From assembly GCF_020723905.1 (NCBI RefSeq), contig NZ_DYHZ01000002.1, forward strand, positions 186,001 to 250,000: 64,000 nt of DNA, written 5' to 3'. Of this stretch, positions 1-64,000 are shown one piece after another. The notes beneath the pieces were generated by a model. That model did not search any database. It saw only the letters and a list, made by a program, of their open reading frames with translations, and was not told the origin of the DNA. Positions within the stretch are counted from its first letter, which is position 1, and every line of letters starts with the position of its first letter. This DNA is from Anaerolinea thermophila (lineage in GTDB: Bacteria > Chloroflexota > Anaerolineae > Anaerolineales > Anaerolineaceae). The position numbers and the translations under genes were made by a program.

Positions 1-1179
1 GGGAATGGGACGCTGGCGGGCGTAGAACGAGCGTGCCGCCACTTCCATCAACGAATGTCCCACCAGACCGGCGAGGAATCCCCGGGTTGCCCACAGCAGG
101 GTGGAGGCGTGGGCGTCGTTCAATGCAAAGACGGCTTGCATGACTGGACCCAGTCCCAGCGCCAGCACTGCCGCAATCGGCAGGGTGATGCCGATCAGTA
201 CACGCACGGCGCGTTGAATGGATTCGTGAAACAGCCCTTCCTGTTTCTGCGCCGCCAGTTCTGAGAGGGTGGGCAACATGGCGGTGGCAATAGCGGTGCC
301 GATAAGCGTTTCAGGTACCTGCTGAATCATCCAGCCGTAAGTCAGCGCGCTTACCGCGCCTTCGGGCAGGCGCGACGCCAGATTATCGCGCACCAGAAAG
401 ATCACCTGCACGAATCCCACAGTGAGAATGCGCGGTGCCATCAATTTAAGCACCTGCACCACCTGCGGGTTATTCAGCCCAAGCCCTGCGCTCCAGCGGA
501 AGCGGTAACGAATCAATGCCGGGATCTGAATGGCAAGGTGTAGAAAAGCCCCCACAATCACCCCCGCAACCAGTCCATACACGCCCATCCCCATGGCAGG
601 CAGGGTGATGCCCGCAATGCGGTAGCCCTCGCCGGGAGCGAGGATGAGTGCACCAAAAATTTGCCCCACGTTGTAAAACAGGGGCGCCAGAGCGGGGAAG
701 AGAAAGTGCTGATTGGCTTGCAGTGCCGACATCACCAGTCCGCTGATCGAGAAAATCAGCGTGGCGATCAGATTGAGGCGCATCAACTGCACAACTACGC
801 GCTGTTGCTCCACGCCAAATCCGGGGGCAATGCCCACTTCAGCGCGCACCAGCGGCATGGCAACCAGAGCCACCACAATGGATAACCCCGCGGTCACCAG
901 AAAAACCAGATTGGCAACATGCGAAAACACTTCCCAGAGGGCATCGCGTCCCTGGGTGGTGAGCGTGGCGGAGAGCACCGGTATCAGCGCCATGGCAAGC
1001 GCACCGCCGGAGATAACTGCATAAATTAAATCGGGAACATTGTTGGCAACGTTGAAGGCATCCAGTTCCGCCGAAAAACTGAACTGGCGGGCAATGATCA
1101 CCTGACGGAGGAACGCAGCGGCTTTGTCCAGGGCAAAGCACACCGCCAGCAGGATGGAAATGCGCGTCAATCGGGACAT
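1..1179 (-). CDS. murJ: MurJ/MviN lipid II flippase, 3'-truncated by window edge
   Basis: Integral membrane MOP-superfamily protein expected to flip lipid II across the cytoplasmic membrane for peptidoglycan synthesis. The minus-strand reading frame is open from an ATG at 1179 to the window start (393 codons). It begins MSRLTRISILLAVCFALDKA and shows the early MurJ pattern of hydrophobic helices: AAAFLRQVIIARQF, then DAFNVANNVPDLIYAVISGG. It also has the later LVRDNLASRLPEGAVSAL and IGTAIATAMLPTLSELA segments typical of the family. The C-terminal third lies outside the window. The ATG follows a TATCAT -10 box by 6 nt with no Shine-Dalgarno, so a leaderless transcript is likely. The gene follows the metK terminator and is probably transcribed separately. 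Family call is confident from the motifs; flippase activity is inferred. Confidence 0.9.
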   Translation of the reverse strand, partial: MSRLTRISILLAVCFALDKAAAFLRQVIIARQFSFSAELDAFNVANNVPDLIYAVISGGALAMALIPVLSATLTTQGRDALWEVFSHVANLVFLVTAGLSIVVALVAMPLVRAEVGIAPGFGVEQQRVVVQLMRLNLIATLIFSISGLVMSALQANQHFLFPALAPLFYNVGQIFGALILAPGEGYRIAGITLPAMGMGVYGLVAGVIVGAFLHLAIQIPALIRYRFRWSAGLGLNNPQVVQVLKLMAPRILTVGFVQVIFLVRDNLASRLPEGAVSALTYGWMIQQVPETLIGTAIATAMLPTLSELAAQKQEGLFHESIQRAVRVLIGITLPIAAVLALGLGPVMQAVFALNDAHASTLLWATRGFLAGLVGHSLMEVAARSFYARQRPIP

Positions 1180-1185
1180 GGGCTA

Positions 1186-1191
1186 ATGATA
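1186..1191 (-). promoter_or_regulatory. -10 box of leaderless murJ promoter
   Basis: TATCAT on the minus strand, separated by exactly 6 nt (TAGCCC) from the murJ ATG. No ribosome binding site fits between them, so transcription probably starts at or next to the start codon. It lies just beyond the metK terminator. Confidence 0.5.
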
Positions 1192-1200
1192 ACACAGGTA

Positions 1201-1236
1201 AAAAGAAAAACTCCCGCCCGAATGGACGGGCGGGAG
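1201..1236 (-). terminator. Rho-independent terminator of metK
   Basis: Minus-strand stem CTCCCGCCCG/CGGGCGGGAG (arms 1227-1236 and 1211-1220, 6-nt loop), followed on that strand by TTTTTCTTTT. It lies 24 nt after the metK stop. Confidence 0.85.
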
Positions 1237-1259
1237 GGCAAACAGCCACACGAAAAGAT

Positions 1260-2471
1260 TTACAGACCGGCGGCGCGGCGTAAAATTTCGGCTTTGTCGG
1301 TGCGTTCCCAGGTGAGGTCCAGGTCATCGCGCCCGAAGTGGCCGTAAGCCGCCACCTTGCGGTAGATGGGACGGCGCAAATCGAGGTCGCGGATGATGGC
1401 GCCGGGGCGCAGGTCGAAGGTCTCGCTGATGATCTGGGCAATCTTCTCATCGGGGATTTTGCCCGTGCCGAAGGTTTCCACGTTGATGCTCAGCGGGCGG
1501 GCAACGCCGATGGCGTAGGCAACCTGCACCTCACAGCGGTTCGCCAGTCCAGCGGCAACCACGTTCTTTGCCACCCAGCGGGCTGCGTACGCACCGGAGC
1601 GATCCACTTTCGTGGGATCTTTGCCGGAGAAAGCGCCGCCGCCGTGGCGTCCCATACCGCCGTACGTATCTACAATGATCTTGCGTCCGGTCACGCCCGC
1701 GTCGCCCATCGGTCCGCCGATGACAAAACGACCGGTGGGGTTAACAAACACCTTCATGTGATCATCCACCATCTCTGCCGGTAAGGTGGGCAGAATGACA
1801 TGCTCCAGCACGGCTTCGCGAATTTCGGAATGAGAAATCTCAGGAGCGTGCTGGGTGGAGATGAGCACCGTATCCACACGTACGGGTTTGCCATAGTGGT
1901 ATTCCACCGTCACCTGGCTCTTGCCGTCGGGGCGCAGCCACGGCAGGGTGCCGTTCTTGCGCACTTCCGCCAGGCGGCGGGTCAGTTTGTGAGCGTAGTA
2001 AATGGGGGTGGGCATGAGGGTAGGGGTTTCATCGCAGGCATAGCCAAACATCATGCCCTGATCGCCTGCGCCAATGGCTTCAATTTCTGCTTCGGTCATC
2101 TCGCCGGCTTTGGCTTCCAGCGCCTTGTCTACGCCCATGGCGATGTCGCTGGACTGGTTGGCAATGGCGGAGATGACTGCGCAGGTGTTGCCATCGAACC
2201 CTTTGTCGGTATTGTCGTAACCGATCTCCAGCAGGATTTTGCGTACCAGCACATCAAAGTTGACAAAGGCATTGGTAGTGATTTCGCCCAGAATCATGAT
2301 GAAGCCGGTTTTGGTAGCGGTTTCGCAGGCAACCCGCGAATAGGGGTCCTGCTCCAGACAGGCATCCAGGACAGCATCGCTGATTTGATCGCAAATCTTG
2401 TCGGGATGCCCCTCGGTGACCGATTCAGAGGTGAACAGGTAGCGAGGCATATTCATGAAGGTGAGGCTCAT
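1260..2471 (-). CDS. metK: S-adenosylmethionine synthetase
   Basis: Cytosolic methionine adenosyltransferase (ATP + L-methionine to SAM), 403 aa, the usual family length. Visible hallmarks are [17 protein letters not shown] near the N-terminus (catalytic His about residue 22), the [12 protein letters not shown] loop, the phosphate-binding [16 protein letters not shown] segment and the C-terminal [15 protein letters not shown]. The start was placed at the ATG at 2471 because AGGAG lies about 10 nt upstream. The open frame continues upstream into leader RNA and terminator sequence and should not be annotated as coding. Expression is very likely controlled by the SAM-I riboswitch in its 5' leader, with a terminator hairpin directly before the ribosome binding site. 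Confidence 0.97.
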
Positions 2472-2503
2472 TTCAACAACACTCCTTACAAAGATTTTTT
2501 GAC

Positions 2504-2539
2504 AAAAAAATTCCCCTTGCGGTGTACACACGAGGGGCA
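2504..2539 (-). terminator. Expression-platform terminator of the metK riboswitch
   Basis: Minus-strand hairpin with CCCCT/AGGGG base pairing (2533-2537 with 2513-2517), followed by AA and seven Ts. It lies between the SAM-I aptamer and the metK ribosome binding site, as expected for ligand-induced premature termination. Confidence 0.7.
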
Positions 2540-2565
2540 ACAAACATTTTTCAAAAGCGGCTGCC

Positions 2566-2689
<124 letters not shown>

Positions 2690-2716
2690 CCGTAAGGGGC
2701 TATTCAATTTTGGGCG

Positions 2717-2745
2717 ATATTATCATAAATCGGGGGGAATGTCAA
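2717..2745 (-). promoter_or_regulatory. Sigma-70-type promoter of the metK leader
   Basis: Minus-strand TTGACA (2745-2740), 17-nt spacer, TAATAT (2722-2717). It starts transcription about 20 nt before helix P1 of the riboswitch. Confidence 0.8.
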
Positions 2746-2784
2746 ATCGCGTCGGGAATTTTCAAAATCATCCGCAAACCCATT

Positions 2785-2812
2785 TTGCAAAATGTTCAAT
2801 TTTCGCTATACT
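2785..2812 (+). promoter_or_regulatory. Promoter of the CBS-domain gene
   Basis: TTGCAA, 16-nt spacer, TATACT, giving a leader of roughly 40 nt with GGAAAGGAG before the ATG at 2857. It is divergent from the metK promoter. Confidence 0.55.
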
Positions 2813-2856
2813 GTTTATATCCACATGCACAGCGGGATTCATGGAAAGGAGAGGGT

Positions 2857-3273
2857 ATGCAGTTCAAGGTTCGCGATTGGATGATTGATCTGGTTGTCAT
2901 GGTCGAGCCGGATATGCCGGTGACTGAAGTGCTGGCTACCATGCGCCGACGCTATATTCACAGCGTCATCGTCAATAAAGGTCCTGAAAACCCTGAGTAC
3001 GGAATTGTCACCTCGACCGATATTTGCGATAAAATCGTTGCCGCGGGGCGCAACCCTGCTGGGGTCAAAGCCTCGGAGATCATGAGTTCGCCTATCATCA
3101 CCATTTCCCCGGAAATGCCCATTGATGAATGCGCCCGACTCATGAGTGAAAAGGGGATACATCATCTTCCGGTTGCCGACAAAACCGGACACATCATTGG
3201 GATGATCTCGGCTACCGATTTTCTGGTGGTTGCTGAAGCCATGGGACGCGGCGGCGACCGATCGCTGAGTTGA
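2857..3273 (+). CDS. Tandem CBS-domain protein
   Basis: A 138-aa cytosolic protein made almost wholly of two CBS motifs: residues about 5-65 (VRDWMIDLVVMVEPDMPVTE ... YGIVTSTDI) and 75-130 (SEIMSSPIITISPEMPIDEC ... IGMISATDFL). Stand-alone CBS pairs usually bind adenine nucleotides (AMP, ATP, SAM) and act as energy or ligand sensors; the partner here is unknown. The start at 2857 is chosen for AAGGAGAGGGT just upstream; the frame is open further upstream but crosses the promoter. It sits divergently from riboswitch-controlled metK, so SAM or adenosyl-ligand sensing is possible but unsupported. A strong terminator follows. Confidence 0.85.
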   Translation: MQFKVRDWMIDLVVMVEPDMPVTEVLATMRRRYIHSVIVNKGPENPEYGIVTSTDICDKIVAAGRNPAGVKASEIMSSPIITISPEMPIDECARLMSEKGIHHLPVADKTGHIIGMISATDFLVVAEAMGRGGDRSLS

Positions 3274-3295
3274 AACACGTTGCCACCTCAACCCG

Positions 3296-3325
3296 GCGGG
3301 GAGGGAACTCCCCGCTCTTTTTTTT
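3296..3325 (+). terminator. Rho-independent terminator after the CBS gene
   Basis: Perfect 8-bp stem GCGGGGAG/CTCCCCGC with a GGAA loop, followed by TCTTTTTTTT. Confidence 0.9.
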
Positions 3326-3351
3326 AACTGGAAATTTTGGATATTATTTGT

Positions 3352-3357
3352 TATGAT
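3352..3357 (+). promoter_or_regulatory. -10 box of leaderless CAP/LysM gene
   Basis: TATGAT ending 8 nt before the ATG at 3366, with no Shine-Dalgarno in between; the -35 region is poor. Confidence 0.5.
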
Positions 3358-3365
3358 AGTAAATA

Positions 3366-4358
3366 ATGAAAACCGTCTGGCATATCACTGTGGGTTTTCT
3401 GGTGGGATTGGGCTGTTTTTTTGCCCTGATTGCACCGGTTTCGGCACAGGCCGGGACAGCGGATGATTTGATTGCCGCGGTCAACGCCCTGCGCGCCCAG
3501 CGAGGATTACCTGCCCTGACCAGGAACGCGGCGTTAATGAACGCTGCTCAGTCTCATGCAGAGTATCAGGCTTCCATTCAGACCATCACCCACACCGGTG
3601 CAGGAAACACACGTCCGAAAGACCGCGCCATTGCCGCCGGGTACGGCGGTGGAGCAACTGTGTTTGTCTCCGAGAATATTGCGGCGGGCACCAGCCTTTC
3701 TGTGCAGGATGCCATTGCTCTGTACTGGTCGGACGATGTGCACATGAATACCATGCTCAATGCCAGTTATCAGCACGTCGGCGCAGGGGTGGCGTTTTCC
3801 GGGGATATGGTGTATTACACGCTGGTGGTAGGAAGCACCAGCGGGGCAAGTAATACCGTCAACACCCTGCCTGCTTCCAGCACACCTGTCTCCCCGTCAA
3901 CACCTGTTCCGGTCCCCGCGCAGGCTACGGCTACCCCTCAACCTGCCCTGTCTGCCACGCCGGACGCGGCGTTGATGTATGAAGTCCAGCCCGGCGATAC
4001 CCTGTGGGGAATTGCAATAACCTATCAGGTGAGCATGGAAGACCTTAAGCGCTGGAACAATTTACCCGCCACACCCAATCTCTGGCCCGGCGACCGTCTC
4101 ATTGTTCAGCCTTCCTTTACTCCCACCGTTCCACCGACCGAAACGCCGGTGCTTCCCACCCCTACCCCCACCCTGACTCCAGTTTACACCCTCTCGCCAA
4201 CAGCCATTATCCCGGTGACAGCAATCACCCCTACGCCAGTGCCCGAAGAAACTGTCTCCCCAACACCCTTTCCCTGGAAGATTGCAGGCGTCGGGTTGAT
4301 TGGACTTTCGATCCTCGGGTTGTTCCTCGTTTTTGTCGGCAGATTGCAAGGAAAATAA
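3366..4358 (+). CDS. Secreted CAP/SCP-domain protein with LysM and C-terminal membrane anchor
   Basis: A 330-aa envelope protein. Residues 1-27 form a signal peptide ending VSAQA. Residues about 32-155 form a CAP/SCP (PF00188-type) domain with LIAAVNALRAQRGLPALTRN, QSHAEYQA and an HVGAGVAFSG segment. A Pro/Ser/Thr linker follows, then a LysM domain (about 210-255: YEVQPGDTLWGIAITYQVSM ... LWPGDRLIV). A second Pro/Thr linker leads to a C-terminal helix (about 303-326) with a short basic tail. LysM suggests peptidoglycan or glycan binding; bacterial CAP domains have no generally established activity. No sortase signal is seen. Translation is probably leaderless. Confidence 0.85.
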   Translation: MKTVWHITVGFLVGLGCFFALIAPVSAQAGTADDLIAAVNALRAQRGLPALTRNAALMNAAQSHAEYQASIQTITHTGAGNTRPKDRAIAAGYGGGATVFVSENIAAGTSLSVQDAIALYWSDDVHMNTMLNASYQHVGAGVAFSGDMVYYTLVVGSTSGASNTVNTLPASSTPVSPSTPVPVPAQATATPQPALSATPDAALMYEVQPGDTLWGIAITYQVSMEDLKRWNNLPATPNLWPGDRLIVQPSFTPTVPPTETPVLPTPTPTLTPVYTLSPTAIIPVTAITPTPVPEETVSPTPFPWKIAGVGLIGLSILGLFLVFVGRLQGK

Positions 4359-4412
4359 TCCAGATTCTTATTTTCTTTTTATATTTTTCTGTTATGATGC
4401 GTGCGTGTAAGG

Positions 4413-4441
4413 TTGTAATTCAGAGCAGAGGGGCGTATAAT
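4413..4441 (+). promoter_or_regulatory. Promoter of the FmdB-type zinc-ribbon gene
   Basis: TTGTAA, 17-nt spacer, TATAAT, giving a leader of about 55 nt. The leader contains a small AGACTC/GAGTCT hairpin before the GAGGTGA ribosome binding site. Another TATGAT at 4392 could be an alternative -10. Confidence 0.5.
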
Positions 4442-4503
4442 TCCCCCCTGGACTCAGGTGAAATTGAATCGAGACTCATCGAGTCTGTTTGTGAGGTGAA
4501 CGT

Positions 4504-4773
4504 ATGCCAGTCTATACCTATCGGTGCGAATCCTGCGGGTTGCAGTTTGATCATACCCAAAAATTTAGCGATCCTCCGCTGACCGAGTGTCCGGAGTGCG
4601 GCGAACCGGTTCGCAAAGTGTATCAACCGGTTGGCATTGTCTTTAAGGGGTCGGGCTTCTATGCCACCGATCATCGCTCGCCATCGGGGAATGGCAAGAG
4701 CCGCTCTTCTGAAAACAAATCCACCGAAAAAGGCACTTCAGACTCGAGCAGTTCCTCCGAGAGTAAAGATTAG
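4504..4773 (+). CDS. FmdB-family zinc-ribbon protein
   Basis: An 89-aa protein. It starts MPVYTYRCESCGLQFDHTQK and has the two CxxC pairs of the FmdB/CxxC_CxxC_SSSS family (CESC at about 8-11, CPEC at about 29-32), then VYQPVGIVFKGSGFYATDHR, which is typical of the family. The C-terminal 30 residues are low-complexity Ser/Lys/Glu and probably disordered. The cytosolic function is not established; the regulatory label comes from the original fmdB gene. The start has GAGGTGA upstream. It is a single-gene unit between its own promoter and terminator. Confidence 0.9.
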   Translation: MPVYTYRCESCGLQFDHTQKFSDPPLTECPECGEPVRKVYQPVGIVFKGSGFYATDHRSPSGNGKSRSSENKSTEKGTSDSSSSSESKD

Positions 4774-4799
4774 TTTTTCCTCTTTCCTTTTTTGAATAG

Positions 4800-4822
4800 C
4801 CCGGCAACCCTTGCCGGGTTTT
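4800..4822 (+). terminator. Rho-independent terminator after the zinc-ribbon gene
   Basis: CCCGGCAA/TTGCCGGG stem with a CCC loop, followed by TTTTGTTT. Confidence 0.85.
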
Positions 4823-4970
4823 GTTTACCCGGGGATCGGGTAAAAAATTGTAATGCAATTGTTGCGTTTCCGGGCATCCTTCCTCTTTACATGATCGGTA
4901 AAAAATTCTATATTGTAAAAAGTACACAAAATCACAATCTTGCCGTAACACAGGGAGTGAGGGGGCAATA

Positions 4971-6425
4971 ATGCGCAGAGGGGCACTGATACGATGGATC
5001 TTTCTGGGTCTCGCTCTGTTTTTCCCCATGATGGCATGCAGTTTACCCACCACACAGGGCGGGACCGTTTCACACCCTCGACCATCCATTGCGCTGGATC
5101 CGGTCTTCGTGGAGTTCTATCAGAATCTGGGAGGGCAGGCGCTTCTGGGGAGGGTGTTGTCTGCGCCTTTTGATGCCAATCAAAAGCGCTATCAGTATGT
5201 GGAGGCAGGGTTACTGGCGTACGATCCTGCCCAGATGGAACCCGGTAAACGCATCCGCTTTGAGCCGCTGGGATTGCAACTGCAGGTGCGTGACGATGCC
5301 AGTATCCCGGTGGTGCATGATGAAGTCCATGACCTGCTGGTTGAAGGGTACTGGGTGTATTCCGAATTTGTCGAATCCTACCAGCGTCTGTCCATTTTTG
5401 CCGGTGCACCGCTGACGCATGTTCGCATCAACCACGATTACGCGCGATACGAGCAGTTTTTTGAGAATCTGGGTTTTTACCGCAGTCTCAAAGACCCGCC
5501 CGGCACGGTGCATCTATTGCCCTATGGAGCGTATCTGTGCGGGGTGGAATGCTCGGAGCGCACTCAGGAATACTGGAATATCATCCAGAACGGCCTGATC
5601 ACCCAGCCATTCGAGCGGATGGTGACCGCGCGGCACTGGGAAGCCCTGGGCGAACCCGTCGCGGCGCCGACTGTTACCCCCGATGGCATGCTTGAGCAGG
5701 TTTACGAAAACGCCATTCTCTATGCCCCGCTGGATCGCCCCTCGGAAGTTGCTCTGCGCCCGCTCACGCTCTGGCTGGGTAACGAGATTACTCAAACGCC
5801 TTACCCCTACCGCGAGCAAGCCGGAATGGTTTTTCATCTGGTGGATGAGCAACTGGGGTTTCTGGTTCCGCTTGAGGTGGATGATCTGATTGTACGGCTG
5901 GGCGGGGTGCGCAACAGCGGTAAACCGCTGGGCGATGTCCGACAAATTGCAGAGAACGGCGTGTACCGGCAGTGCTTTGAAAACTTTTGTGTGGACTATC
6001 AACCCACTGCCCCTTCAGAGAAGCGCGTCCGGCTGGTGCCCCAGGGGGTGGAGTATGCCCGGCGCCTTGCCGATCAGTTGACGCTGCCGAAAGCCTTTAC
6101 CCCGCAGACGGTCAATCTGATGATTTCCGAAGCCTATCCACAGGTCAGCGACTCTGATCATCAGGTCCTGCAAATGAACGTCTTTTATCGTCAAAGCGGG
6201 GAACCGATGGTTCTCGTCTCCGGAACAGCCACCGTAACTCTGCCCGGGCGGACGCTGACTTTATCGTTGCCGCCTACCAACCGGGAAGGGATTTCAACGG
6301 TGACGTTGCCGCCGCTCAAGGGGGTCAGCAATTTAAGCGTGATCGAGTATCAGATTTGCCTGAACCTGCCCTCAGCAGAGCCCATCTGCCAGAGCGATAC
6401 CTTTGTGGTTTTCAATGCTCCCTGA
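4971..6425 (+). CDS. Large secreted lipoprotein of unknown function
   Basis: A 484-aa protein with a basic N-terminus, one hydrophobic helix and a lipobox (PMMAC, Cys23), so it is predicted to be lipid-anchored outside the membrane. Residues about 35-200 contain two similar aromatic-rich segments (YQNLGGQALLGRVLSAPF ... RYQYVEAGLLAYDP, and FVESYQRLSIFAGAPL ... YARYEQFFENLGFYR). They resemble the repeated GFP-type wall-protein motifs common in Chloroflexota lipoproteins. Residues about 250-360 read like a sortase-less beta domain with paired cysteines (CFENFC), and the last 100 residues look like a beta-sandwich. No enzyme motif was recognised. GGGAGTGAGGGGG precedes the start. Confidence 0.75.
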   Translation: MRRGALIRWIFLGLALFFPMMACSLPTTQGGTVSHPRPSIALDPVFVEFYQNLGGQALLGRVLSAPFDANQKRYQYVEAGLLAYDPAQMEPGKRIRFEPLGLQLQVRDDASIPVVHDEVHDLLVEGYWVYSEFVESYQRLSIFAGAPLTHVRINHDYARYEQFFENLGFYRSLKDPPGTVHLLPYGAYLCGVECSERTQEYWNIIQNGLITQPFERMVTARHWEALGEPVAAPTVTPDGMLEQVYENAILYAPLDRPSEVALRPLTLWLGNEITQTPYPYREQAGMVFHLVDEQLGFLVPLEVDDLIVRLGGVRNSGKPLGDVRQIAENGVYRQCFENFCVDYQPTAPSEKRVRLVPQGVEYARRLADQLTLPKAFTPQTVNLMISEAYPQVSDSDHQVLQMNVFYRQSGEPMVLVSGTATVTLPGRTLTLSLPPTNREGISTVTLPPLKGVSNLSVIEYQICLNLPSAEPICQSDTFVVFNAP

Positions 6426-6431
6426 AGGGAG

Positions 6432-7664
6432 TTACTGATTTTTCATGAACAAACGGAAACGCTGCTCGCTCTGCAGGGCGGGCAGTTTCTTTTTCACCCG
6501 GTCTGCCAGTTCCGCGATGGACTGGGAAATATCCGCGTTCGGGTTGCTGATCATTAAGGGGTTGCCCAGATTGGCGGCGCGCAGGGCGCTTTCCTGATCC
6601 TCGGGGATGAACAGTTCCACCGGATGATTGAGCGTCTCGCTGATTTTTTTGGTGGTCAGCGGGCTTTCGGCGCGATATTTATTGATGACCAGCATCAGAC
6701 GCTCGCGCTTCATCCCCAGGCTATCCCATACTTCAAGAAAGGAACGCAGGGACTTAATACAGGAAATTTCCTGTGTACCGACCAGCACAATGAGATCAGC
6801 GACATCCAGCGCCGCCAGAGTCGACTCGTTAATGTAGGACGAGGTGTTGATCACCATGTGGTTGTAGAGGTTGCGGGTGTACTCCAGCACGCGGCAGATT
6901 TGCTCTCCCGAAAGCGCTTCAGAAATGACCGGATGTTTGGGCGCCGCCAGCAGGTACAACCCGGACGAGCGGTGCAGAATCATGCACTCTTTGACCACCT
7001 TGGGGTCCAGGTCGTATGCGATGGGGGTTAAATCCATCAACGAGAGACGTCCCAATTCATTGAAGAGGATATCTACGTCTCCATATTGCAGGGAAGCGTC
7101 AATGAGGGCAATCTGGCTTTCGTTGTCTCGCAGTGCCAGCGCCAGATTGTTGGCAATGGTGGTGGTGCCGGAGCCGCCCCGCGGGCTGTACACGGCGATC
7201 ACATCGGCGCGTATGCCGGAATCTGGCGCTTCTGTACGGGACTCTACCGGTGCAAATGCATTGTAACTGGCACGTTCCCGGGCTGCCAGTTCACTGGCGC
7301 GCAGAATGGCTTCGCGAAATTCCCCAATCGAAACATCGTGTGCCAGAAAGTCTGAAGCGCCATTGCGCAGAGCGCGCAGGACGGTATCGTAGTGCTTGTC
7401 CTGTGAGACAATGATGACCTGCGTGGCAGGATAATCCCGGCGGATGATTTCGGTGAAACTGATGCCGTCAATATCTGGCAGATGTTCTTCTACCAGCATG
7501 ACATCGGGCTTCATTTCAGCCACCATCTCCAGCGCTTCCTGCGCCGTGGTGATGAAGTCAATCACCTCGATATTTTCGATCAGCGAGAGCAGTTTCCGGA
7601 AGGTCTTAACGGCTTGAATGTTGTTTTCAACGACCAGCACACGGGTAATACGTTGTGGACTCAT
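6432..7664 (-). CDS. TadZ/CpaE-like protein: degenerate receiver plus MinD-type ATPase
   Basis: A 410-aa cytosolic protein. Residues 6-125 form a CheY-like receiver fold, but the phospho-acceptor position is Glu59 (LVEEHLPDIDG), the acidic pair is EN instead of DD and the conserved Lys is missing. Residues about 153-400 are a ParA/MinD-type domain with a deviant P-loop (SPRGGSGTTTIANN, 160-173). CpaE/TadZ proteins are known for such altered P-loops and localise the tad pilus machinery at the pole. No other tad or flp genes lie nearby, so the role here is uncertain. GAGGGAGAAG precedes the ATG. It converges with the lipoprotein gene, 6 nt away. Confidence 0.85.
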   Translation of the reverse strand: MSPQRITRVLVVENNIQAVKTFRKLLSLIENIEVIDFITTAQEALEMVAEMKPDVMLVEEHLPDIDGISFTEIIRRDYPATQVIIVSQDKHYDTVLRALRNGASDFLAHDVSIGEFREAILRASELAARERASYNAFAPVESRTEAPDSGIRADVIAVYSPRGGSGTTTIANNLALALRDNESQIALIDASLQYGDVDILFNELGRLSLMDLTPIAYDLDPKVVKECMILHRSSGLYLLAAPKHPVISEALSGEQICRVLEYTRNLYNHMVINTSSYINESTLAALDVADLIVLVGTQEISCIKSLRSFLEVWDSLGMKRERLMLVINKYRAESPLTTKKISETLNHPVELFIPEDQESALRAANLGNPLMISNPNADISQSIAELADRVKKKLPALQSEQRFRLFMKNQ

Positions 7665-7824
7665 CTTCTCCCTCTATGTTTCGTTGGGGTTATATATATT
7701 GTACATAGGTTCATCTGAATGAGAATGGCGTTTGCAGAGTTGCAAGGAAATAACAATGTTTTTTTGAAGAGGATATCGCTATAATAACCTTAGGGGATTT
7801 TATCGAGATTGTTGGGTATGGAAT

Positions 7825-9480
7825 ATGGGAGAAAACGTGGATCAGGCAACCAGTCTTCAATATGAGGTTAAAGAAAACCTTCCCCCCGTGGAAACCTCGC
7901 AGGGGTGGACGGCTACTTTTAAGGAGTGGCAACAACTGCGTCGGGAACTGGGAGGGTTTCCGGAAAAAATTCAGCAAAAACTGGTTGAACTGGAAGCAGG
8001 ATTGAACGATTACCGCCTGTTCATCAGTAAACTGGATTACAAAGCCGCTGATACCGACCGCCGGGTGTGGGATTTGTTTAATCACATCCTGCAGGAAAAA
8101 GCCCGTCTTGAGCAGGACATGCGCAATCGTCCTCTGTTTCTGCGTCGGGTAAAGGATTTGCGCCAGTTGAAAGAGGCATGGCAGAAATTGCTCTCCGACC
8201 AGAACGCCCTGATGGAATATCTGTCGCAGGCGCCGGCGGAACTGGCAGAATACAACCAGAAGCAAATCGAAAAAGAACTCCAGCGCAGGGAAGAAATGCG
8301 CCGCCAGGAATACATTCAGCGCATTTCCTCGGCACGGCGTTCGCTTGATCTGGCAATTGGTTATCTGGAACAACTCCATCGGGAGGGCAGAGTCACCTTT
8401 GGTTCTCAAATTTTGCAATTAGAAGAAGCCCAGCGCATCTGGAACGAGCGTTTGAACAAAATTTTTGAGGATGAACGCTCCGGCGCGCTCAATCCGGATG
8501 AGGTCATCCTGCAAATCTATAACCTTGAGTCCATGGTGCGGGAACTGCCCTCTCTCTCCATGCGGGTGCGCGAGGTGGAGGAAAAATTCACCCGTCTGGT
8601 CACCCGTCACGACATGCTGGCATCGCTGGGAAAAACCGTTATCCCCGCCAAAGAGATTGCCCGCATGACCATCAAACTGCATGAGCAGATTCCGCAGTTG
8701 TGGGCAAATGGGGACCGCCAGGAGCTGGAACATGCCATTGAGGTGCTGGAGAGTTTTGTCTCCACCTACGAAAACACTGTAGAAACCGAACTGACCTATC
8801 TGGAACGCCGCCGACCGGGGGCTACCCGCTCGCTGGTAACCGCGGTGACCTCGGAGAGTCAGGAAGATGTCTTTACGCAGGTCAGTGCCATGGCGCGTTC
8901 GCTCATCTCGGCAATCGAGGCGCGCGACCGCTTCCTGCGCGGGCATTCCGAACAGGTGAGCGTGCTGGTGCGGAAGATGGCGGCGGTAGCCGGTATGAAC
9001 AAAACCGACGCAGATTTCCTGGTGCTGGCGGCGCTGATGCACGATGTGGGCAAGATTTCGGTGCCCGAAGCCATCCTTTCCAAAGTAGAACCGCTCACCG
9101 AAGACGACTGGTACCAGATTCAGATGCATCCGTATTACGGGGCGCAAATCCTCAAACCCATTGACGCGGTGGCACGCATTGTTCCCTGGGTGTACCATCA
9201 TCACGAGCGCTGGGATGGGCGGGGTTACCCCGATCATCTGACCGGGCGTCAAATTCCGGTGCAAGCCAGTTACATCAGCGTTGCCGAAGCCTTTGCTGCC
9301 ATGCTGGTAGAAATGCCTCAGCGCCCTGCCATGAGCAAAGAAGAAGCCCTGTACGAACTGCGCCGCAATGCCGGTACCCAGTTCAACCCCGAAGCCATTG
9401 AATTACTCGAAACGGTGCTCAACAACTCCGAGGAAAAAGCCATTGTCAACAATCACACAGAGGCAGTTTCCGAAGAATAA
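7825..9480 (+). CDS. HD-GYP domain phosphohydrolase with long coiled-coil N-terminus
   Basis: A 551-aa protein. Residues about 30-340 are helical and heptad-rich (for example KARLEQDMRNRPLFLRRVKD and KQIEKELQRREEMRRQEYIQ), with no recognised sensor domain and no TM segment. Residues about 355-530 are an HD-GYP domain: ALMHDVGKISVPEAILSK with HD at about 406-407, HPYYGAQIL, and HHHERWDGRGYPDHLTG carrying the intact GYP triplet. HD-GYP proteins hydrolyse c-di-GMP or related cyclic dinucleotides. Metal-site residues look complete, so activity is plausible. The start is uncertain: the ATG has weak upstream signals, and a TATAAT at 7780 would give a leader of about 33 nt. It ends at a long terminator. 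Confidence 0.88.
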   Translation: MGENVDQATSLQYEVKENLPPVETSQGWTATFKEWQQLRRELGGFPEKIQQKLVELEAGLNDYRLFISKLDYKAADTDRRVWDLFNHILQEKARLEQDMRNRPLFLRRVKDLRQLKEAWQKLLSDQNALMEYLSQAPAELAEYNQKQIEKELQRREEMRRQEYIQRISSARRSLDLAIGYLEQLHREGRVTFGSQILQLEEAQRIWNERLNKIFEDERSGALNPDEVILQIYNLESMVRELPSLSMRVREVEEKFTRLVTRHDMLASLGKTVIPAKEIARMTIKLHEQIPQLWANGDRQELEHAIEVLESFVSTYENTVETELTYLERRRPGATRSLVTAVTSESQEDVFTQVSAMARSLISAIEARDRFLRGHSEQVSVLVRKMAAVAGMNKTDADFLVLAALMHDVGKISVPEAILSKVEPLTEDDWYQIQMHPYYGAQILKPIDAVARIVPWVYHHHERWDGRGYPDHLTGRQIPVQASYISVAEAFAAMLVEMPQRPAMSKEEALYELRRNAGTQFNPEAIELLETVLNNSEEKAIVNNHTEAVSEE

Positions 9481-9500
9481 TCTCTGTAAAGCCCCTTTGA

Positions 9501-9550
9501 GGCGCTGTCCGGCACGGGAAACCGGGAGGGGACAGCGCCATTTCTTTTTT
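9501..9550 (+). terminator. Rho-independent terminator after the HD-GYP gene
   Basis: Ten-bp stem GGCGCTGTCC/GGACAGCGCC (9501-9510 with 9530-9539), followed by ATTTCTTTTTT. Confidence 0.88.
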
Positions 9551-9556
9551 CTACGG

Positions 9557-9562
9557 TAGAAT
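9557..9562 (+). promoter_or_regulatory. -10 box of leaderless trmD promoter
   Basis: TAGAAT ending 6 nt before the trmD ATG, immediately after the previous terminator, with no ribosome binding site. Confidence 0.5.
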
Positions 9563-9568
9563 AAAGAC

Positions 9569-10315
9569 ATGCGTTTTGATGTCTTTACCCTCTTTCCCGG
9601 TTTGATCGAACCCTACATTAACGAAAGCATCCTTGAGCGGGCGCGTATACGCGGCTTGCTGGAAGTGCATGTCCATGATATCCGTGCCTATGCCACCGAC
9701 CGCCACCACGTCACCGATGAACCCCCGTATGGCGGCGGTGGCGGCATGGTGATGAAATGCGAACCCATCTTCAACGCCGTGGAGTCGGTGCTGGGCGCGC
9801 CGCCTGCCTGTCCGGTCATTCTGCTCACCCCGCAGGGCAGGGTTTTCACCCAGCAGGTTGCCATGGAACTGGCACAGTACCCCCATCTGGCGCTGTTGTG
9901 TGGGCGCTACGAAGGGGTGGATGAGCGCGTCCGCGAATATCTGGTGACCGATGAACTTTCCATTGGCGATTACGTCCTCACCGGCGGGGAACTCCCCGCG
10001 CTCATTGTCATGGATGCCATCACCCGACTGATTCCCGGTGCCCTTGGCGACCCCGATGGCGCCATGGATGATTCGCATGCCAGCGGTTTGCTGGAATACC
10101 CCCACTACACCCGCCCGGCGGAATTCCGCGGCTGGAAGGTGCCTGAGGTGTTGCTTTCGGGCAATCATGCTGAAATTGCCCGCTGGCGCCGCCAGCAGGC
10201 GCTTTTACGCACACTTCAGCGCCGTCCCGATTTGCTGGAAAAAGCGCCTTTGAGCGAAGAAGACCGGAAGTTCCTGGAACAGGTGCGTAAGTCCCTGAAT
10301 GATTCGGGGACATGA
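9569..10315 (+). CDS. trmD: tRNA (guanine-N1)-methyltransferase
   Basis: A 248-aa SPOUT-class methyltransferase that makes m1G37 in tRNAs. Family signatures are [20 protein letters not shown] at the N-terminus, [30 protein letters not shown], the trefoil-knot [20 protein letters not shown], and [20 protein letters not shown]. Length is normal. Unlike in many bacteria, it is not next to rpsP, rimM or rplS; it has its own probable leaderless promoter. The last 30 residues are helical and family-typical. An MFS transporter follows on the same strand after 34 nt and may be co-transcribed. Confidence 0.97.
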
Positions 10316-10349
10316 ATGACTCAACCATCTCAACCCTGAGGAGGATTGC

Positions 10350-11609
10350 ATGAAATTCAGTGTCGGTCGAACGTTCTTGCTGGGGTTCGGCTTCTTTGGC
10401 GTCAGCGTGATCTGGATGGTGTACAACGCTTTCGTCCCGCTGTTTCTTGCCAACCGCTTCCACATTGAGCCGTGGCTGATTGGCTTGTTCATGACCTTTG
10501 ACAACATCGCCGCGCTCTTCATCCAGCCACCGGTGGGGGCATGGTCAGATCGTCTGCGCACGCCCATTGGACGGCGGATGCCCTTCATTCTCATCGGCGC
10601 ACCGGTCGCGGCGCTGGTTTTTGGGCTGATTCCGCTGGCTTCGGTCCTGCCTTTATTCGTCGCCTGCACCAGCACCCTGATTTTGAGCATGGCGTTCTGG
10701 CGCACCCCGGTGGTGGCGCTCATGCCCGATATCACTCCCTCACAGTACCGTTCACAGGCAAACGGCATTATCAATCTGATGGGCGGCTTGGGCGCGATCC
10801 TGGGCACACTGGTGGGTGGCCCCCTTTTCAACATCAACGAAGCCTATCCCTTCTGGATGGGATCGGCGCTGGTTATTCTGGCGGCGTTGATGGTCTTCAT
10901 TTTCATTAAAGAACCTAAAGAATACGAGACGACTTCGGAAGAACAGCCCTCTCTGTGGCACAGTTTGAAGGAAGTACTCACCTCTCAGGAACGCAGCGCC
11001 CTGCGCATCCTGCTGGCGATTTTCTTCTGGTTCGTGGCGTACAACGCCATCGAAGCCTTCTTCACCCTGTACGCGCAGAACCATCTGGGCTTGCCCGGCG
11101 GCGATGGCGCCCGCCTGCTGGGACAGTTGTCACTGTTGTTTGTGCTGTTTGCTTTGCCAGCCGGTATGCTGGGAGGCGCGTTGGGACGCCGCAAGGTTAT
11201 CATGACCGGCATTGTACTGCTCTCTGCCTGTATGCTGGGTATGTATTTTCTGCCCCCCGAGGTTCTGTTGATCCAAATCACGCGCCTGCCGGTGCTGGGA
11301 GTGGTGCCTGTGGTGGGACTGATTTTGATGCTTGCCGGTATTGCCTGGGCAATGATCAACGTGAACTCCCTGCCGATGGTTGTGGACATGACCGATCAGT
11401 TGCGGGTGGGTACGTACACGGGATTGTATTACCTCTTCTCTACCCTTGCCGCCATTGCCGGACCCAACCTGAATGGCTGGATCATCCAGCTGACCGGCAA
11501 AAACTACAGCAACACCATGCTGGTTGGACCGGTCTTCATGCTGGTGGCGCTGGTGATGATGCTGGGCGTGCGCCGCGGCGAAGCCAGGACTGCTCAGACA
11601 GGGGATTAA
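10350..11609 (+). CDS. MFS transporter, SLC45/GPH-like
   Basis: A 419-aa polytopic membrane protein with 12 predicted helices. The cytoplasmic loop motif QPPVGAWSDRLRTPIGRRMP after TM2 resembles the SLC45 and glycoside-pentoside-hexuronide families, suggesting cation-coupled sugar or glycoside uptake. The conserved TPVVALMPDITPSQYRSQAN stretch and central hydrophilic loop (about residues 190-215) fit this. Substrate cannot be inferred from context (trmD upstream, a BMP lipoprotein downstream). GAGGAGGATTGC provides a clear ribosome binding site. No hairpin terminator is obvious after the stop. Confidence 0.82.
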   Translation: MKFSVGRTFLLGFGFFGVSVIWMVYNAFVPLFLANRFHIEPWLIGLFMTFDNIAALFIQPPVGAWSDRLRTPIGRRMPFILIGAPVAALVFGLIPLASVLPLFVACTSTLILSMAFWRTPVVALMPDITPSQYRSQANGIINLMGGLGAILGTLVGGPLFNINEAYPFWMGSALVILAALMVFIFIKEPKEYETTSEEQPSLWHSLKEVLTSQERSALRILLAIFFWFVAYNAIEAFFTLYAQNHLGLPGGDGARLLGQLSLLFVLFALPAGMLGGALGRRKVIMTGIVLLSACMLGMYFLPPEVLLIQITRLPVLGVVPVVGLILMLAGIAWAMINVNSLPMVVDMTDQLRVGTYTGLYYLFSTLAAIAGPNLNGWIIQLTGKNYSNTMLVGPVFMLVALVMMLGVRRGEARTAQTGD

Positions 11610-11648
11610 AGTTGTGATTTTTATCAGAAAAATGTGCGCATCTCATAC

Positions 11649-11677
11649 TTGCATCCATCGGGAAAGCGCATTATACT
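11649..11677 (+). promoter_or_regulatory. Promoter of the BMP lipoprotein gene
   Basis: TTGCAT, 17-nt spacer, TATACT. The predicted leader is about 95 nt and contains the hairpin at 11699-11734. Confidence 0.6.
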
Positions 11678-11698
11678 CTTCTATACAGTTACCGGTAG

Positions 11699-11734
11699 CC
11701 AGAGGTGGATTGTTTTGACAACCTCTCTGGTTTT
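11699..11734 (+). terminator. Leader hairpin with short T-run (possible attenuator)
   Basis: CCAGAGG pairs with CCTCTCTGG (one bulge), followed by TTTT, inside the leader of the BMP lipoprotein gene and 40 nt before its ribosome binding site. It could attenuate transcription or stabilise the mRNA; no known riboswitch class was recognised. Confidence 0.45.
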
Positions 11735-11776
11735 GCTGTGTAACCCAAAACTCAATTCTCAGTGGAGGAGAATCGT

Positions 11777-12835
11777 ATGAAAAAGTTTTCCCTCGTGCTG
11801 GCTCTGGTGCTGATCCTTTCGCTCGTTCTGAGCGCCTGCACCACGCCTCAGGCGACTGCTACTCAGGCGCCTGAAAAGAAGTTGAAGATTTGTCAGGTCA
11901 CCGACACCGGTGGTATTGATGACAAATCCTTCAACGCCACCGCCTGGAAAGGCGCTTTGCGTGCGCAGGATGAACTGGGCTTTGAAGCCAAGTACCTGGA
12001 GTCCAAAGAAGTCGCCGATTACGAAAAGAACCTGAACGCCTTCATCGAAGAGAAGTGCGACCTGATCGTGACCGTCGGCTTCCTGCTGGGCGATGCCACC
12101 AAAGCCGCGGCTGAAGCCAACCCCGATTTCAAATTCTCCATCGTGGACTTCGCCTATGATCCGCCCATCCCCAATGTGGTGGGTCAGGTGTTCGCCACCG
12201 ATGAAGCCGCTTTCCTGGCTGGCTACCTCGCCGCTGGCATGACCAAGACCGGCAAGGTCGGGACCTTTGGTGGTCTGCCCATCCCGCCCGTGACCATCTT
12301 CATGGATGGCTTCGTGCGCGGCGTCAAGTACTACAATCAGGTGAAAGGCACCAGCGTGGAAGTGCTGGGTTATGACCTCGCCGCCCCCGACAAGGGTCTC
12401 TTCACCAACTCGTTCGACGATCAGACCAAGGGTAAAGAATTCGGCATCACCCTGATGGATGAAGGCGCCGATATCATCATGCCCGTGGCTGGTCCTGTGG
12501 GTCTGGGCACCGCCGCCGCCGTCAAGGAACGCGGCAACGCGCTGATCATCGGTGTAGACTCCGACTGGTTCCTCACCGCCGAAGGGTATCAGGACATCAT
12601 CCTGACCTCTGTGCTGAAGAATATGGACGCCACCACGCTTGAGGTTGCCAAGCAGGTCAAAGATGGCGCCTTCAAGGGTGGCACGAACGTGGTCGGTACC
12701 CTCGCCAACAACGGTGTGGGCATTGCCCCGTATCACAACCTCGACAGCAAGGTTCCTGCGGAACTGAAGGCTGAAATCGAGCAAATCAAGAAGGACATCA
12801 TTGACGGCAAGATCAAACTCGCCGACATCAAATAA
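11777..12835 (+). CDS. BMP-family substrate-binding lipoprotein (nucleoside ABC transporter)
   Basis: A 352-aa extracytoplasmic lipoprotein with lipobox LSAC (Cys21). It has the Bmp/PnrA fold: KICQVTDTGGIDDKSFNATA near the N-terminus (the DDKSFN motif that contacts the nucleoside), then FIEEKCDLIVTVGF, VGTFGGLPIPPVTIFMDGF, and VIGVDSDW. Proteins of this family bind purine nucleosides, or related ligands, for ABC import. The start at 11777 follows GTGGAGGAGAATC; the frame is open five codons further upstream. The matching ATPase and permeases are probably the genes at 27119-31256, 14 kb away. It is likely highly expressed: it has its own promoter, leader hairpin and terminator. Confidence 0.93.
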   Translation: MKKFSLVLALVLILSLVLSACTTPQATATQAPEKKLKICQVTDTGGIDDKSFNATAWKGALRAQDELGFEAKYLESKEVADYEKNLNAFIEEKCDLIVTVGFLLGDATKAAAEANPDFKFSIVDFAYDPPIPNVVGQVFATDEAAFLAGYLAAGMTKTGKVGTFGGLPIPPVTIFMDGFVRGVKYYNQVKGTSVEVLGYDLAAPDKGLFTNSFDDQTKGKEFGITLMDEGADIIMPVAGPVGLGTAAAVKERGNALIIGVDSDWFLTAEGYQDIILTSVLKNMDATTLEVAKQVKDGAFKGGTNVVGTLANNGVGIAPYHNLDSKVPAELKAEIEQIKKDIIDGKIKLADIK

Positions 12836-12858
12836 GTCCGGATTGAGCCTGTAAATCA

Positions 12859-12895
12859 GAGGGCGGCTGAAACAGCCGCCCTCCTTCTTTATTTC
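12859..12895 (+). terminator. Rho-independent terminator after the BMP lipoprotein gene
   Basis: Eleven-bp stem GAGGGCGGCTG/CAGCCGCCCTC with an AAA loop, then CTTCTTTATTTC. Confidence 0.85.
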
Positions 12896-12916
12896 CCAAT
12901 GCTGGAAAAAGGTTAT

Positions 12917-13708
12917 TTAAAACATGGCTGGTTTCTTTGCCAGTTCGCTGAACAAAATGCCCAGCGAATTGGACAGAAGCGTGTGCACCGCGCTGAACAG
13001 GTTCATCACCTGCGCGCGGGCATCCTCTTTCGCTACCAAAAGGGGATGCTGGCGTAATTGTGCCTGCTTTTCTGCATACAGTTCCAGTTCTCCCCCCGCC
13101 GGATAGAATCCGCTGGCGCGGCGGGCGTTGAATGATTCCTCCATTTCCTCCACCTCGCGCCGCAGAGCCGCCAGCGCCGCATCCTCGCGCACGGCTTGCC
13201 GGGCAGCCAGGTAGGCGCGCACTTCTGGAGAGTTGCGCAGGGCTTCGCCCAACTGCCGTGCCAGATCAGCGTAAGGCTCGGAGAGCGTTTCCGGAAGGTT
13301 GATCACCTCATCGGAAACAACGTGAACCGGCATCCCGCAGGCGTTCATTTCCTGATGGACGTGCTCCAGAAAATCCACTCCGGCAGAGCGGCTGATTTGC
13401 TGTACCACTGCCGAAAAAAGGAATCGCACCCCTTGTTCTGCGCGGCGGTAGGCGCGCATGACCGGCAGGGCTTCCACCTGAGATTGCAGAGAGGGCGCCT
13501 CCCCCTGGTCATAGCGGGTGCGTCCCTGTCGGATGGCAACCAGAAGGCGGTGCACGTCGGCATCGCCATGCACCGCCTGAGCAGTCTGTAAAAATGCCTG
13601 AAATTCCTCAGAAACTGCCAGCGCTTCCGCCAGGTTCAGCGTGGCTTGCCGGATAGCCTCTCTTCCCGGCTCTTCCAGAATGGCAGGCACAAAGGCAGAA
13701 ACGCTCAT
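12917..13708 (-). CDS. Tandem YlbF/YmcA-family protein
   Basis: A 263-aa cytosolic, mostly helical protein that appears to hold two YlbF-type domains: residues about 20-110 (LAEALAVSEEFQAFLQTAQA ... LFSAVVQQISRSAGVDF) and about 145-255 (LARQLGEALRNSPEVRAYLA ... VMNLFSAVHTLLSNSLGILF). In Bacillus, YlbF, YmcA and YaaT form a complex acting on RNase Y and on developmental phosphorelays. Those are single-domain proteins, so a fused pair could form an internal pseudo-dimer. The start codon overlaps the stop of the upstream LysM gene by 4 nt (ATGA), so the two are translationally coupled. Domain call is moderately confident; the role here is unknown. Confidence 0.72.
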   Translation of the reverse strand: MSVSAFVPAILEEPGREAIRQATLNLAEALAVSEEFQAFLQTAQAVHGDADVHRLLVAIRQGRTRYDQGEAPSLQSQVEALPVMRAYRRAEQGVRFLFSAVVQQISRSAGVDFLEHVHQEMNACGMPVHVVSDEVINLPETLSEPYADLARQLGEALRNSPEVRAYLAARQAVREDAALAALRREVEEMEESFNARRASGFYPAGGELELYAEKQAQLRQHPLLVAKEDARAQVMNLFSAVHTLLSNSLGILFSELAKKPAMF

Positions 13709-14508
13709 TCACCGCCCACATTGCGGAACACACGCACATACACCGCCAGCCCGATGCCTCCCAGCACCAGAAGCGCGCCCAGCACCAGCAACAGGGGAGA
13801 CCGCCCACCGCTCTGGGTTTCGCCGGGTGGCGGCTGGCGCACGCTGATTTGCGCGCCAAAGTCAATCACCGAGACGTTTCCCGCCAGCAGTTTGATCGGC
13901 ACGCTGGTAGTGGTTGTGGGGTTGTAGCCCATCGGCACCGCCAGGCTGACGTTGTACTCCCCTTCTGGAACATCGGCAAAGCACAGGGGGTTGTCGGGAT
14001 TATCGGTGGTTAAACCGGAAAGGGACACATTGCCGGTGCGATCGGTGACGCTGACTGCGCCGCCCAGAATGGGCGGTTCGTTATCCTCGCGCACGGCATC
14101 TCCGTTCAGGTCGGCAAACAGGATGATACATACCTGTCCTGTACCCCGCATGGGAGTGGGGGTAGGGAGTAAGGGAGTGGGGGTGATATCCGGAGCCGGT
14201 GTGGGAGTGGGTTCTACCGTTGCCACCCCCAGCAACAGTTCCTGCCCCTGCACCAGCGTACAGGCAGAGTCCAGATTGTTCAGTTCGCGCAGAGTCTGCA
14301 CCTTCACGCCGGTGAGCAGTTCAATGCGCAGGCAGTTATCTCCTGGCTGGACAATATAGAGGATGCGCCCGTCTGGCTGAGGGGTGGGGGTTTGATAGGT
14401 GACCTGCTCAGGGGGTTGCGCCGCAACCGGCAAAGCCAGGCTTGCCAGCATCAGCCCGATCAGCAGAATGAAAACAAACCCGGTGGCAAATCGAAAATTC
14501 CTGTCCAT
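13705..14508 (-). CDS. Membrane-anchored LysM protein with SdrD-type B domain
   Basis: A 267-aa surface protein. A signal peptide covers about 1-30. LysM-like residues 48-95 read ILYIVQPGDNCLRIELLTGV ... LVQGQELLL, with an extra Cys pair. A Pro/Thr linker follows, then a B-type beta-sandwich (about 125-220: ILFADLNGDAVREDNEPPI ... CFADVPEGEYNVSL) as in SdrD/Cna repeats. A TM helix lies at about 236-258 with a short cytoplasmic tail. It is probably wall-binding and membrane-fixed. The start follows TATAAT by 8 nt without a ribosome binding site, so it is likely leaderless. The downstream tandem YlbF gene overlaps its stop by 4 nt. Confidence 0.82.
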   Translation of the reverse strand: MDRNFRFATGFVFILLIGLMLASLALPVAAQPPEQVTYQTPTPQPDGRILYIVQPGDNCLRIELLTGVKVQTLRELNNLDSACTLVQGQELLLGVATVEPTPTPAPDITPTPLLPTPTPMRGTGQVCIILFADLNGDAVREDNEPPILGGAVSVTDRTGNVSLSGLTTDNPDNPLCFADVPEGEYNVSLAVPMGYNPTTTTSVPIKLLAGNVSVIDFGAQISVRQPPPGETQSGGRSPLLLVLGALLVLGGIGLAVYVRVFRNVGGE

Positions 14509-14516
14509 ATTTCAGG

Positions 14517-14522
14517 ATTATA
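14517..14522 (-). promoter_or_regulatory. -10 box of leaderless LysM/YlbF operon
   Basis: Minus-strand TATAAT 8 nt upstream of the ATG at 14508; no Shine-Dalgarno intervenes. Confidence 0.55.
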
Positions 14523-14535
14523 ACATGTCCACCGC

Positions 14536-15879
14536 TTACCAGACGCGTTCCATTTCGGGGTTGTCGCGCGGACGGCGCCCGACTTTTGCCATGTCGACCC
14601 ATTCGCCGTGTACTTTCACGCGCACCACGTCGGCGGTAAAGTCGGTAACAGTGGGACCATGGTTGTTGAAAAGCGATGAACCCACCGCGTAGATATCCAC
14701 TGGAACGCCCAGTTTCTCAAAACGGCGAATTTTATCCGGATTGAAACCGCCGGAGACGACGATCTTCACTCCACGGCAGTACTCGCGGGCGCGTTCCACC
14801 CATTCGGGCGGCACATCCCAGGTTTCGGCGGCGCTGTCCAGCGCCTGCCGTACAAGGAACACCAGGCGGGGGTTGACCCCCAGGTCCAGATCCGGATCGC
14901 CCAGAGGGGGCACGGAGATATCGCGCAAACTGCCGCTGGTATCCAGGCGCACCCCATACAGGCGATAGCGTTCCGCCTCGTCCGGTTTCCCTGCTTCAAT
15001 CAGCGCACGGTAGCGGTCGAACATCTTGCGGCACACCCGCAGGGAATCGCCCACGCAGTCGTTGTTAAAATCCACCAGCGCAATGCGCGGGATGCTCTTG
15101 GGCAACACTTCAGAGAACGCCAGCATGGCTTCGGCAGTATCGCCCAGAAAACAGGCAATGGCGGCATGGGCAATGGTCCCGCCGCCGTACCCGCCCCACC
15201 AGTCGCCCTGCGCATCGGTGGAGACAAACGGTCCCAGCGTACTGGCGTAATCCATGTTGAAGCGCTGGACGGCAATGTTGTAGGCATACCCATCTGCCGC
15301 CTGGACTTCGTGCACATCGAAGCGTGCGGGGAAGAACAACACTGGCTTGCCCCGTGCGGCGATAAGGGTTTCGTACACATTGGTGGCTACCCGGCTGGCG
15401 CGGGTGAGGATGCCCAGGGTGGGCGTTTCCAGCATGGCAAAATCGCGGTAGCGCCCGCGTACGCGCATTACCGGGGTGATGTTGAGCGGGTCGCCGTTAT
15501 AATGAACCAGCGAGCCGTCATGCACAGCCCAGACTTCCAGTTGCTCATGGGTATCCACGAAATGGTCGCCTTCCCAGTAACCGGTGCAGTGACGGAGCAT
15601 GGTCAGGGCTTTATCCACGCCGACCACAATGGTTGTGCCCGGTCGGCGGGTGAACCACTGCATCTCCACCTCGATATCGCCCACTGGTAAATCGTTAGGC
15701 GCCATGTGAGGTGGCAGGTTGGGTTTGTCGCCGCGGTACAGAACTTTGCGGCGGGACAGTTCGTTCAGCATCACGGCAATGTTGACGAAGTACTTGTCGC
15801 TGTACCAGCCGCGGCGCATGCGCTCGATGTCTAATTTAAAGGTGCGGTTATCCAACCGCTGGCCATCAAAGATGCTCAT
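14536..15879 (-). CDS. Nicotinate phosphoribosyltransferase-family protein
   Basis: A 447-aa cytosolic protein. It matches the NAPRTase superfamily: N-terminal DNRTFKLDIERMRRGWYSDK (with SDKYF), a central IALVDFNNDCVGDSLRVC phosphate-site-type strand, DTSGSLRD, and the late barrel motif KIVVSGGFNPDKIRRFEKLG followed by DIYAVGSSL. The reaction would be nicotinate + PRPP to nicotinate mononucleotide in NAD salvage. Related quinolinate-type or uncharacterised paralogues cannot be excluded. GGAGG lies 14 nt before the ATG, unusually far. It is the last gene of an operon, 10 nt after a histidine kinase gene. Confidence 0.85.
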   Translation of the reverse strand: MSIFDGQRLDNRTFKLDIERMRRGWYSDKYFVNIAVMLNELSRRKVLYRGDKPNLPPHMAPNDLPVGDIEVEMQWFTRRPGTTIVVGVDKALTMLRHCTGYWEGDHFVDTHEQLEVWAVHDGSLVHYNGDPLNITPVMRVRGRYRDFAMLETPTLGILTRASRVATNVYETLIAARGKPVLFFPARFDVHEVQAADGYAYNIAVQRFNMDYASTLGPFVSTDAQGDWWGGYGGGTIAHAAIACFLGDTAEAMLAFSEVLPKSIPRIALVDFNNDCVGDSLRVCRKMFDRYRALIEAGKPDEAERYRLYGVRLDTSGSLRDISVPPLGDPDLDLGVNPRLVFLVRQALDSAAETWDVPPEWVERAREYCRGVKIVVSGGFNPDKIRRFEKLGVPVDIYAVGSSLFNNHGPTVTDFTADVVRVKVHGEWVDMAKVGRRPRDNPEMERVW

Positions 15880-15889
15880 AGAACGGTAT

Positions 15890-17815
15890 TTATCCTCCGC
15901 TCAAAGGGAGTACCACGGTAAAAGTCGAACCGCTGCCTACCGCCGAATCCACCCAGATGCGCCCTTCGTGCGCCTCGACAATGGATTTTACGATTGCCAG
16001 CCCCAGCCCCGTACCAGAGACGTCTGGAGCGGCGTTGCTGGCGCGGTAGAACTTGTCGAAGACGTAGGGCAGGTCAATGGGGGGAATGCCGATGCCGTTA
16101 TCGGAGACCTGGAAGAGCAACTGGTTGCCCTCCACTCGCAGAGAGACCTGAATTCTGCCACCTTGCGGCGTGTACTTGATGGCGTTATCCAGCAGATTGT
16201 CCACCATCTGGCGCATCTGCACCGGGTTGGCAAGCAAACTGGGGGATTGAGCGGGCAGATCCAGTTGCAGAGTGTGTCCCTTTTCTCCCAGGGCTTTCTT
16301 GAAGCCCTCGACGCTGTAGCGGATGATGGTATCCAGCGCCACCGGCTCTTTGCGGGTGTCGAAACCGGCTTCGATGCGTCCCAGATCGAGCAAATCATCC
16401 ACCAGACTGGTGATGTTGTGCACGCTGACCTGAATACGGCGGATGAAATCCCGTTGCAGGTCGTTGACCGTTCCCACCCGTTCGATGAGTTCCACATACC
16501 CCAGGATGGCGGTCAGCGGCGAGCGCAAATCGTGTGAAACGGTATGGACAAAATCGCTCTTGATCTGATCCAGTTTCTTCAGGTTGGTGATGTCCGAAAA
16601 CGTCAGGGCAGTTCCCACTTCGGGGATGGGAGAAGCCCGCACGGCGAAATATCTGCCGTCTTCCACCTGCAGTTCGGTGCGGTCGGTGCCGTTATCCAGT
16701 CCCTCCAGCAGTTCCAGCAGGGCAGGATGGGTGAAGACATCCCGGAATGAGCGCCCCACCAGATGGTTTTCGGGCAGGGAGAACGCCTGACGCACGGTTT
16801 GGTTGACCAGCAGAAGGCGTTTTTCCCGGTCCATCAGCACTACCCCGTCCTGTACGTTGGTGAGGACGGTTTCCAGTTTGCGCCGTTCGGCGATGGTTTC
16901 AGTGTAAAGGCGGGCATTTTCGATGGCAATGGTGGCAAACTCAGCCAGCGCCCCCAGCAGTTTCAGATGATGCTCGCTGAATGAGGTGCCGCGCTGACGG
17001 TTATCCACGCCCAGCACGCCAAAGGTGTGCCCGTGAACCGCCAGCGGTACATACAGTAAACTCTGCACCAGATAGGTGGTCTTGATTTTTTGCGGGGTGC
17101 TGTCATCCAGCAGGACGGGTTGCCCGGTGCGGATAACCGTGCCTGCCAGCGTATCCTTGACCGGAAGGCGGAAGGTGCGCACGAAATCTTCATTAAAATT
17201 ACGTGCTGCCCGCATGTACAGTTCCCCCGTCGCAGGGTCGAGCATTAACAGACTGCCTTCTTCAGCCCCGGTCATTTCCACGGCGGCATCCACCACAGCG
17301 CCGAGGACATGATCCAGATCCAGCGAACTGACCACCGTGCGCCCGAGGCGGGCAAGGGTTTCAAGTTCATCCAGACGCTGTTGCAAACTGGCGGTGGCGC
17401 GGCGGGTTTCAATTAAGATGGCTTCCCGGCGCAACCTGCCAATTTCCAGCGCATGGCGAAGCACCCGCAGAATGTCATCGGTGCGTAAGGGCAGAGAAAG
17501 ATAATCAATAAACCCCAACCGCATGGCGGCTTTGAGTTTTTCCGGCTGATCCCGTTCCACGAACAACACTGCCGGTGCGGCAGGGAAGCGGTAGGCAAGT
17601 TCCTGCGCCGTTTCCATTTCGGCGCTCTCGCCGTCCATCTTCTCAGAGACGAAGATCATGGTGGGAGCCAGTCCAGAGGGGATACTCTTCAGACTGGCAC
17701 GGTCGGCGCAGATGAACACGCCGTACCCCATCGAGCGAATCATGCGCTCCAGCAGGAAGTTCACCTGCGGATTGGGGGTGGCAATTAAAATCGTTTCGGT
17801 CGTTTGAGGCAACAT
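15890..17815 (-). CDS. GAF-PAS sensor histidine kinase with degenerate N-terminal receiver
   Basis: A 641-aa cytosolic kinase. Residues 8-125 form a receiver-like fold lacking phosphorylation residues (Ser57 at the Asp position, TP instead of the acidic pair, Leu instead of Lys). A GAF domain (about 160-310) and a PAS domain (about 320-410, LTNVQDGVVLMDREKRLLLV) follow. HisKA has an intact H-box (VSHDLRSPLTAILGY, His428). HATPase_c has N-box DNLLDNAIKYTP, G1 SDNGIGIP and G2 GTGLGLAIV. No TM helices, so it is a soluble sensor. Its gene starts 3 nt after the upstream pseudo-kinase gene, making the two probable partners. No cognate response regulator with an intact receiver is in the window. Confidence 0.92.
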   Translation of the reverse strand: MLPQTTETILIATPNPQVNFLLERMIRSMGYGVFICADRASLKSIPSGLAPTMIFVSEKMDGESAEMETAQELAYRFPAAPAVLFVERDQPEKLKAAMRLGFIDYLSLPLRTDDILRVLRHALEIGRLRREAILIETRRATASLQQRLDELETLARLGRTVVSSLDLDHVLGAVVDAAVEMTGAEEGSLLMLDPATGELYMRAARNFNEDFVRTFRLPVKDTLAGTVIRTGQPVLLDDSTPQKIKTTYLVQSLLYVPLAVHGHTFGVLGVDNRQRGTSFSEHHLKLLGALAEFATIAIENARLYTETIAERRKLETVLTNVQDGVVLMDREKRLLLVNQTVRQAFSLPENHLVGRSFRDVFTHPALLELLEGLDNGTDRTELQVEDGRYFAVRASPIPEVGTALTFSDITNLKKLDQIKSDFVHTVSHDLRSPLTAILGYVELIERVGTVNDLQRDFIRRIQVSVHNITSLVDDLLDLGRIEAGFDTRKEPVALDTIIRYSVEGFKKALGEKGHTLQLDLPAQSPSLLANPVQMRQMVDNLLDNAIKYTPQGGRIQVSLRVEGNQLLFQVSDNGIGIPPIDLPYVFDKFYRASNAAPDVSGTGLGLAIVKSIVEAHEGRIWVDSAVGSGSTFTVVLPLSGG

Positions 17816-17818
17816 GCT

Positions 17819-19498
17819 TTATGGCTTACCCGAAAAATGAGGTACAGAGGGCAATGAGAGATGGAAAACCGTGCCTTTTCCGCTCTGGCTTTCCAGCCAG
17901 ATCTTTGCGTTCTGTCGGCTGAGGATTTCCTGTATTAATTTCATCCGGATGCCCAGCCCGCTGAAGCGCGGCGCAGAGGGAGCAGTCATCGGGTGGGTAT
18001 CGTTCATCACCCGATCAATGTCTGCTGGCGGCAGAACTACCCCGGAAACGCGCACCTGTAAATGCGCGCTTCCGTCTTTCTCCCGTTCCAGGCGGATGAC
18101 CAGCGGACTGCCTGAATCGTTCAGGCGCATGGCGGTTGCCAGCACGCTGTCGAGCACCGGTTCCAGCAGACTGGCTTCCACGTTCACCGCTACGGTTTCC
18201 GGGGGGAGTTCGGTGGTCAGGGTCAGGCGGTTGGGTTGTGCCAGTTTCTGCGCGCGGCTGACCGATTGACGAATCAGGTCGTTCAGTTTGACCGGCGTCG
18301 AACGCGCCTCGCCGGTGGGTGGGGAAGGAATGGCTTCCACAATCTGGTGCAGAACATCCAGTTTTTCCTGAATGGTGGAGAGCAACTGCCTCTGGTCAGG
18401 ACGCCAGCGTGCGGTGGGATCCTTACCCAGTTTGTTCAGGGCATCCGCCGCGGCGGCAATTGGCGATGCCATGGACTCGCGCACCGTGTTGAGAATATCG
18501 TAGTTGATGCGCTCGCCGATCCGGGCATTTTGTGCCAGCAGTTCCAGCGAGCGGGCGCGCTCTTCAGCGGCGCGGAAGAGGTGAGCGTTTGTCAGGGCAA
18601 TCGAGGCGTAGTCTGCCAGGGCTTCCAGCAGATGCTGTTCGCTGGCGCTAAAGGCAGTGGCAGCGCGACGCATCATCACCAGCAAGCCTACCACGTGGCG
18701 GCGCGCTCTGGACACGGCTTTGATGGGCACAATCAGGGCTGCCTGCCCCAGACTGGAGATTTTAAACCGCTTGAGCGGCTCGCCGTGAATGCTTAACGGC
18801 TCGCCCGACATGGCAACCAGCCCGCTGATTGAATCATCCCAGGGCTTGCCACGCACCGCTCCCAGTGAATTGGGCAGGTTGGTGCTGGCGACCAGCACAA
18901 AGGGTTTTCTATCCTCGTCGCGCAGGAGAAACCAGCCCACATCCGCCTGGGTCACGGTCACCGCTCCTTCGAGGATGCGATCCATCAGCAGGGAAAGGTC
19001 GGTGATGGAGGTGACCGCCTTTCCAACGGAGTAAATGGTGGTCAATTCGCGCACTCGCTGTTGCAGTTCCTGATTGGTTTGCTGGAGTTGTTGTTGCAGG
19101 CGCTCTCGTTCGCGGCGTTCGTGCACCTGTTTGAGGGCGCGTTCTACCGCCGAGACTACTTCGGCTTCCCGAACCGGCAGAAGCAGATAATCGGTTGCTC
19201 CGAGACGGAATGCCTGCACGATATCGGCTTCCTGCCCGCGGTTTGCCAGCAGGATCACGGGCATCTGTAAGCCCTGAGCCTGCAGGGCAACCATCAGGTC
19301 TTTGCCGCTCAACCCCGGCAGATTAAGGTTAGCCAGTACCAGATCGGGGTTCCATTGCACGGCGCGGGCAATGGCGGAATTGCCATCGCCCACCACCACC
19401 ACCTGATATCCCACCGATTGGAGCGCCTGTCTGCCGATCAGGTCTGCCACAACAGGATCGCTTTCGACGAGTAAGATGCGATCACGCCCATTTGCCAT
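17819..19498 (-). CDS. Receiver-GAF protein with degenerate histidine-kinase region (pseudokinase)
   Basis: A 559-aa cytosolic protein: receiver-like domain (residues 6-122) with Asn57 in place of the phospho-acceptor Asp (DLVLANLNLPG), a coiled coil (about 122-150), GAF (about 160-320), then a kinase-like C-terminus. The H-box position reads ILNTVRESMASPIAAA with no histidine. The N-box equivalent LEPVLDSVLATAMRLND lacks the Asn, and the G1 box is unrecognisable (RVSGVVLPPADID), although the fold ends with a GLGIRMKLIQEIL remnant. It is probably non-catalytic. The ATG at 19498 is chosen because TATTAT lies 6 nt upstream (leaderless); the open frame extends 43 codons further without support. 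First gene of a three-gene operon. Confidence 0.85.
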   Translation of the reverse strand: MANGRDRILLVESDPVVADLIGRQALQSVGYQVVVVGDGNSAIARAVQWNPDLVLANLNLPGLSGKDLMVALQAQGLQMPVILLANRGQEADIVQAFRLGATDYLLLPVREAEVVSAVERALKQVHERRERERLQQQLQQTNQELQQRVRELTTIYSVGKAVTSITDLSLLMDRILEGAVTVTQADVGWFLLRDEDRKPFVLVASTNLPNSLGAVRGKPWDDSISGLVAMSGEPLSIHGEPLKRFKISSLGQAALIVPIKAVSRARRHVVGLLVMMRRAATAFSASEQHLLEALADYASIALTNAHLFRAAEERARSLELLAQNARIGERINYDILNTVRESMASPIAAAADALNKLGKDPTARWRPDQRQLLSTIQEKLDVLHQIVEAIPSPPTGEARSTPVKLNDLIRQSVSRAQKLAQPNRLTLTTELPPETVAVNVEASLLEPVLDSVLATAMRLNDSGSPLVIRLEREKDGSAHLQVRVSGVVLPPADIDRVMNDTHPMTAPSAPRFSGLGIRMKLIQEILSRQNAKIWLESQSGKGTVFHLSLPSVPHFSGKP

Positions 19499-19504
19499 AT
19501 TCCT

Positions 19505-19510
19505 ATAATA
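19505..19510 (-). promoter_or_regulatory. -10 box of leaderless kinase operon
   Basis: Minus-strand TATTAT separated by AGGAAT from the ATG at 19498. This element fixes the start choice. Confidence 0.55.
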
Positions 19511-19648
19511 TAGCATGACTACCCCGGATTGGGGAGAAAATTGGCATGGGAATGTTTTCACATTTTCGCGGAAAACGTTTTCAAGGGGATTGGTTTTCCG
19601 GTTTTTAGGTACAATCAGCCTATCCAAATAATGGAGGAAGGACAGGAT

Positions 19649-20689
19649 ATGAACATTTACATTACCGGCATTAGCGGTTTTTTAAGCATTAATCTGGTGC
19701 GTTACCTTTTGCAGAAAGGGTATACCCGCATCTCCGGCATTGATCGGGTGGAATTTAACTATCCCGAACGTGACCGTATTACCTTTTATCAGGGCGATAT
19801 TCGCGATCGTGAGGCAGTGCGCCGGAGCATGGCAGGCGCTGAGATCGTCATTCATACTGCCGCGGCGCTTCCGCTCTACCCCCCGGAAGAGATTTACACC
19901 ACCGATGTGGTCGGGACTCGTATCCTCCTGGAAGAGGCGCACGCGCTGGGGGTTCAACGCTTTATCCACATCTCCAGTACGGCAGTCTATGGTGTGCCCG
20001 ATCATCATCCGCTGTATGAGGATGACCCGCTGATCGGGGTCGGACCCTATGGCAAAGCCAAAATTGAAGCCGAGGAAGTGTGTCTGGAGTTCCGTCAAAA
20101 GGGTATGTGTGTGCCGATTTTACGTCCCAAATCCTTCATCGGACCGGAACGGCTGGGGGTGTTTGCCATCTTTTACGAATGGGCAAGCGAGGGTAAAAAC
20201 TTCCCGATGATTGGCTCGGGGAACAATCGCTACCAACTGCTGGATGTGGAAGACCTGTGCGATGCCATTTACGCCTGTATGACGCTGGATGAGCAGAAGG
20301 TCAACGATACGTTTAATATCGGCGCGGCAGAATTCACCACCATGCGGCAGGACTATCAGGCGGTGCTGGACGAAGCCGGCTTTGGCAAGCGCATCATCCC
20401 CTTCCCGGCAGGACCGGTGGTGCTGGCGCTCAAAATCCTGGAAGCCCTGAATCTTTCCCCGCTCTACCCCTGGATTTACGAGACGGCTTCAAAAGATTCG
20501 TTTGTCTCCATCGAAAAAGCCCGGCGGGTGTTGAATTTCCAGCCCAGATACTCCAACCGGGACGCTCTCCTGCGCAATTACCGCTGGTATCTGGCGAACA
20601 AGGACAGTCTTGTCCACAGCGGCGAGGGCGTCACTCACCGCGTTCCGTGGAAGCAAAAGGCGCTTAAACTGGTAAAGGTGTTTTTCTAA
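19649..20689 (+). CDS. NAD-dependent epimerase/dehydratase (extended SDR)
   Basis: A 346-aa Rossmann-fold enzyme. The N-terminal nucleotide loop is [16 protein letters not shown] (third Gly of GxxGxxG replaced by Ser). Further hallmarks are [36 protein letters not shown] and the catalytic YGKAK (Tyr-x3-Lys). The substrate is probably a nucleotide sugar or polyprenyl/steroid-like ring compound; the C-terminal half does not let me choose. The start at 19649 has GGAGGAAGG upstream; an in-frame ATG at 19631 overlaps that motif. A promoter-like TACAAT sits at about 19610. It is divergent from the kinase operon and ends at a bidirectional terminator. Confidence 0.85.
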
Positions 20690-20716
20690 CGCAACAGTTT
20701 TCCGTAACAGGACATC

Positions 20717-20754
20717 AAAACAGGCTCCCCTGAGAGGATGGAGAGCCTGTTTTG
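20717..20754. terminator. Bidirectional terminator between epimerase and M4 protease genes
   Basis: Inverted repeat AAAACAGGCTC (20717-20727) / GAGCCTGTTTT (20743-20753), 15-nt loop. A-rich and T-rich flanks allow use on both strands for the two convergent genes. Confidence 0.8.
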
Positions 20755-20767
20755 TTCCGAAACACTT

Positions 20768-23077
20768 TCAGCGCTGGAGCACTGGCAGATACACTTTATT
20801 GGGCAGTGAGGTTACGCAGGTGTACATACGAATATCGTCAATGAACCAGCCGTAGTCGCCATTGCTACTATCTGTGCCAATGCGGAAGCGAAAACGCACG
20901 TTTTGCCCCGCCAGCGAACTCAAATTGAGACGGGTGGAGATGTAGCCGTTGCTCTCGCGCACAAAGGCTTGTCTGCCTCCCAGAGGGTTGCCATACGAGG
21001 CGGAAATGGTGCCATTGTAGCCGTTGTGGGTGAAGAGCGTCGAGGCATCTATCCAGGTGGCGCCGCCGTTGGTGCTGTACTCGATCACTCCGCCATCATA
21101 TGCCGCGCTGGAATCATCTTCAAATCCATAGGCATGTTTGAAATAGAGGTATGGGGTGCTTCCGGCTGGCAGGGATACGCTGGACGTCATGGCAATGGCG
21201 TAACTGGCGGTATTCCCGTAGTTATAGCCCCAGAAATTGGTCACTCCGCTGGTAGCGTAGGTGGCGTCGAAGGATAAAGCGTTGGGATTCTGCGGGTAGT
21301 ACCAGTAATTCCCGCCGGTGAGGCTGGATGTCGTCCACTTCCCACTGGATGGGTTTTCCAGATCATCCTTAAACAGATCCACAGGGAAGCCGCTGGTGCA
21401 AACCGGCGCTTCAGGGGCGGAACACCCGATGGGTTGTTGATTCATCTCTACCGCATCCAGCGCGTTCTTGACCTGTGTACAGTCGGCAGAGGTGATTCCG
21501 TTTGTCCCCACCAGCAGGGTACAGGCTTGCTGGAGTGCGTTGTACAGGTCGAGGTAGTCGCTGGCAGAAGTCAGCAGGCTGGTCTGGGCTTTGTAGAAAA
21601 TGCGCGCTGCTTTGGCAATACCCAGTCCGGTGATCGTCTTGCCGTTGAACGTACCGCCGTCGGTGATCAGATAGGCGGCTTTGTTTGCCACACCGCTGTT
21701 GGTATGCACCCCGCCGTTATCTTGCTCATCAGGATCGCAGGTGTAATTGGGACTGGTCATGCGGTCGGGGTCGCCGTAGGCGGGTGGGTTGCTCATGCTG
21801 CGGATGGCACCGATGGAAAGATCTTCGCCTAATATCCACTTCACTCCGGCAGTATCGTTGCCCTTGCCGTTGGTCTGGTCAATCCATTCGCCCCAGATAT
21901 CTGAAAAGGCTTCGTTAATTGCCCCGGACTGATAATAGTAAAACAGGCGCGAGGTGAAATCAGTAACCCCATGGGTCATTTCATGTGCCACCACATCATC
22001 CACGACCATGCCGTCTCCATATACCATTTGTGCGCCGTTCCAGAAGGCATTCACATATGGACAGCCCGTGCTTGTTGAGGTAGGGCAGTAACGGGTGGTG
22101 GAGATGAGCGCCATCCCCGCGCCGTCAAGGCTGTCGCGGCTGTGGTAGGTCATGTAAAAGGAATAAACATCCCCGGCATAGTCATAGGCTTTGTCCACGT
22201 CCTGGATACCGGTTGCCGCCTGCCCTTCGGTGCGTTTGAGGTTGGCGGGGTTTTGCAATGAACTGCTGCGCACGTTGTTGTTATCGTAAATACGTCGGTT
22301 CAACGCCGTGTCCATCTGATTGAACGAGAGCGCTACGAAACCGGTCCGGGCATCCACCAGCACCAGTTCCCGGATGGGCAGGAGTTCTGCGGCGGGAATC
22401 ACATCCATGCGCCACACCAGACGGGGGATGGGGATGCCGCGCCCGCCCAGTATGGCAGGGTCATAAATCCACAACTCTGGCTCGGAAGTGGTCAGCGTTG
22501 CAGCCTCCAGCCCATATTTGCGCGCCACACCTGCCAGGGCTTTCTCACTGGCTTCTTCCGCCGCAAACGCCGGGGTGATCTTTACACCGGGATCAGAAAA
22601 CACCTCTCCGCCCACGACCAGAATCTCGTTGCGGGCAGTGGTATGGACGTAGAGTTCCCCGCCCAATACGGGTACGCCCTGTACCCTCTGCTGGAAACGC
22701 ACCACCCCGCCGCCGTTCTCTGCCGGTTCACTGCTCATCAGGGTGAGTTCAGATGCCGGGTCTTTCAGCCCGAACAGCGATCCGCAGGTTTGCAGGTATG
22801 CCCGCGCCGCCATCTCCGGGGTGGCGGATGCGGGGAGTGCCTGTGGTTGTGGAATGGGACGGGTTTCATCTGTTCCGATGAAGCGCACCAGCCCGCTCTC
22901 GCGATTCAGAGTCATCTGGCTTTGCCCCTGAGGCAGGCACTGCGCGGGAGCGGTTGCTGTCAGTCCAGATGCCTGAGCGCGCATCAAGCCTGTTCCCAGC
23001 GCAGTCGCTGCAAGCATACCAACCGTTACAATGCGCCACATGGCGCGCCTTACACCTGAAAAGGAAAACAAATTCAT
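20768..23077 (-). CDS. Secreted M4 (thermolysin-like) metalloprotease
   Basis: A 769-aa preproprotein. A signal peptide covers about 1-38. An FTP/PepSY-type propeptide (about 55-250) includes VRFQQRVQGVPVLGGELYVH. The M4 catalytic domain (about 258-565) has the zinc motif HEMTHG (His365, Glu366, His369), third ligand and support GAINEAFSDIWG (Glu389), and the catalytic His458 in GGVHTNSGVANKA. A C-terminal MAM/jelly-roll-like beta domain (about 580-755) ends in NKVYLPVLQR. It should be an active extracellular neutral endopeptidase that self-processes. GGAGAGG precedes the start. The gene lies 30 nt downstream of an emfourin-like lipoprotein gene on the same strand, the likely cognate inhibitor. 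Confidence 0.93.
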   Translation of the reverse strand: MNLFSFSGVRRAMWRIVTVGMLAATALGTGLMRAQASGLTATAPAQCLPQGQSQMTLNRESGLVRFIGTDETRPIPQPQALPASATPEMAARAYLQTCGSLFGLKDPASELTLMSSEPAENGGGVVRFQQRVQGVPVLGGELYVHTTARNEILVVGGEVFSDPGVKITPAFAAEEASEKALAGVARKYGLEAATLTTSEPELWIYDPAILGGRGIPIPRLVWRMDVIPAAELLPIRELVLVDARTGFVALSFNQMDTALNRRIYDNNNVRSSSLQNPANLKRTEGQAATGIQDVDKAYDYAGDVYSFYMTYHSRDSLDGAGMALISTTRYCPTSTSTGCPYVNAFWNGAQMVYGDGMVVDDVVAHEMTHGVTDFTSRLFYYYQSGAINEAFSDIWGEWIDQTNGKGNDTAGVKWILGEDLSIGAIRSMSNPPAYGDPDRMTSPNYTCDPDEQDNGGVHTNSGVANKAAYLITDGGTFNGKTITGLGIAKAARIFYKAQTSLLTSASDYLDLYNALQQACTLLVGTNGITSADCTQVKNALDAVEMNQQPIGCSAPEAPVCTSGFPVDLFKDDLENPSSGKWTTSSLTGGNYWYYPQNPNALSFDATYATSGVTNFWGYNYGNTASYAIAMTSSVSLPAGSTPYLYFKHAYGFEDDSSAAYDGGVIEYSTNGGATWIDASTLFTHNGYNGTISASYGNPLGGRQAFVRESNGYISTRLNLSSLAGQNVRFRFRIGTDSSNGDYGWFIDDIRMYTCVTSLPNKVYLPVLQR

Positions 23078-23107
23078 AAAACGACCTCTCCATTAAGGGG
23101 ATAAAGG

Positions 23108-23602
23108 TTATTTTCCGGAAAGTGCTTTTTCCTGGAGTTCCAGCAAACGGGAAATTAAAGGCTCGAGAGGAAGTTGGTCCAGGGTTAAATCGTCCGCCCG
23201 CACCTGGATTCGCTCCCCATCACGCTCAATGGTAAGGGTGTATTCAAAGCAGTCGCGGCAGGCTGATCCGGGCGGCGCGGGCTTTGACTCTTCCCCACGC
23301 GCCTCAAGCACCAGAGCGGAGATTTCCTTTAACTCTTTCTCAGACAGCGTAGAGGTTATGATGCGCGCCGCATTTTCATCGCTGACCGTCAGCGTGCCGG
23401 TGCTGTCCAGTTCCACGCGACGGGACACGCCGGCAAATCCTCCTGCCTGCGTCAGGCGCACCTTCCACTGCGGGAGACCCTTTGCCCCTTCCGGCGATGC
23501 GGTCGGCAGGGGGGGCGTTTCAACGCCGGAGCGCGGCGCACAGGACACCATTCCCAGCAGGAAAATCAGCATCAGCCACCAGACTTTTTGAGGACCTTTC
23601 AT
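23108..23602 (-). CDS. Emfourin-like M4-protease inhibitor, lipoprotein form
   Basis: A 164-aa protein with a lipoprotein signal (LLGMVSC, Cys21). The mature part (about residues 43-160) resembles the protealysin inhibitor emfourin: WKVRLTQAGGFAGVSRRVEL with the conserved aromatic-free GGFAG strand, LSEKELKEISALVLEA, FEYTLTIERDGERIQVRADD and LPLEPLISRLLEL. An added CRDC pair may form a disulfide. Emfourins are known to be encoded next to M4 proteases and to inhibit them; here the protease follows after 30 nt. The start at 23602 is set by AAAGGAGTCC; 50 upstream in-frame codons are unsupported. Inhibitor function is inferred from fold-level resemblance and linkage. Confidence 0.7.
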   Translation of the reverse strand: MKGPQKVWWLMLIFLLGMVSCAPRSGVETPPLPTASPEGAKGLPQWKVRLTQAGGFAGVSRRVELDSTGTLTVSDENAARIITSTLSEKELKEISALVLEARGEESKPAPPGSACRDCFEYTLTIERDGERIQVRADDLTLDQLPLEPLISRLLELQEKALSGK

Positions 23603-23903
23603 AAAGGACTCCTTTCTGAAACAAAACAGGTATCCCTTCCAGAGTGGTCTGAAAGGGAATGTCCGTACCGACAGGGAGGAATTTCGTTTCTGGGGGGAAA
23701 GGACCTTTTTTGGAGAGAAAATACTCAATCCACCCGTAAGGTGCGGACTCAATCCCTGTAAATAAAAAAGATGGGAAATCCCTCCTCAGTATAACAGAAT
23801 TTTTACCGGAAGAAAACCACGCTTGTTCCTGCTTTTTTTCCTTTTATTTATGCCCGGAATTGGGATACAATCTTTCACAAGACCATTCCATGGAGGGTTG
23901 CTC
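23603..23903. other. Divergent intergenic region with a long leader of the inhibitor-protease operon
   Basis: About 300 bp without a gene. On the minus strand a TATACT box at about 23798-23803 would give a leader of about 190 nt before the emfourin-like gene. That leader holds several short inverted repeats, for example CACC/GGGTG around 23735 and a CCTTTCAGA/TCTGGAAGG pair near 23640-23662. No known riboswitch was recognised. The plus-strand promoter of the dehydrogenase gene was not clearly identified. Confidence 0.4.
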
Positions 23904-24899
23904 ATGAAAGCCGTTCGCATCGTTCAGCCCAATCAGGTGGAAATTTCCGAGATTCCCATCCCCAGTCCCGGCGATAGAGAAATCCTCATCCGTGTGGAAG
24001 CCTCGGGCATCTGCGGTACAGATCTGCACATTCTGCGTGGGGAGTACATGGGAACGTATCCGGTTATCCCCGGTCACGAGTTTGCGGGCACGGTGGTTGA
24101 GACCGGCAAAGGCGTCACCCGTTTTCGCGTGGGCGAGCGGGTTGCTGTGGAACCGAACATCTCATGCGATGCCTGTGAGGAATGCCTGAACAATCGCCAG
24201 AATTTCTGCCGCAACTGGCAGGCTACCGGCGTGACTCTGCCGGGAGGCATGGCGGAGTACGCGGTGGTTCCCGAAAAAGCCGCCTTTCCTGTGGGCGACT
24301 TGCCTGCCGAGCAAGCCGCTTTCATGGAGCCGCTCTCCTGTGTCCTGCACGGCATGGAAAACCTGGCTCCCCGCATGGGCGACCATCTGCTTGTCATTGG
24401 CGCCGGTCCCATTGGCGTACAGTTGATGCGCGTGGTGCGTTTGCAGGGCGCGGCGCACATCACCGTGGTAGAGCGCAACCCTGCCCGTCTGATGTTTGCC
24501 GCCGAAGCCGGAGCCGATCAAGCCCTGAGCAGTCTGGACGATTTGCCGCTGGATTTCTTTGATGCCGTCATTGACGCGACCGGTGTCCCTGCGGTGCTGA
24601 CCCGCACGCTGGATTTTGTCCGCCCGGGCGGCAGGGTGTTGTGGTTTGGCGTGCCGCGCTCCGATGCCACCATGACTCTGGAGCCGTTCAAAATCTTCCG
24701 CAAAGGCTTGACCGTGATGGGATCATTTACCTCAAAGCGTAATTCCTATCAGGCGGTGAGGCTGTTGCAGAGCGGCGCCCTGCGTGTGGATGATCTCATC
24801 TCGCACCGCCTGCCACTGGCTGATTTTCTGCACGGCTGTGAGTTAATGGAACAGGGCGCTGAAGGTGTCCGGAAAGTGATGATTTTACCTCAGGCATGA
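23904..24899 (+). CDS. Zinc-dependent medium-chain alcohol/polyol dehydrogenase
   Basis: A 331-aa cytosolic MDR-family oxidoreductase. The catalytic zinc site is formed from GICGTD and PGHEFAG; the structural zinc site has the four-Cys lobe CDACEECLNNRQNFC. The Rossmann loop is VIGAGPIGVQL. MDR enzymes of this type (sorbitol, threonine or butanediol dehydrogenase-like) oxidise secondary alcohols with NAD(P); ERNPARL after strand beta-2 suggests NAD. The exact substrate is unknown. The start at 23904 follows GGAGGGTTGCTC. An esterase gene starts 20 nt downstream, so the pair is probably one transcript. Confidence 0.9.
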   Translation: MKAVRIVQPNQVEISEIPIPSPGDREILIRVEASGICGTDLHILRGEYMGTYPVIPGHEFAGTVVETGKGVTRFRVGERVAVEPNISCDACEECLNNRQNFCRNWQATGVTLPGGMAEYAVVPEKAAFPVGDLPAEQAAFMEPLSCVLHGMENLAPRMGDHLLVIGAGPIGVQLMRVVRLQGAAHITVVERNPARLMFAAEAGADQALSSLDDLPLDFFDAVIDATGVPAVLTRTLDFVRPGGRVLWFGVPRSDATMTLEPFKIFRKGLTVMGSFTSKRNSYQAVRLLQSGALRVDDLISHRLPLADFLHGCELMEQGAEGVRKVMILPQA

Positions 24900-24919
24900 A
24901 TCCCCATGGAGGAACACGC

Positions 24920-25708
24920 ATGACCCAACCCAATCCCAATCTGCACAACCCGCACCTGAACGGTGAGCCATTTTTCTGGCAGGCTGGTCCGATTGGCATT
25001 CTGATGGTGCATGGCTTCACCGCCACGCCGGTGGAGGTGCGCATGGTTGCCGAGCGCCTGCATCCGCGCGGATACACGGTTGCCGCGCCGCTATTGCCCG
25101 GTCACGGCACACACCCCGACGACCTCAACCGCACCCGCTGGCAGGACTGGGTTGCCGCAGCGGAGGAAACCTATCAGCAATTGCGGAAAACCTGTCAGAA
25201 GGTCTATTTGCTGGGCGAGTCGATGGGCGCGCTGGTGGCGTTGGCTCTGGCGGCGGAACACCGCGAAGCCGAGGGAGTCATCGCCTCAGCTCCTGCCATC
25301 CGCCTGCAAATTTCTCCTGTGCAGAAAGCCCTGTTGCCGGTGTTGAGTCTGTTCACCCCCGCAGTTCCCAAAGGCGGGCTGGATGCCGATTCGCACTGGC
25401 AGGGGTATCCCGTCAATCCGCTCAAAGGTGTGCAACAGTTATTCCTCTTCCAGAAAGAGGTGGAGCGCCGCCTTCCAGAAATTGTTCAGCCTGTTCTGGT
25501 GCTGATGGGGCGCCACGACACCACCGTTCACCCCGATGCAGGGAAGATCATTCTGGATCGTGTTTCTTCGACTTATAAGTCGCTGGCATGGTTCGAGCAT
25601 TCCAGCCATGTGATTTTGATTGATCAGGAAGTGGACGCCGCTACCGAGCGCATCGAGCGTTTCATTCAGGATACCTCGAATGACGGTATGCCCGCCATGC
25701 TGAGTTGA
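24920..25708 (+). CDS. Alpha/beta-hydrolase, carboxylesterase Est30-like
   Basis: A 262-aa cytosolic hydrolase. HGFTATPVEVRMVAERLHPR and PLLPGHGTHPDDL are typical of the Est30/YvaK carboxylesterase and monoacylglycerol-lipase group. The nucleophile elbow is GESMG, the acid is in MGRHDTTVHP and the catalytic His is in FEHSSHVI. The start at 24920 is preferred because GGAGG sits 7 nt upstream; another ATG at 24896 overlaps the previous stop. It is probably co-transcribed with the dehydrogenase. Natural substrate unknown (short-chain esters or monoglycerides are usual). Confidence 0.88.
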   Translation: MTQPNPNLHNPHLNGEPFFWQAGPIGILMVHGFTATPVEVRMVAERLHPRGYTVAAPLLPGHGTHPDDLNRTRWQDWVAAAEETYQQLRKTCQKVYLLGESMGALVALALAAEHREAEGVIASAPAIRLQISPVQKALLPVLSLFTPAVPKGGLDADSHWQGYPVNPLKGVQQLFLFQKEVERRLPEIVQPVLVLMGRHDTTVHPDAGKIILDRVSSTYKSLAWFEHSSHVILIDQEVDAATERIERFIQDTSNDGMPAMLS

Positions 25709-25787
25709 TCGGACTGGCGCGCTTCGAACGTTCCTGGACCTGCCGAAGCCATTTTTTTATGGTGAGATTGTAAGGGGTTTCTCGAAC

Positions 25788-26714
25788 CTATCGCTCTTTG
25801 CCTGCCTCAATCACGGGCTGATTCTGCAGGGTGGGGGTTTCCATTCTGGCGTGCAGGTAAGGCGCCAGCGCCGAAAGCACCATCCCGGCGGTCATCAGTA
25901 CACAACCGGCAATGCCGCGCATGGACAGACGCTCGCCCAGCAGCAGCCAGCCTGCCAGCACCGCGAACACCGCTTCGGAGACCATAATCACCGCGGCGTG
26001 GGCGGGGTGCGCCTCGCGTTGAGCGATGACCTGCAGGGTAAAGGACACCCCCACGACCATCAGTCCGCCGTAGAGAATGGCGCCGCTGGCGGCGGAAATG
26101 TCTGCCAGTGCCGGGTGTTCCATCCCAAGCATGCCGGGCAGACTGAGCAAAGTGACCACCACAAACTGCCCGATGGCAATGTGCACCGGGTCGGCTCTGC
26201 GGGTTAGAAAACCCAGTGCCTGAATGTGCGCCGCCCAAAAGAACGCGCTTGCCAGCACCAGCCAGTCGCCCCGGGAAATCTGCAAGGCTTCGTTGACGCT
26301 GAGCAGGTATAACCCTGCCACTGCCAGCACAGCGCCCATCCAGGTTGCCGGGTGGGTGCGCTGACGCCACAGCAAACCCAGCACAGGCACCAGCACCACG
26401 TACAGACCGGTGATAAACCCTGCTTTGCCCGCGGTGGTGTACACCAGTCCTTCTGTTTGCAGGGTAGAGGCAATGAATAACAGCACCCCCGCCAGCAGAG
26501 AGGCTTTCAAAACCGTGCGGGCACTTGACTGTACACGCAGCGGTTCAAACCGACGCACCAGCGGAAGGAACAGGAAGAGCGCCAGTACGCCCATTCCGAA
26601 GCGCAGGGTGTTGTAGGTGAACACACCCACGTGTTCCATGCCCACGCGCTGGGCGACGAATCCCATGCCCCAGATGGCGGTGACCACCAGCAAGAGCGCG
26701 TTCGACCGCCACAT
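25788..26714 (-). CDS. EamA/DMT-family permease
   Basis: A 308-aa membrane protein with ten predicted helices in two EamA repeats (about 5-140 and 150-285). Family motifs include LLVVTAIWGMGFVAQRVGME at the start and VIMVSEAVFAVLAGWLLLGE near the end of repeat 2. Such drug/metabolite transporters export amino acids or other metabolites; no substrate can be assigned. It starts 1 nt after the stop of the DUF493 gene, so the two are co-transcribed. It ends in a hydrophilic tail of about 20 residues. Confidence 0.9.
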   Translation of the reverse strand: MWRSNALLLVVTAIWGMGFVAQRVGMEHVGVFTYNTLRFGMGVLALFLFLPLVRRFEPLRVQSSARTVLKASLLAGVLLFIASTLQTEGLVYTTAGKAGFITGLYVVLVPVLGLLWRQRTHPATWMGAVLAVAGLYLLSVNEALQISRGDWLVLASAFFWAAHIQALGFLTRRADPVHIAIGQFVVVTLLSLPGMLGMEHPALADISAASGAILYGGLMVVGVSFTLQVIAQREAHPAHAAVIMVSEAVFAVLAGWLLLGERLSMRGIAGCVLMTAGMVLSALAPYLHARMETPTLQNQPVIEAGKER

Positions 26715-26715
26715 G

Positions 26716-26985
26716 TCAAATCACCATCAGGACCCGTTGCTGGCTTTGCAGTTCGGCGTAAATGGCGTTCAACTGCACCCGCGAGGAAGCCGTGAACGAC
26801 ACGGTGACCGAGAGATAACGATCCTCGCGGCTGAGGCGTGTCTCCACCTTCTGGATATCTCCCTCGTCGAGGTGCTTCTGGAACAGGGCAATCACAAAGG
26901 CTTCAAAGTCCTGTTCGTTGCGCCCGATCACCTTGAGCGGGATTACCGTTGGAAAATCAAAAACTTCACGATCCAGATTCATCAT
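26716..26985 (-). CDS. DUF493 (YbeD-like) protein
   Basis: An 89-aa cytosolic protein with the DUF493 pattern: FDFPTVIPLKVIGRNEQDFE, a helical middle, then SREDRYLSVTVSFTASSRVQ and LNAIYAELQSQQRVLMVI. YbeD-like proteins have an ACT-like fold; YbeD lies near lipoate synthesis genes in E. coli, but no such gene is here. The ATG lies 6 nt after TATACT, so translation is probably leaderless. It is the first gene of a two-gene operon with an EamA permease. Confidence 0.85.
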   Translation of the reverse strand: MMNLDREVFDFPTVIPLKVIGRNEQDFEAFVIALFQKHLDEGDIQKVETRLSREDRYLSVTVSFTASSRVQLNAIYAELQSQQRVLMVI

Positions 26986-26991
26986 GCGCCG

Positions 26992-26997
26992 AGTATA
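26992..26997 (-). promoter_or_regulatory. -10 box of leaderless DUF493 operon
   Basis: Minus-strand TATACT, 6 nt before the ATG at 26985. Confidence 0.5.
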
Positions 26998-27072
26998 CCT
27001 GATTCTGGGCGCCTCTCAAGGGTGAAAAAAAGGGTCATTTTCTGATTCAGCGGACTGCTGATGTTCCGACAC

Positions 27073-27102
27073 AAAAAGGGCTGGCATACGCCAGCCCTTT
27101 TT
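27073..27102. terminator. Terminator hairpin after the ABC permease operon
   Basis: Perfect inverted repeat AAAAAGGGCTGGC/GCCAGCCCTTTTT with an ATAC loop. On the minus strand it ends the ABC operon; the symmetric A/T flanks could also stop plus-strand transcription. Confidence 0.88.
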
Positions 27103-27118
27103 GTCTGTGTGTGTGGAA

Positions 27119-28393
27119 TTACTCTTTTTCGTACGGCGTGCCATCGGCGGCAGGCATCTGACCGCGTCCCACTACGCCCGCAAGGACAATCATGGTGACG
27201 ATGTAGGGAGCCATTGCCATGAACTGAGTGGGAATCCCGGTGCCGAGAATGGTCAGTTTGGTGGCTACCGAGTCAGCGAACCCGAAGAGCAAGCCCGCTC
27301 CAAAAGCGCCCAGCGGCGTCCAGTTGCCGAAAATCATCGCCGCCAGACCGATGAAGCCTTTGCCCGCGGTCATCATCTCGTCAAAGCGTCCTACCGAGCC
27401 CAGAGTGAAGAAAGCACCGCCAATTCCCGCCATCAACCCGCTGAGCAGGACGGCCATGTAGCGGGTGGCGAACACGTTAATACCCAGCGTATCGGCGGCT
27501 TTGGGATGCTCGCCTACCGCGCGCAGGCGCAAGCCCCAGCGGGTGGAGAAGAGCGCCACCTGGATGACAATCAGCGAAATGAGCATGATGTAAACAAACA
27601 GGTTGGTGTTGAAGAACAGCGGTCCAATCACCGGGATATCCGCCAGCAGGGGGATGGGAATGCGCGGAAAGATGGGTGGATTGTTCAACTGCTGGTAGGT
27701 CTGAAGGAACTTTGCCGAGAGATAGGAACTCAGTCCGGCAGAGAAGATATTGATGACCGTGCCGGAGATAATCTGGTTGATTTTGTAGTGGATGGAGAGC
27801 ACCCCGTGAATGAGCGCCAGAAGCATGCTGGAGAGCATGGCTGCCAGCAAGCCCACCCACATGTTCTTGGTCACGCTTCCCACCAGCGCGCCAACCATTG
27901 CCGCCATGAGCATCATGCCTTCAATGGCGATGTTCACCACACCCGCGCGTTCGGAGAGCACTCCCGAGAACGCTCCGAGGATAATCGGCACGCCCAGCAG
28001 GATTGCCGCACTGAGCATCCCCACCAGATTGAGCGATTTACCTGCTGTAGCCCAGGTGAGGAAGGAGAAAACCGTCAACCCCACCACCACACTCAACACC
28101 AGATTCATCCAGCGTCCGAATCCACGCCAGACCTGAACCAGCCCGAGGATCACGGTGAGAATGGCAAGCACCAGCAGGGTGCTGTACGCCGGAATCAGCC
28201 AGTCCGGTGCCGCACCGCGATCCAACCCACCGGGGGTCATCACAAAGCGCGCCACCATCCCGGGTTCGGTGCGGCGGAAGAACAGGAAGATCAACACCCC
28301 CAGCAAAATTTCAATGATGCCGGTGGCACGCTGTCGGGTGGGGGAAATGACCTCCACTTTTTTGCGGTGAATGACAATTGTTGAAGTAGCCAT
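27119..28393 (-). CDS. Nucleoside/BMP ABC transporter permease 2
   Basis: A 424-aa inner membrane permease of the BPD_transp_2 family (like NupQ/YufQ). After a basic N-terminus, about ten helices include GLTVFSFLTWATAGKSLNLV and ILGAFSGVLSERAGVVNIAI, followed by EGMMLMAAMVGAL. The SGVLSERAGVVNIAIEG segment is the hallmark of these permeases. Its start abuts the stop of the upstream permease gene (TAAATG). It forms a heterodimer with that permease, energised by the ATPase at 29694, and imports nucleosides or related compounds delivered by a BMP lipoprotein (candidate at 11777). Confidence 0.93.
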   Translation of the reverse strand: MATSTIVIHRKKVEVISPTRQRATGIIEILLGVLIFLFFRRTEPGMVARFVMTPGGLDRGAAPDWLIPAYSTLLVLAILTVILGLVQVWRGFGRWMNLVLSVVVGLTVFSFLTWATAGKSLNLVGMLSAAILLGVPIILGAFSGVLSERAGVVNIAIEGMMLMAAMVGALVGSVTKNMWVGLLAAMLSSMLLALIHGVLSIHYKINQIISGTVINIFSAGLSSYLSAKFLQTYQQLNNPPIFPRIPIPLLADIPVIGPLFFNTNLFVYIMLISLIVIQVALFSTRWGLRLRAVGEHPKAADTLGINVFATRYMAVLLSGLMAGIGGAFFTLGSVGRFDEMMTAGKGFIGLAAMIFGNWTPLGAFGAGLLFGFADSVATKLTILGTGIPTQFMAMAPYIVTMIVLAGVVGRGQMPAADGTPYEKE

Positions 28394-29680
28394 TTACTTG
28401 TTCCCTCCTCCCCAACTGCCGGTAAAGACGGCTTCTTCTGCTTCTTTGGGAACACGGATGCGGTAAATGGTGCGGATGATGGCAGGAGCCGCCACAAATG
28501 CCAGGATGAGCGCCTGAATGATGGAAATAATATCGTTGGGAATGTACAGCAATTCCATGCGGGTGGCGCCGTTGCGCAAAGCGCCAAACAACAGCGAAGC
28601 CAGCACCACGCCCATCGGCGTGCTGTTGCCCAGCAGTGCCAGCGCAATGCTGTCGAAGCCGTAACCCGGCGAAAGCCCCAGCGCCATACTGCGGTTGACC
28701 GCCAAAATCTGATTGGCGCCCGCCATGCCTGCCAGCGCGCCGGAGAGGGTCATCGCCAGCACAATGTTCTTGGTAATGTTCATCCCGGCGTATTTTGCCG
28801 CATTCGGGTTTGCCCCGACGGTGCGCAGGTCAAATCCCCAGGTTGTCTTGAAGAGCAACCAGTGCACGGCGTAGGCAAACGCCAGGGCAATGAAAAAGCC
28901 CAGGTGGAAACGGATGGGCGGCGGGAAGAACTGCGGAATTTCTGCCGACTTTTCAATGATGGGACTGATGGGCAGACCACCCGACCCCGGACGGGTCAGC
29001 GGACCGGACAACAGCCATTCGGTCAGGCGGAAGGCAATCCAGTTCATCATGATGGTGTTGATCACCTCATGAGCGCCGGTTTTGGCTTTGAGCCAGCCGG
29101 GTATAAAGCCCCACAGTGCTCCTCCCAGCGCGCCTGCCAGAAACGCCAGTGGTGCATGGATGATTTGAGGCAGTCCCTTTACAAAGATGCCCACCGCGGT
29201 TGCCGCTGCGGCGCCGATGAACAACTGTCCTTCCACGCCGATATTGAACAACCCCGAGCGGAAGCCCAGCGCCACCGCCAGACCGGCAAAAATGTACGGC
29301 GTGGCGTTGACCAGACTTTCCAGAATGGGGTTCACTGCCCGGCGAATCTCCAGCGGGTTACCCGACTGCAACGCCGAGATGATGCGCGCCGGGTCCCCAA
29401 GTGCGCCGGTAAACAGTGCCTGATAGGATTGGATGATGGTCTTCCAGACCGTCGCCATTCCCGAGCCAAACGACACGCGGAAGGCGGCATACACGTCTTC
29501 ACTGGTCACCACAATAAAGATCGCGCCAAAGACCAGACCGGTGAAGATCGCCAGCAGAGGAACCACCAGTGTGCGCCCGGTTTTACGCCAGCCTTTTATT
29601 CGCTGGGCTTCTTCGGACTGCCCGGTGACTTCCTCTAAAAAAACTTTTCCTGCATCTTGTTTCGGCTTGTTTTCGCTCAC
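28394..29680 (-). CDS. Nucleoside/BMP ABC transporter permease 1
   Basis: A 428-aa BPD_transp_2 permease (NupP/YufP-like). After a hydrophilic N-terminus of about 35 residues, helices run to residue about 400. Signatures include GLAVALGFRSGLFNIGVEGQ (family hallmark) and AKTGAHEVINTIMMNWIAF, with GFDSIALALLGNSTPMGVVL near the end. The start is taken as GTG at 29680, 13 nt after the ATPase stop, with GGGGTGG upstream. An in-frame ATG further upstream lies inside the ATPase gene and lacks a ribosome binding site. Confidence 0.92.
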   Translation of the reverse strand: MSENKPKQDAGKVFLEEVTGQSEEAQRIKGWRKTGRTLVVPLLAIFTGLVFGAIFIVVTSEDVYAAFRVSFGSGMATVWKTIIQSYQALFTGALGDPARIISALQSGNPLEIRRAVNPILESLVNATPYIFAGLAVALGFRSGLFNIGVEGQLFIGAAAATAVGIFVKGLPQIIHAPLAFLAGALGGALWGFIPGWLKAKTGAHEVINTIMMNWIAFRLTEWLLSGPLTRPGSGGLPISPIIEKSAEIPQFFPPPIRFHLGFFIALAFAYAVHWLLFKTTWGFDLRTVGANPNAAKYAGMNITKNIVLAMTLSGALAGMAGANQILAVNRSMALGLSPGYGFDSIALALLGNSTPMGVVLASLLFGALRNGATRMELLYIPNDIISIIQALILAFVAAPAIIRTIYRIRVPKEAEEAVFTGSWGGGNK

Positions 29681-29693
29681 GATCCACCCCGTG

Positions 29694-31256
29694 TCACAAG
29701 GTTGATTCGACGACGCGCTCCCCAACCTGCGGGGCGCCTGCCTGTTCCGGACTGACGCCTGCCATCAGCAAACCAATGTAGTTCTTGGTGGCTTGCTCGG
29801 CAGGTACAATTGCCACGATTTTGCCGCGGTACATCACGGCAATGCGATCGGACAGTTCCATGATTTCATCCAGTTCAGACGAAACCAGCAACACCGCACA
29901 GCCCTCATCGCGTTTTTCGACAATGCGCTTGTGAATGTACTCAATGGAGCCCACATCCAGACCGCGCGTGGGTTGGGATGCCACCAGCAGACGGATGGGG
30001 CGCGAGAACTCCCGCGCAACAATGACTTTTTGCTGATTTCCACCCGAGAGATTGCCCACGTTCACCAGCGGTCCCGGTGTGCGGATGTCAAAGTCCTGGA
30101 TTAACTTTTCGGCAGTCTTGAGAATCTCCTGTTCCTGAATGCGGATGCCGCGGGCAAAGGGCGGTTTGTAGTACGTGCACAGGGCAATGTTATCAGAGAC
30201 CGGGAAGGTCAACACCAGCCCATCGCGCTGGCGGTCTTCAGGAACGTGCGCGCACCCCAGTTCGGTAATTTTGCGCGGGGTGGCGTGGGTTACATCCTCG
30301 CCCAGCAGACGGATGGTGCCCGAAATGGGATGGCGCAAGCCGGTCACGGCTTCCACCAGTTCGGTTTGCCCGTTGCCCTGCACGCCAGCCACGCCCAGAA
30401 TCTCACCTGCACGCACATCAAAACTGACCCCGTCCACGGTAATCTGCTTTTGTGCGTCGGCAACCACCAGATCCCTGACTTCCAGCACCACTTCACCGGC
30501 TTTGGCGATTTCCTTTTCCACTTCCAGGCGCACGGTGCGCCCTACCATCATCTCTGCCAGTTTGGCTTTGTCGGCTTCGGCGGGGGTGGTTTCACCTACC
30601 ACTTTGCCGCGCCGGATGACCATGATGCGGTCGGAAATTTCCAGCACCTCGCGCAGTTTGTGGGTAATGAAGATGATGGACTTGCCCTGTTTGACCAGTT
30701 CGCGCATGATCACGAACAGTTCATCGGCTTCCTGCGGGGTAAGCACGGCGGTCGGCTCGTCGAAGATGAGGATGTCCGCCTCGCGGAATAGCAGTTTGAT
30801 GATTTCCACACGCTGCTGCACGCCTACCGGCAAATCGCGCACGTAGGCGTACGGGTCCACTTCAAGGTGATAGCGTTCGGAAATCTCGCGGATGCGCTGA
30901 GCCGTCTTTTCACGGTCCAGGAAATCGCCCATGCGCACCGTCTCGGCGCCCAGCATGACGTTTTCCGTGACAGTAAAAACCGGGATCAGCATGAAGTGCT
31001 GGTGCACCATACCAATCCCGGCTCGAATCGCATCCAGTGGTGAATGAACGGTTATTTTCTGGCCTCGCACATAGATTTCACCCTCATCCGGCTGATACAA
31101 GCCATATAGGATGTTCATCAATGTGGATTTTCCGGCTCCGTTTTCCCCGAGTAAAGCCAGAATTTCGCCTTCATTGAGGGTTAAGTCGATGTGATCATTC
31201 GCCAGTACGCCCGGGAACCGCTTGGTGATTCCCTTCAACTGCAGAACTGGTGTCAT
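29694..31256 (-). CDS. Nucleoside/BMP ABC transporter ATP-binding protein (two NBDs)
   Basis: A 520-aa fused ATPase, as in the sugar/nucleoside import class (RbsA, NupO). NBD1 has Walker A LLGENGAGKSTLMN (about 35-48), Walker B LIFDEPTAVL and a switch His in IFITHKL. NBD2 (about 260-500) has the degenerate P-loop GVQGNGQTELVEAV, the signature LSGGNQQKVIVAREFS and LLVASQPTRGLD. It starts after GGAGGATTC. It powers the two permeases encoded immediately downstream. No substrate-binding protein is adjacent. Confidence 0.95.
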   Translation of the reverse strand: MTPVLQLKGITKRFPGVLANDHIDLTLNEGEILALLGENGAGKSTLMNILYGLYQPDEGEIYVRGQKITVHSPLDAIRAGIGMVHQHFMLIPVFTVTENVMLGAETVRMGDFLDREKTAQRIREISERYHLEVDPYAYVRDLPVGVQQRVEIIKLLFREADILIFDEPTAVLTPQEADELFVIMRELVKQGKSIIFITHKLREVLEISDRIMVIRRGKVVGETTPAEADKAKLAEMMVGRTVRLEVEKEIAKAGEVVLEVRDLVVADAQKQITVDGVSFDVRAGEILGVAGVQGNGQTELVEAVTGLRHPISGTIRLLGEDVTHATPRKITELGCAHVPEDRQRDGLVLTFPVSDNIALCTYYKPPFARGIRIQEQEILKTAEKLIQDFDIRTPGPLVNVGNLSGGNQQKVIVAREFSRPIRLLVASQPTRGLDVGSIEYIHKRIVEKRDEGCAVLLVSSELDEIMELSDRIAVMYRGKIVAIVPAEQATKNYIGLLMAGVSPEQAGAPQVGERVVESTL

Positions 31257-31368
31257 GAATCCTCCGCTCTTTAAGGAAAGAATTGTGCTTATTTTATCAC
31301 AATGTTAGACAAGTCTTCCTTCCATTTGTCATATTTTCCGCACACAACGTTCACAATTGAACATAATG

Positions 31369-31397
31369 AAGCCTCCCCCGCACTGCGGGGGAGGCTT
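31369..31397. terminator. Terminator-like hairpin downstream of the SufE-like gene
   Basis: Inverted repeat of 13 bp, AAGCCTCCCCCGC-type arms around an ACT loop. It lies between the SufE-like gene (minus) and the ABC operon start. The minus-strand T-run is weak, so it may instead protect the mRNA 3' end. Confidence 0.6.
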
Positions 31398-31401
31398 ACG
31401 A

Positions 31402-31845
31402 TCATCTCGGGGATTCTTCCAGACGTGCCAGCGCCAGCCGTTTGACATGCGCCACAATTGCCGCCATGCCGTTTAACCGCTGAGAGGTTACCACTTCCTG
31501 CAACCCCATCCTCATGTAAAAATCGGAGGGCAGGTGCAGAATGTCCTCAGGGGTTGCACCGCGCAGGCCTTCGGCAATGATGGCGGCATAGCCGCGCACG
31601 GTAGGCGATTCGGCGGGCACGGCAAAATGAAATACGGCGCCATCCGCCAGCCATTCTACCGCCACGGAAACCGGCGTCATACACTCCGGCACCGATTCCA
31701 TGGCATCGAGGCGTCCTTCCAGATGGGCGGGCAGAGGCGGTAAACTCTCGGCGTACTGCAACAGTAACTCCAGTTTCTCCCGCCCCTGGCACAGACGGAA
31801 ATCCTCTACAATTTCGGCAAGGCGTTCAGGGAGCGTTTCGTTCAT
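31402..31845 (-). CDS. SufE-family sulfur-transfer protein
   Basis: A 147-aa cytosolic SufE-like protein. [20 protein letters not shown] at the N-terminus, the persulfide-carrying cysteine in [10 protein letters not shown] (Cys55) and [20 protein letters not shown] followed by [13 protein letters not shown] match the family. SufE normally accepts sulfur from SufS for Fe-S cluster assembly. Here its start overlaps the stop of a rhodanese gene by 4 nt and no sufS is nearby, so a rhodanese could be its sulfur donor. It is the second gene of a two-gene operon. Confidence 0.88.
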
Positions 31846-32696
31846 CCGCCCCCCTTCTCAATGGGCGCGCCCACCAGATTGCCCCATTCCGTCCATGAGC
31901 CATCGTAGTTGCGCACCTGCGGATATCCCAGCAGGTACTTCAGCACAAACCAGGTGTGCGAACTGCGCTCCCCAATGCGGCAGTAGGCAATCACCTCACG
32001 GTCAGGGGTGATTCCCTTGCTCTGATAGAGTTCCCGCAAAGCCTGAGGGAGTTTGAAAGTGCCATCTTCAGGGTTGACCGCCATTGCCCAGGGGATGTTG
32101 ACTGCTCCCTGAATATGGCCGCCGCGCAGCGCCCCTTCCTGCGGATAGTTGGGCATGTGGAGCAGTTCGCCGGTGTATTCCTGTGGAGAACGCACATCTA
32201 CCAGCGCGCCGTTTTGTTCGATGTGACGGAAGACATCCTCGCGGAAGGCGCGGATCTCGGGCTTGGGCGGTCTGGCGCGGTATGTGGTGGGCGGGTACAC
32301 CGGCACCTCGCGGGTGATTGGACGGGCTTCCTGAAGCCATTTTTGCCGTCCCCCGTTGAGGATGCGCAGGTGCTCATGTCCGTAATACTCAAACAGCCAG
32401 AAAGCGTAACAGGCAAACCAGTTGTTCTTATCGCCGTAGAAGATCACCGTGGTGTCGTTGGCAATCCCCAGGCTCTGACACAGGGCTTCGAACTGCTCCT
32501 GATTGATAAAATCGCGGCGCACCGGGTCTTGCAGAGTGGTGAACCAGTCCACCTTGACTGCACCGGGGATGTGTCCGGTTTCGTACAGCAACGGGTCTTC
32601 ATCGGATTCGACAATGCGAATCTTCGGATCCTGGAGATGCTCCATTAACCATCCGGTTTCTACCAGCACTTCCGGGTGAGCGTACTGTTCTGACAT
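31842..32696 (-). CDS. Two-domain thiosulfate sulfurtransferase (rhodanese)
   Basis: A 284-aa protein with two rhodanese folds. The N-terminal domain (about 8-125) lacks the active cysteine ([10 protein letters not shown] at the loop position), as usual. The C-terminal domain (about 150-280) has the active loop [14 protein letters not shown] with Cys239. [17 protein letters not shown] and [12 protein letters not shown] are typical. It should transfer sulfane sulfur from thiosulfate or persulfides to acceptors. AAAGGAGGTTCCC is a very strong ribosome binding site. It overlaps the SufE-like gene by 4 nt, which suggests direct persulfide hand-over. Confidence 0.93.
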
Positions 32697-32923
32697 GGGA
32701 ACCTCCTTTCGAGGCTAAATTGGATAAAATTTATATGATTTATTATAAAAATTTGGAGGCTGGTTTGTCAAGGTGAAACCACAGGTTTCGTATGTGTCCG
32801 GGAAGAGGGACTGAAATACCCCAGATGCCTGCAATTTTTTCCCCGTTTTTCCGTATACTGAAAGAGAGTAAATGAATGGCATCATGCGCTCATTCGAATG
32901 TTCGCAGAGAGGAGTTTATACCG

Positions 32924-34429
32924 ATGAACGATACCCGTGCTCGCATTGTTTTGAGTCTCCTGTTGATTCTTCTGGGACTGGCATTTCTAACTTTTGAGGT
33001 TGTGGGCTGGGCTGGGATTTCTCTCACCTGGCCTCTTGGCATTGTTGCGGTTGGCGGTTTGCTCTTTCTCGTCATGTTTCTGGGCGGGCGAGGGCTGGGC
33101 GTGCTGGCAATCCCTGCCAGCATTGTCACCATGCTGGGGGCAATCTTCTGGGTGCAGGAACGCTTCAACCTGTATCAGACCTGGGCGTATGCCTGGGCGC
33201 TGATCATTGTGGCGGTGGGCTTTGGCTTGCTGATTTACGGTCTGTGGAGTAACCTGCCGGAATTGCGCCGCTCTGGCTGGAAGACCATGCAGGTTGGCAT
33301 CATTCTGTTCCTCATTTTTGGCGCCATTTTTGAACTGCTCTTCAGCCTGGTTGGCGTGGGGGCGCGGCTGGGCGGCGGTCTCTTCTGGGCGTTGATCCTT
33401 GCCGGGCTGGGTGTCCTCCTGCTGGCAATCCGGCTGTCGCGCTACATCCTGCGCCGCGGCGAACCGGGCGGTGAGTGGGACTTCTTCTGGCCCCTCATGT
33501 TCATCACCTTTGGTGTGCTGTGGTTGCTGGTTTCGGTCAGTGTCCTTCCTGCCGAAAACCTTACGGCGGTCTTCCGCCTCTGGCCCGCGTTCCTGGTCGT
33601 CATTGGCTTTCTGGTGCTGATAGGAAACCGGTACCCGCTGGCAAATCTGGCGCTGGGTTTGATGACTGCCGCAGTCATCGTGTGGGCGGTGTGGACGGGG
33701 GCGGCGGCGCGCCTGCCGGTTCGCTCGGGCTTTCTGTTCATACCTTCAATCTCCTCGCAAGGGGGGATGAGCCAGGTCATTTCCGGCAACGGACAGGTCG
33801 CCAGCGAGACTCGTGAGGTGCGCGGGGTTTCCAGTTTGCTGGTGGAAGGCGCCAGCGAGGTTACCCTTGTTCAGGGGGACAAAGAAGAACTGGTCATTGA
33901 GACGGATGAGAACCTCCTGCCTTACCTGACCAGCCGGGTTGTGGCAGGGAAGTTGATCCTGGGCATTCAACCCGGCGTGGGCATTTCGCCTTCCCGCACC
34001 ATCCGCTATCGCCTGACGGTGAAGTCATTGAGCGAAATTGAAGCCAGCGGGGCGTCCACAATCCGGGTGGACGGGTGGAAAGGCAACGCCTTAAGTATCC
34101 GTATCGAAGGCGCCAGTGATTTCTCGCTGAAAGGTCTGGCGGTAAACCGTCTGGAGGTGGATATCGAAGGTCTGGGTAAGGTTACGGCGGCAGGCACCGC
34201 TCCTGAACTGGATGTGGAGATCAGTGGTTCGGGTACGCTGGATGCCGGCGACCTGCGCGCCGAGCGTGCCCAGGTGCGGGTGGATGGTCTCGGCAATGTC
34301 ACCGTGTGGGTGACCGGAGAACTGGAAACGCGCATTTCCGGCGCCGGTTCGGTGGGCTACTACGGATCCCCGCAGATCAAACCACGCAATGATGGGCTGG
34401 CTACCCTGCGTCCGCTGGGAGAGAAGTGA
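32924..34429 (+). CDS. Membrane protein with C-terminal DUF2807 (head GIN) beta domain
   Basis: A 501-aa protein. Residues 1-290 hold about eight to nine hydrophobic helices, repeating the LiaF-type paired-helix pattern (for example LLILLGLAFLTFEVVGWAG and WPLMFITFGVLWLLVSVSVL). Residues about 305-490 are a DUF2807 right-handed beta-helix-like region: VRGVSSLLVEGASEVTLVQG, SLSEIEASGASTIRVDGWKG, LEVDIEGLGKVTAAG, ISGAGSVGYYGSPQ. DUF2807 proteins are mostly envelope proteins of unknown role; LiaF-like fusions suggest cell-envelope stress sensing. The start at 32924 follows GAGAGGAG at a slightly long distance. A TATACT at about 32854 is the likely -10. Confidence 0.82.
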   Translation: MNDTRARIVLSLLLILLGLAFLTFEVVGWAGISLTWPLGIVAVGGLLFLVMFLGGRGLGVLAIPASIVTMLGAIFWVQERFNLYQTWAYAWALIIVAVGFGLLIYGLWSNLPELRRSGWKTMQVGIILFLIFGAIFELLFSLVGVGARLGGGLFWALILAGLGVLLLAIRLSRYILRRGEPGGEWDFFWPLMFITFGVLWLLVSVSVLPAENLTAVFRLWPAFLVVIGFLVLIGNRYPLANLALGLMTAAVIVWAVWTGAAARLPVRSGFLFIPSISSQGGMSQVISGNGQVASETREVRGVSSLLVEGASEVTLVQGDKEELVIETDENLLPYLTSRVVAGKLILGIQPGVGISPSRTIRYRLTVKSLSEIEASGASTIRVDGWKGNALSIRIEGASDFSLKGLAVNRLEVDIEGLGKVTAAGTAPELDVEISGSGTLDAGDLRAERAQVRVDGLGNVTVWVTGELETRISGAGSVGYYGSPQIKPRNDGLATLRPLGEK

Positions 34430-34450
34430 ATCCAGCGAGTTCAAGGAAAA

Positions 34451-34485
34451 CTCCGGAGAGGCTCAGGTGCCTCTCCGGAGTTTTT
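34451..34485 (+). terminator. Rho-independent terminator after the DUF2807 gene
   Basis: Twelve-bp stem CTCCGGAGAGGC/GCCTCTCCGGAG, 6-nt loop, then TTTTT. It separates this gene from the downstream tRNA gene. Confidence 0.9.
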
Positions 34486-34514
34486 ATGTCCGGTTTTCTT
34501 TCCTTCTGTAAATC

Positions 34515-34543
34515 TTGCCAATTTAAGGGCGTGCGAGTATGCT
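34515..34543 (+). promoter_or_regulatory. Promoter of the selenocysteine tRNA gene
   Basis: TTGCCA, 17-nt spacer, TATGCT, 7 nt before the first tRNA base. The -10 box and spacing match those of the SRP RNA promoter at 38025-38053. Confidence 0.75.
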
Positions 34544-34550
34544 TAACGGT

Positions 34551-34644
34551 GGGGATGGCTGAGTCCCGGTGGGCTTCACGGTCTTCAAAACCGCTGACGG
34601 GTCGCGTGGCGAGCCGTGGTGGGTTCGACTCCCATCCATCCCCG
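34551..34644 (+). tRNA. selC: tRNA-Sec (anticodon UCA)
   Basis: A 94-nt tRNA with the features that set tRNA-Sec apart. The acceptor stem has 8 bp (GGGGATGG with CCATCCCC), and the T stem-loop is GTGGG-TTCGACT-CCCAT. An extended variable arm runs from about 34594 to 34618. The anticodon loop CTTCAAA carries TCA at 34585-34587. The discriminator is G. The 3' CCA is not encoded (CCTT follows), so CCA must be added by the nucleotidyltransferase. Transcription probably ends in the CCTTTTCTTTT that follows. Its presence means the organism is predicted to read UGA as selenocysteine; selA, selB and selD are not in this window, and no selenoprotein was recognised here. Confidence 0.95.
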
Positions 34645-34653
34645 CCTTTTCTT

Positions 34654-36630
34654 TTAAGGGTTGGAGAAGATCAGCCACGTTCTGCGGTCGAGCAATCCCT
34701 CAGGGCTTTCCCCTCCCAGTAGGAGATACGCCCAGCCTTCCGAATAGGTCAGGGTGAAATCTGCCGAGGGCACATCCATGGCGGTGGCGGCGCTCCAGGC
34801 ATCGCTGGCGGCAAAGTACACCTCCAGCGTGGTGGCAAACCCCTGTTGTTGATATCCGCCCAGCACGGCAATGCGCCCATCGGGTAGAAAGGTTGCCTGC
34901 GGCTGGATGCGCCCTTCGTTCATCGGCGCCAGACTCTCCCAGCGGTTTTCCTGCCAGCGGTAAATCTCTACCGCGTTGAGGGATTGTCCACTGGTGCTTT
35001 CGCCGCCAAACAGGATGACATCGCCTTCTGGCAGGCTCAGAGCCGTATGGCGCCAGCGCGGCGTTTTCAGAGGGGCGGTAGACGTCCAGGTACGCGTGTT
35101 CAGGTCGTAGATCAGTGCGCCGCCTGCCGCTTCGCCTTCACCGCCAGCCACCAGCACCCGTCCATCGGGTAATCGAGTGGCACTGGCATGGCAGAGGGGA
35201 TACGGCGGAGCGCCGGCGTCCTGCCAGGTCATCGAGACCGGGTCGAACAGTTCGGCAACGGCTTGCTGTCCGCATCCACCGGCAAGAAGCACCCATCCGT
35301 TATCCATACGCACGGCAACGTGTCCCACGCCATGCCCATACAGGGGCAGCAGGGTGCTCCAAGACTCGCTTGCCGGGTCGAACAGGTCGGCAGTTTTGAC
35401 CACGCCTGTATCATTTTCTCCGCCAACCGCCAGCACCCGTCCATCTTCCAGCAGGGTAGCGCTGTGGTGAGTGCGGGCGGCAACCAGGGCATTGATTTCT
35501 CGCGCATCCGATCGGTCACTGTCCAGCAGAAAAGTTTTCATGGTCACCCCGCTCAGGGTTTTCCCGCCGGCAATCAGCAGGCGCCCATCTTGCAGGCGGG
35601 TGGCGGTATGTCCTGCCAGGGGCAATGGCAGAGAAAATGCCTGCGGGCTGAAGTACACCGGGAAGGAACTGCCAGCCTGTCCGGTGGGGAGCGGCGGTGC
35701 AGGGGTCAGCGTGGGGGTGGCGGTGAACTGCAGGATGACAGTGGGTGTGCTGGTAGGAGGCGGTGCAGTATTCACATAAGCCGGGAGGGCAGTAGGCTGA
35801 ACCGCCGTGGCTCTGCCGCTGGAAATGGGGATGAGACTCTGGCGCAGTTGCGAGGGCAAATCGGTCACCACGACGACCGTGATGATTGCCATGACGAAAA
35901 GGACGAATAGTGCCACCTGCAGAAACATAGTCAGCCAGTTGGTTTTTGGGCTTTCTTCCTCCCCCTTCGAAGAACGAGGTGGGGGAGGCGCTTCTCTTCT
36001 GCCAAACAATCCGCGGCGCTCGGGCTTGCGGAAGGCGCTCACCACGCTGTCGGCAGGGGCTGGTGCAGTTTCGGAAGGAATTTCCGCCTGTGCAGGACTT
36101 TCTTCCACCGCCGGGACGGGAATGAAAGGCGGCACCGCAGGCTTTTCTTCTTTGGGAGCAGGCTTAAGCCGGGGGGCGCTTTCACGGCTCTCTTCGATGA
36201 GCGAATTGATGAATTCCTGATCAATGTCGCCCGCTGGAGGCGCTGTAAAGGGAGCGACCGGGCGTGCTTCCGGTTGTGTTGATGTGGGGGGCAGGGAAAT
36301 GCCTTCCTGCGCTTCTGGAGGAATAACGGGCGTTTCTGCTTTGGGCGCGGCGGCGGGCGGTTGAGCCGGAGATGTGGACGGTCGGGCAGAGGAGGATTTT
36401 TCCCGCAGGACCTGCAGGGCTTTACGGGCTTTTTCACTGTCAGGATTGTACTTCAGGCATACTTCCAGCGCCTGAATGCGCTGAATATCATCGCTGAGGC
36501 ATTCGGTCAGCCACAGCCATGCGGCTTCGCTGGTTGGCTCTTTCTGCAAAATTTGCATCAACAAGGCGCGGGCTTGTTGCTTTTGCCCGGCTTTGATGAG
36601 GTTAATGGCATCCTGTAAAAGCGGAGGCAT
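34654..36630 (-). CDS. TPR-TM-Kelch repeat membrane protein
   Basis: A 658-aa protein. N-terminal TPR-like helices (about 5-80: INLIKAGQKQQARALLMQIL) are followed by a long Pro/Ala/Glu-rich disordered cytoplasmic stretch (80-230). A single TM helix (about 236-258, FLQVALFVLFVMAIITVVVV) leads to a Pro/Thr linker and a C-terminal Kelch beta-propeller (about 340-650). The propeller has at least five HTATRLQDGRLLIAGG-like blades (also HSATLLEDGRVLAVGG, ASATRLPDGRVLVAGG). Probably type II membrane topology with an external propeller. TATAAT at 36668-36673 gives a leader of about 37 nt with weak AAAGG. It stops 9 nt from the tRNA-Sec gene, in the opposite direction. Function unknown. Confidence 0.82.
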   Translation of the reverse strand: MPPLLQDAINLIKAGQKQQARALLMQILQKEPTSEAAWLWLTECLSDDIQRIQALEVCLKYNPDSEKARKALQVLREKSSSARPSTSPAQPPAAAPKAETPVIPPEAQEGISLPPTSTQPEARPVAPFTAPPAGDIDQEFINSLIEESRESAPRLKPAPKEEKPAVPPFIPVPAVEESPAQAEIPSETAPAPADSVVSAFRKPERRGLFGRREAPPPPRSSKGEEESPKTNWLTMFLQVALFVLFVMAIITVVVVTDLPSQLRQSLIPISSGRATAVQPTALPAYVNTAPPPTSTPTVILQFTATPTLTPAPPLPTGQAGSSFPVYFSPQAFSLPLPLAGHTATRLQDGRLLIAGGKTLSGVTMKTFLLDSDRSDAREINALVAARTHHSATLLEDGRVLAVGGENDTGVVKTADLFDPASESWSTLLPLYGHGVGHVAVRMDNGWVLLAGGCGQQAVAELFDPVSMTWQDAGAPPYPLCHASATRLPDGRVLVAGGEGEAAGGALIYDLNTRTWTSTAPLKTPRWRHTALSLPEGDVILFGGESTSGQSLNAVEIYRWQENRWESLAPMNEGRIQPQATFLPDGRIAVLGGYQQQGFATTLEVYFAASDAWSAATAMDVPSADFTLTYSEGWAYLLLGGESPEGLLDRRTWLIFSNP

Positions 36631-36704
36631 AGTGATTTTGCCTTTCTGAGTAGACCAATTTCCATTACATTATATCCCGAGCGGAATTCGAATTCGCATT
36701 CCAG

Positions 36705-36710
36705 TATAAT
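36705..36710 (+). promoter_or_regulatory. -10 box of leaderless M50 protease gene
   Basis: TATAAT 7 nt before the ATG at 36718, without a Shine-Dalgarno. Back-to-back with the minus-strand TATAAT at 36668-36673. Confidence 0.6.
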
Positions 36711-36717
36711 TGAAACC

Positions 36718-37959
36718 ATGGATAATGGTTTGATTGAGGAACTGGATGTCCTGATTGCTCGCGTGATGCGCGTGGAAGATAAAACTCTTGGCACAACCCA
36801 GGAAGGTTTCGTGGTGCGCTACCGCGGCAGGTTGCTCGGCGATGATACCGCCCGCCTGTATGATCAGTTGGAAGCAGCACTGTTCCCATACCGGCTCACG
36901 CCGGTTTTCCGCATGGAAGATGGACATCATGCGGTGTATTTCATCCCCGCCCAGCCTGAGCCCAAACCCTCCAGCGGACGGCTGAACCTGATCCTGTTCA
37001 TCCTTACGCTGATCAGCGTGATTTACACTGGCGGCGCTATGGGATTAACGCAGGAACCGCCGCCCGGTTTCCTGCCAGGGTTGCTGGCATACCTCTCGGC
37101 AGGGTTGCCGTTTGCCATTGCCATCCTCTCCATTATGGGAGCCCACGAGTTCGGGCATTATCTGATAGGGCGGTATCACAATGTGAATGTCAGCCTGCCC
37201 TATTTCATCCCGTTTCCCAATGTGTTCGGCACTCTGGGTGCGGTGATTAACATGAAAGGGCGCGTTAAGAATCGGCGCGTTCTGCTGGATATTGGCATTG
37301 CCGGACCGCTTTCCGGGCTGGTGGTCTCGTTGCTGGTGCTGGGCATCGGGCTTTCGCTCTCCCATTTGAGTACTCTCCCCCCGCCTCCGCCGGAACTGCC
37401 CTCCAGCGGTGGGTTCTTCCAGCAGTTTCTGGACCGCCTGACTGCTCCGGTCACTCTGACGCTGGAAGGCAATTCCATCCTCTATTTGCTGATGAAATAC
37501 CTGCGCTTTGGCATGCTTTTGCCTGCGCCGGCAGATTATGGCAGTGTGCCGCCCGTACTGTACTGGATTCGTTATTTCTTTACCGCCAGCCCGCCCCCTT
37601 ACGGCGGCGTGGATGTCAGTTTGCATCCGGTGGCATGGGCAGGCTGGGGCGGTTTGCTCATCACCGCTTTGAACCTCATTCCGGCAGGCACGCTGGACGG
37701 CGGTCACCTGATCAACGTGCTGATCGGGCGCAAACGCGCCATGCGTCTTTTGCCCTGGATTCAGGGCATCTTGCTCGCCATGTCCCTTCTTTCCATCAAC
37801 TGGCTCATCTGGCTGTTACTCATCTCGTGGCTGGGTAAAGCCTACGCCGAGCCGCTGGATGAAATTACCCCCTTAGACCCGCCGCGCAAGGCGCTGGCAA
37901 TTCTGGGAATCATCATTTTCTTCCTGGTCTTCACCCCCATTCCCATCAGCGGGATGTGA
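36718..37959 (+). CDS. Site-2-protease-like M50 intramembrane metalloprotease
   Basis: A 413-aa polytopic protein. An N-terminal soluble region of about 85 residues precedes TM helices. The zinc motif HEFGH (His143, His147) lies in TM3 (AIAILSIMGAHEFGHYLIGR), and the third-ligand motif is PAGTLDGGH (Asp327) in a later helix. This matches the EGY1/S2P-like group found in cyanobacteria, plants and Chloroflexota, and the N-terminal extension is also typical there. Likely role: regulated intramembrane proteolysis of an unknown membrane substrate. Leaderless start. It is followed by the SRP RNA gene. Confidence 0.92.
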   Translation: MDNGLIEELDVLIARVMRVEDKTLGTTQEGFVVRYRGRLLGDDTARLYDQLEAALFPYRLTPVFRMEDGHHAVYFIPAQPEPKPSSGRLNLILFILTLISVIYTGGAMGLTQEPPPGFLPGLLAYLSAGLPFAIAILSIMGAHEFGHYLIGRYHNVNVSLPYFIPFPNVFGTLGAVINMKGRVKNRRVLLDIGIAGPLSGLVVSLLVLGIGLSLSHLSTLPPPPPELPSSGGFFQQFLDRLTAPVTLTLEGNSILYLLMKYLRFGMLLPAPADYGSVPPVLYWIRYFFTASPPPYGGVDVSLHPVAWAGWGGLLITALNLIPAGTLDGGHLINVLIGRKRAMRLLPWIQGILLAMSLLSINWLIWLLLISWLGKAYAEPLDEITPLDPPRKALAILGIIIFFLVFTPIPISGM

Positions 37960-38024
37960 GGCGGCACTTCCGCATATGAAACCCTTTGTAAGCCGCATCC
38001 CGTCCCCGGCTTCGGTTAATCAAC

Positions 38025-38053
38025 TTGACACCAGCCCGTTCCTGCGGTATGCT
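38025..38053 (+). promoter_or_regulatory. Strong promoter of the SRP RNA gene
   Basis: Consensus TTGACA, 17-nt spacer, TATGCT; predicted start at about 38060, directly at the SRP RNA 5' end. Confidence 0.8.
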
Positions 38054-38060
38054 TACGAGG

Positions 38061-38165
38061 CGTCCGGGCGGGACCGGCGCGGCAGAAACCTTCGAACCCC
38101 GCCAGGTCCGAGAGGAAGCAACGGTAAGGAGGTCCCTCTGGGTGCCGCCGGCAAACCTGCCCGGC
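38061..38165 (+). ncRNA. ffs: Small bacterial signal recognition particle RNA (4.5S-type)
   Basis: A hairpin RNA of about 100 nt. The terminal helix CCGGGCGGG (38064-38072) pairs with CCTGCCCGG (38156-38164). The apical domain carries the conserved Ffh-binding motif: GAACCCCGCCAGGTCCGAGA followed by GGAAGCAACGGTAAGGAGG. A GC-rich end followed by GCGCTTTTTG acts as terminator. With Ffh it targets membrane proteins co-translationally. There is no Alu domain, so it is the short bacterial type. Confidence 0.95.
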
Positions 38166-38203
38166 GCTTTTTGTACCCTTAACCTGCGGAGTGAAACGGG
38201 AGC

Positions 38204-39091
38204 ATGAAATCCTTTCCAGTGTGTGATTACGAAGGTTCCGACTACCAGACTTCTTTCTGGGAGCGTGGGGAACGTCGTTACGAGGACGCCGTGGAAGCGG
38301 TTGCCCTGCGGCGACTTCTTCCCGCTGGCGGCAGGCGTCTGCTGGAACTGGGCGCAGGAGCCGGTCGCAACACCCCCCGGTATCAGGGCTTTGCAGAAAT
38401 CACCCTGGTGGATTACTCGTACACACAACTGGAGCAAGCCCGCCAGCGGCTGGGCGATTCTCCACGCTACCGTTACGTTGCCGCCGATATTTACTACCTG
38501 CCCTTCAGTTCGGGGGTTTTCGATGCTGCTACCATGATTCGCACCCTGCATCACATGGTAGAGCCGCGCCTTGCCCTGGAGCAGGTACGCCGCACTCTGC
38601 AATCGGATGCGGTGTTTATTCTGGAATACGCCAACAAGCACAATCTCAAAGCCATTTTGCGCTACCTTCTACGTCGGCAGACGTGGAATCCCTTCTCACT
38701 GGAGCCGGTGGAGTTTGCGCCGCTCAATTTTGATTTTCACCCCGCTTCGGTGCGCGAATGGCTCAAAGCCAGCGGGTTTGTCGTCGAACGGCAATTGACC
38801 GTTTCTCACTTCCGGATGGGTTTGTTTAAGCGTCTTCTGCCCCTCAATCTGCTGGTTGCCATGGATTCGCTGGCGCAGTGGACGGGCAACCTCTGGCAGT
38901 TATCGCCCAGCGTGTTTGCCCGCTGTCGGGCGGTGGGTGCATCCAGACAGGGAGAGGGCTTCTTCCGCTGTCCGGCATGCGGGCAGGAAGGGCTGGAAGA
39001 TACCCCGCCGGAAATTCAATGTCCCTCATGCGGTCAGCGCTACCCGGTGCGGGAGGGGATTTACGATTTTCGTCTGGACAAACGGACTTAA
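38204..39091 (+). CDS. Class I SAM-dependent methyltransferase with C-terminal Trm112-like zinc ribbon
   Basis: A 295-aa cytosolic protein. Rossmann methyltransferase core (about 35-150): LLELGAGAGRNTPRYQGFA (SAM loop), ITLVDYSYTQLEQAR, and FDAATMIRTLHHMVEPRLAL. The C-terminal 50 residues form a zinc ribbon with CPAC and CPSC pairs and YPVREGIYDFRLD, resembling UPF0434/Trm112-like ribbons. Substrate unknown; ubiquinone/menaquinone-type or small-molecule methylation is as possible as tRNA or protein modification. Only CGGGAG precedes the ATG. It lies 38 nt after the SRP RNA and could be partly transcribed by read-through. Confidence 0.82.
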   Translation: MKSFPVCDYEGSDYQTSFWERGERRYEDAVEAVALRRLLPAGGRRLLELGAGAGRNTPRYQGFAEITLVDYSYTQLEQARQRLGDSPRYRYVAADIYYLPFSSGVFDAATMIRTLHHMVEPRLALEQVRRTLQSDAVFILEYANKHNLKAILRYLLRRQTWNPFSLEPVEFAPLNFDFHPASVREWLKASGFVVERQLTVSHFRMGLFKRLLPLNLLVAMDSLAQWTGNLWQLSPSVFARCRAVGASRQGEGFFRCPACGQEGLEDTPPEIQCPSCGQRYPVREGIYDFRLDKRT

Positions 39092-39093
39092 AA

Positions 39094-39339
39094 TCAGCGC
39101 GGGGTAAGTCCCAGCCAGCGGCGCAGGTTCTCCCACCAGTTCGCAGTGGGCGCGCCAATTACCGCGGCTTCAGCGGTCACCGGAGCGGGTGTGATTTGCG
39201 GCTGAAGCATCGTCTGGGTATTGGGGTTTGTAAGCGAACGAAACTGCACATCCCCGCCTTCGCTGGCGACCGCAATAATGGCACCTACAAGGAAGAAGAT
39301 CAGCAAAAGAGCAAGCAGTGCAGGAAGACGTAAATTCAT
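39094..39339 (-). CDS. Small membrane-anchored protein of unknown function
   Basis: An 81-aa protein: an N-terminal hydrophobic helix (LPALLALLLIFFLVGAIIAV), then a polar Pro/Thr/Ala-rich stretch, and a C-terminal amphipathic tail WWENLRRWLGLTPR. GGGGGAACACCGG gives a good ribosome binding site. It converges with the methyltransferase gene 2 nt away. No family recognised. The aromatic/basic tail could contact membrane lipids. Confidence 0.65.
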   Translation of the reverse strand: MNLRLPALLALLLIFFLVGAIIAVASEGGDVQFRSLTNPNTQTMLQPQITPAPVTAEAAVIGAPTANWWENLRRWLGLTPR

Positions 39340-39404
39340 CCGGTGTTCCCCCTACGAATATAAAAATCAGTGCCTTTAACAGATTACCACAATTTTACCT
39401 GAAA

Positions 39405-40427
39405 TTACGCAGAAAGCATCTCAGAATCATTGTGATTTTCTTCCTGCTTCAGGGGTGGGTAAATTTCTCCGGTATCCAGGCGCGGCAGGTTGATTTGTTC
39501 CTGCAGGGCTTCCCATTCCCTCCGATCTTTCCACAGTTGCCAGTCGCTGACAAACTCGTGATACAGGCGTTCCCGTTCCTCACGGCAGGTTTGCTCAAAC
39601 CATTGTACCCCTGCCACCAGTCGGCGGAATGGACGGGTGTATCCGTAAAACGCTTCGACGCGCTGGCGCTCTTCCTCCAGAAAAGCCGGTAAGAAGGTCA
39701 ACCAGACATCATCATCGTGGATCTGCCCCAGACGCTCCTGAATGTTGCGCAGCAGGCTCAACCAGTGAGACAGTTCGTCGGGGTACAGCGGTGCAAAGGT
39801 CTCTACGGTATAGCGCAGCCATTTCGTGGCAATGCGCATTTCGTGCAGTTCCGCCACCCGTTCGGGGACAGGTACGATGGCATCGTAGGACAGAAATGTC
39901 TCCAACCGGCGGGTGATTTCAGCATGTGCCAGTGCATACAGTTCGGCATCCGGAGGCGTGCCTTCTTCGCAGGCATTCAGCCGTTCTTCAAGAAAGGTTT
40001 TGATCTCGTCCAGGGTGCCCTGTTCTGCCAGTTTCTCCAGCGCGGCAGTGACGGCAGGCTGATGGCTCATCCGTGCCTGCCGCAGGCGCAACAGCAGGCG
40101 CTGAAGCCCCGGACGCAGGCGGGCATCTTCTACCCCATCCAGAAAGGCCTGCACACGGGCAATTTGCACATCTGCATCGCGGGCGGCGCCTAAAGCGCGG
40201 GTTACACGGCGGATAGCTTTCATCCAGCCGTCCAGTTTTTTGGGGGGAAAGCACCGCTCAAACAGCGGAAGCGTGGCGCGCAAACGCCGTGATGCCACCC
40301 GCATCCGGTGAATATGTTCGATATCTTCTGCGCCGGTATGTACCCCCTGCCATTCTTTTTCAAAGGCTTTGAGATGTTTTAAGATCACCCGCGCTCCGTA
40401 GGCGCACACACAGGCAGATGTTTTCAT
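39405..40427 (-). CDS. CHAD-domain protein
   Basis: A 340-aa all-helical protein with two CHAD halves: HIHRMRVASRRLRATLPLFE at about 40-60 and VAELHEMRIATKWLRYTVET at about 190-210, plus conserved LGAARDADVQ and LGQIHDDDVWLTFL. CHAD domains bind inorganic polyphosphate through the paired His/Arg-rich helices. The next genes upstream are phoU and the pst phosphate transporter on the same strand, which fits a role in polyphosphate handling. It has its own TATAAT (40447-40452) and GGAGG before the ATG at 40427. An in-frame ATG two codons earlier is an alternative start. Confidence 0.9.
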   Translation of the reverse strand: MKTSACVCAYGARVILKHLKAFEKEWQGVHTGAEDIEHIHRMRVASRRLRATLPLFERCFPPKKLDGWMKAIRRVTRALGAARDADVQIARVQAFLDGVEDARLRPGLQRLLLRLRQARMSHQPAVTAALEKLAEQGTLDEIKTFLEERLNACEEGTPPDAELYALAHAEITRRLETFLSYDAIVPVPERVAELHEMRIATKWLRYTVETFAPLYPDELSHWLSLLRNIQERLGQIHDDDVWLTFLPAFLEEERQRVEAFYGYTRPFRRLVAGVQWFEQTCREERERLYHEFVSDWQLWKDRREWEALQEQINLPRLDTGEIYPPLKQEENHNDSEMLSA

Positions 40428-40469
40428 GACCATCCTCCACTTTTTCATTATACAAGACTCGTAAACAAA

Positions 40470-40503
40470 AAATGAGAGCGCCCGGCAGTATTGAAGCGCT
40501 CTC
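40470..40503 (-). terminator. Terminator of the pst-phoU operon
   Basis: Minus-strand stem GAGAGCGC/GCGCTCTC (8 bp, 14-nt loop), followed by ATTTTTTG. It separates phoU from the CHAD gene. Confidence 0.85.
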
Positions 40504-40529
40504 ATCCCTTTTGACGGGTTTCCCCCGGC

Positions 40530-41207
40530 TTATTCTGTCTCTTCGTAGTCGTCCAGATCCATCTCCAGCAGTTCTCCAGTGGCGATGAATACCGTTCGTT
40601 CGCAAATGTTGGTCACACGGTCGGCGGCGCGTTCCAGGTTGTGGGCAACCCACAGGAGCAAATTGCTGTGATCAATCCATTCGGGGTGTTGAATCATGGA
40701 GGTGATCAGCCCGTGGTATACGGAGTTGTACAGCGCATCCACCTGCTCATCCTCATCGGGAATGCGGTGTGCCAGAGACGCATCCTCCTTCACGAATGCC
40801 GACAGGGAGCGGTGAAGCATGGACACGGTAATCTCCGCCATGCGTTCAAAATCGCGGCTGGGGATGGGAATCTCTACCCCTTCCAGACGCTGGCATACGC
40901 GGGCAATTCCCTTGGCGTAGTCGCCTATGCGCTCCAGTTCAATGATGACTTCCAGCACTGCCGCCAGAAAACGCAGGTCGTGTGCCATGGGCTGTTGGGT
41001 TGCCACCACGGCTATGATGCCGTTTTCAATGGCGTAGCGTTTCTCGTTGACGGCTTGATCGCCGCGGATGACTTGTTGAGCGGCGGTCACGTCCCGGCGT
41101 TTCAGCGCATCCACCGATTTCACCAGCGCCTGTTCAACCATACTTCCTAAAGTCAGGACTTCGTCCTGAATCTGATGCAATTGACGATCTAAAGTGGCTC
41201 GTGGCAT
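40530..41207 (-). CDS. phoU: Phosphate transport regulator PhoU
   Basis: A 225-aa helical cytosolic protein with two PhoU repeats: LDRQLHQIQDEVLTLGSMVE ... LRFLAAVLEVIIELERIGDY in the first, and IPSRDFERMAEITVSMLHRS ... LLLWVAHNLERAADRVTNIC in the second, with the metal-binding E(R)xxDY and ERxxDR patterns. PhoU restrains Pst transport and the PhoR/PhoB kinase when phosphate is ample; no phoR or phoB is in this window. Start taken as the ATG at 41207. The frame continues to a TTG nine codons upstream that has no better signal. Last gene of the pst operon. Confidence 0.95.
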   Translation of the reverse strand: MPRATLDRQLHQIQDEVLTLGSMVEQALVKSVDALKRRDVTAAQQVIRGDQAVNEKRYAIENGIIAVVATQQPMAHDLRFLAAVLEVIIELERIGDYAKGIARVCQRLEGVEIPIPSRDFERMAEITVSMLHRSLSAFVKEDASLAHRIPDEDEQVDALYNSVYHGLITSMIQHPEWIDHSNLLLWVAHNLERAADRVTNICERTVFIATGELLEMDLDDYEETE

Positions 41208-41249
41208 GGGTCTGGTTATACCCCTTTCTTTCAAAATTTGAACAGGCTC

Positions 41250-42035
41250 TTACCCGAAACGCCCGGTGATGTAATCTTCGGTGCGCTTGTCTCGCGGGTT
41301 GGTAAAAATCTGACTGGTTTCCCCATATTCTACCATGACCCCGGCGCGGTCTTCATCCATGGTGAAGAATGCGGTGTAATCCGATGCGCGCGCTGCCTGC
41401 TGCATGTTGTGAGTGACGATGATGATGGTGTAGTTTTCCGAGAGTTCGCGCATCAGGTCTTCAATTTTGAGGGTTGCAATCGGATCGAGCGCCGAGCAGG
41501 GTTCATCCATGAGGATGATTTCCGGCTTCACTGCCAGCGCGCGGGCAATGCACAGACGTTGTTGCTGACCGCCCGAGAGGGAAAGCCCGCTCTTCTTCAG
41601 GTTGTCCTTTACCTCATCCCACAGTGCCGCAGCGCGCAGGGCTCCTTCCACCAGTTCGTCCATGTTTCCTTTGTAACCATTGATGCGTGCCCCCCATGCC
41701 ACATTTTCGTAAATGCTCTTGGGGAAGGGGTTGGGTTTCTGGAACACCATCCCAATGTACTGGCGCACCTGCACCGGGTCTACATCGGGAGCATACAGAT
41801 TCTTCCCATGGAAGAGGATTTCCCCTTCCATGTGAAAGCCTGGCACAAAGTCGTTCATGCGATTGAACGAACGCAGGACGGTGCTTTTGCCGCACCCGGA
41901 AGGTCCAATGATGGCGGTGATTTTACGCGGCACAATTTGCAGATTGACATCCTTGACCGCGCGAAAGTTGCCGTAAAACAGGTTCAGGTTACGGGTTTCA
42001 ATGGCAAAGTGATTTGAAAGGTTTTGTTCGCTCAT
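41250..42035 (-). CDS. pstB: Phosphate ABC transporter ATP-binding protein
   Basis: A 261-aa ATPase with Walker [10 protein letters not shown] (residues 44-52), PstB-typical [39 protein letters not shown], signature [20 protein letters not shown], Walker [13 protein letters not shown] and switch His in [14 protein letters not shown]. It drives high-affinity phosphate import. The start codon overlaps the pstA stop by 4 nt. Confidence 0.97.
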
Positions 42036-43261
42036 ATTCGCTTACTCAATCGGTTTCGCAGCACGATGGCTGTTGCATTCAATGATAACAGAACTGCCAG
42101 CAAAACGAGAATAGCCGCGGCGGCAATATTTCGAAATTCCGGCTGAGGACGTACCGTCCAGTTGTAAATCTGGAAGGGCAACGTGGTAAAGAAGGAAAAG
42201 ACGCTTTGCGGGTCTTTGTTGATCAGACTGGAAGCCCCCACCAGGATTAAGGGCGCCGTTTCGCCCAGCGCTCGCGAAACCGTAAGGATGGTTCCGGTAA
42301 GGATACCCGGGAGGGCATAGGGCAGAACGTGATGCCAGATGGTCTGCCAGCGGGTGGCTCCCATGGCATAACTGGCTTCACGCAGAGAACGCGGCACTGC
42401 CCGCAGGGCTTCCTGGGAACTGATGATAAGGATGGGCAACACCAGCAGTGCCATGGTCAGCCCGCCCGAAAGAATGGTGCGCCCGCTTCCAGCATCTACA
42501 CCGAATACTGCCCCGGAGGTGATAAGCGCCAGCGTGCGCACAAATACGGCTAAGCCGAGGATGCCGTAAATAATGGAGGGAACACCTGCCAGGTTCTCGA
42601 TGTTGGTCTGTAAAATCCGGTTGATACGACTGCGATGGTCGGCATACTCTTCCAGATAAATTGCCGCTCCCACCCCAATGGGAAACGCCACCAGGATGGT
42701 GATGAAGATAATCCACAGCGAACCTTTCACCGCCTGACGTACGCCTGCCAGATCGGGCTTGGTGGACATGGAACGCTGAAGGAAATCCCAGGTCAGCCAG
42801 GCTTTGAAGTAAATTTGCGCATCGGGATATTCACTGCGGATTTCGGCTTCGATTTCCGCGCGGCGGGTGAGCGACTGGAACAGCGGATAAGAAGCCCGGG
42901 TGGTGGGTTTGACGATTTCTGTCGTCACCAGCGCTGTCAGATCTGCCTGATTCATCTCATCCAGTGGTGCCTGATCGCGCTCAATGGTGCGCAGGCGCGC
43001 CGGGCGCAGGTTTTCGCGCAAAATCTGGCGCAGTTCTTCCTCGGACAGTTCTTCCAGCGGACGGTCGGCAAGGGTAGCCGGGTCCACTTTGTTGGTCACC
43101 GCAACCAGAGTGAAGGTTTTGTCTACCACCGTGACGATGAGAATTCCCAGCACAATGAGACCAATCACTGTGGAGAACAGGAACAACCCCTGAAAGAATT
43201 TTCCCCACTGATGTCGAACCGAAAGATTGCCGGTTTCGGAGAGAACCACACTGCGATTCAT
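42032..43261 (-). CDS. pstA: Phosphate ABC transporter permease PstA with large extracytoplasmic insertion
   Basis: A 409-aa permease, about 110-120 residues longer than the common PstA. TM1 is at about 22-46 ([20 protein letters not shown]). A charged insertion of about 130 residues follows, 50-178 ([20 protein letters not shown] ... [19 protein letters not shown]), then the permease core with [20 protein letters not shown], the EAA-like loop [20 protein letters not shown] and [19 protein letters not shown]. It overlaps pstC upstream and pstB downstream by 4 nt each. The long loop is predicted outside the cell and could contact PstS. Confidence 0.95.
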
Positions 43262-44211
43262 TCGTACACCTCCCGAAGACGGGCGGAAATTCTCCGGCTG
43301 ATGATGTTGAGAACCAGGGAGATGCCAAACAGCAAAAGCCCGATGGCAAAGATACTGTTGTAATCCGGCGTGTCATATGCTACATCCCCACCGGAGATGC
43401 GGGCAATGTAGCCGGTCATCGTCTCTGCCGCTTTCAGCGGGTTGAAGGTAAAGTTCGGTCCCGCCCCTGCGGCAATGGCAACGATCATGGTTTCGCCGAT
43501 GGCGCGGGAAAAGCCCAGAATGAAGCCGGCGATGATTCCCGAGAGCGCCGCCGGAACTACCACCTGCAGGGAGGTTTCCAGTCGAGTGGCGCCCATGGCG
43601 TACGCCCCCTCTCGCAGGGCGTTGGGAACAGAATGCAGGGCGTCTTCGCTGACGGATGCCACCAGCGGAATAATCATGATGCCCATGGTCAACCCGGCGG
43701 AAAGCATGTTGTAAATGTTGATAGCATCCCCAAAGAAAATGCGCAGAAAAGGCGTCACTGTGGTCAGGGCAAAGTAGCCGTACACCACGGTTGGAATGCC
43801 TGCCAGCACTTCCAGAGCGGGTTTCAAGACCTTGCGGGCCTTTTCCGAGGCGTATTCACTCAGGTAAATGGCGGCGCCCAGTCCAAACGGCACAGCCACC
43901 ATCATGGCAATCACAGTGGTGACCAGTGTGGCGCTCACCAGCGGCAGAACGCCAAATCGTCCTACGGTGGGCTGCCACTCGGTTTTGGTGAAAAATTCCA
44001 GCAGGGTCACGCCGGGCATCTGGAAGAAGAGCAGGGCTTCTTTTCCCAGTTCATACACAATGCCGATTGTGGTCAAAATGGATACTGCCCCGCAGAAAAA
44101 CAGAAAGGCTTGAATGAACCCTTCTCCCCAGCGTGGGCGCTTTTGTAAGCGCCTTGAAACATCCAAAGCGCTTTCTTCAGGACGTTTCAAGTGACGCAGC
44201 GATACTTCCAT
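43258..44211 (-). CDS. pstC: Phosphate ABC transporter permease PstC
   Basis: A 317-aa membrane permease. After a basic N-terminus, helices carry LVSATLVTTVIAMMVAVPFG, VLAGIPTVVYGYFALTTVTP, the EDALHSVPNALREGAYAMGA ATPase-contact loop and FILGFSRAIGETMIVAIAAG, all typical of PstC. It forms the channel with PstA. GAGAGGTATAGCC is its ribosome binding site; its stop overlaps pstA by 4 nt. An 88-nt gap with a stable hairpin separates it from pstS. Confidence 0.96.
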   Translation of the reverse strand: MEVSLRHLKRPEESALDVSRRLQKRPRWGEGFIQAFLFFCGAVSILTTIGIVYELGKEALLFFQMPGVTLLEFFTKTEWQPTVGRFGVLPLVSATLVTTVIAMMVAVPFGLGAAIYLSEYASEKARKVLKPALEVLAGIPTVVYGYFALTTVTPFLRIFFGDAINIYNMLSAGLTMGIMIIPLVASVSEDALHSVPNALREGAYAMGATRLETSLQVVVPAALSGIIAGFILGFSRAIGETMIVAIAAGAGPNFTFNPLKAAETMTGYIARISGGDVAYDTPDYNSIFAIGLLLFGISLVLNIISRRISARLREVYE

Positions 44212-44231
44212 GGCTATACCTCTCAGGAAGA

Positions 44232-44272
44232 TTTCCCCTTCTCCCCTATACAGAAGAGAGGAGAAGGGGAAA
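44232..44272 (-). promoter_or_regulatory. Intercistronic stem-loop between pstS and pstC
   Basis: Thirteen-bp inverted repeat TTTCCCCTTCTCC/GGAGAAGGGGAAA with a 15-nt loop and no T-run after it. Such hairpins often protect the upstream mRNA segment, here raising PstS over PstCAB, or give partial termination. Confidence 0.6.
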
Positions 44273-44299
44273 CCAGATTTATATAAATTCAGTCCGGAT

Positions 44300-45367
44300 T
44301 TACTTTATGGCTTCTTCAAACAGTTTGAAGTTGTTATCCAGTGTTTCCTGAGAAGCCGGGAAATATCCCACTTCTTCGATGACATCCAGAACATGCTCCA
44401 GGTAGTAGCGGATGAAAGCGGCAACCTGGGGTTTGGATTTCATGACACCGGCATCGGAGTAGATGAACAAGGGGCGGGAGATCAGGTAAGAGCCATTTTC
44501 AGCCGTCTCCAGGGAGGGTTTGATGCCGTCCACGCTGAGGAGTTTAAGTTTGGAGCCTTCGCCTTTGTAGTAGGCAAACCCGAAGTACCCGATGGCATAT
44601 TTGTTGCCTTCCACGCCCTGCACCAGCACATTGTCATCTTCCGAGGTGTTCAGGTTCTTGGCATCCAGCACCTGTTTCTTGGCATCGTCAAATTTTTCAA
44701 TCTTGGCAGTTTTCTGAATGGCAACCTCTACGAAGAAGTCAAAGGTGCCGCTGTCGGTGCCGGGGGTATAGCGCAGGATGGGCTCATTGGGCCAGGAAGG
44801 ATCTACATCCGACCACTTCTCTGCAGTAGTGAACAACTGATAGAGCTGTTCTTTGGTCACATTGTCTACCCAGTCATTTTGCGGGTGGACCACCACCGCA
44901 ATGGCATCCAGTCCAACCAGAAAGCCAATGGGGGTGCGCGGCGGGTTGAGTTTGCCGCAGTTTTCCACTTCCGCGTCTTTAATTTTGCGGGAAGCGTTGG
45001 AAATATCTGTCTCGCCGGACTTGCAGAAGCGTTCAAACCCTGCCCCCGTACCAACAATATCATTCTTGATTTGGCCAGTAAAACCATCTTCAACAAACAT
45101 TTCAATGATGGCTTCGGTCAGAGGACCGACAGTGGAAGAACCCGCGATGTAGATATCACCACTCACTGCCGCCGGATCATAGGGATCCACGGTGGGGGTG
45201 GGGGCGGGGACTTCGGTGGCGGTGGGTTCTACCTTGGTGGTTGGGGTAGGCTGTTCTGCCTGAGCGGGAGGCTGAGTGGCGGTCGGGGTTGCCGACGGAG
45301 CGCACGCCGCCAGTGCCAGCGCCAGGACGATCAGCACAGAAAAAACAGACCAGAGTTTACGAGACAT
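44300..45367 (-). CDS. pstS: Phosphate-binding lipoprotein PstS
   Basis: A 355-aa extracytoplasmic lipoprotein with lipobox LAAC (Cys22), then a Pro/Thr-rich tether (about 25-62). The PstS/SBP fold has the phosphate-site motifs IYIAGSSTVGPLTEAI, GTGAGFERFCKSGETDISNA and TPGTDSGTFDFF, and VGLDAIAVVVHPQNDW. It captures phosphate for PstCAB. GGAGGAG precedes the start. First gene of the pstSCAB-phoU operon; TTAAC/TTAAAC elements upstream might be Pho-type sites, but spacing is not convincing. Confidence 0.95.
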   Translation of the reverse strand: MSRKLWSVFSVLIVLALALAACAPSATPTATQPPAQAEQPTPTTKVEPTATEVPAPTPTVDPYDPAAVSGDIYIAGSSTVGPLTEAIIEMFVEDGFTGQIKNDIVGTGAGFERFCKSGETDISNASRKIKDAEVENCGKLNPPRTPIGFLVGLDAIAVVVHPQNDWVDNVTKEQLYQLFTTAEKWSDVDPSWPNEPILRYTPGTDSGTFDFFVEVAIQKTAKIEKFDDAKKQVLDAKNLNTSEDDNVLVQGVEGNKYAIGYFGFAYYKGEGSKLKLLSVDGIKPSLETAENGSYLISRPLFIYSDAGVMKSKPQVAAFIRYYLEHVLDVIEEVGYFPASQETLDNNFKLFEEAIK

Positions 45368-45507
45368 AAAAAATTCTCCTCCAAAAAGTATTGTTTGCTA
45401 ATGCGCCATCAGTGTAACAGGTGAAGTTTAAGTTCAGAGCATCACCAGGTTAACAGATTGTAAAAATTACCCAAAGAAAGGGTTAACCACCCGGTTTTTA
45501 AATCAAA

Positions 45508-45536
45508 CTCCCCTTCCATGGTGGTTGGAAGGGGAG
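45508..45536. terminator. Terminator-like hairpin downstream of nirS
   Basis: CTCCCCTTCC/GGAAGGGGAG stem (10 bp) between nirS and the pstS promoter region. The minus-strand T-run is weak (TTTGATTT). Confidence 0.6.
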
Positions 45537-45559
45537 CAAAAGTCACAGGGGAGAAAAGA

Positions 45560-47623
45560 TCAGTAGATATCGTTTACAGTGTTGTAAACGTTGAATTTAC
45601 CGGTGGGGGTAATCAGATTAGGAATGCGTGCCTTTTCTTGCAGGGTAGCATCATCGTATACCACGATTTCTCCGGTTTCGCCGGGCTTGGAGGCGTCACC
45701 CCACACGCTGATCCATACCTCTGTGCCCTGTTTGTTGTATTCCATGTGAACGGCGCGTCCATAAGTGGCAATTTCCCAACACTTATGTACCCTGGTAGGG
45801 TCGCTCTTTGCCACCACACACACCGTGCGCGCTAGCGTCGGGTCGGAGTTCAGCGCCATATCTACCCAGATCCACTGACTGTTGGGGTGGGTTTTGATGA
45901 ACAGACTGCCTGCCCCCGGCAGTGGGGTGACCCTCACGGCTTTCCACGCTGAATCGGGATGTCCCTGGGGATCGGTGCCAATGGATACGATGGCGCCTTC
46001 ACCCAGGTGGGATGTGCTCCAGACCGGTCCGAACTCAGGGTCTGTCCAGTTGGCGCCACGTCCGGGATGTGGGACAGCCGGGGTGTCCACCAGCGCTACC
46101 AGTTTTCCTTCCAGCGCATCCACTACAGCGATTTTATTGGACTGATTAGCCGCTACCAGGAAGTATCGTTTCGAAGCGTCCCATCCTCCGTCATGCAGGA
46201 AGCGCGCTGCTTCAATCATCTTGATGGTGGGATTGTTGGGATCGGTGTAATTGACCAGCCAGATCAGCCCGGTTTCCTTCACGTTGATAATCCATTCGGG
46301 TTTATAGGTGGAAGCCACAATGCTGGCAACCCGCGGCTCAGGGTGGTATTCTTCCGTGTCGAAGGTGTAACTGCGGGTGCTGACCACTTTGAAGGGTTCC
46401 AGGGTTTGCCCGTCCAGAATGACGAAGTGTGGAGGCCAGTAGCACCCTACCACAGCGTATTTGTCCGAGAAGTTGCCCAGTTCTCCGTTGTACTTACTCA
46501 CTTCCACCGAGCGAGCATCGTAACATACCTGCACCTCGGCAACTTTGGTGGGGGTTTCGGTCCACAGGTCCACCATGGCAAGTTTTCCGTCGCGCCCGAT
46601 GACGTAAGCATAGCGCCCGCTGGCAGACATGCGGGTAATGTGTACGGCATACCCCGTACCCACTGTGCTGACCACTTCGTAGGTGTCACCGTCAATCACA
46701 GCCACCTGTCCGGCATCGCGCAGGGTGACGACGAAGTAGTTTTCCCAATCCCGTTTCGTTTGGGGGCTGGTGGGGCGTTTTTCGGGTGGGACAAGCAGTT
46801 TCCACGAGGCTTTCATCTGTTCCAGCGCCATCTCTGGTGGGGCAGGCGGTTCGTTCTGCAGGAATTTTGCCATCAATTCGGTCTGTTCCTGAGTCATGAA
46901 GCCCTGTTTGCCCCAGTCGGGCATTCCGCGGGGCGTACCGTTGAAGATGATCGCCGCCAGCGCCAGTGTGCCTTTGGGTTGAGTTTTATCGGGGGTTAAT
47001 GCCGGTCCGGTAGCGCCTTTGCGCAAGGTGCCGTGACAACCCGCACAGCGCTCAAAATAAACCTGCTTTGCCCAGGCAAATTCTTCGTCGCTCAGGGCGG
47101 GAGCGGTACCTGCTGAGGCTGCAACCTCGGCAGTTGGGGTGCGTTTGTCCTCTATTCCGGTTTCCTCCTTAGGCGGGTTCATCATGAAATTTATCATCGA
47201 TTCGATCTCGGCATCAGTGTACAGATCGTTGAGGGTGGCGGGCATCAACCCTTTCTGACAGGGTGTCCCGTTGCAGTCGGGTGCGATAAAGGCGTCTGGC
47301 TGACGAAGCGACTCCTTCAGAAATTCGGCAACGCCTGTGGCTTTTCCTTTGTACTCTCCCCGCTCCAGCCGTTCCTGAACCTTCCGGGCAATGTTGGTCA
47401 GGTCTGGTCCAATTGTGCCAGTCGCGCCTTCTACTCCTGGTATGACGTGACAGGCGCCGCATCCTCCTTTCTGAAAGGCTTGCCGTGCCAGTTCAGTGCT
47501 GTACAGGGCGGGCGGCGGGGCGGAAGCATTTTCGGGTGCAGTAGTGGGAGTGCTTTTCGCTGCGCAGGCGGTAAGTCCCAGCGCAAAAAACACAACCAAC
47601 GAAATGAAAAGTGGGCGTCGCAT
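45560..47623 (-). CDS. nirS: Cytochrome cd1 nitrite reductase with extra N-terminal cytochrome c domain, lipoprotein
   Basis: A 687-aa extracytoplasmic enzyme reducing nitrite to nitric oxide in denitrification. Lipobox LTAC (Cys20). A first cytochrome c domain (about 42-150) has CGACH (55-59). The second (about 183-258) has CAGCHGTLRKGATGPALTPD (193-197 motif) and GTPRGMPDWG, as in NirS. The heme-d1 eight-blade propeller (about 290-687) has TLRDAGQVAVIDGD, GYAVHITRMSASGRYAYVIG (His328), FLHDGGWDASKRYF, HPGRGAN (His519), PVWSTSHLGEG (His539) and the diagnostic end TPTGKFNVYNTVNDIY. Catalytic histidines are conserved. The start at 47623 has GAGGAGGATTCC; upstream frame is spurious. No heme-d1 synthesis genes are nearby. 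Confidence 0.94.
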   Translation of the reverse strand: MRRPLFISLVVFFALGLTACAAKSTPTTAPENASAPPPALYSTELARQAFQKGGCGACHVIPGVEGATGTIGPDLTNIARKVQERLERGEYKGKATGVAEFLKESLRQPDAFIAPDCNGTPCQKGLMPATLNDLYTDAEIESMINFMMNPPKEETGIEDKRTPTAEVAASAGTAPALSDEEFAWAKQVYFERCAGCHGTLRKGATGPALTPDKTQPKGTLALAAIIFNGTPRGMPDWGKQGFMTQEQTELMAKFLQNEPPAPPEMALEQMKASWKLLVPPEKRPTSPQTKRDWENYFVVTLRDAGQVAVIDGDTYEVVSTVGTGYAVHITRMSASGRYAYVIGRDGKLAMVDLWTETPTKVAEVQVCYDARSVEVSKYNGELGNFSDKYAVVGCYWPPHFVILDGQTLEPFKVVSTRSYTFDTEEYHPEPRVASIVASTYKPEWIINVKETGLIWLVNYTDPNNPTIKMIEAARFLHDGGWDASKRYFLVAANQSNKIAVVDALEGKLVALVDTPAVPHPGRGANWTDPEFGPVWSTSHLGEGAIVSIGTDPQGHPDSAWKAVRVTPLPGAGSLFIKTHPNSQWIWVDMALNSDPTLARTVCVVAKSDPTRVHKCWEIATYGRAVHMEYNKQGTEVWISVWGDASKPGETGEIVVYDDATLQEKARIPNLITPTGKFNVYNTVNDIY

Positions 47624-47726
47624 GGTGGAATCCTCCTCTGTACTTTGAGTATTAAAATCAATATACCCATATTTATCTGGTTTGAATTTGTGCCAGCGCA
47701 AAGATCCTCCTGCAGTGGCTCTGTTG

Positions 47727-47732
47727 TATAAT
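47727..47732 (+). promoter_or_regulatory. -10 box of the UPF0173 hydrolase gene
   Basis: TATAAT giving a leader of about 30 nt with GAGGAGGATTCGT before the ATG at 47771. It is back-to-back with nirS. Confidence 0.5.
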
Positions 47733-47770
47733 GAAAAAAACGGATGAATTTTGTCCAGAGGAGGATTCGT

Positions 47771-48454
47771 ATGGCTATTACTCTTACATGGTACGGGCAT
47801 GCCACCATCGGGCTGGAAACCGGCGGCTACCGTATTCTGGTGGATCCCTTCTTCAGCGGCAACCCGGCGGCAACCGTCAAGCCCGGCGATGTGCGCGCCG
47901 ATTTCATTCTGGTCAGCCATGGGCACGGCGATCACATTGGCGATACCGAGGCAATTGCCAGACGCACCGGCGCGCTGGTTATCAGCAATTTTGAAATTGC
48001 CACCTGGTTGGGGCGCAAAGGGTTGAAAACCCACGGACAGCACCTTGGCGGCGGCTATCGCTATCCCTTTGGGTATCTCAAACTGACCTTTGCCATTCAC
48101 GGCTCGGCGCTCCCCGATGGCTCGTATGGCGGCAATCCGGCAGGCTTTCTGTTGATCACAACTACCGGCGAGAAGGTGTACCTGGCGCAGGACACCGGCT
48201 TGTTTGGCGATATGAAACTCATTGGCGACGAAGGCTTGGACCTGGCGGCGCTCCCCATTGGCGACAATTTCACCATGGGTCCCGATGATGCCCTGCGGGC
48301 AGTGGAACTTCTGCGCCCCAAACATGTGATCCCCATCCACTACAATACTTTTGAGATGATCCAGCAGGATGCGCATGCCTGGGCAGAACGGGTGGAAAAA
48401 GCCACCTCCGCCAGAGTGCATGTACTCAAGCCCGGCGAAAGTTTCCAACTTTAA
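47771..48454 (+). CDS. UPF0173 metallo-beta-lactamase-fold hydrolase
   Basis: A 227-aa cytosolic protein with the metal site SHGHGDHIGD (HxHxDH motif), early LTWYGHATIGLETGGYRILV, LAQDTGLFGDMKLI and the late PKHVIPIHYNTF carrying another ligand His. This is the YtkL/UPF0173 family of predicted metal-dependent hydrolases; physiological substrate unknown. GAGGAGG supports the start at 47771; nine earlier in-frame codons lack support. Divergent from nirS, sharing its intergenic region, but no functional link is evident. Confidence 0.9.
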   Translation: MAITLTWYGHATIGLETGGYRILVDPFFSGNPAATVKPGDVRADFILVSHGHGDHIGDTEAIARRTGALVISNFEIATWLGRKGLKTHGQHLGGGYRYPFGYLKLTFAIHGSALPDGSYGGNPAGFLLITTTGEKVYLAQDTGLFGDMKLIGDEGLDLAALPIGDNFTMGPDDALRAVELLRPKHVIPIHYNTFEMIQQDAHAWAERVEKATSARVHVLKPGESFQL

Positions 48455-48546
48455 GCACAGGCAGATTTTTATGATTGCCGCAGGCTGGTGCACCCCAGCC
48501 TGCGGTTTATCCTGTACTCATTGCAGTGATGGACAGGGGGCAGGTG

Positions 48547-48552
48547 TATAAT
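48547..48552 (+). promoter_or_regulatory. -10 box of leaderless glycosyltransferase operon
   Basis: TATAAT separated by CGGGGC (6 nt) from the ATG at 48559. It fixes the start codon, as the open frame continues upstream through the promoter. Confidence 0.65.
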
Positions 48553-48558
48553 CGGGGC

Positions 48559-49476
48559 ATGACGGCAAACACAGAGCAGGAAAATTCCCTTTCTCAGACC
48601 TCTTTAGGGGAATCATTGAGTATTCTCATCCCGGCGTATAACGAAACGTTGAGCATCGCCGGGGTGTTACGGGGTTTGCTGGAACAGCCAGAATTGCAAG
48701 GCGCAGAGATTATCGTCATTAACGATGGATCGTCTGATGAAACCAGCCAGATTGTGCGGCAATTCCCCACAGTGCGTTTAATTGAACATCTTGCCAACCG
48801 CGGGTATGGCACTGCCATCCGTAGTGGTGCCAGGGTAGCGCAAAGACCTTTTGTTATCTGGTACGATGCTGACGGACAGCATCGCCCACAGGACCTGGTT
48901 GCGCTGGCGCAGAAGTTGATCAGCGAGGGGCTGGATTACTGTATAGGCGTGCGTGCCAGCGGGTCTTATCAAGACCCGGAGCGAATTGTGGGAAAGTGGC
49001 TGTTACGTCTGGTTGTCCGTTTTGCTGTGGGGAAATCTGTTCCAGATTTTAATTCCGGACTGCGTGGTTTCAAGCGGGAAGTGCTCTTGCGCTATCTTCC
49101 TCTGCTTCCCAAGCGGTTTGGCGCTTCAACCCTCACTACTTTACTGATGATTGAGAACGAACATTTTGGCGGGACGATTCCGATTATTGCCCAGCCACGC
49201 ATGGGCAAAAGCACGGTTCGGCAGTTGCGGGATGGATTGCGCACTCTGCAAATCATCCTGCACATTGTAATCCTGTTCAAGCCGTTGCAGTTTTTTGGCT
49301 GGATGGGTACGTTTCTTATCCTTGTGGGGCTGATTTACGGATTTTATAAAGCCTTTACCGTGCATCTGGGTTTTCCGGTGTTTGGCACGCTGATTATCCT
49401 GCTGGGCATCCAATCCTTTTTCTTTGGCTTGTTGTGCGATCAAATCAGTGCACTGCGCCGGGAGCGCTGGGGGTGA
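48559..49476 (+). CDS. Family 2 glycosyltransferase, DPM/polyprenyl-phosphate type
   Basis: A 305-aa protein: GT-A domain (about 20-235) with SILIPAYNE, the nucleotide-sugar motifs IIVINDGSSDET and WYDADGQHRPQDL (DxD), and DFNSGLRGFKREVL. Two C-terminal TM helices follow (about 237-295). This resembles dolichol/undecaprenyl-phosphate mannosyl- or glucosyltransferases that charge a lipid carrier on the cytoplasmic face. Leaderless start at 48559. Its stop overlaps the GTG start of the next gene (GTGA), so the two are coupled. Confidence 0.9.
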   Translation: MTANTEQENSLSQTSLGESLSILIPAYNETLSIAGVLRGLLEQPELQGAEIIVINDGSSDETSQIVRQFPTVRLIEHLANRGYGTAIRSGARVAQRPFVIWYDADGQHRPQDLVALAQKLISEGLDYCIGVRASGSYQDPERIVGKWLLRLVVRFAVGKSVPDFNSGLRGFKREVLLRYLPLLPKRFGASTLTTLLMIENEHFGGTIPIIAQPRMGKSTVRQLRDGLRTLQIILHIVILFKPLQFFGWMGTFLILVGLIYGFYKAFTVHLGFPVFGTLIILLGIQSFFFGLLCDQISALRRERWG

Positions 49477-50474
49477 GCCAGCATTCGCTTTTCCCTTCCC
49501 TACCTCGAGTGTTGAGCGTAAAAAACCTTGGCTTTTTCCTGCTGGGGGTGTTGCTCTTATTTTTTCTTCTTCGTCAGATAGATTTGAGGGAATTGCGTGA
49601 TCAAATTGTGGGGGTGCATTGGGGGTATTTTCTGGCAGGTGGTATGGTGTATTTTCTGAAAGCCTGTTTGCGGGCAGTGCGCTTGAACCGAATCAGCACG
49701 GATCTCGTTTTGCCTTACGGACGCACCCTCCGCCTTTCGCTGGCGACTTCGCTGGCAACCCAGATTCTGCCGTTCAAACTGGGCGAGTTCAGTTATGTGT
49801 ACCTGCTGAAGCAGGAAAAAAGCACTTCAACAGCACAGGGATTATCGGCGCTGGTGGTCATCCGCCTGATGGATTTGATGGCAATCGGCGTGCTTTACCT
49901 GGCGGTAGCCCTTTCTCTGCGTACACCCCAATCGGGTGTGCAGATGGATGAAGCGCTGGCTTTTGTGGGGGTGTTGGGTGCAGGGTTGGGAGTTCTCATG
50001 GCACTTTCTCACTACGCCCCGCCATTTTTTCGGAAGTTAAGGACAAAAACCTTTCCACAAGGAAAGATCGGTGCACGCCTCACTGGCGGTTTGGAAAAGT
50101 TTTTCCTGTATTTTCAAGCCTATCGTCCGGTGCAGTTTGCCCAATGGATGGGACTGGCGCTGCTCGAATGGGTTGCCAATTACAGCATGTTTCATCTGCT
50201 GTTACTGGGAATGGATGTTCCGGTATCGTTTTTCCAGACTGCCACAGCGGTAACCTTTGCGGCGATTGCCAGTGCTTTGCCCGTGAATGCCGTGGGCAGT
50301 TTTGGCTCGCAGGAAGCCGGTTGGACTGCCGCGCTTCTGCTGGTGCAGGTGGACAGGCAAATGGCGATTACTACCGCGTTTTCCACCCACATTCTCACAC
50401 TGGCATATATTGCCTTTTTTGGCACACTGGCGTGGATAAGTTATGTGTTTTTTACCGGGTCACGTTCTGAATGA
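49473..50474 (+). CDS. LPG-synthase-TM/UPF0104 family membrane protein (flippase-like)
   Basis: A 333-aa polytopic protein with about eight helices and family motifs LRAVRLNRIS, TSLATQILPFKLGEFSYVYL and ALPVNAVGSFGSQEAGWTAA. The family includes the membrane half of MprF and archaeal/bacterial homologues next to glycosyltransferases; likely roles are lipid or glycolipid translocation. The start is GTG at 49473, overlapping the upstream stop by 4 nt and preceded by GGGAG; an in-frame ATG 13 codons upstream is inside the previous gene. Its 3' end overlaps a convergent gene by 23 nt. Confidence 0.85.
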   Translation: MSQHSLFPSLPRVLSVKNLGFFLLGVLLLFFLLRQIDLRELRDQIVGVHWGYFLAGGMVYFLKACLRAVRLNRISTDLVLPYGRTLRLSLATSLATQILPFKLGEFSYVYLLKQEKSTSTAQGLSALVVIRLMDLMAIGVLYLAVALSLRTPQSGVQMDEALAFVGVLGAGLGVLMALSHYAPPFFRKLRTKTFPQGKIGARLTGGLEKFFLYFQAYRPVQFAQWMGLALLEWVANYSMFHLLLLGMDVPVSFFQTATAVTFAAIASALPVNAVGSFGSQEAGWTAALLLVQVDRQMAITTAFSTHILTLAYIAFFGTLAWISYVFFTGSRSE

Positions 50475-52308
50475 TTTGTTTCCAGAAGGGCGTGCAGATA
50501 TACTGGAACACCAGGTCGTCTGAGATTTCCTGTTCATTTACAAAAAGGTGCGCCTCGCGGAAATAATCTCCACCGTTTAGGGCAAGTTCGACCTGTCCAT
50601 TCCCGGACACACTGATCTCGAGGGCAGTGGCAGGTGTTTTCTCTGCCTCTTCAGGGAGATTCCATGTAAAGAACGCTTCAGACGGCAGCATGTTTACCGG
50701 GAGGTGATCCTCAGCGAGAATCTGGTTGCTGGAATCCCTTAAGATAAAGTCGAGGGTGGTGTCTGAGGTATCCGGTTTTGAGCGAACATACACCTTTATT
50801 TGTTCGATGGAGCCACAGCGGTTGGGGAATTCCTGGCGCACAATAGAGGACGAGAGGGGCAATCCCGGGGTTTGTGTCCACTCGATATTTTTATAAACGG
50901 GCTGGACACACCCCTGAAAGGTGTACCAGGAGGTTCCGCAGTAGGTGTAGTAGGTGGCATACAGTCCCAGTGTATATAGCGCCAGGGTAAGTGCCATAAC
51001 TGTTGGAAAAAGGACGGGGAACTTTTTCAGCAACGCACCTCGAAAAGATACCAGACCGCTCAGAGCCAGCCAGAGCAGGGGGGCGGTTGGAATGTAATAG
51101 CGTCCCTGATGTCCAAACCCTGCCAGACTTCCCGGTACATAGTTGTTGATCGTATATAAAAGCGCAAAAGTTCCCGAAGAGATAAGAAAAGTGGCTCCCA
51201 GAATCAGACGTTGGAGAGGGGTAAGACTGATGGGGGGCAATTCTGTGCCAAGGGCAAGCACCAGCGCAGTGGCAAAGAGGATATAGACAGGTGCAGGCAC
51301 CACGCCCACCCAGTGGCCATATACTGCTACCCATTCGGCAAAGTAATTCCCGAGAGCGCGTAAATTCCCCCAGGTAAGGGTATAGAGAAAATCCCAGGGA
51401 TGTGCAAGGATACGTTCGATCTGCTGGCTAAGACTGCCTTCATCCGAACCGGCAAAGGTTGAGGCTTGAACAGCCAGTGCATTATACTGTACTGCAAAAG
51501 CGATTGCCACCAGAACGGCAATTCCTGTGGCGATTCCCCACCCTCGTCCCGGAAAACGCCGGAAAGGCAGGAGAAGAAGAAGGGGGAAGAGCACAAACAT
51601 TCCCGGTTTGGCAGTGCCCACCAGCAGAATAGCCAGGATGAGCAGGAACATTTTCGGGCGGGAAATGGCTGGAGCCTGTTCCAGGGCAATATTCAGGACG
51701 ATGGCTGTGAAGAAAAAACTTATCCCATTGGTAAAGCCATCTGCATTGAGGGTTGACGCCTGAAACAAAGCGGAAGGCGCCAGTGCCAGCGCCACCAGAA
51801 TCCACTTTCCCACGGGCAGCAGTCGAATGGCAAGGAACGAAAGCCCAATATACATTAACAGCCCTGCGATCCGGCACAGGATGGCAACCGGTACGACGGG
51901 AAAATCATATTTTCGCCAGAATAAATAAGAAGTTAATGCTTGCGGGATGTAGTTAAAGGGGGAGTAAAAAGAACGCGGTTTTACTTCTGATAAATCTGAA
52001 GTGTTTATGGACCACCGCATTCCTCTTCCAAGCAAGAGATCAAAAGAAGGGCTTTGAAAAAAGCGACGTTGATATGAATACTTGAAGAAATCATGTAGGG
52101 TAAATAAAGTTCCCCGGTTAGGATCATCTGGTTTGGGTATCCAGTTTGCCTGAGACAAATCATAAATTCGGATAACGTGTTGCTCCTCGTCAAACCCTGC
52201 GCCGTAAGGGATAAATACGGAAAATACCACGCCATAAAGGGTAGCAAGTAGCAGGAAAAATCTTTCAGGTTTGTCCAAGACCAAAAGAAGCCCTTTCATT
52301 TTTTTCAA
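50452..52308 (-). CDS. DUF2142-type polytopic membrane protein (GT-C-like)
   Basis: A 618-aa protein with 12-13 predicted helices and a C-terminal external beta domain (about 465-618). Characteristic early region: FIPYGAGFDEEQHVIRIYDL, with DEEQH after TM1 resembling the acidic catalytic loop of GT-C glycosyltransferases; then FNYIPQALTSYLFW and STLNADGFTNGISFFFTAIV. DUF2142 proteins occur in envelope polysaccharide loci. The start is either TTG at 52308 (5 nt after AGAGGA) or ATG at 52299. Only 0-9 nt separate it from the upstream GNAT stop. Confidence 0.8.
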   Translation of the reverse strand: MKKMKGLLLVLDKPERFFLLLATLYGVVFSVFIPYGAGFDEEQHVIRIYDLSQANWIPKPDDPNRGTLFTLHDFFKYSYQRRFFQSPSFDLLLGRGMRWSINTSDLSEVKPRSFYSPFNYIPQALTSYLFWRKYDFPVVPVAILCRIAGLLMYIGLSFLAIRLLPVGKWILVALALAPSALFQASTLNADGFTNGISFFFTAIVLNIALEQAPAISRPKMFLLILAILLVGTAKPGMFVLFPLLLLLPFRRFPGRGWGIATGIAVLVAIAFAVQYNALAVQASTFAGSDEGSLSQQIERILAHPWDFLYTLTWGNLRALGNYFAEWVAVYGHWVGVVPAPVYILFATALVLALGTELPPISLTPLQRLILGATFLISSGTFALLYTINNYVPGSLAGFGHQGRYYIPTAPLLWLALSGLVSFRGALLKKFPVLFPTVMALTLALYTLGLYATYYTYCGTSWYTFQGCVQPVYKNIEWTQTPGLPLSSSIVRQEFPNRCGSIEQIKVYVRSKPDTSDTTLDFILRDSSNQILAEDHLPVNMLPSEAFFTWNLPEEAEKTPATALEISVSGNGQVELALNGGDYFREAHLFVNEQEISDDLVFQYICTPFWKQIIQNVTR

Positions 52309-52818
52309 TCATATCCTCTTGATGAGATACACACACGTCTCTTCCCGGGTGTGCATTTGTCCCTGTTCGTCGAAGTCTATTCCTCGAATGGTGTACGGTT
52401 CAATACCGGCGTGCCGGTACCCCAGACGTTCATACAGGCGTCGTGCTGAGGCATTTTTCAACCCTACCGCCAGCCCGATGTAAGGAAAGCCGCGCCGTTG
52501 TGCCATCTGCTCGGCGTACCTCAATAACCCTGTGCCGATGCCGCGCTGACGGAACCCTTCTCGCACAAACAGATCTTCCAGGTCGGGGCAGGGAACTGTG
52601 CGGTGCGACACCACGGCTTCATCCTGTGCGCCGTCCCATTTTAACAGCACGTGTCCCACTGGCATCTCCTCAAGAAATGCGATAAGGTAGACGGCGGTAC
52701 CGTTTTGCTGACGCAGAAGACGGCGGGCGTGTTTGTCGGCGCCGCCCTGCGGAAAGAGACGTTCTAACCGGGGAAGATCTCCCGTTTGAACAGGGCGAAT
52801 GAGAATACCGTCCGTCAT
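52309..52818 (-). CDS. GNAT-family N-acetyltransferase
   Basis: A 169-aa cytosolic protein with the acetyl-CoA loop LFVREGFRQRGIGTGLLRYA (R/QxxGxG/A) and the NASARRLYERLGYRHAGIEP C-terminal motif typical of GNATs. Substrate unknown. The ATG follows TATAAT by 8 nt with no ribosome binding site, so it is probably leaderless. First gene of a pair with the DUF2142 membrane protein. Confidence 0.9.
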   Translation of the reverse strand: MTDGILIRPVQTGDLPRLERLFPQGGADKHARRLLRQQNGTAVYLIAFLEEMPVGHVLLKWDGAQDEAVVSHRTVPCPDLEDLFVREGFRQRGIGTGLLRYAEQMAQRRGFPYIGLAVGLKNASARRLYERLGYRHAGIEPYTIRGIDFDEQGQMHTREETCVYLIKRI

Positions 52819-52826
52819 ACGCTCTC

Positions 52827-52832
52827 ATTATA
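52827..52832 (-). promoter_or_regulatory. -10 box of leaderless GNAT gene
   Basis: Minus-strand TATAAT 8 nt upstream of the ATG at 52818. Confidence 0.55.
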
Positions 52833-52932
52833 CGCGCAAAGATTCTCATCGGTTGAATCCCGCCTAATTTTGTGACATTTATCACTATTGTTTTTATCCC
52901 TGTTTTGGGTTAGAATTTTGCATGGTTGAATT

Positions 52933-52950
52933 TATGCGTATATCTGCATA
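52933..52950 (+). promoter_or_regulatory. Candidate ArsR-family operator
   Basis: Inverted repeat TATGC-N8-GCATA, 15 nt before the regulator start and downstream of a TAGAAT box at about 52911. Position and symmetry suit autorepression by the ArsR protein encoded next to it. Confidence 0.5.
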
Positions 52951-52965
52951 CATGGTAAGGCTGAA

Positions 52966-53316
52966 ATGATATCCTCCTCTCTTTCGCAAGAAATTACTGC
53001 CCTGCACGCCGATATTTGCTCGGCGCTGGCGGATCCGGTGCGTATTCTCATCCTGTATGCCCTGAATGAGAAGCCCAGCAACGTCAGCGCGCTGGCAGAG
53101 GAACTGGGCATTACCCAGTCGGCGGCATCGCGCCATTTGAACGTCCTGCGCGAACGCGGGCTGGTGATTTCCCAGCGGGATGGGCAGTCGGTGGTTAACA
53201 TGCTCGCCGATTCGCGTGTCATTCAGGCGCTGGATCTGCTGCGCGCGGTGTTAACCAGCAAATTGAAGAATCAGGCGGCGCTTGCCGAAACAATTGAACC
53301 CTCCGAAACGGAGTAA
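52966..53316 (+). CDS. ArsR-family transcriptional regulator of the sulfur cluster
   Basis: A 116-aa winged-helix repressor: CSALADPVRILILYALNEKP, recognition helix ITQSAASRHLNVLRERGLVI, and wing SQRDGQSVVNML. Only one cysteine (Cys18) is present, so it lacks the two-Cys persulfide switch of SqrR/BigR and the usual CxC metal site. The inducer is unknown. It is the first gene of a cluster encoding an SQR-like flavoprotein, a DsrC/TusE protein and DsrE2, 26 nt before the flavoprotein. A palindrome directly upstream suggests autoregulation. Start supported by TAAGG. Confidence 0.9.
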   Translation: MISSSLSQEITALHADICSALADPVRILILYALNEKPSNVSALAEELGITQSAASRHLNVLRERGLVISQRDGQSVVNMLADSRVIQALDLLRAVLTSKLKNQAALAETIEPSETE

Positions 53317-53342
53317 TCTTATTTTGGTACGGGAGTAAACCT

Positions 53343-54581
53343 ATGAAGAAACTCGTTATCCTGGGCGCCGGCACAGCCGGGACGATGGCGGCAAACCGAT
53401 TAAGCCGCGTCCTCAACACCAGCGAATGGGAAATTACCCTGGTGGATCCCAATCCGGTGCATTACTATCAGCCCGGTTTTCTCTTCATCCCCTTTGGGAT
53501 TTATAAGAAAGAAGATGCGTTTAAACCCAAACAGGCGTTCATTCCGCGGGGCGGCAAACTGATTCAAACGGCAGTGGAAGAAATTCTTCCCACTCAGAAC
53601 AGGGTGCGCCTGGCGAATGGCGAAACACTTTCCTACGACTACCTGATCATTGCCACCGGCACGGATATTTATCCTGAGGAAACCCCCGGACTGGCGGAGC
53701 ATGAATGGGGCAAATCCATCCACACTTTTTACTCGCTGGATAGTGCCGTTGCCCTTGCCGATGCCCTGCGCAACTGGAAGGGTGGGCGTCTGGTGGTCAA
53801 TGTGGTGGAAAACCCCATCAAATGCCCGGTGGCACCGCTGGAATTCCTCTTCCTTGCCGACTGGTACTTCACGCAGCGCGGCATCCGCGACCGCGTGGAA
53901 CTCATCTATGCTACCCCTCTGCCCGGCGCATTCACGAAACCTATCGCCTCTCGTCTATTGGGGGATACACTGGAAAAACGCCGTATCCGGGTGGAACCGG
54001 AATTTATGATTATGGAAGTCAACCCCGATGCGAAGAAGATTGTCTCGTACGACGAGCGCGAGGTGGAGTACGACCTGCTGGTGAGCATCCCGCTCAACAA
54101 AGGTGCTGAAGTCATCGGACGCTCGGGTTTAGGCGATGAACTCAACTATGTGCCCACCGATAAGCATACCCTGCTTGCCGAAGGCTATGACAACATCTTT
54201 GTCCTGGGCGATGCCACCAACGTTCCTGCCTCGAAAGCCGGCGCTACGGCTCACTATGAGGTCGATACCCTGGCGGAGAACTTCCCGCGTTACGTTCAGG
54301 GCAAACCGCTGGAGCCGCTCTTTGACGGACATGCCAACTGCTTTGTGGAGACCGGCTTCGGCAAAGGCATGTTACTTGATTTCAACTACAACACCGAGCC
54401 GCTCCCCGGTACGTATCCCCTGCCGTTTGTTGGACCTTTCTCTCTGCTCAAGGAGTCGGTCATTAACCACTGGGGCAAACTGGGCTTCCGCTGGATGTAC
54501 TGGAACATCCTGATGAAGGGATTGCCCATCCCCTTCCTGCCTGCTCAGATGAGCATGGTTGGAAAGCAAAAAGTTAATTAG
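53343..54581 (+). CDS. Sulfide:quinone oxidoreductase-like FAD flavoprotein
   Basis: A 412-aa FAD enzyme of the SQR/FCSD group: N-terminal dinucleotide loop VILGAGTAGTMAANRL, PNPVHYYQPGFLFIPFG, IIATGTDIYPEETPG, and the second FAD motif NIFVLGDATNVPASKAGATA. Two of the usual three redox cysteines are seen: Cys161 (IKCPVAPLE) and Cys333 (HANCFVETG); the first is absent, as in several SQR subtypes. The amphipathic C-terminus (GFRWMYWNILMKGLPIPFLP) suits monotopic membrane attachment. It likely oxidises sulfide or persulfide and passes electrons to quinone. Adjacent DsrC/TusE and DsrE2 could accept the sulfane sulfur. Confidence 0.88.
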   Translation: MKKLVILGAGTAGTMAANRLSRVLNTSEWEITLVDPNPVHYYQPGFLFIPFGIYKKEDAFKPKQAFIPRGGKLIQTAVEEILPTQNRVRLANGETLSYDYLIIATGTDIYPEETPGLAEHEWGKSIHTFYSLDSAVALADALRNWKGGRLVVNVVENPIKCPVAPLEFLFLADWYFTQRGIRDRVELIYATPLPGAFTKPIASRLLGDTLEKRRIRVEPEFMIMEVNPDAKKIVSYDEREVEYDLLVSIPLNKGAEVIGRSGLGDELNYVPTDKHTLLAEGYDNIFVLGDATNVPASKAGATAHYEVDTLAENFPRYVQGKPLEPLFDGHANCFVETGFGKGMLLDFNYNTEPLPGTYPLPFVGPFSLLKESVINHWGKLGFRWMYWNILMKGLPIPFLPAQMSMVGKQKVN

Positions 54582-54635
54582 GAAAAATGCGGCGCTGATA
54601 CCGCATGCTTTGGAAAAACATAAGGAGGATTTGAT

Positions 54636-54953
54636 ATGGCAACTCGCACGATTGCAGGCAAGACCGTTCAGGTCAACGACGAAGGCTTCATGACCAACCC
54701 GGCTGAATGGACCAAAGAAATTGCCGTGGAACTGGCTAAAGAAGAGGGCATTGAAGAACTCACCGAACAGCACTGGAAGGTGATTGATTTCTGCCGTCAG
54801 GCGGGGATGAGCAGTGGCAAAGCACCTACCCTGCGGCAGATTACCACCGGCACCGGACTGTCCACCAAAGAACTGTTTGCGCTGTTCCCCAAGGGACCTG
54901 CCAAGAAAGTGGCGCGTATTTCGGGGCTGGGCAAGCCGGAAGGTTGTGTCTAG
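54636..54953 (+). CDS. DsrC/TusE-family sulfur carrier (single C-terminal cysteine)
   Basis: A 105-aa protein with FMTNPAEWTKEIAVELAKEE, LTEQHWKVIDFCRQ, and the swinging arm ending GLGKPEGCV. The penultimate Cys104 is present, but the second DsrC cysteine, expected 11 residues earlier, is replaced (KKVARISG). It is therefore of TusE-like single-Cys type rather than a DsrAB-linked DsrC. It is predicted to carry persulfide between DsrE-type donors and an unknown acceptor. TAAGGAGG provides a strong ribosome binding site. No dsrAB or tusBCD genes in the window. Confidence 0.93.
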   Translation: MATRTIAGKTVQVNDEGFMTNPAEWTKEIAVELAKEEGIEELTEQHWKVIDFCRQAGMSSGKAPTLRQITTGTGLSTKELFALFPKGPAKKVARISGLGKPEGCV

Positions 54954-55035
54954 TTGATTCGGGGGGATGGGCGTCGGGGGTGACCCCATCCCCATATTTT
55001 TTCAATTCATCAATAATTCTTTCGGAGGAACGGCA

Positions 55036-55536
55036 ATGGCTGAAGAAACTCGCAAAATCGCATTTATCTGCTCAAAAGGCAACCTGGATATGGCTTACCC
55101 TGCGCTGGTGATGGGCTGGGCGGCGCTCGGCAACGGCATTGATGTCACCATCTTCTTCACCTTCTGGGGCATGGATTTGATTAACAAGCATCGCGTGGAT
55201 CATCTGGAGATCCCGCCGGTCGCCAATACCAGCATGAAGATGAACATGATGGGCGTACCCGGCTATCTGGGCATCCCCAATCTGGTGGGTGTTTTGCCCG
55301 GCATGACCGCCTTCGCCACCAAACTGATGAAAGACAAAATGAAAGAAATGGGTGTGCCCACGGTGCGCGAGTATCTGGAAATGCTGGTGGATGCCGGTGC
55401 CAAACTGTACGCCTGCAAGATGTCGGTGGACATGATGGGCTTGAAGAAGGAAGACTTTATTGACGGCGTGATTGATATCGTCACTGCGGGCGATTTTATG
55501 GATATGACCGAAGGCGCGCAGATCATTTTCATCTAA
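55036..55536 (+). CDS. DsrE2-family sulfur-transfer protein
   Basis: A 166-aa protein of the DsrE2/DrsE-like family: IAFICSKGNLDMAYPALVMG, DVTIFFTFWGMDLINK, and the conserved cysteine in LYACKMSVDMMGLKKEDF (Cys127) with another at Cys12. The hydrophobic central stretch (about 75-95) could contact the membrane. DsrE2 proteins bind sulfane sulfur and occur with rhodanese and TusA in sulfur oxidisers. The start at 55036 follows CGGAGGAACGGC. Last gene of the cluster, before a strong terminator. Confidence 0.92.
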   Translation: MAEETRKIAFICSKGNLDMAYPALVMGWAALGNGIDVTIFFTFWGMDLINKHRVDHLEIPPVANTSMKMNMMGVPGYLGIPNLVGVLPGMTAFATKLMKDKMKEMGVPTVREYLEMLVDAGAKLYACKMSVDMMGLKKEDFIDGVIDIVTAGDFMDMTEGAQIIFI

Positions 55537-55576
55537 ACTTTGCCGCTTTTCGCTAAAGAATGTGGGTATCCGAAAA

Positions 55577-55612
55577 GCAACCCCCGGCAGGGGGTTGCTT
55601 TCTTTTTCTACA
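55577..55612 (+). terminator. Rho-independent terminator of the sulfur cluster
   Basis: GCAACCCCC/GGGGGTTGC stem (9 bp, 4-nt loop), followed by TTTCTTTTTC. Confidence 0.9.
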
Positions 55613-55661
55613 ATACACACCCTTCCCCAAAAACTTCTCATTATGGAGGCAGTAAGCAGGG

Positions 55662-55746
55662 CGATCTTCGGCTGTCCACAGGCAGGATGGTGTGTGAATA
55701 TCTTCCCGGTGTCGAGTTGCCTTAAACTTCTGGAAGATCGTTTTTT
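55662..55746 (+). promoter_or_regulatory. Structured glpK leader with terminator-like hairpin
   Basis: In the 220-nt region before glpK, the 3' arm GGAAGATCG (55732-55740) is followed at once by TTTTTT. It can pair with ATCTTCC at 55700-55706 (7 bp) or with CGATCTTC at 55662-55669 (8 bp). Two exclusive partners in front of a T-run suggest transcription attenuation of the glp operon. It matches no riboswitch class I know. Confidence 0.45.
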
Positions 55747-55832
55747 CTTCCCATCTGCTCCGGCAATTGATTGTAAAATGAATGCAGGAATCACCCCTCA
55801 GAAATTTGCATCTCATCTTGGGAGGCATGAAT

Positions 55833-57320
55833 ATGGCAAAATACGCCGCGGCACTGGATCAGGGTACCACCAGCACCCGTTTCATGATTTTCGATTATTA
55901 CGGGCAGGTGGTGGCGATGGATCAGAAAGAACATGAGCAGATTTATCCCAAACCCGGCTGGGTGGAGCATAACCCGCTGGAAATCTGGGAGCGCACTCAG
56001 GAGGTTATTGAAGGCGCTCTGCGCAAGAGCGGGATTTCCCCCAGAGAGATTGCCGCTGTGGGCATCACCAACCAGCGCGAGACTACCCTGCTGTGGGAAA
56101 AAGCCACTGGCAAACCCGTATATAACGCCATTGTCTGGCAGGACACCCGCACCGATAAAATCTGTAATGATCTGGCGGCACAGGGCGGACAGGACCGCCT
56201 GCGTCCCAAAACCGGGCTCCCGCTGGCAACCTACTTCTCCGGTCCCAAAATTCGCTGGATTCTGGATAATGTCCCCGGGGTCCGTGAGCGCGCCGAACGC
56301 GGCGAGATTCTCTTCGGAACCATGGATACCTGGATCATCTGGAATCTGACCGGCGGGGTGCATGTAACCGATGTGACCAATGCCTCGCGCACCCTGTTGA
56401 TGAACCTGGAAACGCTTGACTGGGACGATGAACTGCTCAATCTGCTGGGTATCCCCCGCGCCATCCTGCCTCAGATCCGTTCCTCCTCCGAGGTGTATGG
56501 CTACGCCCGCGGTGCGCTGGATGGCGTGCCGGTTGCGGGCGATCTGGGCGATCAGCAGGCGGCGCTGTTTGGGCAAGCCTGTTACGACCCCGGTGAAGCC
56601 AAGAACACCTATGGCACCGGTTGCTTCATGTTGCTCAATACCGGCACCACACCGGTGCCCAGTCGAAGTGGCTTGCTGACCACGCTGGGGTACAAAATTG
56701 GCAATACCCCTGCGGTGTATGCGCTGGAAGGCTCGATTGCCATCACCGGCGCGCTGGTGCAGTGGCTTCGCGATAACCTGAAGATAATCGAAAACTCCCG
56801 CGATATCGAAGGGCTGGCGCGCACTGTGGAGGATAATGGCGGCATTTACTTCGTCCCGGCATTTTCCGGTTTGTTTGCACCCTACTGGCGCAGTGACGCC
56901 CGCGGCGTCATCGTCGGGTTGACCCGCTATATCAACCGCGGACACATTGCCCGCGCCGCGCTGGAAGCCACTGCTTACCAGACTCGTGAGGTGCTGGATG
57001 CCATGAATCGCGATTCGGGCATCACCCTCACCGCTCTCAAGGTGGATGGCGGCATGGTTTACAACCAGTTGCTCATGCAGTTCCAGGCAGATATTCTGGG
57101 TGTACCGGTCATTCGTCCCAAAGTGGCAGAGACCACCTCTCTGGGAGCGGCGTATGCCGCCGGGCTGGCGGTGGGCTTCTGGCAGACCTTTGATGAACTG
57201 CGCGCTAACTGGGGCAAAGATACCGAATGGCATCCCCAGATGAGCCCCGAACAGCGGGAAAAACTCTACGCCGGATGGAAGAAAGCCGTGGAGCGCACCT
57301 TTGGCTGGGTGGAAGGGTGA
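55833..57320 (+). CDS. glpK: Glycerol kinase
   Basis: A 495-aa FGGY-family kinase (glycerol + ATP to glycerol 3-phosphate). Motifs: [20 protein letters not shown] (phosphate-1), [69 protein letters not shown] (adenosine/phosphate-2) and [20 protein letters not shown]. Length is standard. The start at 55833 follows GGGAGG; an ATG two codons upstream overlaps the ribosome binding site. First gene of glpK-glpA-sdhBCD-like. No glycerol facilitator gene is adjacent. Confidence 0.97.
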
Positions 57321-57388
57321 TTTTGCGCGGAAAGTTTGTGAAAAAGAGTACAATTAGGCAGTAAGACTACCCTCACAGGAGAAGGTGT

Positions 57389-58549
57389 ATGACCAAACCG
57401 CATGCCATTGTCATCGGCGCGGGATTTACTGGCGTTGCCATTGCCTATGATCTGGCACAGCGCGGATTCCGGGTCAGCGTGGTAGAGCGCGGTCCCATCG
57501 CTAACGGCACATCCGGGCGCACCCATGGCTTGCTCCATTCTGGTGCCCGTTATGCCGTCAACGATCAGGAATCTGCCATTGAGTGCATTCAGGAAAACAT
57601 CATTCTGCGGCGCATTGTCCCCGATGCCATCGAACCCAACGGGGGGCTGTTTGTCGCCGTGCAGGAAGAGGACCTGGCATATCGGGATAAATTCATTGAA
57701 GGCTGTGCCGCCTGTGGAATCCCCATCCGTGAGTTGACCCCGCAGGAAGCCCTGCGTCTGGAACCGAACCTCAACCCGCGGTTGCTGACCGCGTTTACCG
57801 TGCCCGATGCCACGTTTGACCCTCTGCGCCTTGCGCTGGCGTTTGCCGCCTCGGCAAAAGCGGGTGGTGCGCAGTTCTACCTTTACACAGATGTGGTAGA
57901 TTTGCTTCGCGATGGACGCGGCAATGTCTGCGGGGTGAAAGCCTGGAATCGCGCTGCCGACCGGCGTTTTGATCTGCTCGCCGAGGTGGTGGTCAATGCC
58001 ACCGGCGCCTGGGTGGGGCAAATTACTGCCATGGCGGGCATTCAGGTGCCCATTGCTCCTACTCCCGGAGTGATGGTGGCGTATGACAGGCGTCTGACCC
58101 AGCGCGCCATTAACCTGCTGAATGAACCCGGCGACGGCGATATCGTCCTGCCTCAGCGGCGCATGATGGTGGTGGGCACTACCTCTTTTACCATCGAAGA
58201 CCCCGATTATGTGCCCGTTTACGAGGATCACGTGGCGCTGATGATGGAACGTGGTTCAGCACTCATCCCCGCGTTGCGCCAGACCCGCGAGCGCGGCGCT
58301 TACATGGCAACCCGCCCGCTGATTGGCGGAACTGCCCCCGGGCGGAGCATCTCGCGCACCTTCAAAGCCTATGACCATGCCGAGACCGACGGCATTGACG
58401 GGCTGGTGACGATCACCGGCGGGAAAGCCACCACCTTGCGTCTGATGGCAGAAAAAACCGTGGATGTCATCTGCCGCAAGTTTGGCATGGATGTCCCCTG
58501 CCGAACGGCAGAGACGCCTTTGCTTTCTTACCGCAAGTTTTATCTGTGA
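57389..58549 (+). CDS. glpA: GlpA-type FAD-dependent glycerol-3-phosphate dehydrogenase
   Basis: A 386-aa DAO-superfamily flavoprotein: VIGAGFTGVAIAYDLAQRGF (FAD loop), RTHGLLHSGARYAVNDQESA (typical GlpA/GlpD region), PDATFDPLRLALAF, VVNATGAWVGQI, and the C-terminal DGLVTITGGKATTLRLMAEK. It should oxidise glycerol 3-phosphate to dihydroxyacetone phosphate. It lacks the C-terminal BFD [2Fe-2S] domain of E. coli GlpA (about 540 aa), and no glpB or glpC is present. Instead an SdhB-like iron-sulfur protein and two membrane anchors follow immediately. GGAGAAGG precedes the start. Confidence 0.88.
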   Translation: MTKPHAIVIGAGFTGVAIAYDLAQRGFRVSVVERGPIANGTSGRTHGLLHSGARYAVNDQESAIECIQENIILRRIVPDAIEPNGGLFVAVQEEDLAYRDKFIEGCAACGIPIRELTPQEALRLEPNLNPRLLTAFTVPDATFDPLRLALAFAASAKAGGAQFYLYTDVVDLLRDGRGNVCGVKAWNRAADRRFDLLAEVVVNATGAWVGQITAMAGIQVPIAPTPGVMVAYDRRLTQRAINLLNEPGDGDIVLPQRRMMVVGTTSFTIEDPDYVPVYEDHVALMMERGSALIPALRQTRERGAYMATRPLIGGTAPGRSISRTFKAYDHAETDGIDGLVTITGGKATTLRLMAEKTVDVICRKFGMDVPCRTAETPLLSYRKFYL

Positions 58550-58565
58550 GATCGTGGAGCGCACC

Positions 58566-59315
58566 ATGAGTGATGAAAAATGGACGGTGACCTTTATCGT
58601 ATTCCGCAAGAAGGATGAACAACCGGTGCGGTACGATACCTTTACCCTTGAAGTTAGCCCGAATGAATATGTCCTGGATGCGGTTGAGCGCATCTGGGCA
58701 TTCCATGATCGTTCGCTGGTGTTTGCCCATGCCTGCCACCATTCTACCTGTGGCGCCTGCGGCATGCGCGTCAACGGGGTGGAACGCCTGACCTGCATTA
58801 CTCCCATCCGTGAGGTGACCCGCAACGGTGGTACAGTGCGCGTGGAGCCATTGCGCAACTTCCCCGTGGTCAGCGACCTGGCGGTGGACATGAGCCGTCT
58901 CTATCAGGCGATGGATGTCGTGCACGCACAGGCGGTGCATCCACTGGATGCGGCGCCGCTGGAGGGCGATGGCATTCGTCCGCCCCGCCAGGTGCCTCAA
59001 CCGGAAGAGGAAGGCGAATTTTTGCGCCTTGCCGACTGCATCGAGTGCGGTTTGTGCGTGAGCGCCTGTCCGGTAGCAGGTACCGACCCGGCGTATCTGG
59101 GCCCGGCGGCGCTGGCGGGCGCACAACTGCAGAGCATTGCCCGCAATCCCGATCTGCTTTCGGTGGTGGACTGTGCCGAAGGGGTATGGCGCTGCCACAG
59201 CGCCTATGAGTGTACCGCGGTGTGTCCCTCAAATGTCCAGCCCGGCTGGCGCATCATGGATCTGCGCCGTCAGGTGGTGGCACAGCGCATCAAAGCCCTG
59301 TTGGGCCAACGCTAA
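58566..59315 (+). CDS. SdhB/FrdB-like iron-sulfur subunit in the glp operon
   Basis: A 249-aa protein with the full succinate dehydrogenase/fumarate reductase iron-sulfur pattern. The N-terminal [2Fe-2S] domain has Cys57, 62, 65, 77 (CHHSTCGACG ... C). The C-terminal domain has CIECGLCVSACP (158, 161, 164, 168) and CHSAYECTAVCP (210, 216, 220), predicted to bind [4Fe-4S] and [3Fe-4S]. All ligands are present. Start 16 nt after glpA with GGAG. No flavoprotein SdhA is encoded in the cluster; GlpA occupies its place. The subunit probably relays electrons from GlpA to the two heme-b anchors downstream. Confidence 0.9.
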   Translation: MSDEKWTVTFIVFRKKDEQPVRYDTFTLEVSPNEYVLDAVERIWAFHDRSLVFAHACHHSTCGACGMRVNGVERLTCITPIREVTRNGGTVRVEPLRNFPVVSDLAVDMSRLYQAMDVVHAQAVHPLDAAPLEGDGIRPPRQVPQPEEEGEFLRLADCIECGLCVSACPVAGTDPAYLGPAALAGAQLQSIARNPDLLSVVDCAEGVWRCHSAYECTAVCPSNVQPGWRIMDLRRQVVAQRIKALLGQR

Positions 59316-59332
59316 TCTGGGAGGATTTGCCC

Positions 59333-59725
59333 ATGAACGAACCGAAAAAACTGCATTCTCGCGGTGTGCTGGACTGGTTTGACCCGCGCGGCAGGCAGGT
59401 GGGCGGTTGGGGCTTTATCATCAACCGCATCAGTGCCATTGGACTCACCATTTACCTGTACCTGCATCTGGTTATGCTGGGCAAACTGGCGCAGGGCCCG
59501 GAAGCCTTTGACGCCTTTATCGCTACTGCCAAACAGCCGCTCATCCTCTTTGGCGAACTGCTGGTGATCATTGCCGGTTTGTATCACGGTTTGAACGGCA
59601 TCCGCATTGCCCTGACCAGTTTTGGCGTGGCAGTACGCTATCAGCGCGCCCTGTTAATCGCTGTGGTGCTGTTGACGGCGGCAGGCTCGCTTTTCTTCGC
59701 CATTCGCATGCTCAGCATCCATTGA
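59333..59725 (+). CDS. SdhC-like cytochrome b membrane anchor
   Basis: A 130-aa protein with three TM helices. INRISAIGLTIYLYLHLVML matches the SdhC first-helix quinone/heme region, and LYHGLNGIRIALTSFG carries the heme-b ligand His in the HxxxGIR motif. GGGAGGATTTGCCC precedes the ATG at 59333. It follows the iron-sulfur gene after 17 nt. With the next gene it would form a dihelical-pair cytochrome b anchor for quinone reduction. Confidence 0.85.
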   Translation: MNEPKKLHSRGVLDWFDPRGRQVGGWGFIINRISAIGLTIYLYLHLVMLGKLAQGPEAFDAFIATAKQPLILFGELLVIIAGLYHGLNGIRIALTSFGVAVRYQRALLIAVVLLTAAGSLFFAIRMLSIH

Positions 59726-59735
59726 GGAGGTCTCC

Positions 59736-60116
59736 ATGCAAAACGCTCCCCTTTCTGCCCCTAAACCCGGCGAAGGCGCCCTGCTCTGGACGCTGAAAAT
59801 CTTCAGTGGGGTGTTGATTCTGCTCATTCTCATTCTGCATTTTCTGGTGAACCATTACTGGGCGCCCAATGGATTGCTCAGCCATGCCGAGGTGGTGGCG
59901 TATTACCAGAACTACCCCATTGTGCCGTTCATGGAGGGCTTTTTCCTGATTTTTGTGGTTGTGCATTCTCTGCTGGGGGTGCGCTCGATTGCGCTGGATT
60001 TGCGCCCTGCGCCCCGCGTCCTGCGCGGATTGGACGTTCTCTTGCTCGCCATCGGCTTGATTGCCAGCGGTTACGGCATCTGGTTGTTGATTCGGGTCAC
60101 CGGCTGGGGAGGATAG
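59736..60116 (+). CDS. SdhD-like cytochrome b membrane anchor
   Basis: A 126-aa protein with three TM helices: about 20-40 (FSGVLILLILILHFLVNHYW), 64-84 (MEGFFLIFVVVHSLLGVRSI, with a candidate heme ligand His) and 98-120. HSLLGVR parallels the HGLNGIR of the preceding subunit, suggesting a related pair. GAGGAGG precedes the ATG, 10 nt after the upstream stop. It is the last gene of the glp-associated respiratory operon; a weak TCGGGG/CCCCGA hairpin follows at 60120-60137. Confidence 0.8.
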   Translation: MQNAPLSAPKPGEGALLWTLKIFSGVLILLILILHFLVNHYWAPNGLLSHAEVVAYYQNYPIVPFMEGFFLIFVVVHSLLGVRSIALDLRPAPRVLRGLDVLLLAIGLIASGYGIWLLIRVTGWGG

Positions 60117-60182
60117 GCTCGGGGGATTTTCCCCGAACTGTGATACTGCCTTCTTCCCTGCGTATGATTCATTGAGGCTTGC

Positions 60183-60458
60183 ATGCCCCGTTTTCTTTTC
60201 CGTCGGCTGTTGATTCTGCCACTGATTTTGCTGGTAGCCCATGCCGGCGGATTTGTTTATGCCGTGCTTGCCGGGCGACTGGTTCAGGCAAGCGGTCCCT
60301 TCGGCGGCAGGCTGGATCCCAATCCCCCTTCGGTGTGGTCGCTTTACTCCCAAACCCTGAACGCCATCCGTCAGGGAGATCTGGGGGGTGCGATACTGCC
60401 CGGTAAACTCATCCTGACAACCGACACGGGGGACATTCTCGTCACGGGCGCGCATTAA
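60183..60458 (+). pseudogene. Truncated DppB-type ABC permease N-terminus (or small membrane protein)
   Basis: A 91-aa frame. MPRFLFRRLLILPLILLVAH and SVWSLYSQTLNAIRQGDLGG look like the first TM helix and first external loop of oligopeptide-type permeases (about 300 aa), but the frame stops before the permease core. No continuation is found in any frame before the next gene. It most likely is a remnant; a short intact membrane protein cannot be excluded, since TATGAT (about 60164) and TGAGG precede its ATG. Confidence 0.5.
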
Positions 60459-60507
60459 CCCTCCCTTTACCTTCTACCATTCTCTACAAAGCGGGTAAGC
60501 CTGCTGG

Positions 60508-60513
60508 TATACT
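60508..60513 (+). promoter_or_regulatory. -10 box of the SCO1664-like gene
   Basis: TATACT, 17 nt before the ATG, implying a leader of only about 10 nt without a clear Shine-Dalgarno. Confidence 0.45.
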
Positions 60514-60530
60514 CATTAAAAGCAGACCTT

Positions 60531-61250
60531 ATGGACAAATACGCCATCTTGACCCTCTTAAGGGAAGGTGAAGTTGAAGTACAGGGGCAGTTTCTGGCGG
60601 GCTCTAACTACACTTTTCTGGTAGTGGTTCGCCGGGAGGGCGAAGAATACCCCGCTGTGTACAAACCTGTGCGCGGCGAACAGCCGTTGTGGGATTTTCC
60701 CGAGCGCACCCTGGCGCACCGCGAAGTGGCGGCTTATCTGGTCAGTGAGGCGCTGGGCTGGGACCTGGTACCGCCGACGGTGTACCGCCGCCGCGCGCCA
60801 CTGGGAGCGGGGTCTTTGCAGTGGTTTGTTGAGCATGACCCCGAACACCACTTTTTCCACTTTACCCCTGAGGAAAAGCAACGCCTGCGTCCGGTGGTGC
60901 TGTTTGACCTGCTCACCAACAACGCCGACCGCAAAGGCGGGCATATCCTTATGGACCCGCAGGGGCATATCTGGCTGATTGATCAGGGCCTGTGCTTTCA
61001 TGTGGAGGAAAAACTCCGTACGGTGGTGTGGGATTTTGCCGGAGAGCCCATCCCTGAAGACCTGCTGGCAGACCTGCAGGCGTTTGTGACTCGCCTGGAA
61101 AGCGATGAAGCCCTGACGGCTGCGCTGGGGGAGCATTTGAGCCGTGCCGAGATTCGCGCTCTGCACCGCCGGGGCAGACGGCTGCTTCAGGAAGGATTCT
61201 TCCCCGCGCCGCCGCCCACCCGTCGTCCATATCCCTGGCCCCCCGTGTGA
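60531..61250 (+). CDS. SCO1664-family kinase-fold protein
   Basis: A 239-aa cytosolic protein resembling the PI3/PI4-kinase-like SCO1664 family: FLAGSNYTFLVVV, AVYKPVRGEQPLWDFPERTL (nucleotide-binding Lys and following loop), EVAAYLVSEALGWDLVPPTV, and the catalytic-type loop NNADRKGGHIL with LIDQGLCFHVEEKLR as the DFG-like metal site. The Asp/Asn and Asp residues are present, so ATP binding is plausible. Function unestablished; in Actinobacteria such genes are linked to DUF3090 proteins, which are not seen here. Proline-rich C-terminus. Confidence 0.82.
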   Translation: MDKYAILTLLREGEVEVQGQFLAGSNYTFLVVVRREGEEYPAVYKPVRGEQPLWDFPERTLAHREVAAYLVSEALGWDLVPPTVYRRRAPLGAGSLQWFVEHDPEHHFFHFTPEEKQRLRPVVLFDLLTNNADRKGGHILMDPQGHIWLIDQGLCFHVEEKLRTVVWDFAGEPIPEDLLADLQAFVTRLESDEALTAALGEHLSRAEIRALHRRGRRLLQEGFFPAPPPTRRPYPWPPV

Positions 61251-61324
61251 GGAGTTTTACCTTTCCTTTTTCTTCCTTTGGGCTATAATCGGTTCAATTC
61301 ATTTCCGCTTCTGGAGGTGTACGC

Positions 61325-62353
61325 ATGCATGTTCGTCTGGTTCTGGTGGGATTTGGCAATGTAGGCAAAGCGCTGGCGCGCCTGTTGCTGCGCAAGCGCG
61401 AAACACTGGCGCGTGAGTATGGCATTACTTTTCAGGTCAATGGCATTCTCACCGGCAGGCGCGGTGGGTGCATTAACCCCGATGGTTTGGATGTGGAGCG
61501 CGCTCTGGCGCTGGTAGAAGGCGGCGGACGGTTGGACGAACTTTCCACCGTGCCGGTGCCGTCCGGCAGCGTCGAGTTCATCCGTGCCTGCCCGGCGGAT
61601 GTGCTTTTCGAAAACACCCCCGTCAACGTGGTGGATGGACAGCCCGCTATTGCTCATCTGCGCACCGCGCTGGAGCAGGGCATGCACGCCATTACCGCCA
61701 ACAAGGGCCCGGTAGTGCATGGTTACGCTTCTCTGAAGGCGCTGGCGGAGCGGGTGGGCAGACGCTTCCTTTTTGAGTCGGCAGTCATGGATGGGGCGCC
61801 CATCTTCTCGCTTTTCCGCGGTCCTCTCCCTGCCGCCGAACTGCGCGGTTTTCGCGGGATTCTCAATTCCACTACCAACCTGATTCTGGAATTGATGGAA
61901 AACGGCAAAACCTTCGATGAGGCGGTCAAGATTACTCAGGAACTGGGACTGGCAGAGACCGATCCCAGTGGTGATATTGACGGCTGGGACGCTTCCATCA
62001 AAGTTGCGGCGCTTTCCACAGTGTTGATGGGCGTACCGCTTACCCCGCAGGAAGTGGATCGTACCGGTATCCGCGGCATCACGCCGCAGATGATTGCCGA
62101 AGCCCGCGCTGCAGGGGAGCGCTGGAAACTGGTGTGCACCGCCCGCCGCGATGGCGACCGCGTGGTCGGGAAGGTTGCTCCCCAGCGCGTTTCTCCTGAC
62201 TCACCTCTGTACAGTATCAGCGGCTCGAGTTCGTTTGTGCAATTCGAGATGGATGTTCTACCCGGATTGGGCATTGTGGAGAGTGATCCCGGACCCGAGA
62301 CTACCGCGTATGGCTTGCTGGCGGATTTCATCAATGCCCTGCGGGGAGCCTGA
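61325..62353 (+). CDS. hom: Homoserine dehydrogenase
   Basis: A 342-aa enzyme reducing aspartate semialdehyde to homoserine in Thr/Met synthesis. Motifs: LVLVGFGNVGKALARLLLRK (NAD(P) loop), ENTPVNVVDGQPA, ALEQGMHAITANKGPVVHGY, FESAVMDGAPIFSLFRG, ILNSTTNLILELMENGKTFD, LGLAETDPSGDIDGWDASIK (catalytic acidic and Lys residues). It lacks the C-terminal ACT domain, so it is a short, probably feedback-insensitive form. GGAGGTGTACGC precedes the start; TATAAT at about 61283 is the likely -10. Confidence 0.94.
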   Translation: MHVRLVLVGFGNVGKALARLLLRKRETLAREYGITFQVNGILTGRRGGCINPDGLDVERALALVEGGGRLDELSTVPVPSGSVEFIRACPADVLFENTPVNVVDGQPAIAHLRTALEQGMHAITANKGPVVHGYASLKALAERVGRRFLFESAVMDGAPIFSLFRGPLPAAELRGFRGILNSTTNLILELMENGKTFDEAVKITQELGLAETDPSGDIDGWDASIKVAALSTVLMGVPLTPQEVDRTGIRGITPQMIAEARAAGERWKLVCTARRDGDRVVGKVAPQRVSPDSPLYSISGSSSFVQFEMDVLPGLGIVESDPGPETTAYGLLADFINALRGA

Positions 62354-62359
62354 TCGACA

Positions 62360-62932
62360 ATGAGCGAAGCCTATGGGTTCGGATGGGCGCAGGCGGAGAC
62401 GCCCCGACTGGCTTGGGAAGGGGCTTTGAAGCAAGCCTTTGCCCGCTCCGCCTGGCTTCAGTCCGTGCACTGGCTGGGAACCCCCGCCCCTGAGGGTCTG
62501 GAGGCAGTTCCGCACTTCACCTGGGGCGGGGAACTGCAACAGGCGCATCTTGCCCTGCATGCCGTTCTGCGTTCTCTACGTGAGGGGGAGGTGGATTTCT
62601 GTCTTTTGATGGAATTGACTTCCGGGGGAATGGTGGCGATGGCGCTGGGATCCCCTCAGGCGGTGGGACGCTGGAATTTGCCCCCTCATGCCCGCCTGAC
62701 CCCCCTGGGCGGTGGCTTACCTGAGGTTGTAGAAAAGATTGCCCGCCAGCGGGCGCAGGCGGTTCTGGGAGAGGAGGCCTCTGCAGGTGAGGGGGTCTTC
62801 CTTTCTCCTGAAGAAGGATTGCTCCGGGGTGTATGGCGCGGTCTGGAGCAGGCCCGCCAGTTGTCTCAGCCGGTTATTTTGCTCTCCCGGGATACCTGGA
62901 GCGGACTGGCAACCCTGATAGAGGTGGTGTAA
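62360..62932 (+). CDS. Unrecognised 190-aa protein downstream of hom
   Basis: No family recognised. A 190-aa soluble protein, rich in Ala, Gly, Leu and Trp. Central segment LREGEVDFCLLMELTSGGMV followed by AMALGSPQAVGRWNLPPHAR has a faint resemblance to the dimer-interface strand of thiolase-like folds, but no active-site cysteine context is seen. It starts 6 nt after hom with GGGGAG upstream and runs into the next membrane protein gene after 1 nt, so hom, this gene and the next are probably co-transcribed. Confidence 0.6.
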   Translation: MSEAYGFGWAQAETPRLAWEGALKQAFARSAWLQSVHWLGTPAPEGLEAVPHFTWGGELQQAHLALHAVLRSLREGEVDFCLLMELTSGGMVAMALGSPQAVGRWNLPPHARLTPLGGGLPEVVEKIARQRAQAVLGEEASAGEGVFLSPEEGLLRGVWRGLEQARQLSQPVILLSRDTWSGLATLIEVV

Positions 62933-62933
62933 G

Positions 62934-63320
62934 GTGAGCGCAAAATTTTCAGGAAACGTTCTCTTAGCGGCATTTGGAGCACTGGTTGTGCTTCATCTTC
63001 TCATCTTGCTGGGGGTCGTACCAGCCGGTATTGTCTGGGGTGGACAAATTGGCACCTCCACAGAAAGATTGTTCACGCTGGAAATCATTGCTCTGGTTCT
63101 CACCCTTCTCTTTATGGGCATTGTGGCGGTCAAGATGGAATACGTCCGGGCAGGCGGTTTCAGGAAGGCGGCAAATGTGGGGGTCTGGGTGATTTTTGCC
63201 TACCTTGTGCTGAACACCGTGGGAAATCTTGCCTCGGGTGTTTCCTTTGAAAACCTGATTTTTGCTCCGGTGACTGTGTTTCTGGCAGTCTGTGCATGGC
63301 GATTAGCCATTGAAAAATAA
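62934..63320 (+). CDS. Four-helix membrane protein of unknown function
   Basis: A 128-aa protein with GTG start 1 nt after the previous stop, GAGGTGG upstream. Four hydrophobic segments: 9-30, 46-66, 80-101, 107-124. Motif GIVAVKMEYVRAGGFRKAAN lies between helices 2 and 3. No catalytic residues or known family recognised; similar short four-helix proteins are often annotated as hypothetical membrane proteins. Confidence 0.65.
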   Translation: MSAKFSGNVLLAAFGALVVLHLLILLGVVPAGIVWGGQIGTSTERLFTLEIIALVLTLLFMGIVAVKMEYVRAGGFRKAANVGVWVIFAYLVLNTVGNLASGVSFENLIFAPVTVFLAVCAWRLAIEK

Positions 63321-63418
63321 AGCAGGTTCTGCAGTGGTACATTTTGGTTCGAATGCCATGACCCAACAGGGCTGTGCTTTCGTTTTGCGCTGTGCGAAAA
63401 ATGTGAGAGAATACCTGT

Positions 63419-64000
63419 ATGGACGCACATGCGCGGGAAATGTTGCATGCCCTGTTAATAGGCACCCTTGCCTCCTCTGATCAGCAGGCGCTGGCAGATC
63501 AACTCTCCCTGCCGTGGGAAGAACCTGCCGGGAAAATGCGCTGGCTCCTTGTTGCCGCACTGGTGCGCCAGTTGCTCGATTCTCAACCTCCTGCTACCCT
63601 GTGTGAAGATGTTGCCCGGCTGGAGGATGCCGCCGAGAGCCTGGAAACCAGCGATCCATCTCTGGCGGGTGCCCTGTGGATGAGCGTGGGCTTGCTCTTC
63701 CAGGCTTGCGCTGCTTTTGACCCCGCCCGCACCGCTCTGGAACGCGCTCTGGATCTGGCTCCTTCGGCAGAGGCGCGCTTTCTGCTGGGCAATCTCCTGC
63801 GCGAACTGGGACTGTTTGAGGATGCCCATCTGTTGCTGGAGCAGGCTCTTGCTGAAGATCGTCAAACCGGAACTCCCCGTGCGGTAGTTCGCGACCTGGA
63901 CGGGCTGGCACTGCTGGCGCTGGAGCGCGGCAGACGGGAAGACGCCCTGTCGTGGTCTCAGCAAGCCCTGTCTGCGGCGCAGGACGTTTTGCCCGAAGAG
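63419..64000 (+). CDS. TPR-repeat protein, 3'-truncated by window edge
   Basis: Open frame of 194 codons to the window end, starting at ATG 63419. N-terminal helical region, then TPR-like repeats (SLAGALWMSVGLLFQACAAF, DPARTALERALDLAPSAEAR, LGNLLRELGLFEDAHLLLEQ, LLALERGRREDALSWSQQAL). There is no signal peptide. GAGAAT lies 6 nt before the ATG, a possible -10 of another leaderless transcript. Function unknown; usually a scaffold. Confidence 0.7.
   Translation, partial: MDAHAREMLHALLIGTLASSDQQALADQLSLPWEEPAGKMRWLLVAALVRQLLDSQPPATLCEDVARLEDAAESLETSDPSLAGALWMSVGLLFQACAAFDPARTALERALDLAPSAEARFLLGNLLRELGLFEDAHLLLEQALAEDRQTGTPRAVVRDLDGLALLALERGRREDALSWSQQALSAAQDVLPEE

Follow-up and report, generated by a model that had tools for sequence, protein, structure and literature searches.

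Nitrite reductases of the cytochrome cd1 type (NirS) that contain two c-type hemes have been described before. In passages of Schwartz et al. (2022; PMC8756737), an architecture termed C1-C2-NirS, in which an additional cytochrome c domain (C1) precedes the canonical cytochrome c domain (C2) and the heme d1 propeller, is presented from an Anaerolineales genome. As stated there, this arrangement occurs in Chloroflexi only, no Chloroflexi C2-NirS is without C1, C1 is suggested to be a built-in electron donor, possibly in the role of the c551 donor, most of the examined Chloroflexi genomes encoding two-heme NirS are without a nitric oxide reductase, and a cupredoxin-C1-C2-NirS form also exists. 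Two of the loci collected here (L004 and L045) look like this last form. The main text of that paper mentions neither 'lipoprotein' nor 'signal peptide'. A passage of Pold et al. (2024; PMC10999283) assigns Chloroflexi C1-C2-NirS to clade 1g, with Supplementary Table S3 being cited there for the presence of nirBEFJNT by clade.

Both the C1-C2-NirS architecture and the idea of a built-in donor are already published and, given the description in PMC8756737, the finding as it was first noted is already known. The present analysis adds a connection with the absence of heme d1 synthesis, evidence that the architecture arose more than once and the presence of a heme receptor gene as neighbour; some of the d1 result may already be contained in Table S3 of PMC10999283. 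In the open-licence literature, no paper was found on NirS in genomes without d1 genes, on d1 auxotrophy or uptake, or on two-heme NirS elsewhere.

The two-heme NirS gene of the window

The window, namely the whole stretch of 64,000 nucleotides of Anaerolinea thermophila DNA that was analysed, contains nirS as a lone gene, flanked on one side by a gene encoding a phosphate-binding-type protein and on the other by a beta-lactamase-fold gene. Elsewhere in the window, genes encoding an ArsR regulator, an FAD oxidoreductase, a DsrC-like protein and a DsrE2-like protein lie in a row (positions 52966-55536), likely corresponding to a sulfur-handling cluster. The first-pass annotation had described the nirS product as a true NirS preceded by an extra CGACH cytochrome and a lipobox. 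Its coordinates were right, with the gene lying on the minus strand, and both additions are seen in the sequence (Table 1).

Table 1. Positions in the window of the C1-C2-NirS gene and its parts.
Feature	Position	Strand	Description or basis
C1-C2-NirS gene	45560..47623	minus, ATG start at 47623	687 aa, lipoprotein-type two-heme cytochrome cd1 nitrite reductase
Signal sequence and predicted lipobox, residues 1-20 (L17-T18-A19-C20)	47564..47623	minus	read by eye
C1, extra cytochrome c domain, residues 42-150, SoxX/c551-like	47174..47500	minus	family scores and AlphaFold2 model
C1 heme motif CGACH, residues 55-59	47447..47461	minus	sequence
C2, canonical NirS cytochrome c domain, residues 178-257	46853..47092	minus	CAGCH 193-197, Met 234
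Heme d1 propeller, residues 292-682; His 328, 477 and 519	45578..46750	minus	Pfam and alignment

A lipobox-type motif was also noted in nine other Chloroflexota NirS proteins in a first survey. C1 was absent from a Pfam scan of the full-length protein; when scanned alone, the domain matched Pfam Cytochrom_C above cut-off (8e-5) and NCBIfam SoxX under cut-off (4e-8), with M127 being the candidate axial methionine. In an AlphaFold2 model of the protein (mean pLDDT 84, pTM 0.80), residues 42-150 are mostly helical and a low-confidence linker (residues 154-168) leads to the NirS fold, while the motif TGKFNVYNT is found close to the C-terminal end. The match of the domain make-up of the gene to a two-heme cd1 NirS is far beyond chance.

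The Pfam family Cytochrom_D1 (PF02239) covers the propeller with a score of 437 bits (E 4.5e-131), and the solved Pseudomonas aeruginosa NirS matches residues 168-687 of the window protein (E 7e-189). A fold search with the model of the window protein returned NirS folds at 53-55% identity, NirN at 24-25% and NirF at 19%. Throughout the 118 rows of the alignment, no variation is seen at the three propeller histidines, which include the catalytic and ligand positions, or at the two C2 ligands, and C2 offers His-Met ligation next to the propeller. In place of a single heme c, the protein contains two CxxCH domains, the same variation as in the Chloroflexi form described in print, with C1, C2 and NirS following one another in one frame in a Chloroflexota host. 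In a tree with four NirN rows as outgroup, the window protein falls with NirS (support 100), and so apart from the non-reductase NirN, as the first-pass annotation had proposed to check by phylogeny of the d1 domain; NirF, compared by fold and score outside the tree, is likewise distant. Judged by its sequence, conserved ligand residues and position in the tree, the window protein is a real NirS with one extra c-heme domain, bearing out the earlier identification.

Heme d1 synthesis in genomes encoding two-heme NirS

The genome to which the window belongs (3.29 Mb, 13 contigs, 99.96% complete) encodes a single protein with a full d1 domain (PF02239), the nirS product itself, such that neither NirF nor NirN was found. 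Siroheme decarboxylase (PF17805) gave no match in this genome and NirJ was not found, the best match scoring 93 bits relative to a cut-off of 515. By these four genes, the genome appears to contain no detectable known heme d1 route. The first-pass annotation had named a genome without any heme d1 synthesis genes as evidence against its reading; this absence, now seen for siroheme decarboxylase, NirJ, NirF and NirN, is taken here as evidence for import of the cofactor and not against NirS identity. The protein giving the 93-bit match is a radical SAM protein adjoining a gene for a Cys-rich peptide. In that region (L032, 1051-3330), the radical SAM protein adjoins a protein with a C-terminal CACACACAC Cys-rich repeat, likely forming a peptide-modifying system.

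Ferrochelatase (TIGR00109) likewise gave no match in the window's genome which, by the genes tested, seems unable to finish protoheme too, so that heme import would be needed in any case. Ferrochelatase is also absent from 14 of the 26 searched Chloroflexota genomes with NirS, such that completion of protoheme seems beyond many of these. A search of the window's genome for eNOR was negative. Its sole heme-copper oxidase carries HPAVY, retaining the tyrosine that is the signature of oxygen reductases, and the heme-copper superfamily thus contributes no nitric oxide reductase to this genome.

With one row being counted per genome, PF17805 scored above cut-off in 2 of the 94 genomes encoding two-heme NirS, as compared to 33 of the 44 encoding one-heme NirS only. 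The 94 genomes correspond to 26 from Chloroflexota, three from the Gemmatimonadales/L068 set and 65 of gammaproteobacterial type, these last comprising 15 from the set of the best 80 relatives (one of which is filed under Acidobacteria) and 50 from an order-level sample in which the N-terminus was read. Genomes containing both kinds of NirS (G511, G607 and G619) were counted as two-heme, G624 contains a second frame of 572 aa of unread class, and in three loci (L057, L058 and L065) the two-heme assignment is based on split or cut frames. The 44 genomes include G571, itself without PF17805. Outside the count are L051, with a cut frame, and 15 order-level genomes, including L146/G635 and L149/G613, in which the class of NirS was unread or cut; none of these contains PF17805. 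In the order-level sample, assembled around a Woeseiaceae genome, 74 of 246 genomes gave strong d1-domain matches and PF17805 was present in G497 and G511 only. In a sample of 400 Chloroflexota genomes, PF17805 was above cut-off in 39 and in none of the 10 with full-length NirS.

As a control for these searches, NirJ was detected in 11 of 60 genomes (387-649 bits) and PF17805 above cut-off in 10 of the 60, all of which encode one-heme NirS. One two-heme Chloroflexota genome (G400) gave a single PF17805 match just under cut-off (24.9 vs. 27 bits). No NirJ of at least 380 bits was found in 43 two-heme genomes, where the best score was 190, as opposed to 11 of 17 other entries (two of which are the same genome). 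Similarly, neither nirJ nor nirD lies beside any of 37 two-heme loci, whereas nirJ is found beside 19 and nirD beside 18 of 43 other loci. PF17805 is also absent from G478, G505, G519 and G537, in each of which the nirS-bearing contig is nearly the whole genome; gaps in draft assemblies are thus not the explanation.

PF17805 is also missing from 11 of the 44 one-heme-only genomes, including small drafts and Chloroflexota without C1 (G397 and G415). As such, the loss of d1 synthesis is not tied strictly to C1, and a strict tie was not upheld. In a phylogenetic sign test, three supported independent pairs were available, with d1 absence accompanying two hemes in 1.8 of these on average and the opposite never being seen; with only three pairs, significance was out of reach. 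A Fisher test on genomes gave 5e-20 but treats relatives as independent and is not leaned on. The association traces back to two or three origins, a number that is insufficient for phylogenetic testing. Moreover, marine isolates of Gemmatimonadota are described in a passage of PMC11651109 as having predicted 'heme D1' clusters, a finding that may argue against a loss of d1 in part of that phylum.

Whether the cofactor is still d1 was considered by following 147 columns of the C2 and d1 domains that are invariant in 12 NirS rows (11 loci) from genomes containing NirDLGH and/or NirJ, a rule that admits L061, in which NirJ is present and PF17805 is absent. In at least 90% of rows, 132 of these columns are kept in 23 Chloroflexota two-heme rows, 137 in 46 gammaproteobacterial-type two-heme rows and 134 in 34 other one-heme rows; His 539 is replaced by Ala in all 46 gammaproteobacterial-type rows. 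In G497, a single contig of 3.47 Mb, a run of nirF, nirD-type genes, nirJ and nirN lies some 260 kb from the only NirS found at E 1e-40, which is of the two-heme kind. G511 also contains a d1 gene run, but a one-heme NirS-type protein is present as well. The conserved columns and the d1 gene run of G497 both say that the cofactor of two-heme NirS would still be d1.

Origins of C1 and the receptor gene beside nirS

The 80 best-matching relatives from GTDB genomes include 37 with an extra CxxCH motif before C2, namely 20 from Chloroflexota, 14 from Gammaproteobacteria, two from Gemmatimonadales and one from Acidobacteria. With 17 of these relatives thus being filed under other phyla, the possibility that two-heme NirS is unique to Chloroflexota was rejected. 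In a tree of 40 rows, the 10 gammaproteobacterial-type two-heme rows are united in a clade (100/94) that branches from within one-heme gammaproteobacterial NirS; eight of the nine Chloroflexota rows group together (100/99), apart from that clade, the ninth not being placed. A common origin of the Chloroflexota and gammaproteobacterial two-heme proteins was rejected (AU p 8e-6), while one of the Chloroflexota and Gemmatimonadales proteins was not (AU p 0.28). The Gemmatimonadales pair and the long-branched L068 may represent further origins.

C1 itself is SoxX-like in Chloroflexota and CcoP-like in Gammaproteobacteria, both under family cut-offs. That C1 is a single mobile domain was rejected, as the two types align over at most 25 columns (54% probability). 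Nor is membrane anchoring the purpose of C1, since lipoboxes exist without it. Lipoprotein-type Chloroflexota NirS proteins without C1 are encoded in L005/L056 (one genome; 9695-11563) and L060 (2663-4486), from which it may be that, in Chloroflexota, the lipid anchor and d1 loss preceded the gain of C1. L056 contains a PT-rich linker where C1 would be. Several other frames depart from the usual form. In Anaerolinea thermolimosa, a cultured carrier, nirS is found in two overlapping frames (L057, 9911-12423), reflecting either a frameshift or a sequencing error; the protein of Candidatus Desulfolinea nitratireducens (L040, 9860-12217) contains a third CxxCH (CVACH) before C1 and C2, possibly corresponding to a three-heme NirS; and a Chloroflexota lipoprotein-type gene (L012, 600-2290; G259) contains d1-propeller pieces in two frames together with CGGCH, and is either a broken or a divergent relative.

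These distributions bear on the role of C1. The first-pass annotation had suggested that the extra heme is a built-in donor, needed by a cell that cannot keep a soluble periplasmic donor. A tethered donor remains the natural reading, as already proposed in PMC8756737. The need invoked is unsupported as worded, because a two-heme NirS also has a separate origin in diderm Gammaproteobacteria and because lipoboxes are also found on the one-heme NirS of neighbouring lineages (L055, L056, L059, L060 and L061).

Examination of the genes surrounding nirS revealed a TonB receptor gene within 500 bp in 37 of 46 gammaproteobacterial-type two-heme loci (i.e., those outside Chloroflexota and Gemmatimonadales), as compared to 1 of 47 one-heme ORFs, the baseline here being one-heme nirS, with second copies and cut frames included. 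Of the receptors at those 37 loci, 35 belong to one family and two are low-scoring, as is the one-heme neighbour; 32 lie upstream on the same strand, often touching nirS. When the count was restricted to loci flanked by 2.5 kb or more on each side, the receptor was present in 34 of 42 two-heme and 1 of 23 one-heme cases. The receptor profile was built from 11 of the receptors later counted, such that scores within that family are inflated, although lower-scoring others were also found by the profile. No receptor lies within 500 bp at the remaining 9 of the 46 loci, and at both Gemmatimonadales loci one is found 1.3-1.6 kb away, on the other strand. Near nirS, a porin-like protein is also encoded in 11 two-heme and three one-heme loci (e.g., L083, 11850-13073; L105, 11872-13098; L072, 12215-13456); it is Alginate_exp by Pfam in the two tested and is possibly a nitrite porin.

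For all six receptors tested, the best NCBIfam families were TIGR01786/TIGR01785 (heme/hemoglobin), above the cut-off of 323.75 bits in two, and the nearest solved chain of one of them was PhuR (3.6e-68). FRAP and NPNL motifs have recognized roles in heme receptors; in the consensus of 36 nirS-side receptors, no conserved His lies between the FRAP and NPDL motifs. G497 contains both d1 synthesis genes and the receptor. Beside nirS in Chloroflexota, where the receptor was the sole import gene sought, none was found at 19 two-heme loci (12 of which have 2.5 kb on both sides). Chloroflexota are not known to have an outer membrane, and the absence of the receptor is as expected of such cells. From gene context, the simplest reading is that the nirS-side receptor would be specific for d1 or dihydro-d1.

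Proposed role, alternatives and relation to known systems

The window gene is best explained, at a probability of about 0.52, as encoding a d1-type nitrite reductase into which the donor has been fused and for which d1 would be imported, the host being without a known d1 route. NirM and NirC act as electron donors to NirS. In the enzyme considered here, an outside donor would reduce C1, which would in turn reduce C2, from where heme d1 in the propeller would be reduced, with nitrite then being converted to NO by the lipid-anchored protein. The apo-enzyme at the cell surface would take up heme d1, or its last precursor, from denitrifying or anammox neighbours; in Chloroflexota, the lipid-anchored enzyme would meet d1 directly, whereas in diderm relatives the heme-type TonB receptor encoded beside nirS would perform the import. 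A nirS gene outside the nir operon would be deprived at once of a dedicated donor and of a supply of cofactor, and fusion of a donor and import of d1 would solve both. More tentatively, and at somewhat less than even odds, heme d1 may be a traded cofactor in general, with several lineages having dropped the pathway, kept nirS and fused a cytochrome c donor at least twice independently, the diderms mostly with a dedicated receptor.

Other explanations account for parts of these observations. An ordinary C1-C2-NirS could receive d1 made in the same cell by an unrecognised pathway, with NirDLGH and NirJ giving way to other decarboxylases and a different radical SAM enzyme. The conserved ligand and domain residues agree with this, as do the radical SAM proteins with NirJ scores of up to 190 bits in two-heme genomes, but no suitable cluster common to the lineages was seen among the 45 largest neighbour clusters, the nearest NirJ-like protein of the window's genome looks like a peptide-modifying enzyme, and such a pathway, which we consider unlikely, would have had to arise in two separate lineages or more, one of which lies within a group of d1 makers. 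It is about equally doubtful that the propeller binds protoheme or siroheme and performs another job, such as sensing NO or nitrite or slow nitrite detoxification. The missing d1 genes, the absence of nitric oxide reductase from most two-heme Chloroflexi genomes mentioned in passages of PMC8756737, and the oxygen-reductase signature of the only heme-copper oxidase in the window's genome would all be in keeping with such a role; against it, the d1-domain residues are conserved to the same degree as in one-heme NirS, and G497 pairs two-heme NirS with a d1 gene run. That nirS is a decaying remnant, on its way out once the d1 genes were lost, is very improbable. The split Anaerolinea thermolimosa gene, possibly a sequencing error, would fit decay, but frames are full in 23 of 26 Chloroflexota genomes (one being split and two cut at the sequence end), residues are conserved in both two-heme lineages and, as given in a passage of PMC7451513, Woeseiales nirS, of unspecified kind, is transcribed at all sediment depths examined.

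The receptor poses its own question, as it could import protoheme or iron for the c-type hemes, with d1 scavenging being unrelated. TIGR01786 and TIGR01785 are indeed named for heme and hemoglobin, and ferrochelatase is absent from 6 of 28 diderm two-heme genomes (G478, G519 and G537 among them), such that the receptor may serve a need for protoheme in those six. Ferrochelatase is, however, present in the other 22, meaning that the majority can produce protoheme though, by the genes tested, not d1, and the receptor is thus not simply there for protoheme need; one-heme nirS loci, moreover, almost always have no such neighbour. On balance, there is perhaps a minor chance that protoheme or iron is what the receptor carries.

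The gene nirS is a standard marker for denitrification. If import of d1 is true and concerns a widespread class of nirS, the gene would in such genomes mark dependence on neighbouring d1 makers and not self-sufficient denitrification, nirS counts would overstate independent denitrifiers, nitrite reduction would be a community property at the level of the cofactor, and a heme d1 receptor would represent a new transport function.

Of the known systems, canonical NirS (P. aeruginosa 1bl9/1nir and P. pantotrophus) has in common with the window NirS the C2 and d1 domains and the catalytic and ligand residues that were checked, and differs in that the latter contains an extra heme c and a lipobox, and is encoded outside a nir operon in a genome without the tested d1 synthesis genes. 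NirN and NirF share the d1 propeller fold with the window protein, yet the four NirN sequences make up a side of the tree separate from NirS. PhuR and other heme/hemoglobin TonB receptors are the nearest solved relatives of one gammaproteobacterial nirS-side receptor but, unlike these, the nirS-side receptors sit in genomes without d1 synthesis. Closest of all is Chloroflexi C1-C2-NirS, as presented in passages of PMC8756737 and corresponding to clade 1g in PMC10999283, with which the window NirS agrees in domain order, phylum and conserved ligands. The passages of PMC8756737 include no genome-wide test for heme d1 synthesis genes, whereas those tested here were found to be absent genome-wide. 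In contrast to the statement in that source that no Chloroflexi NirS without C1 exists, L005/L056 and L060 are of that very form, and two-heme NirS, reported there in Chloroflexi only, is found here outside Chloroflexota as well.
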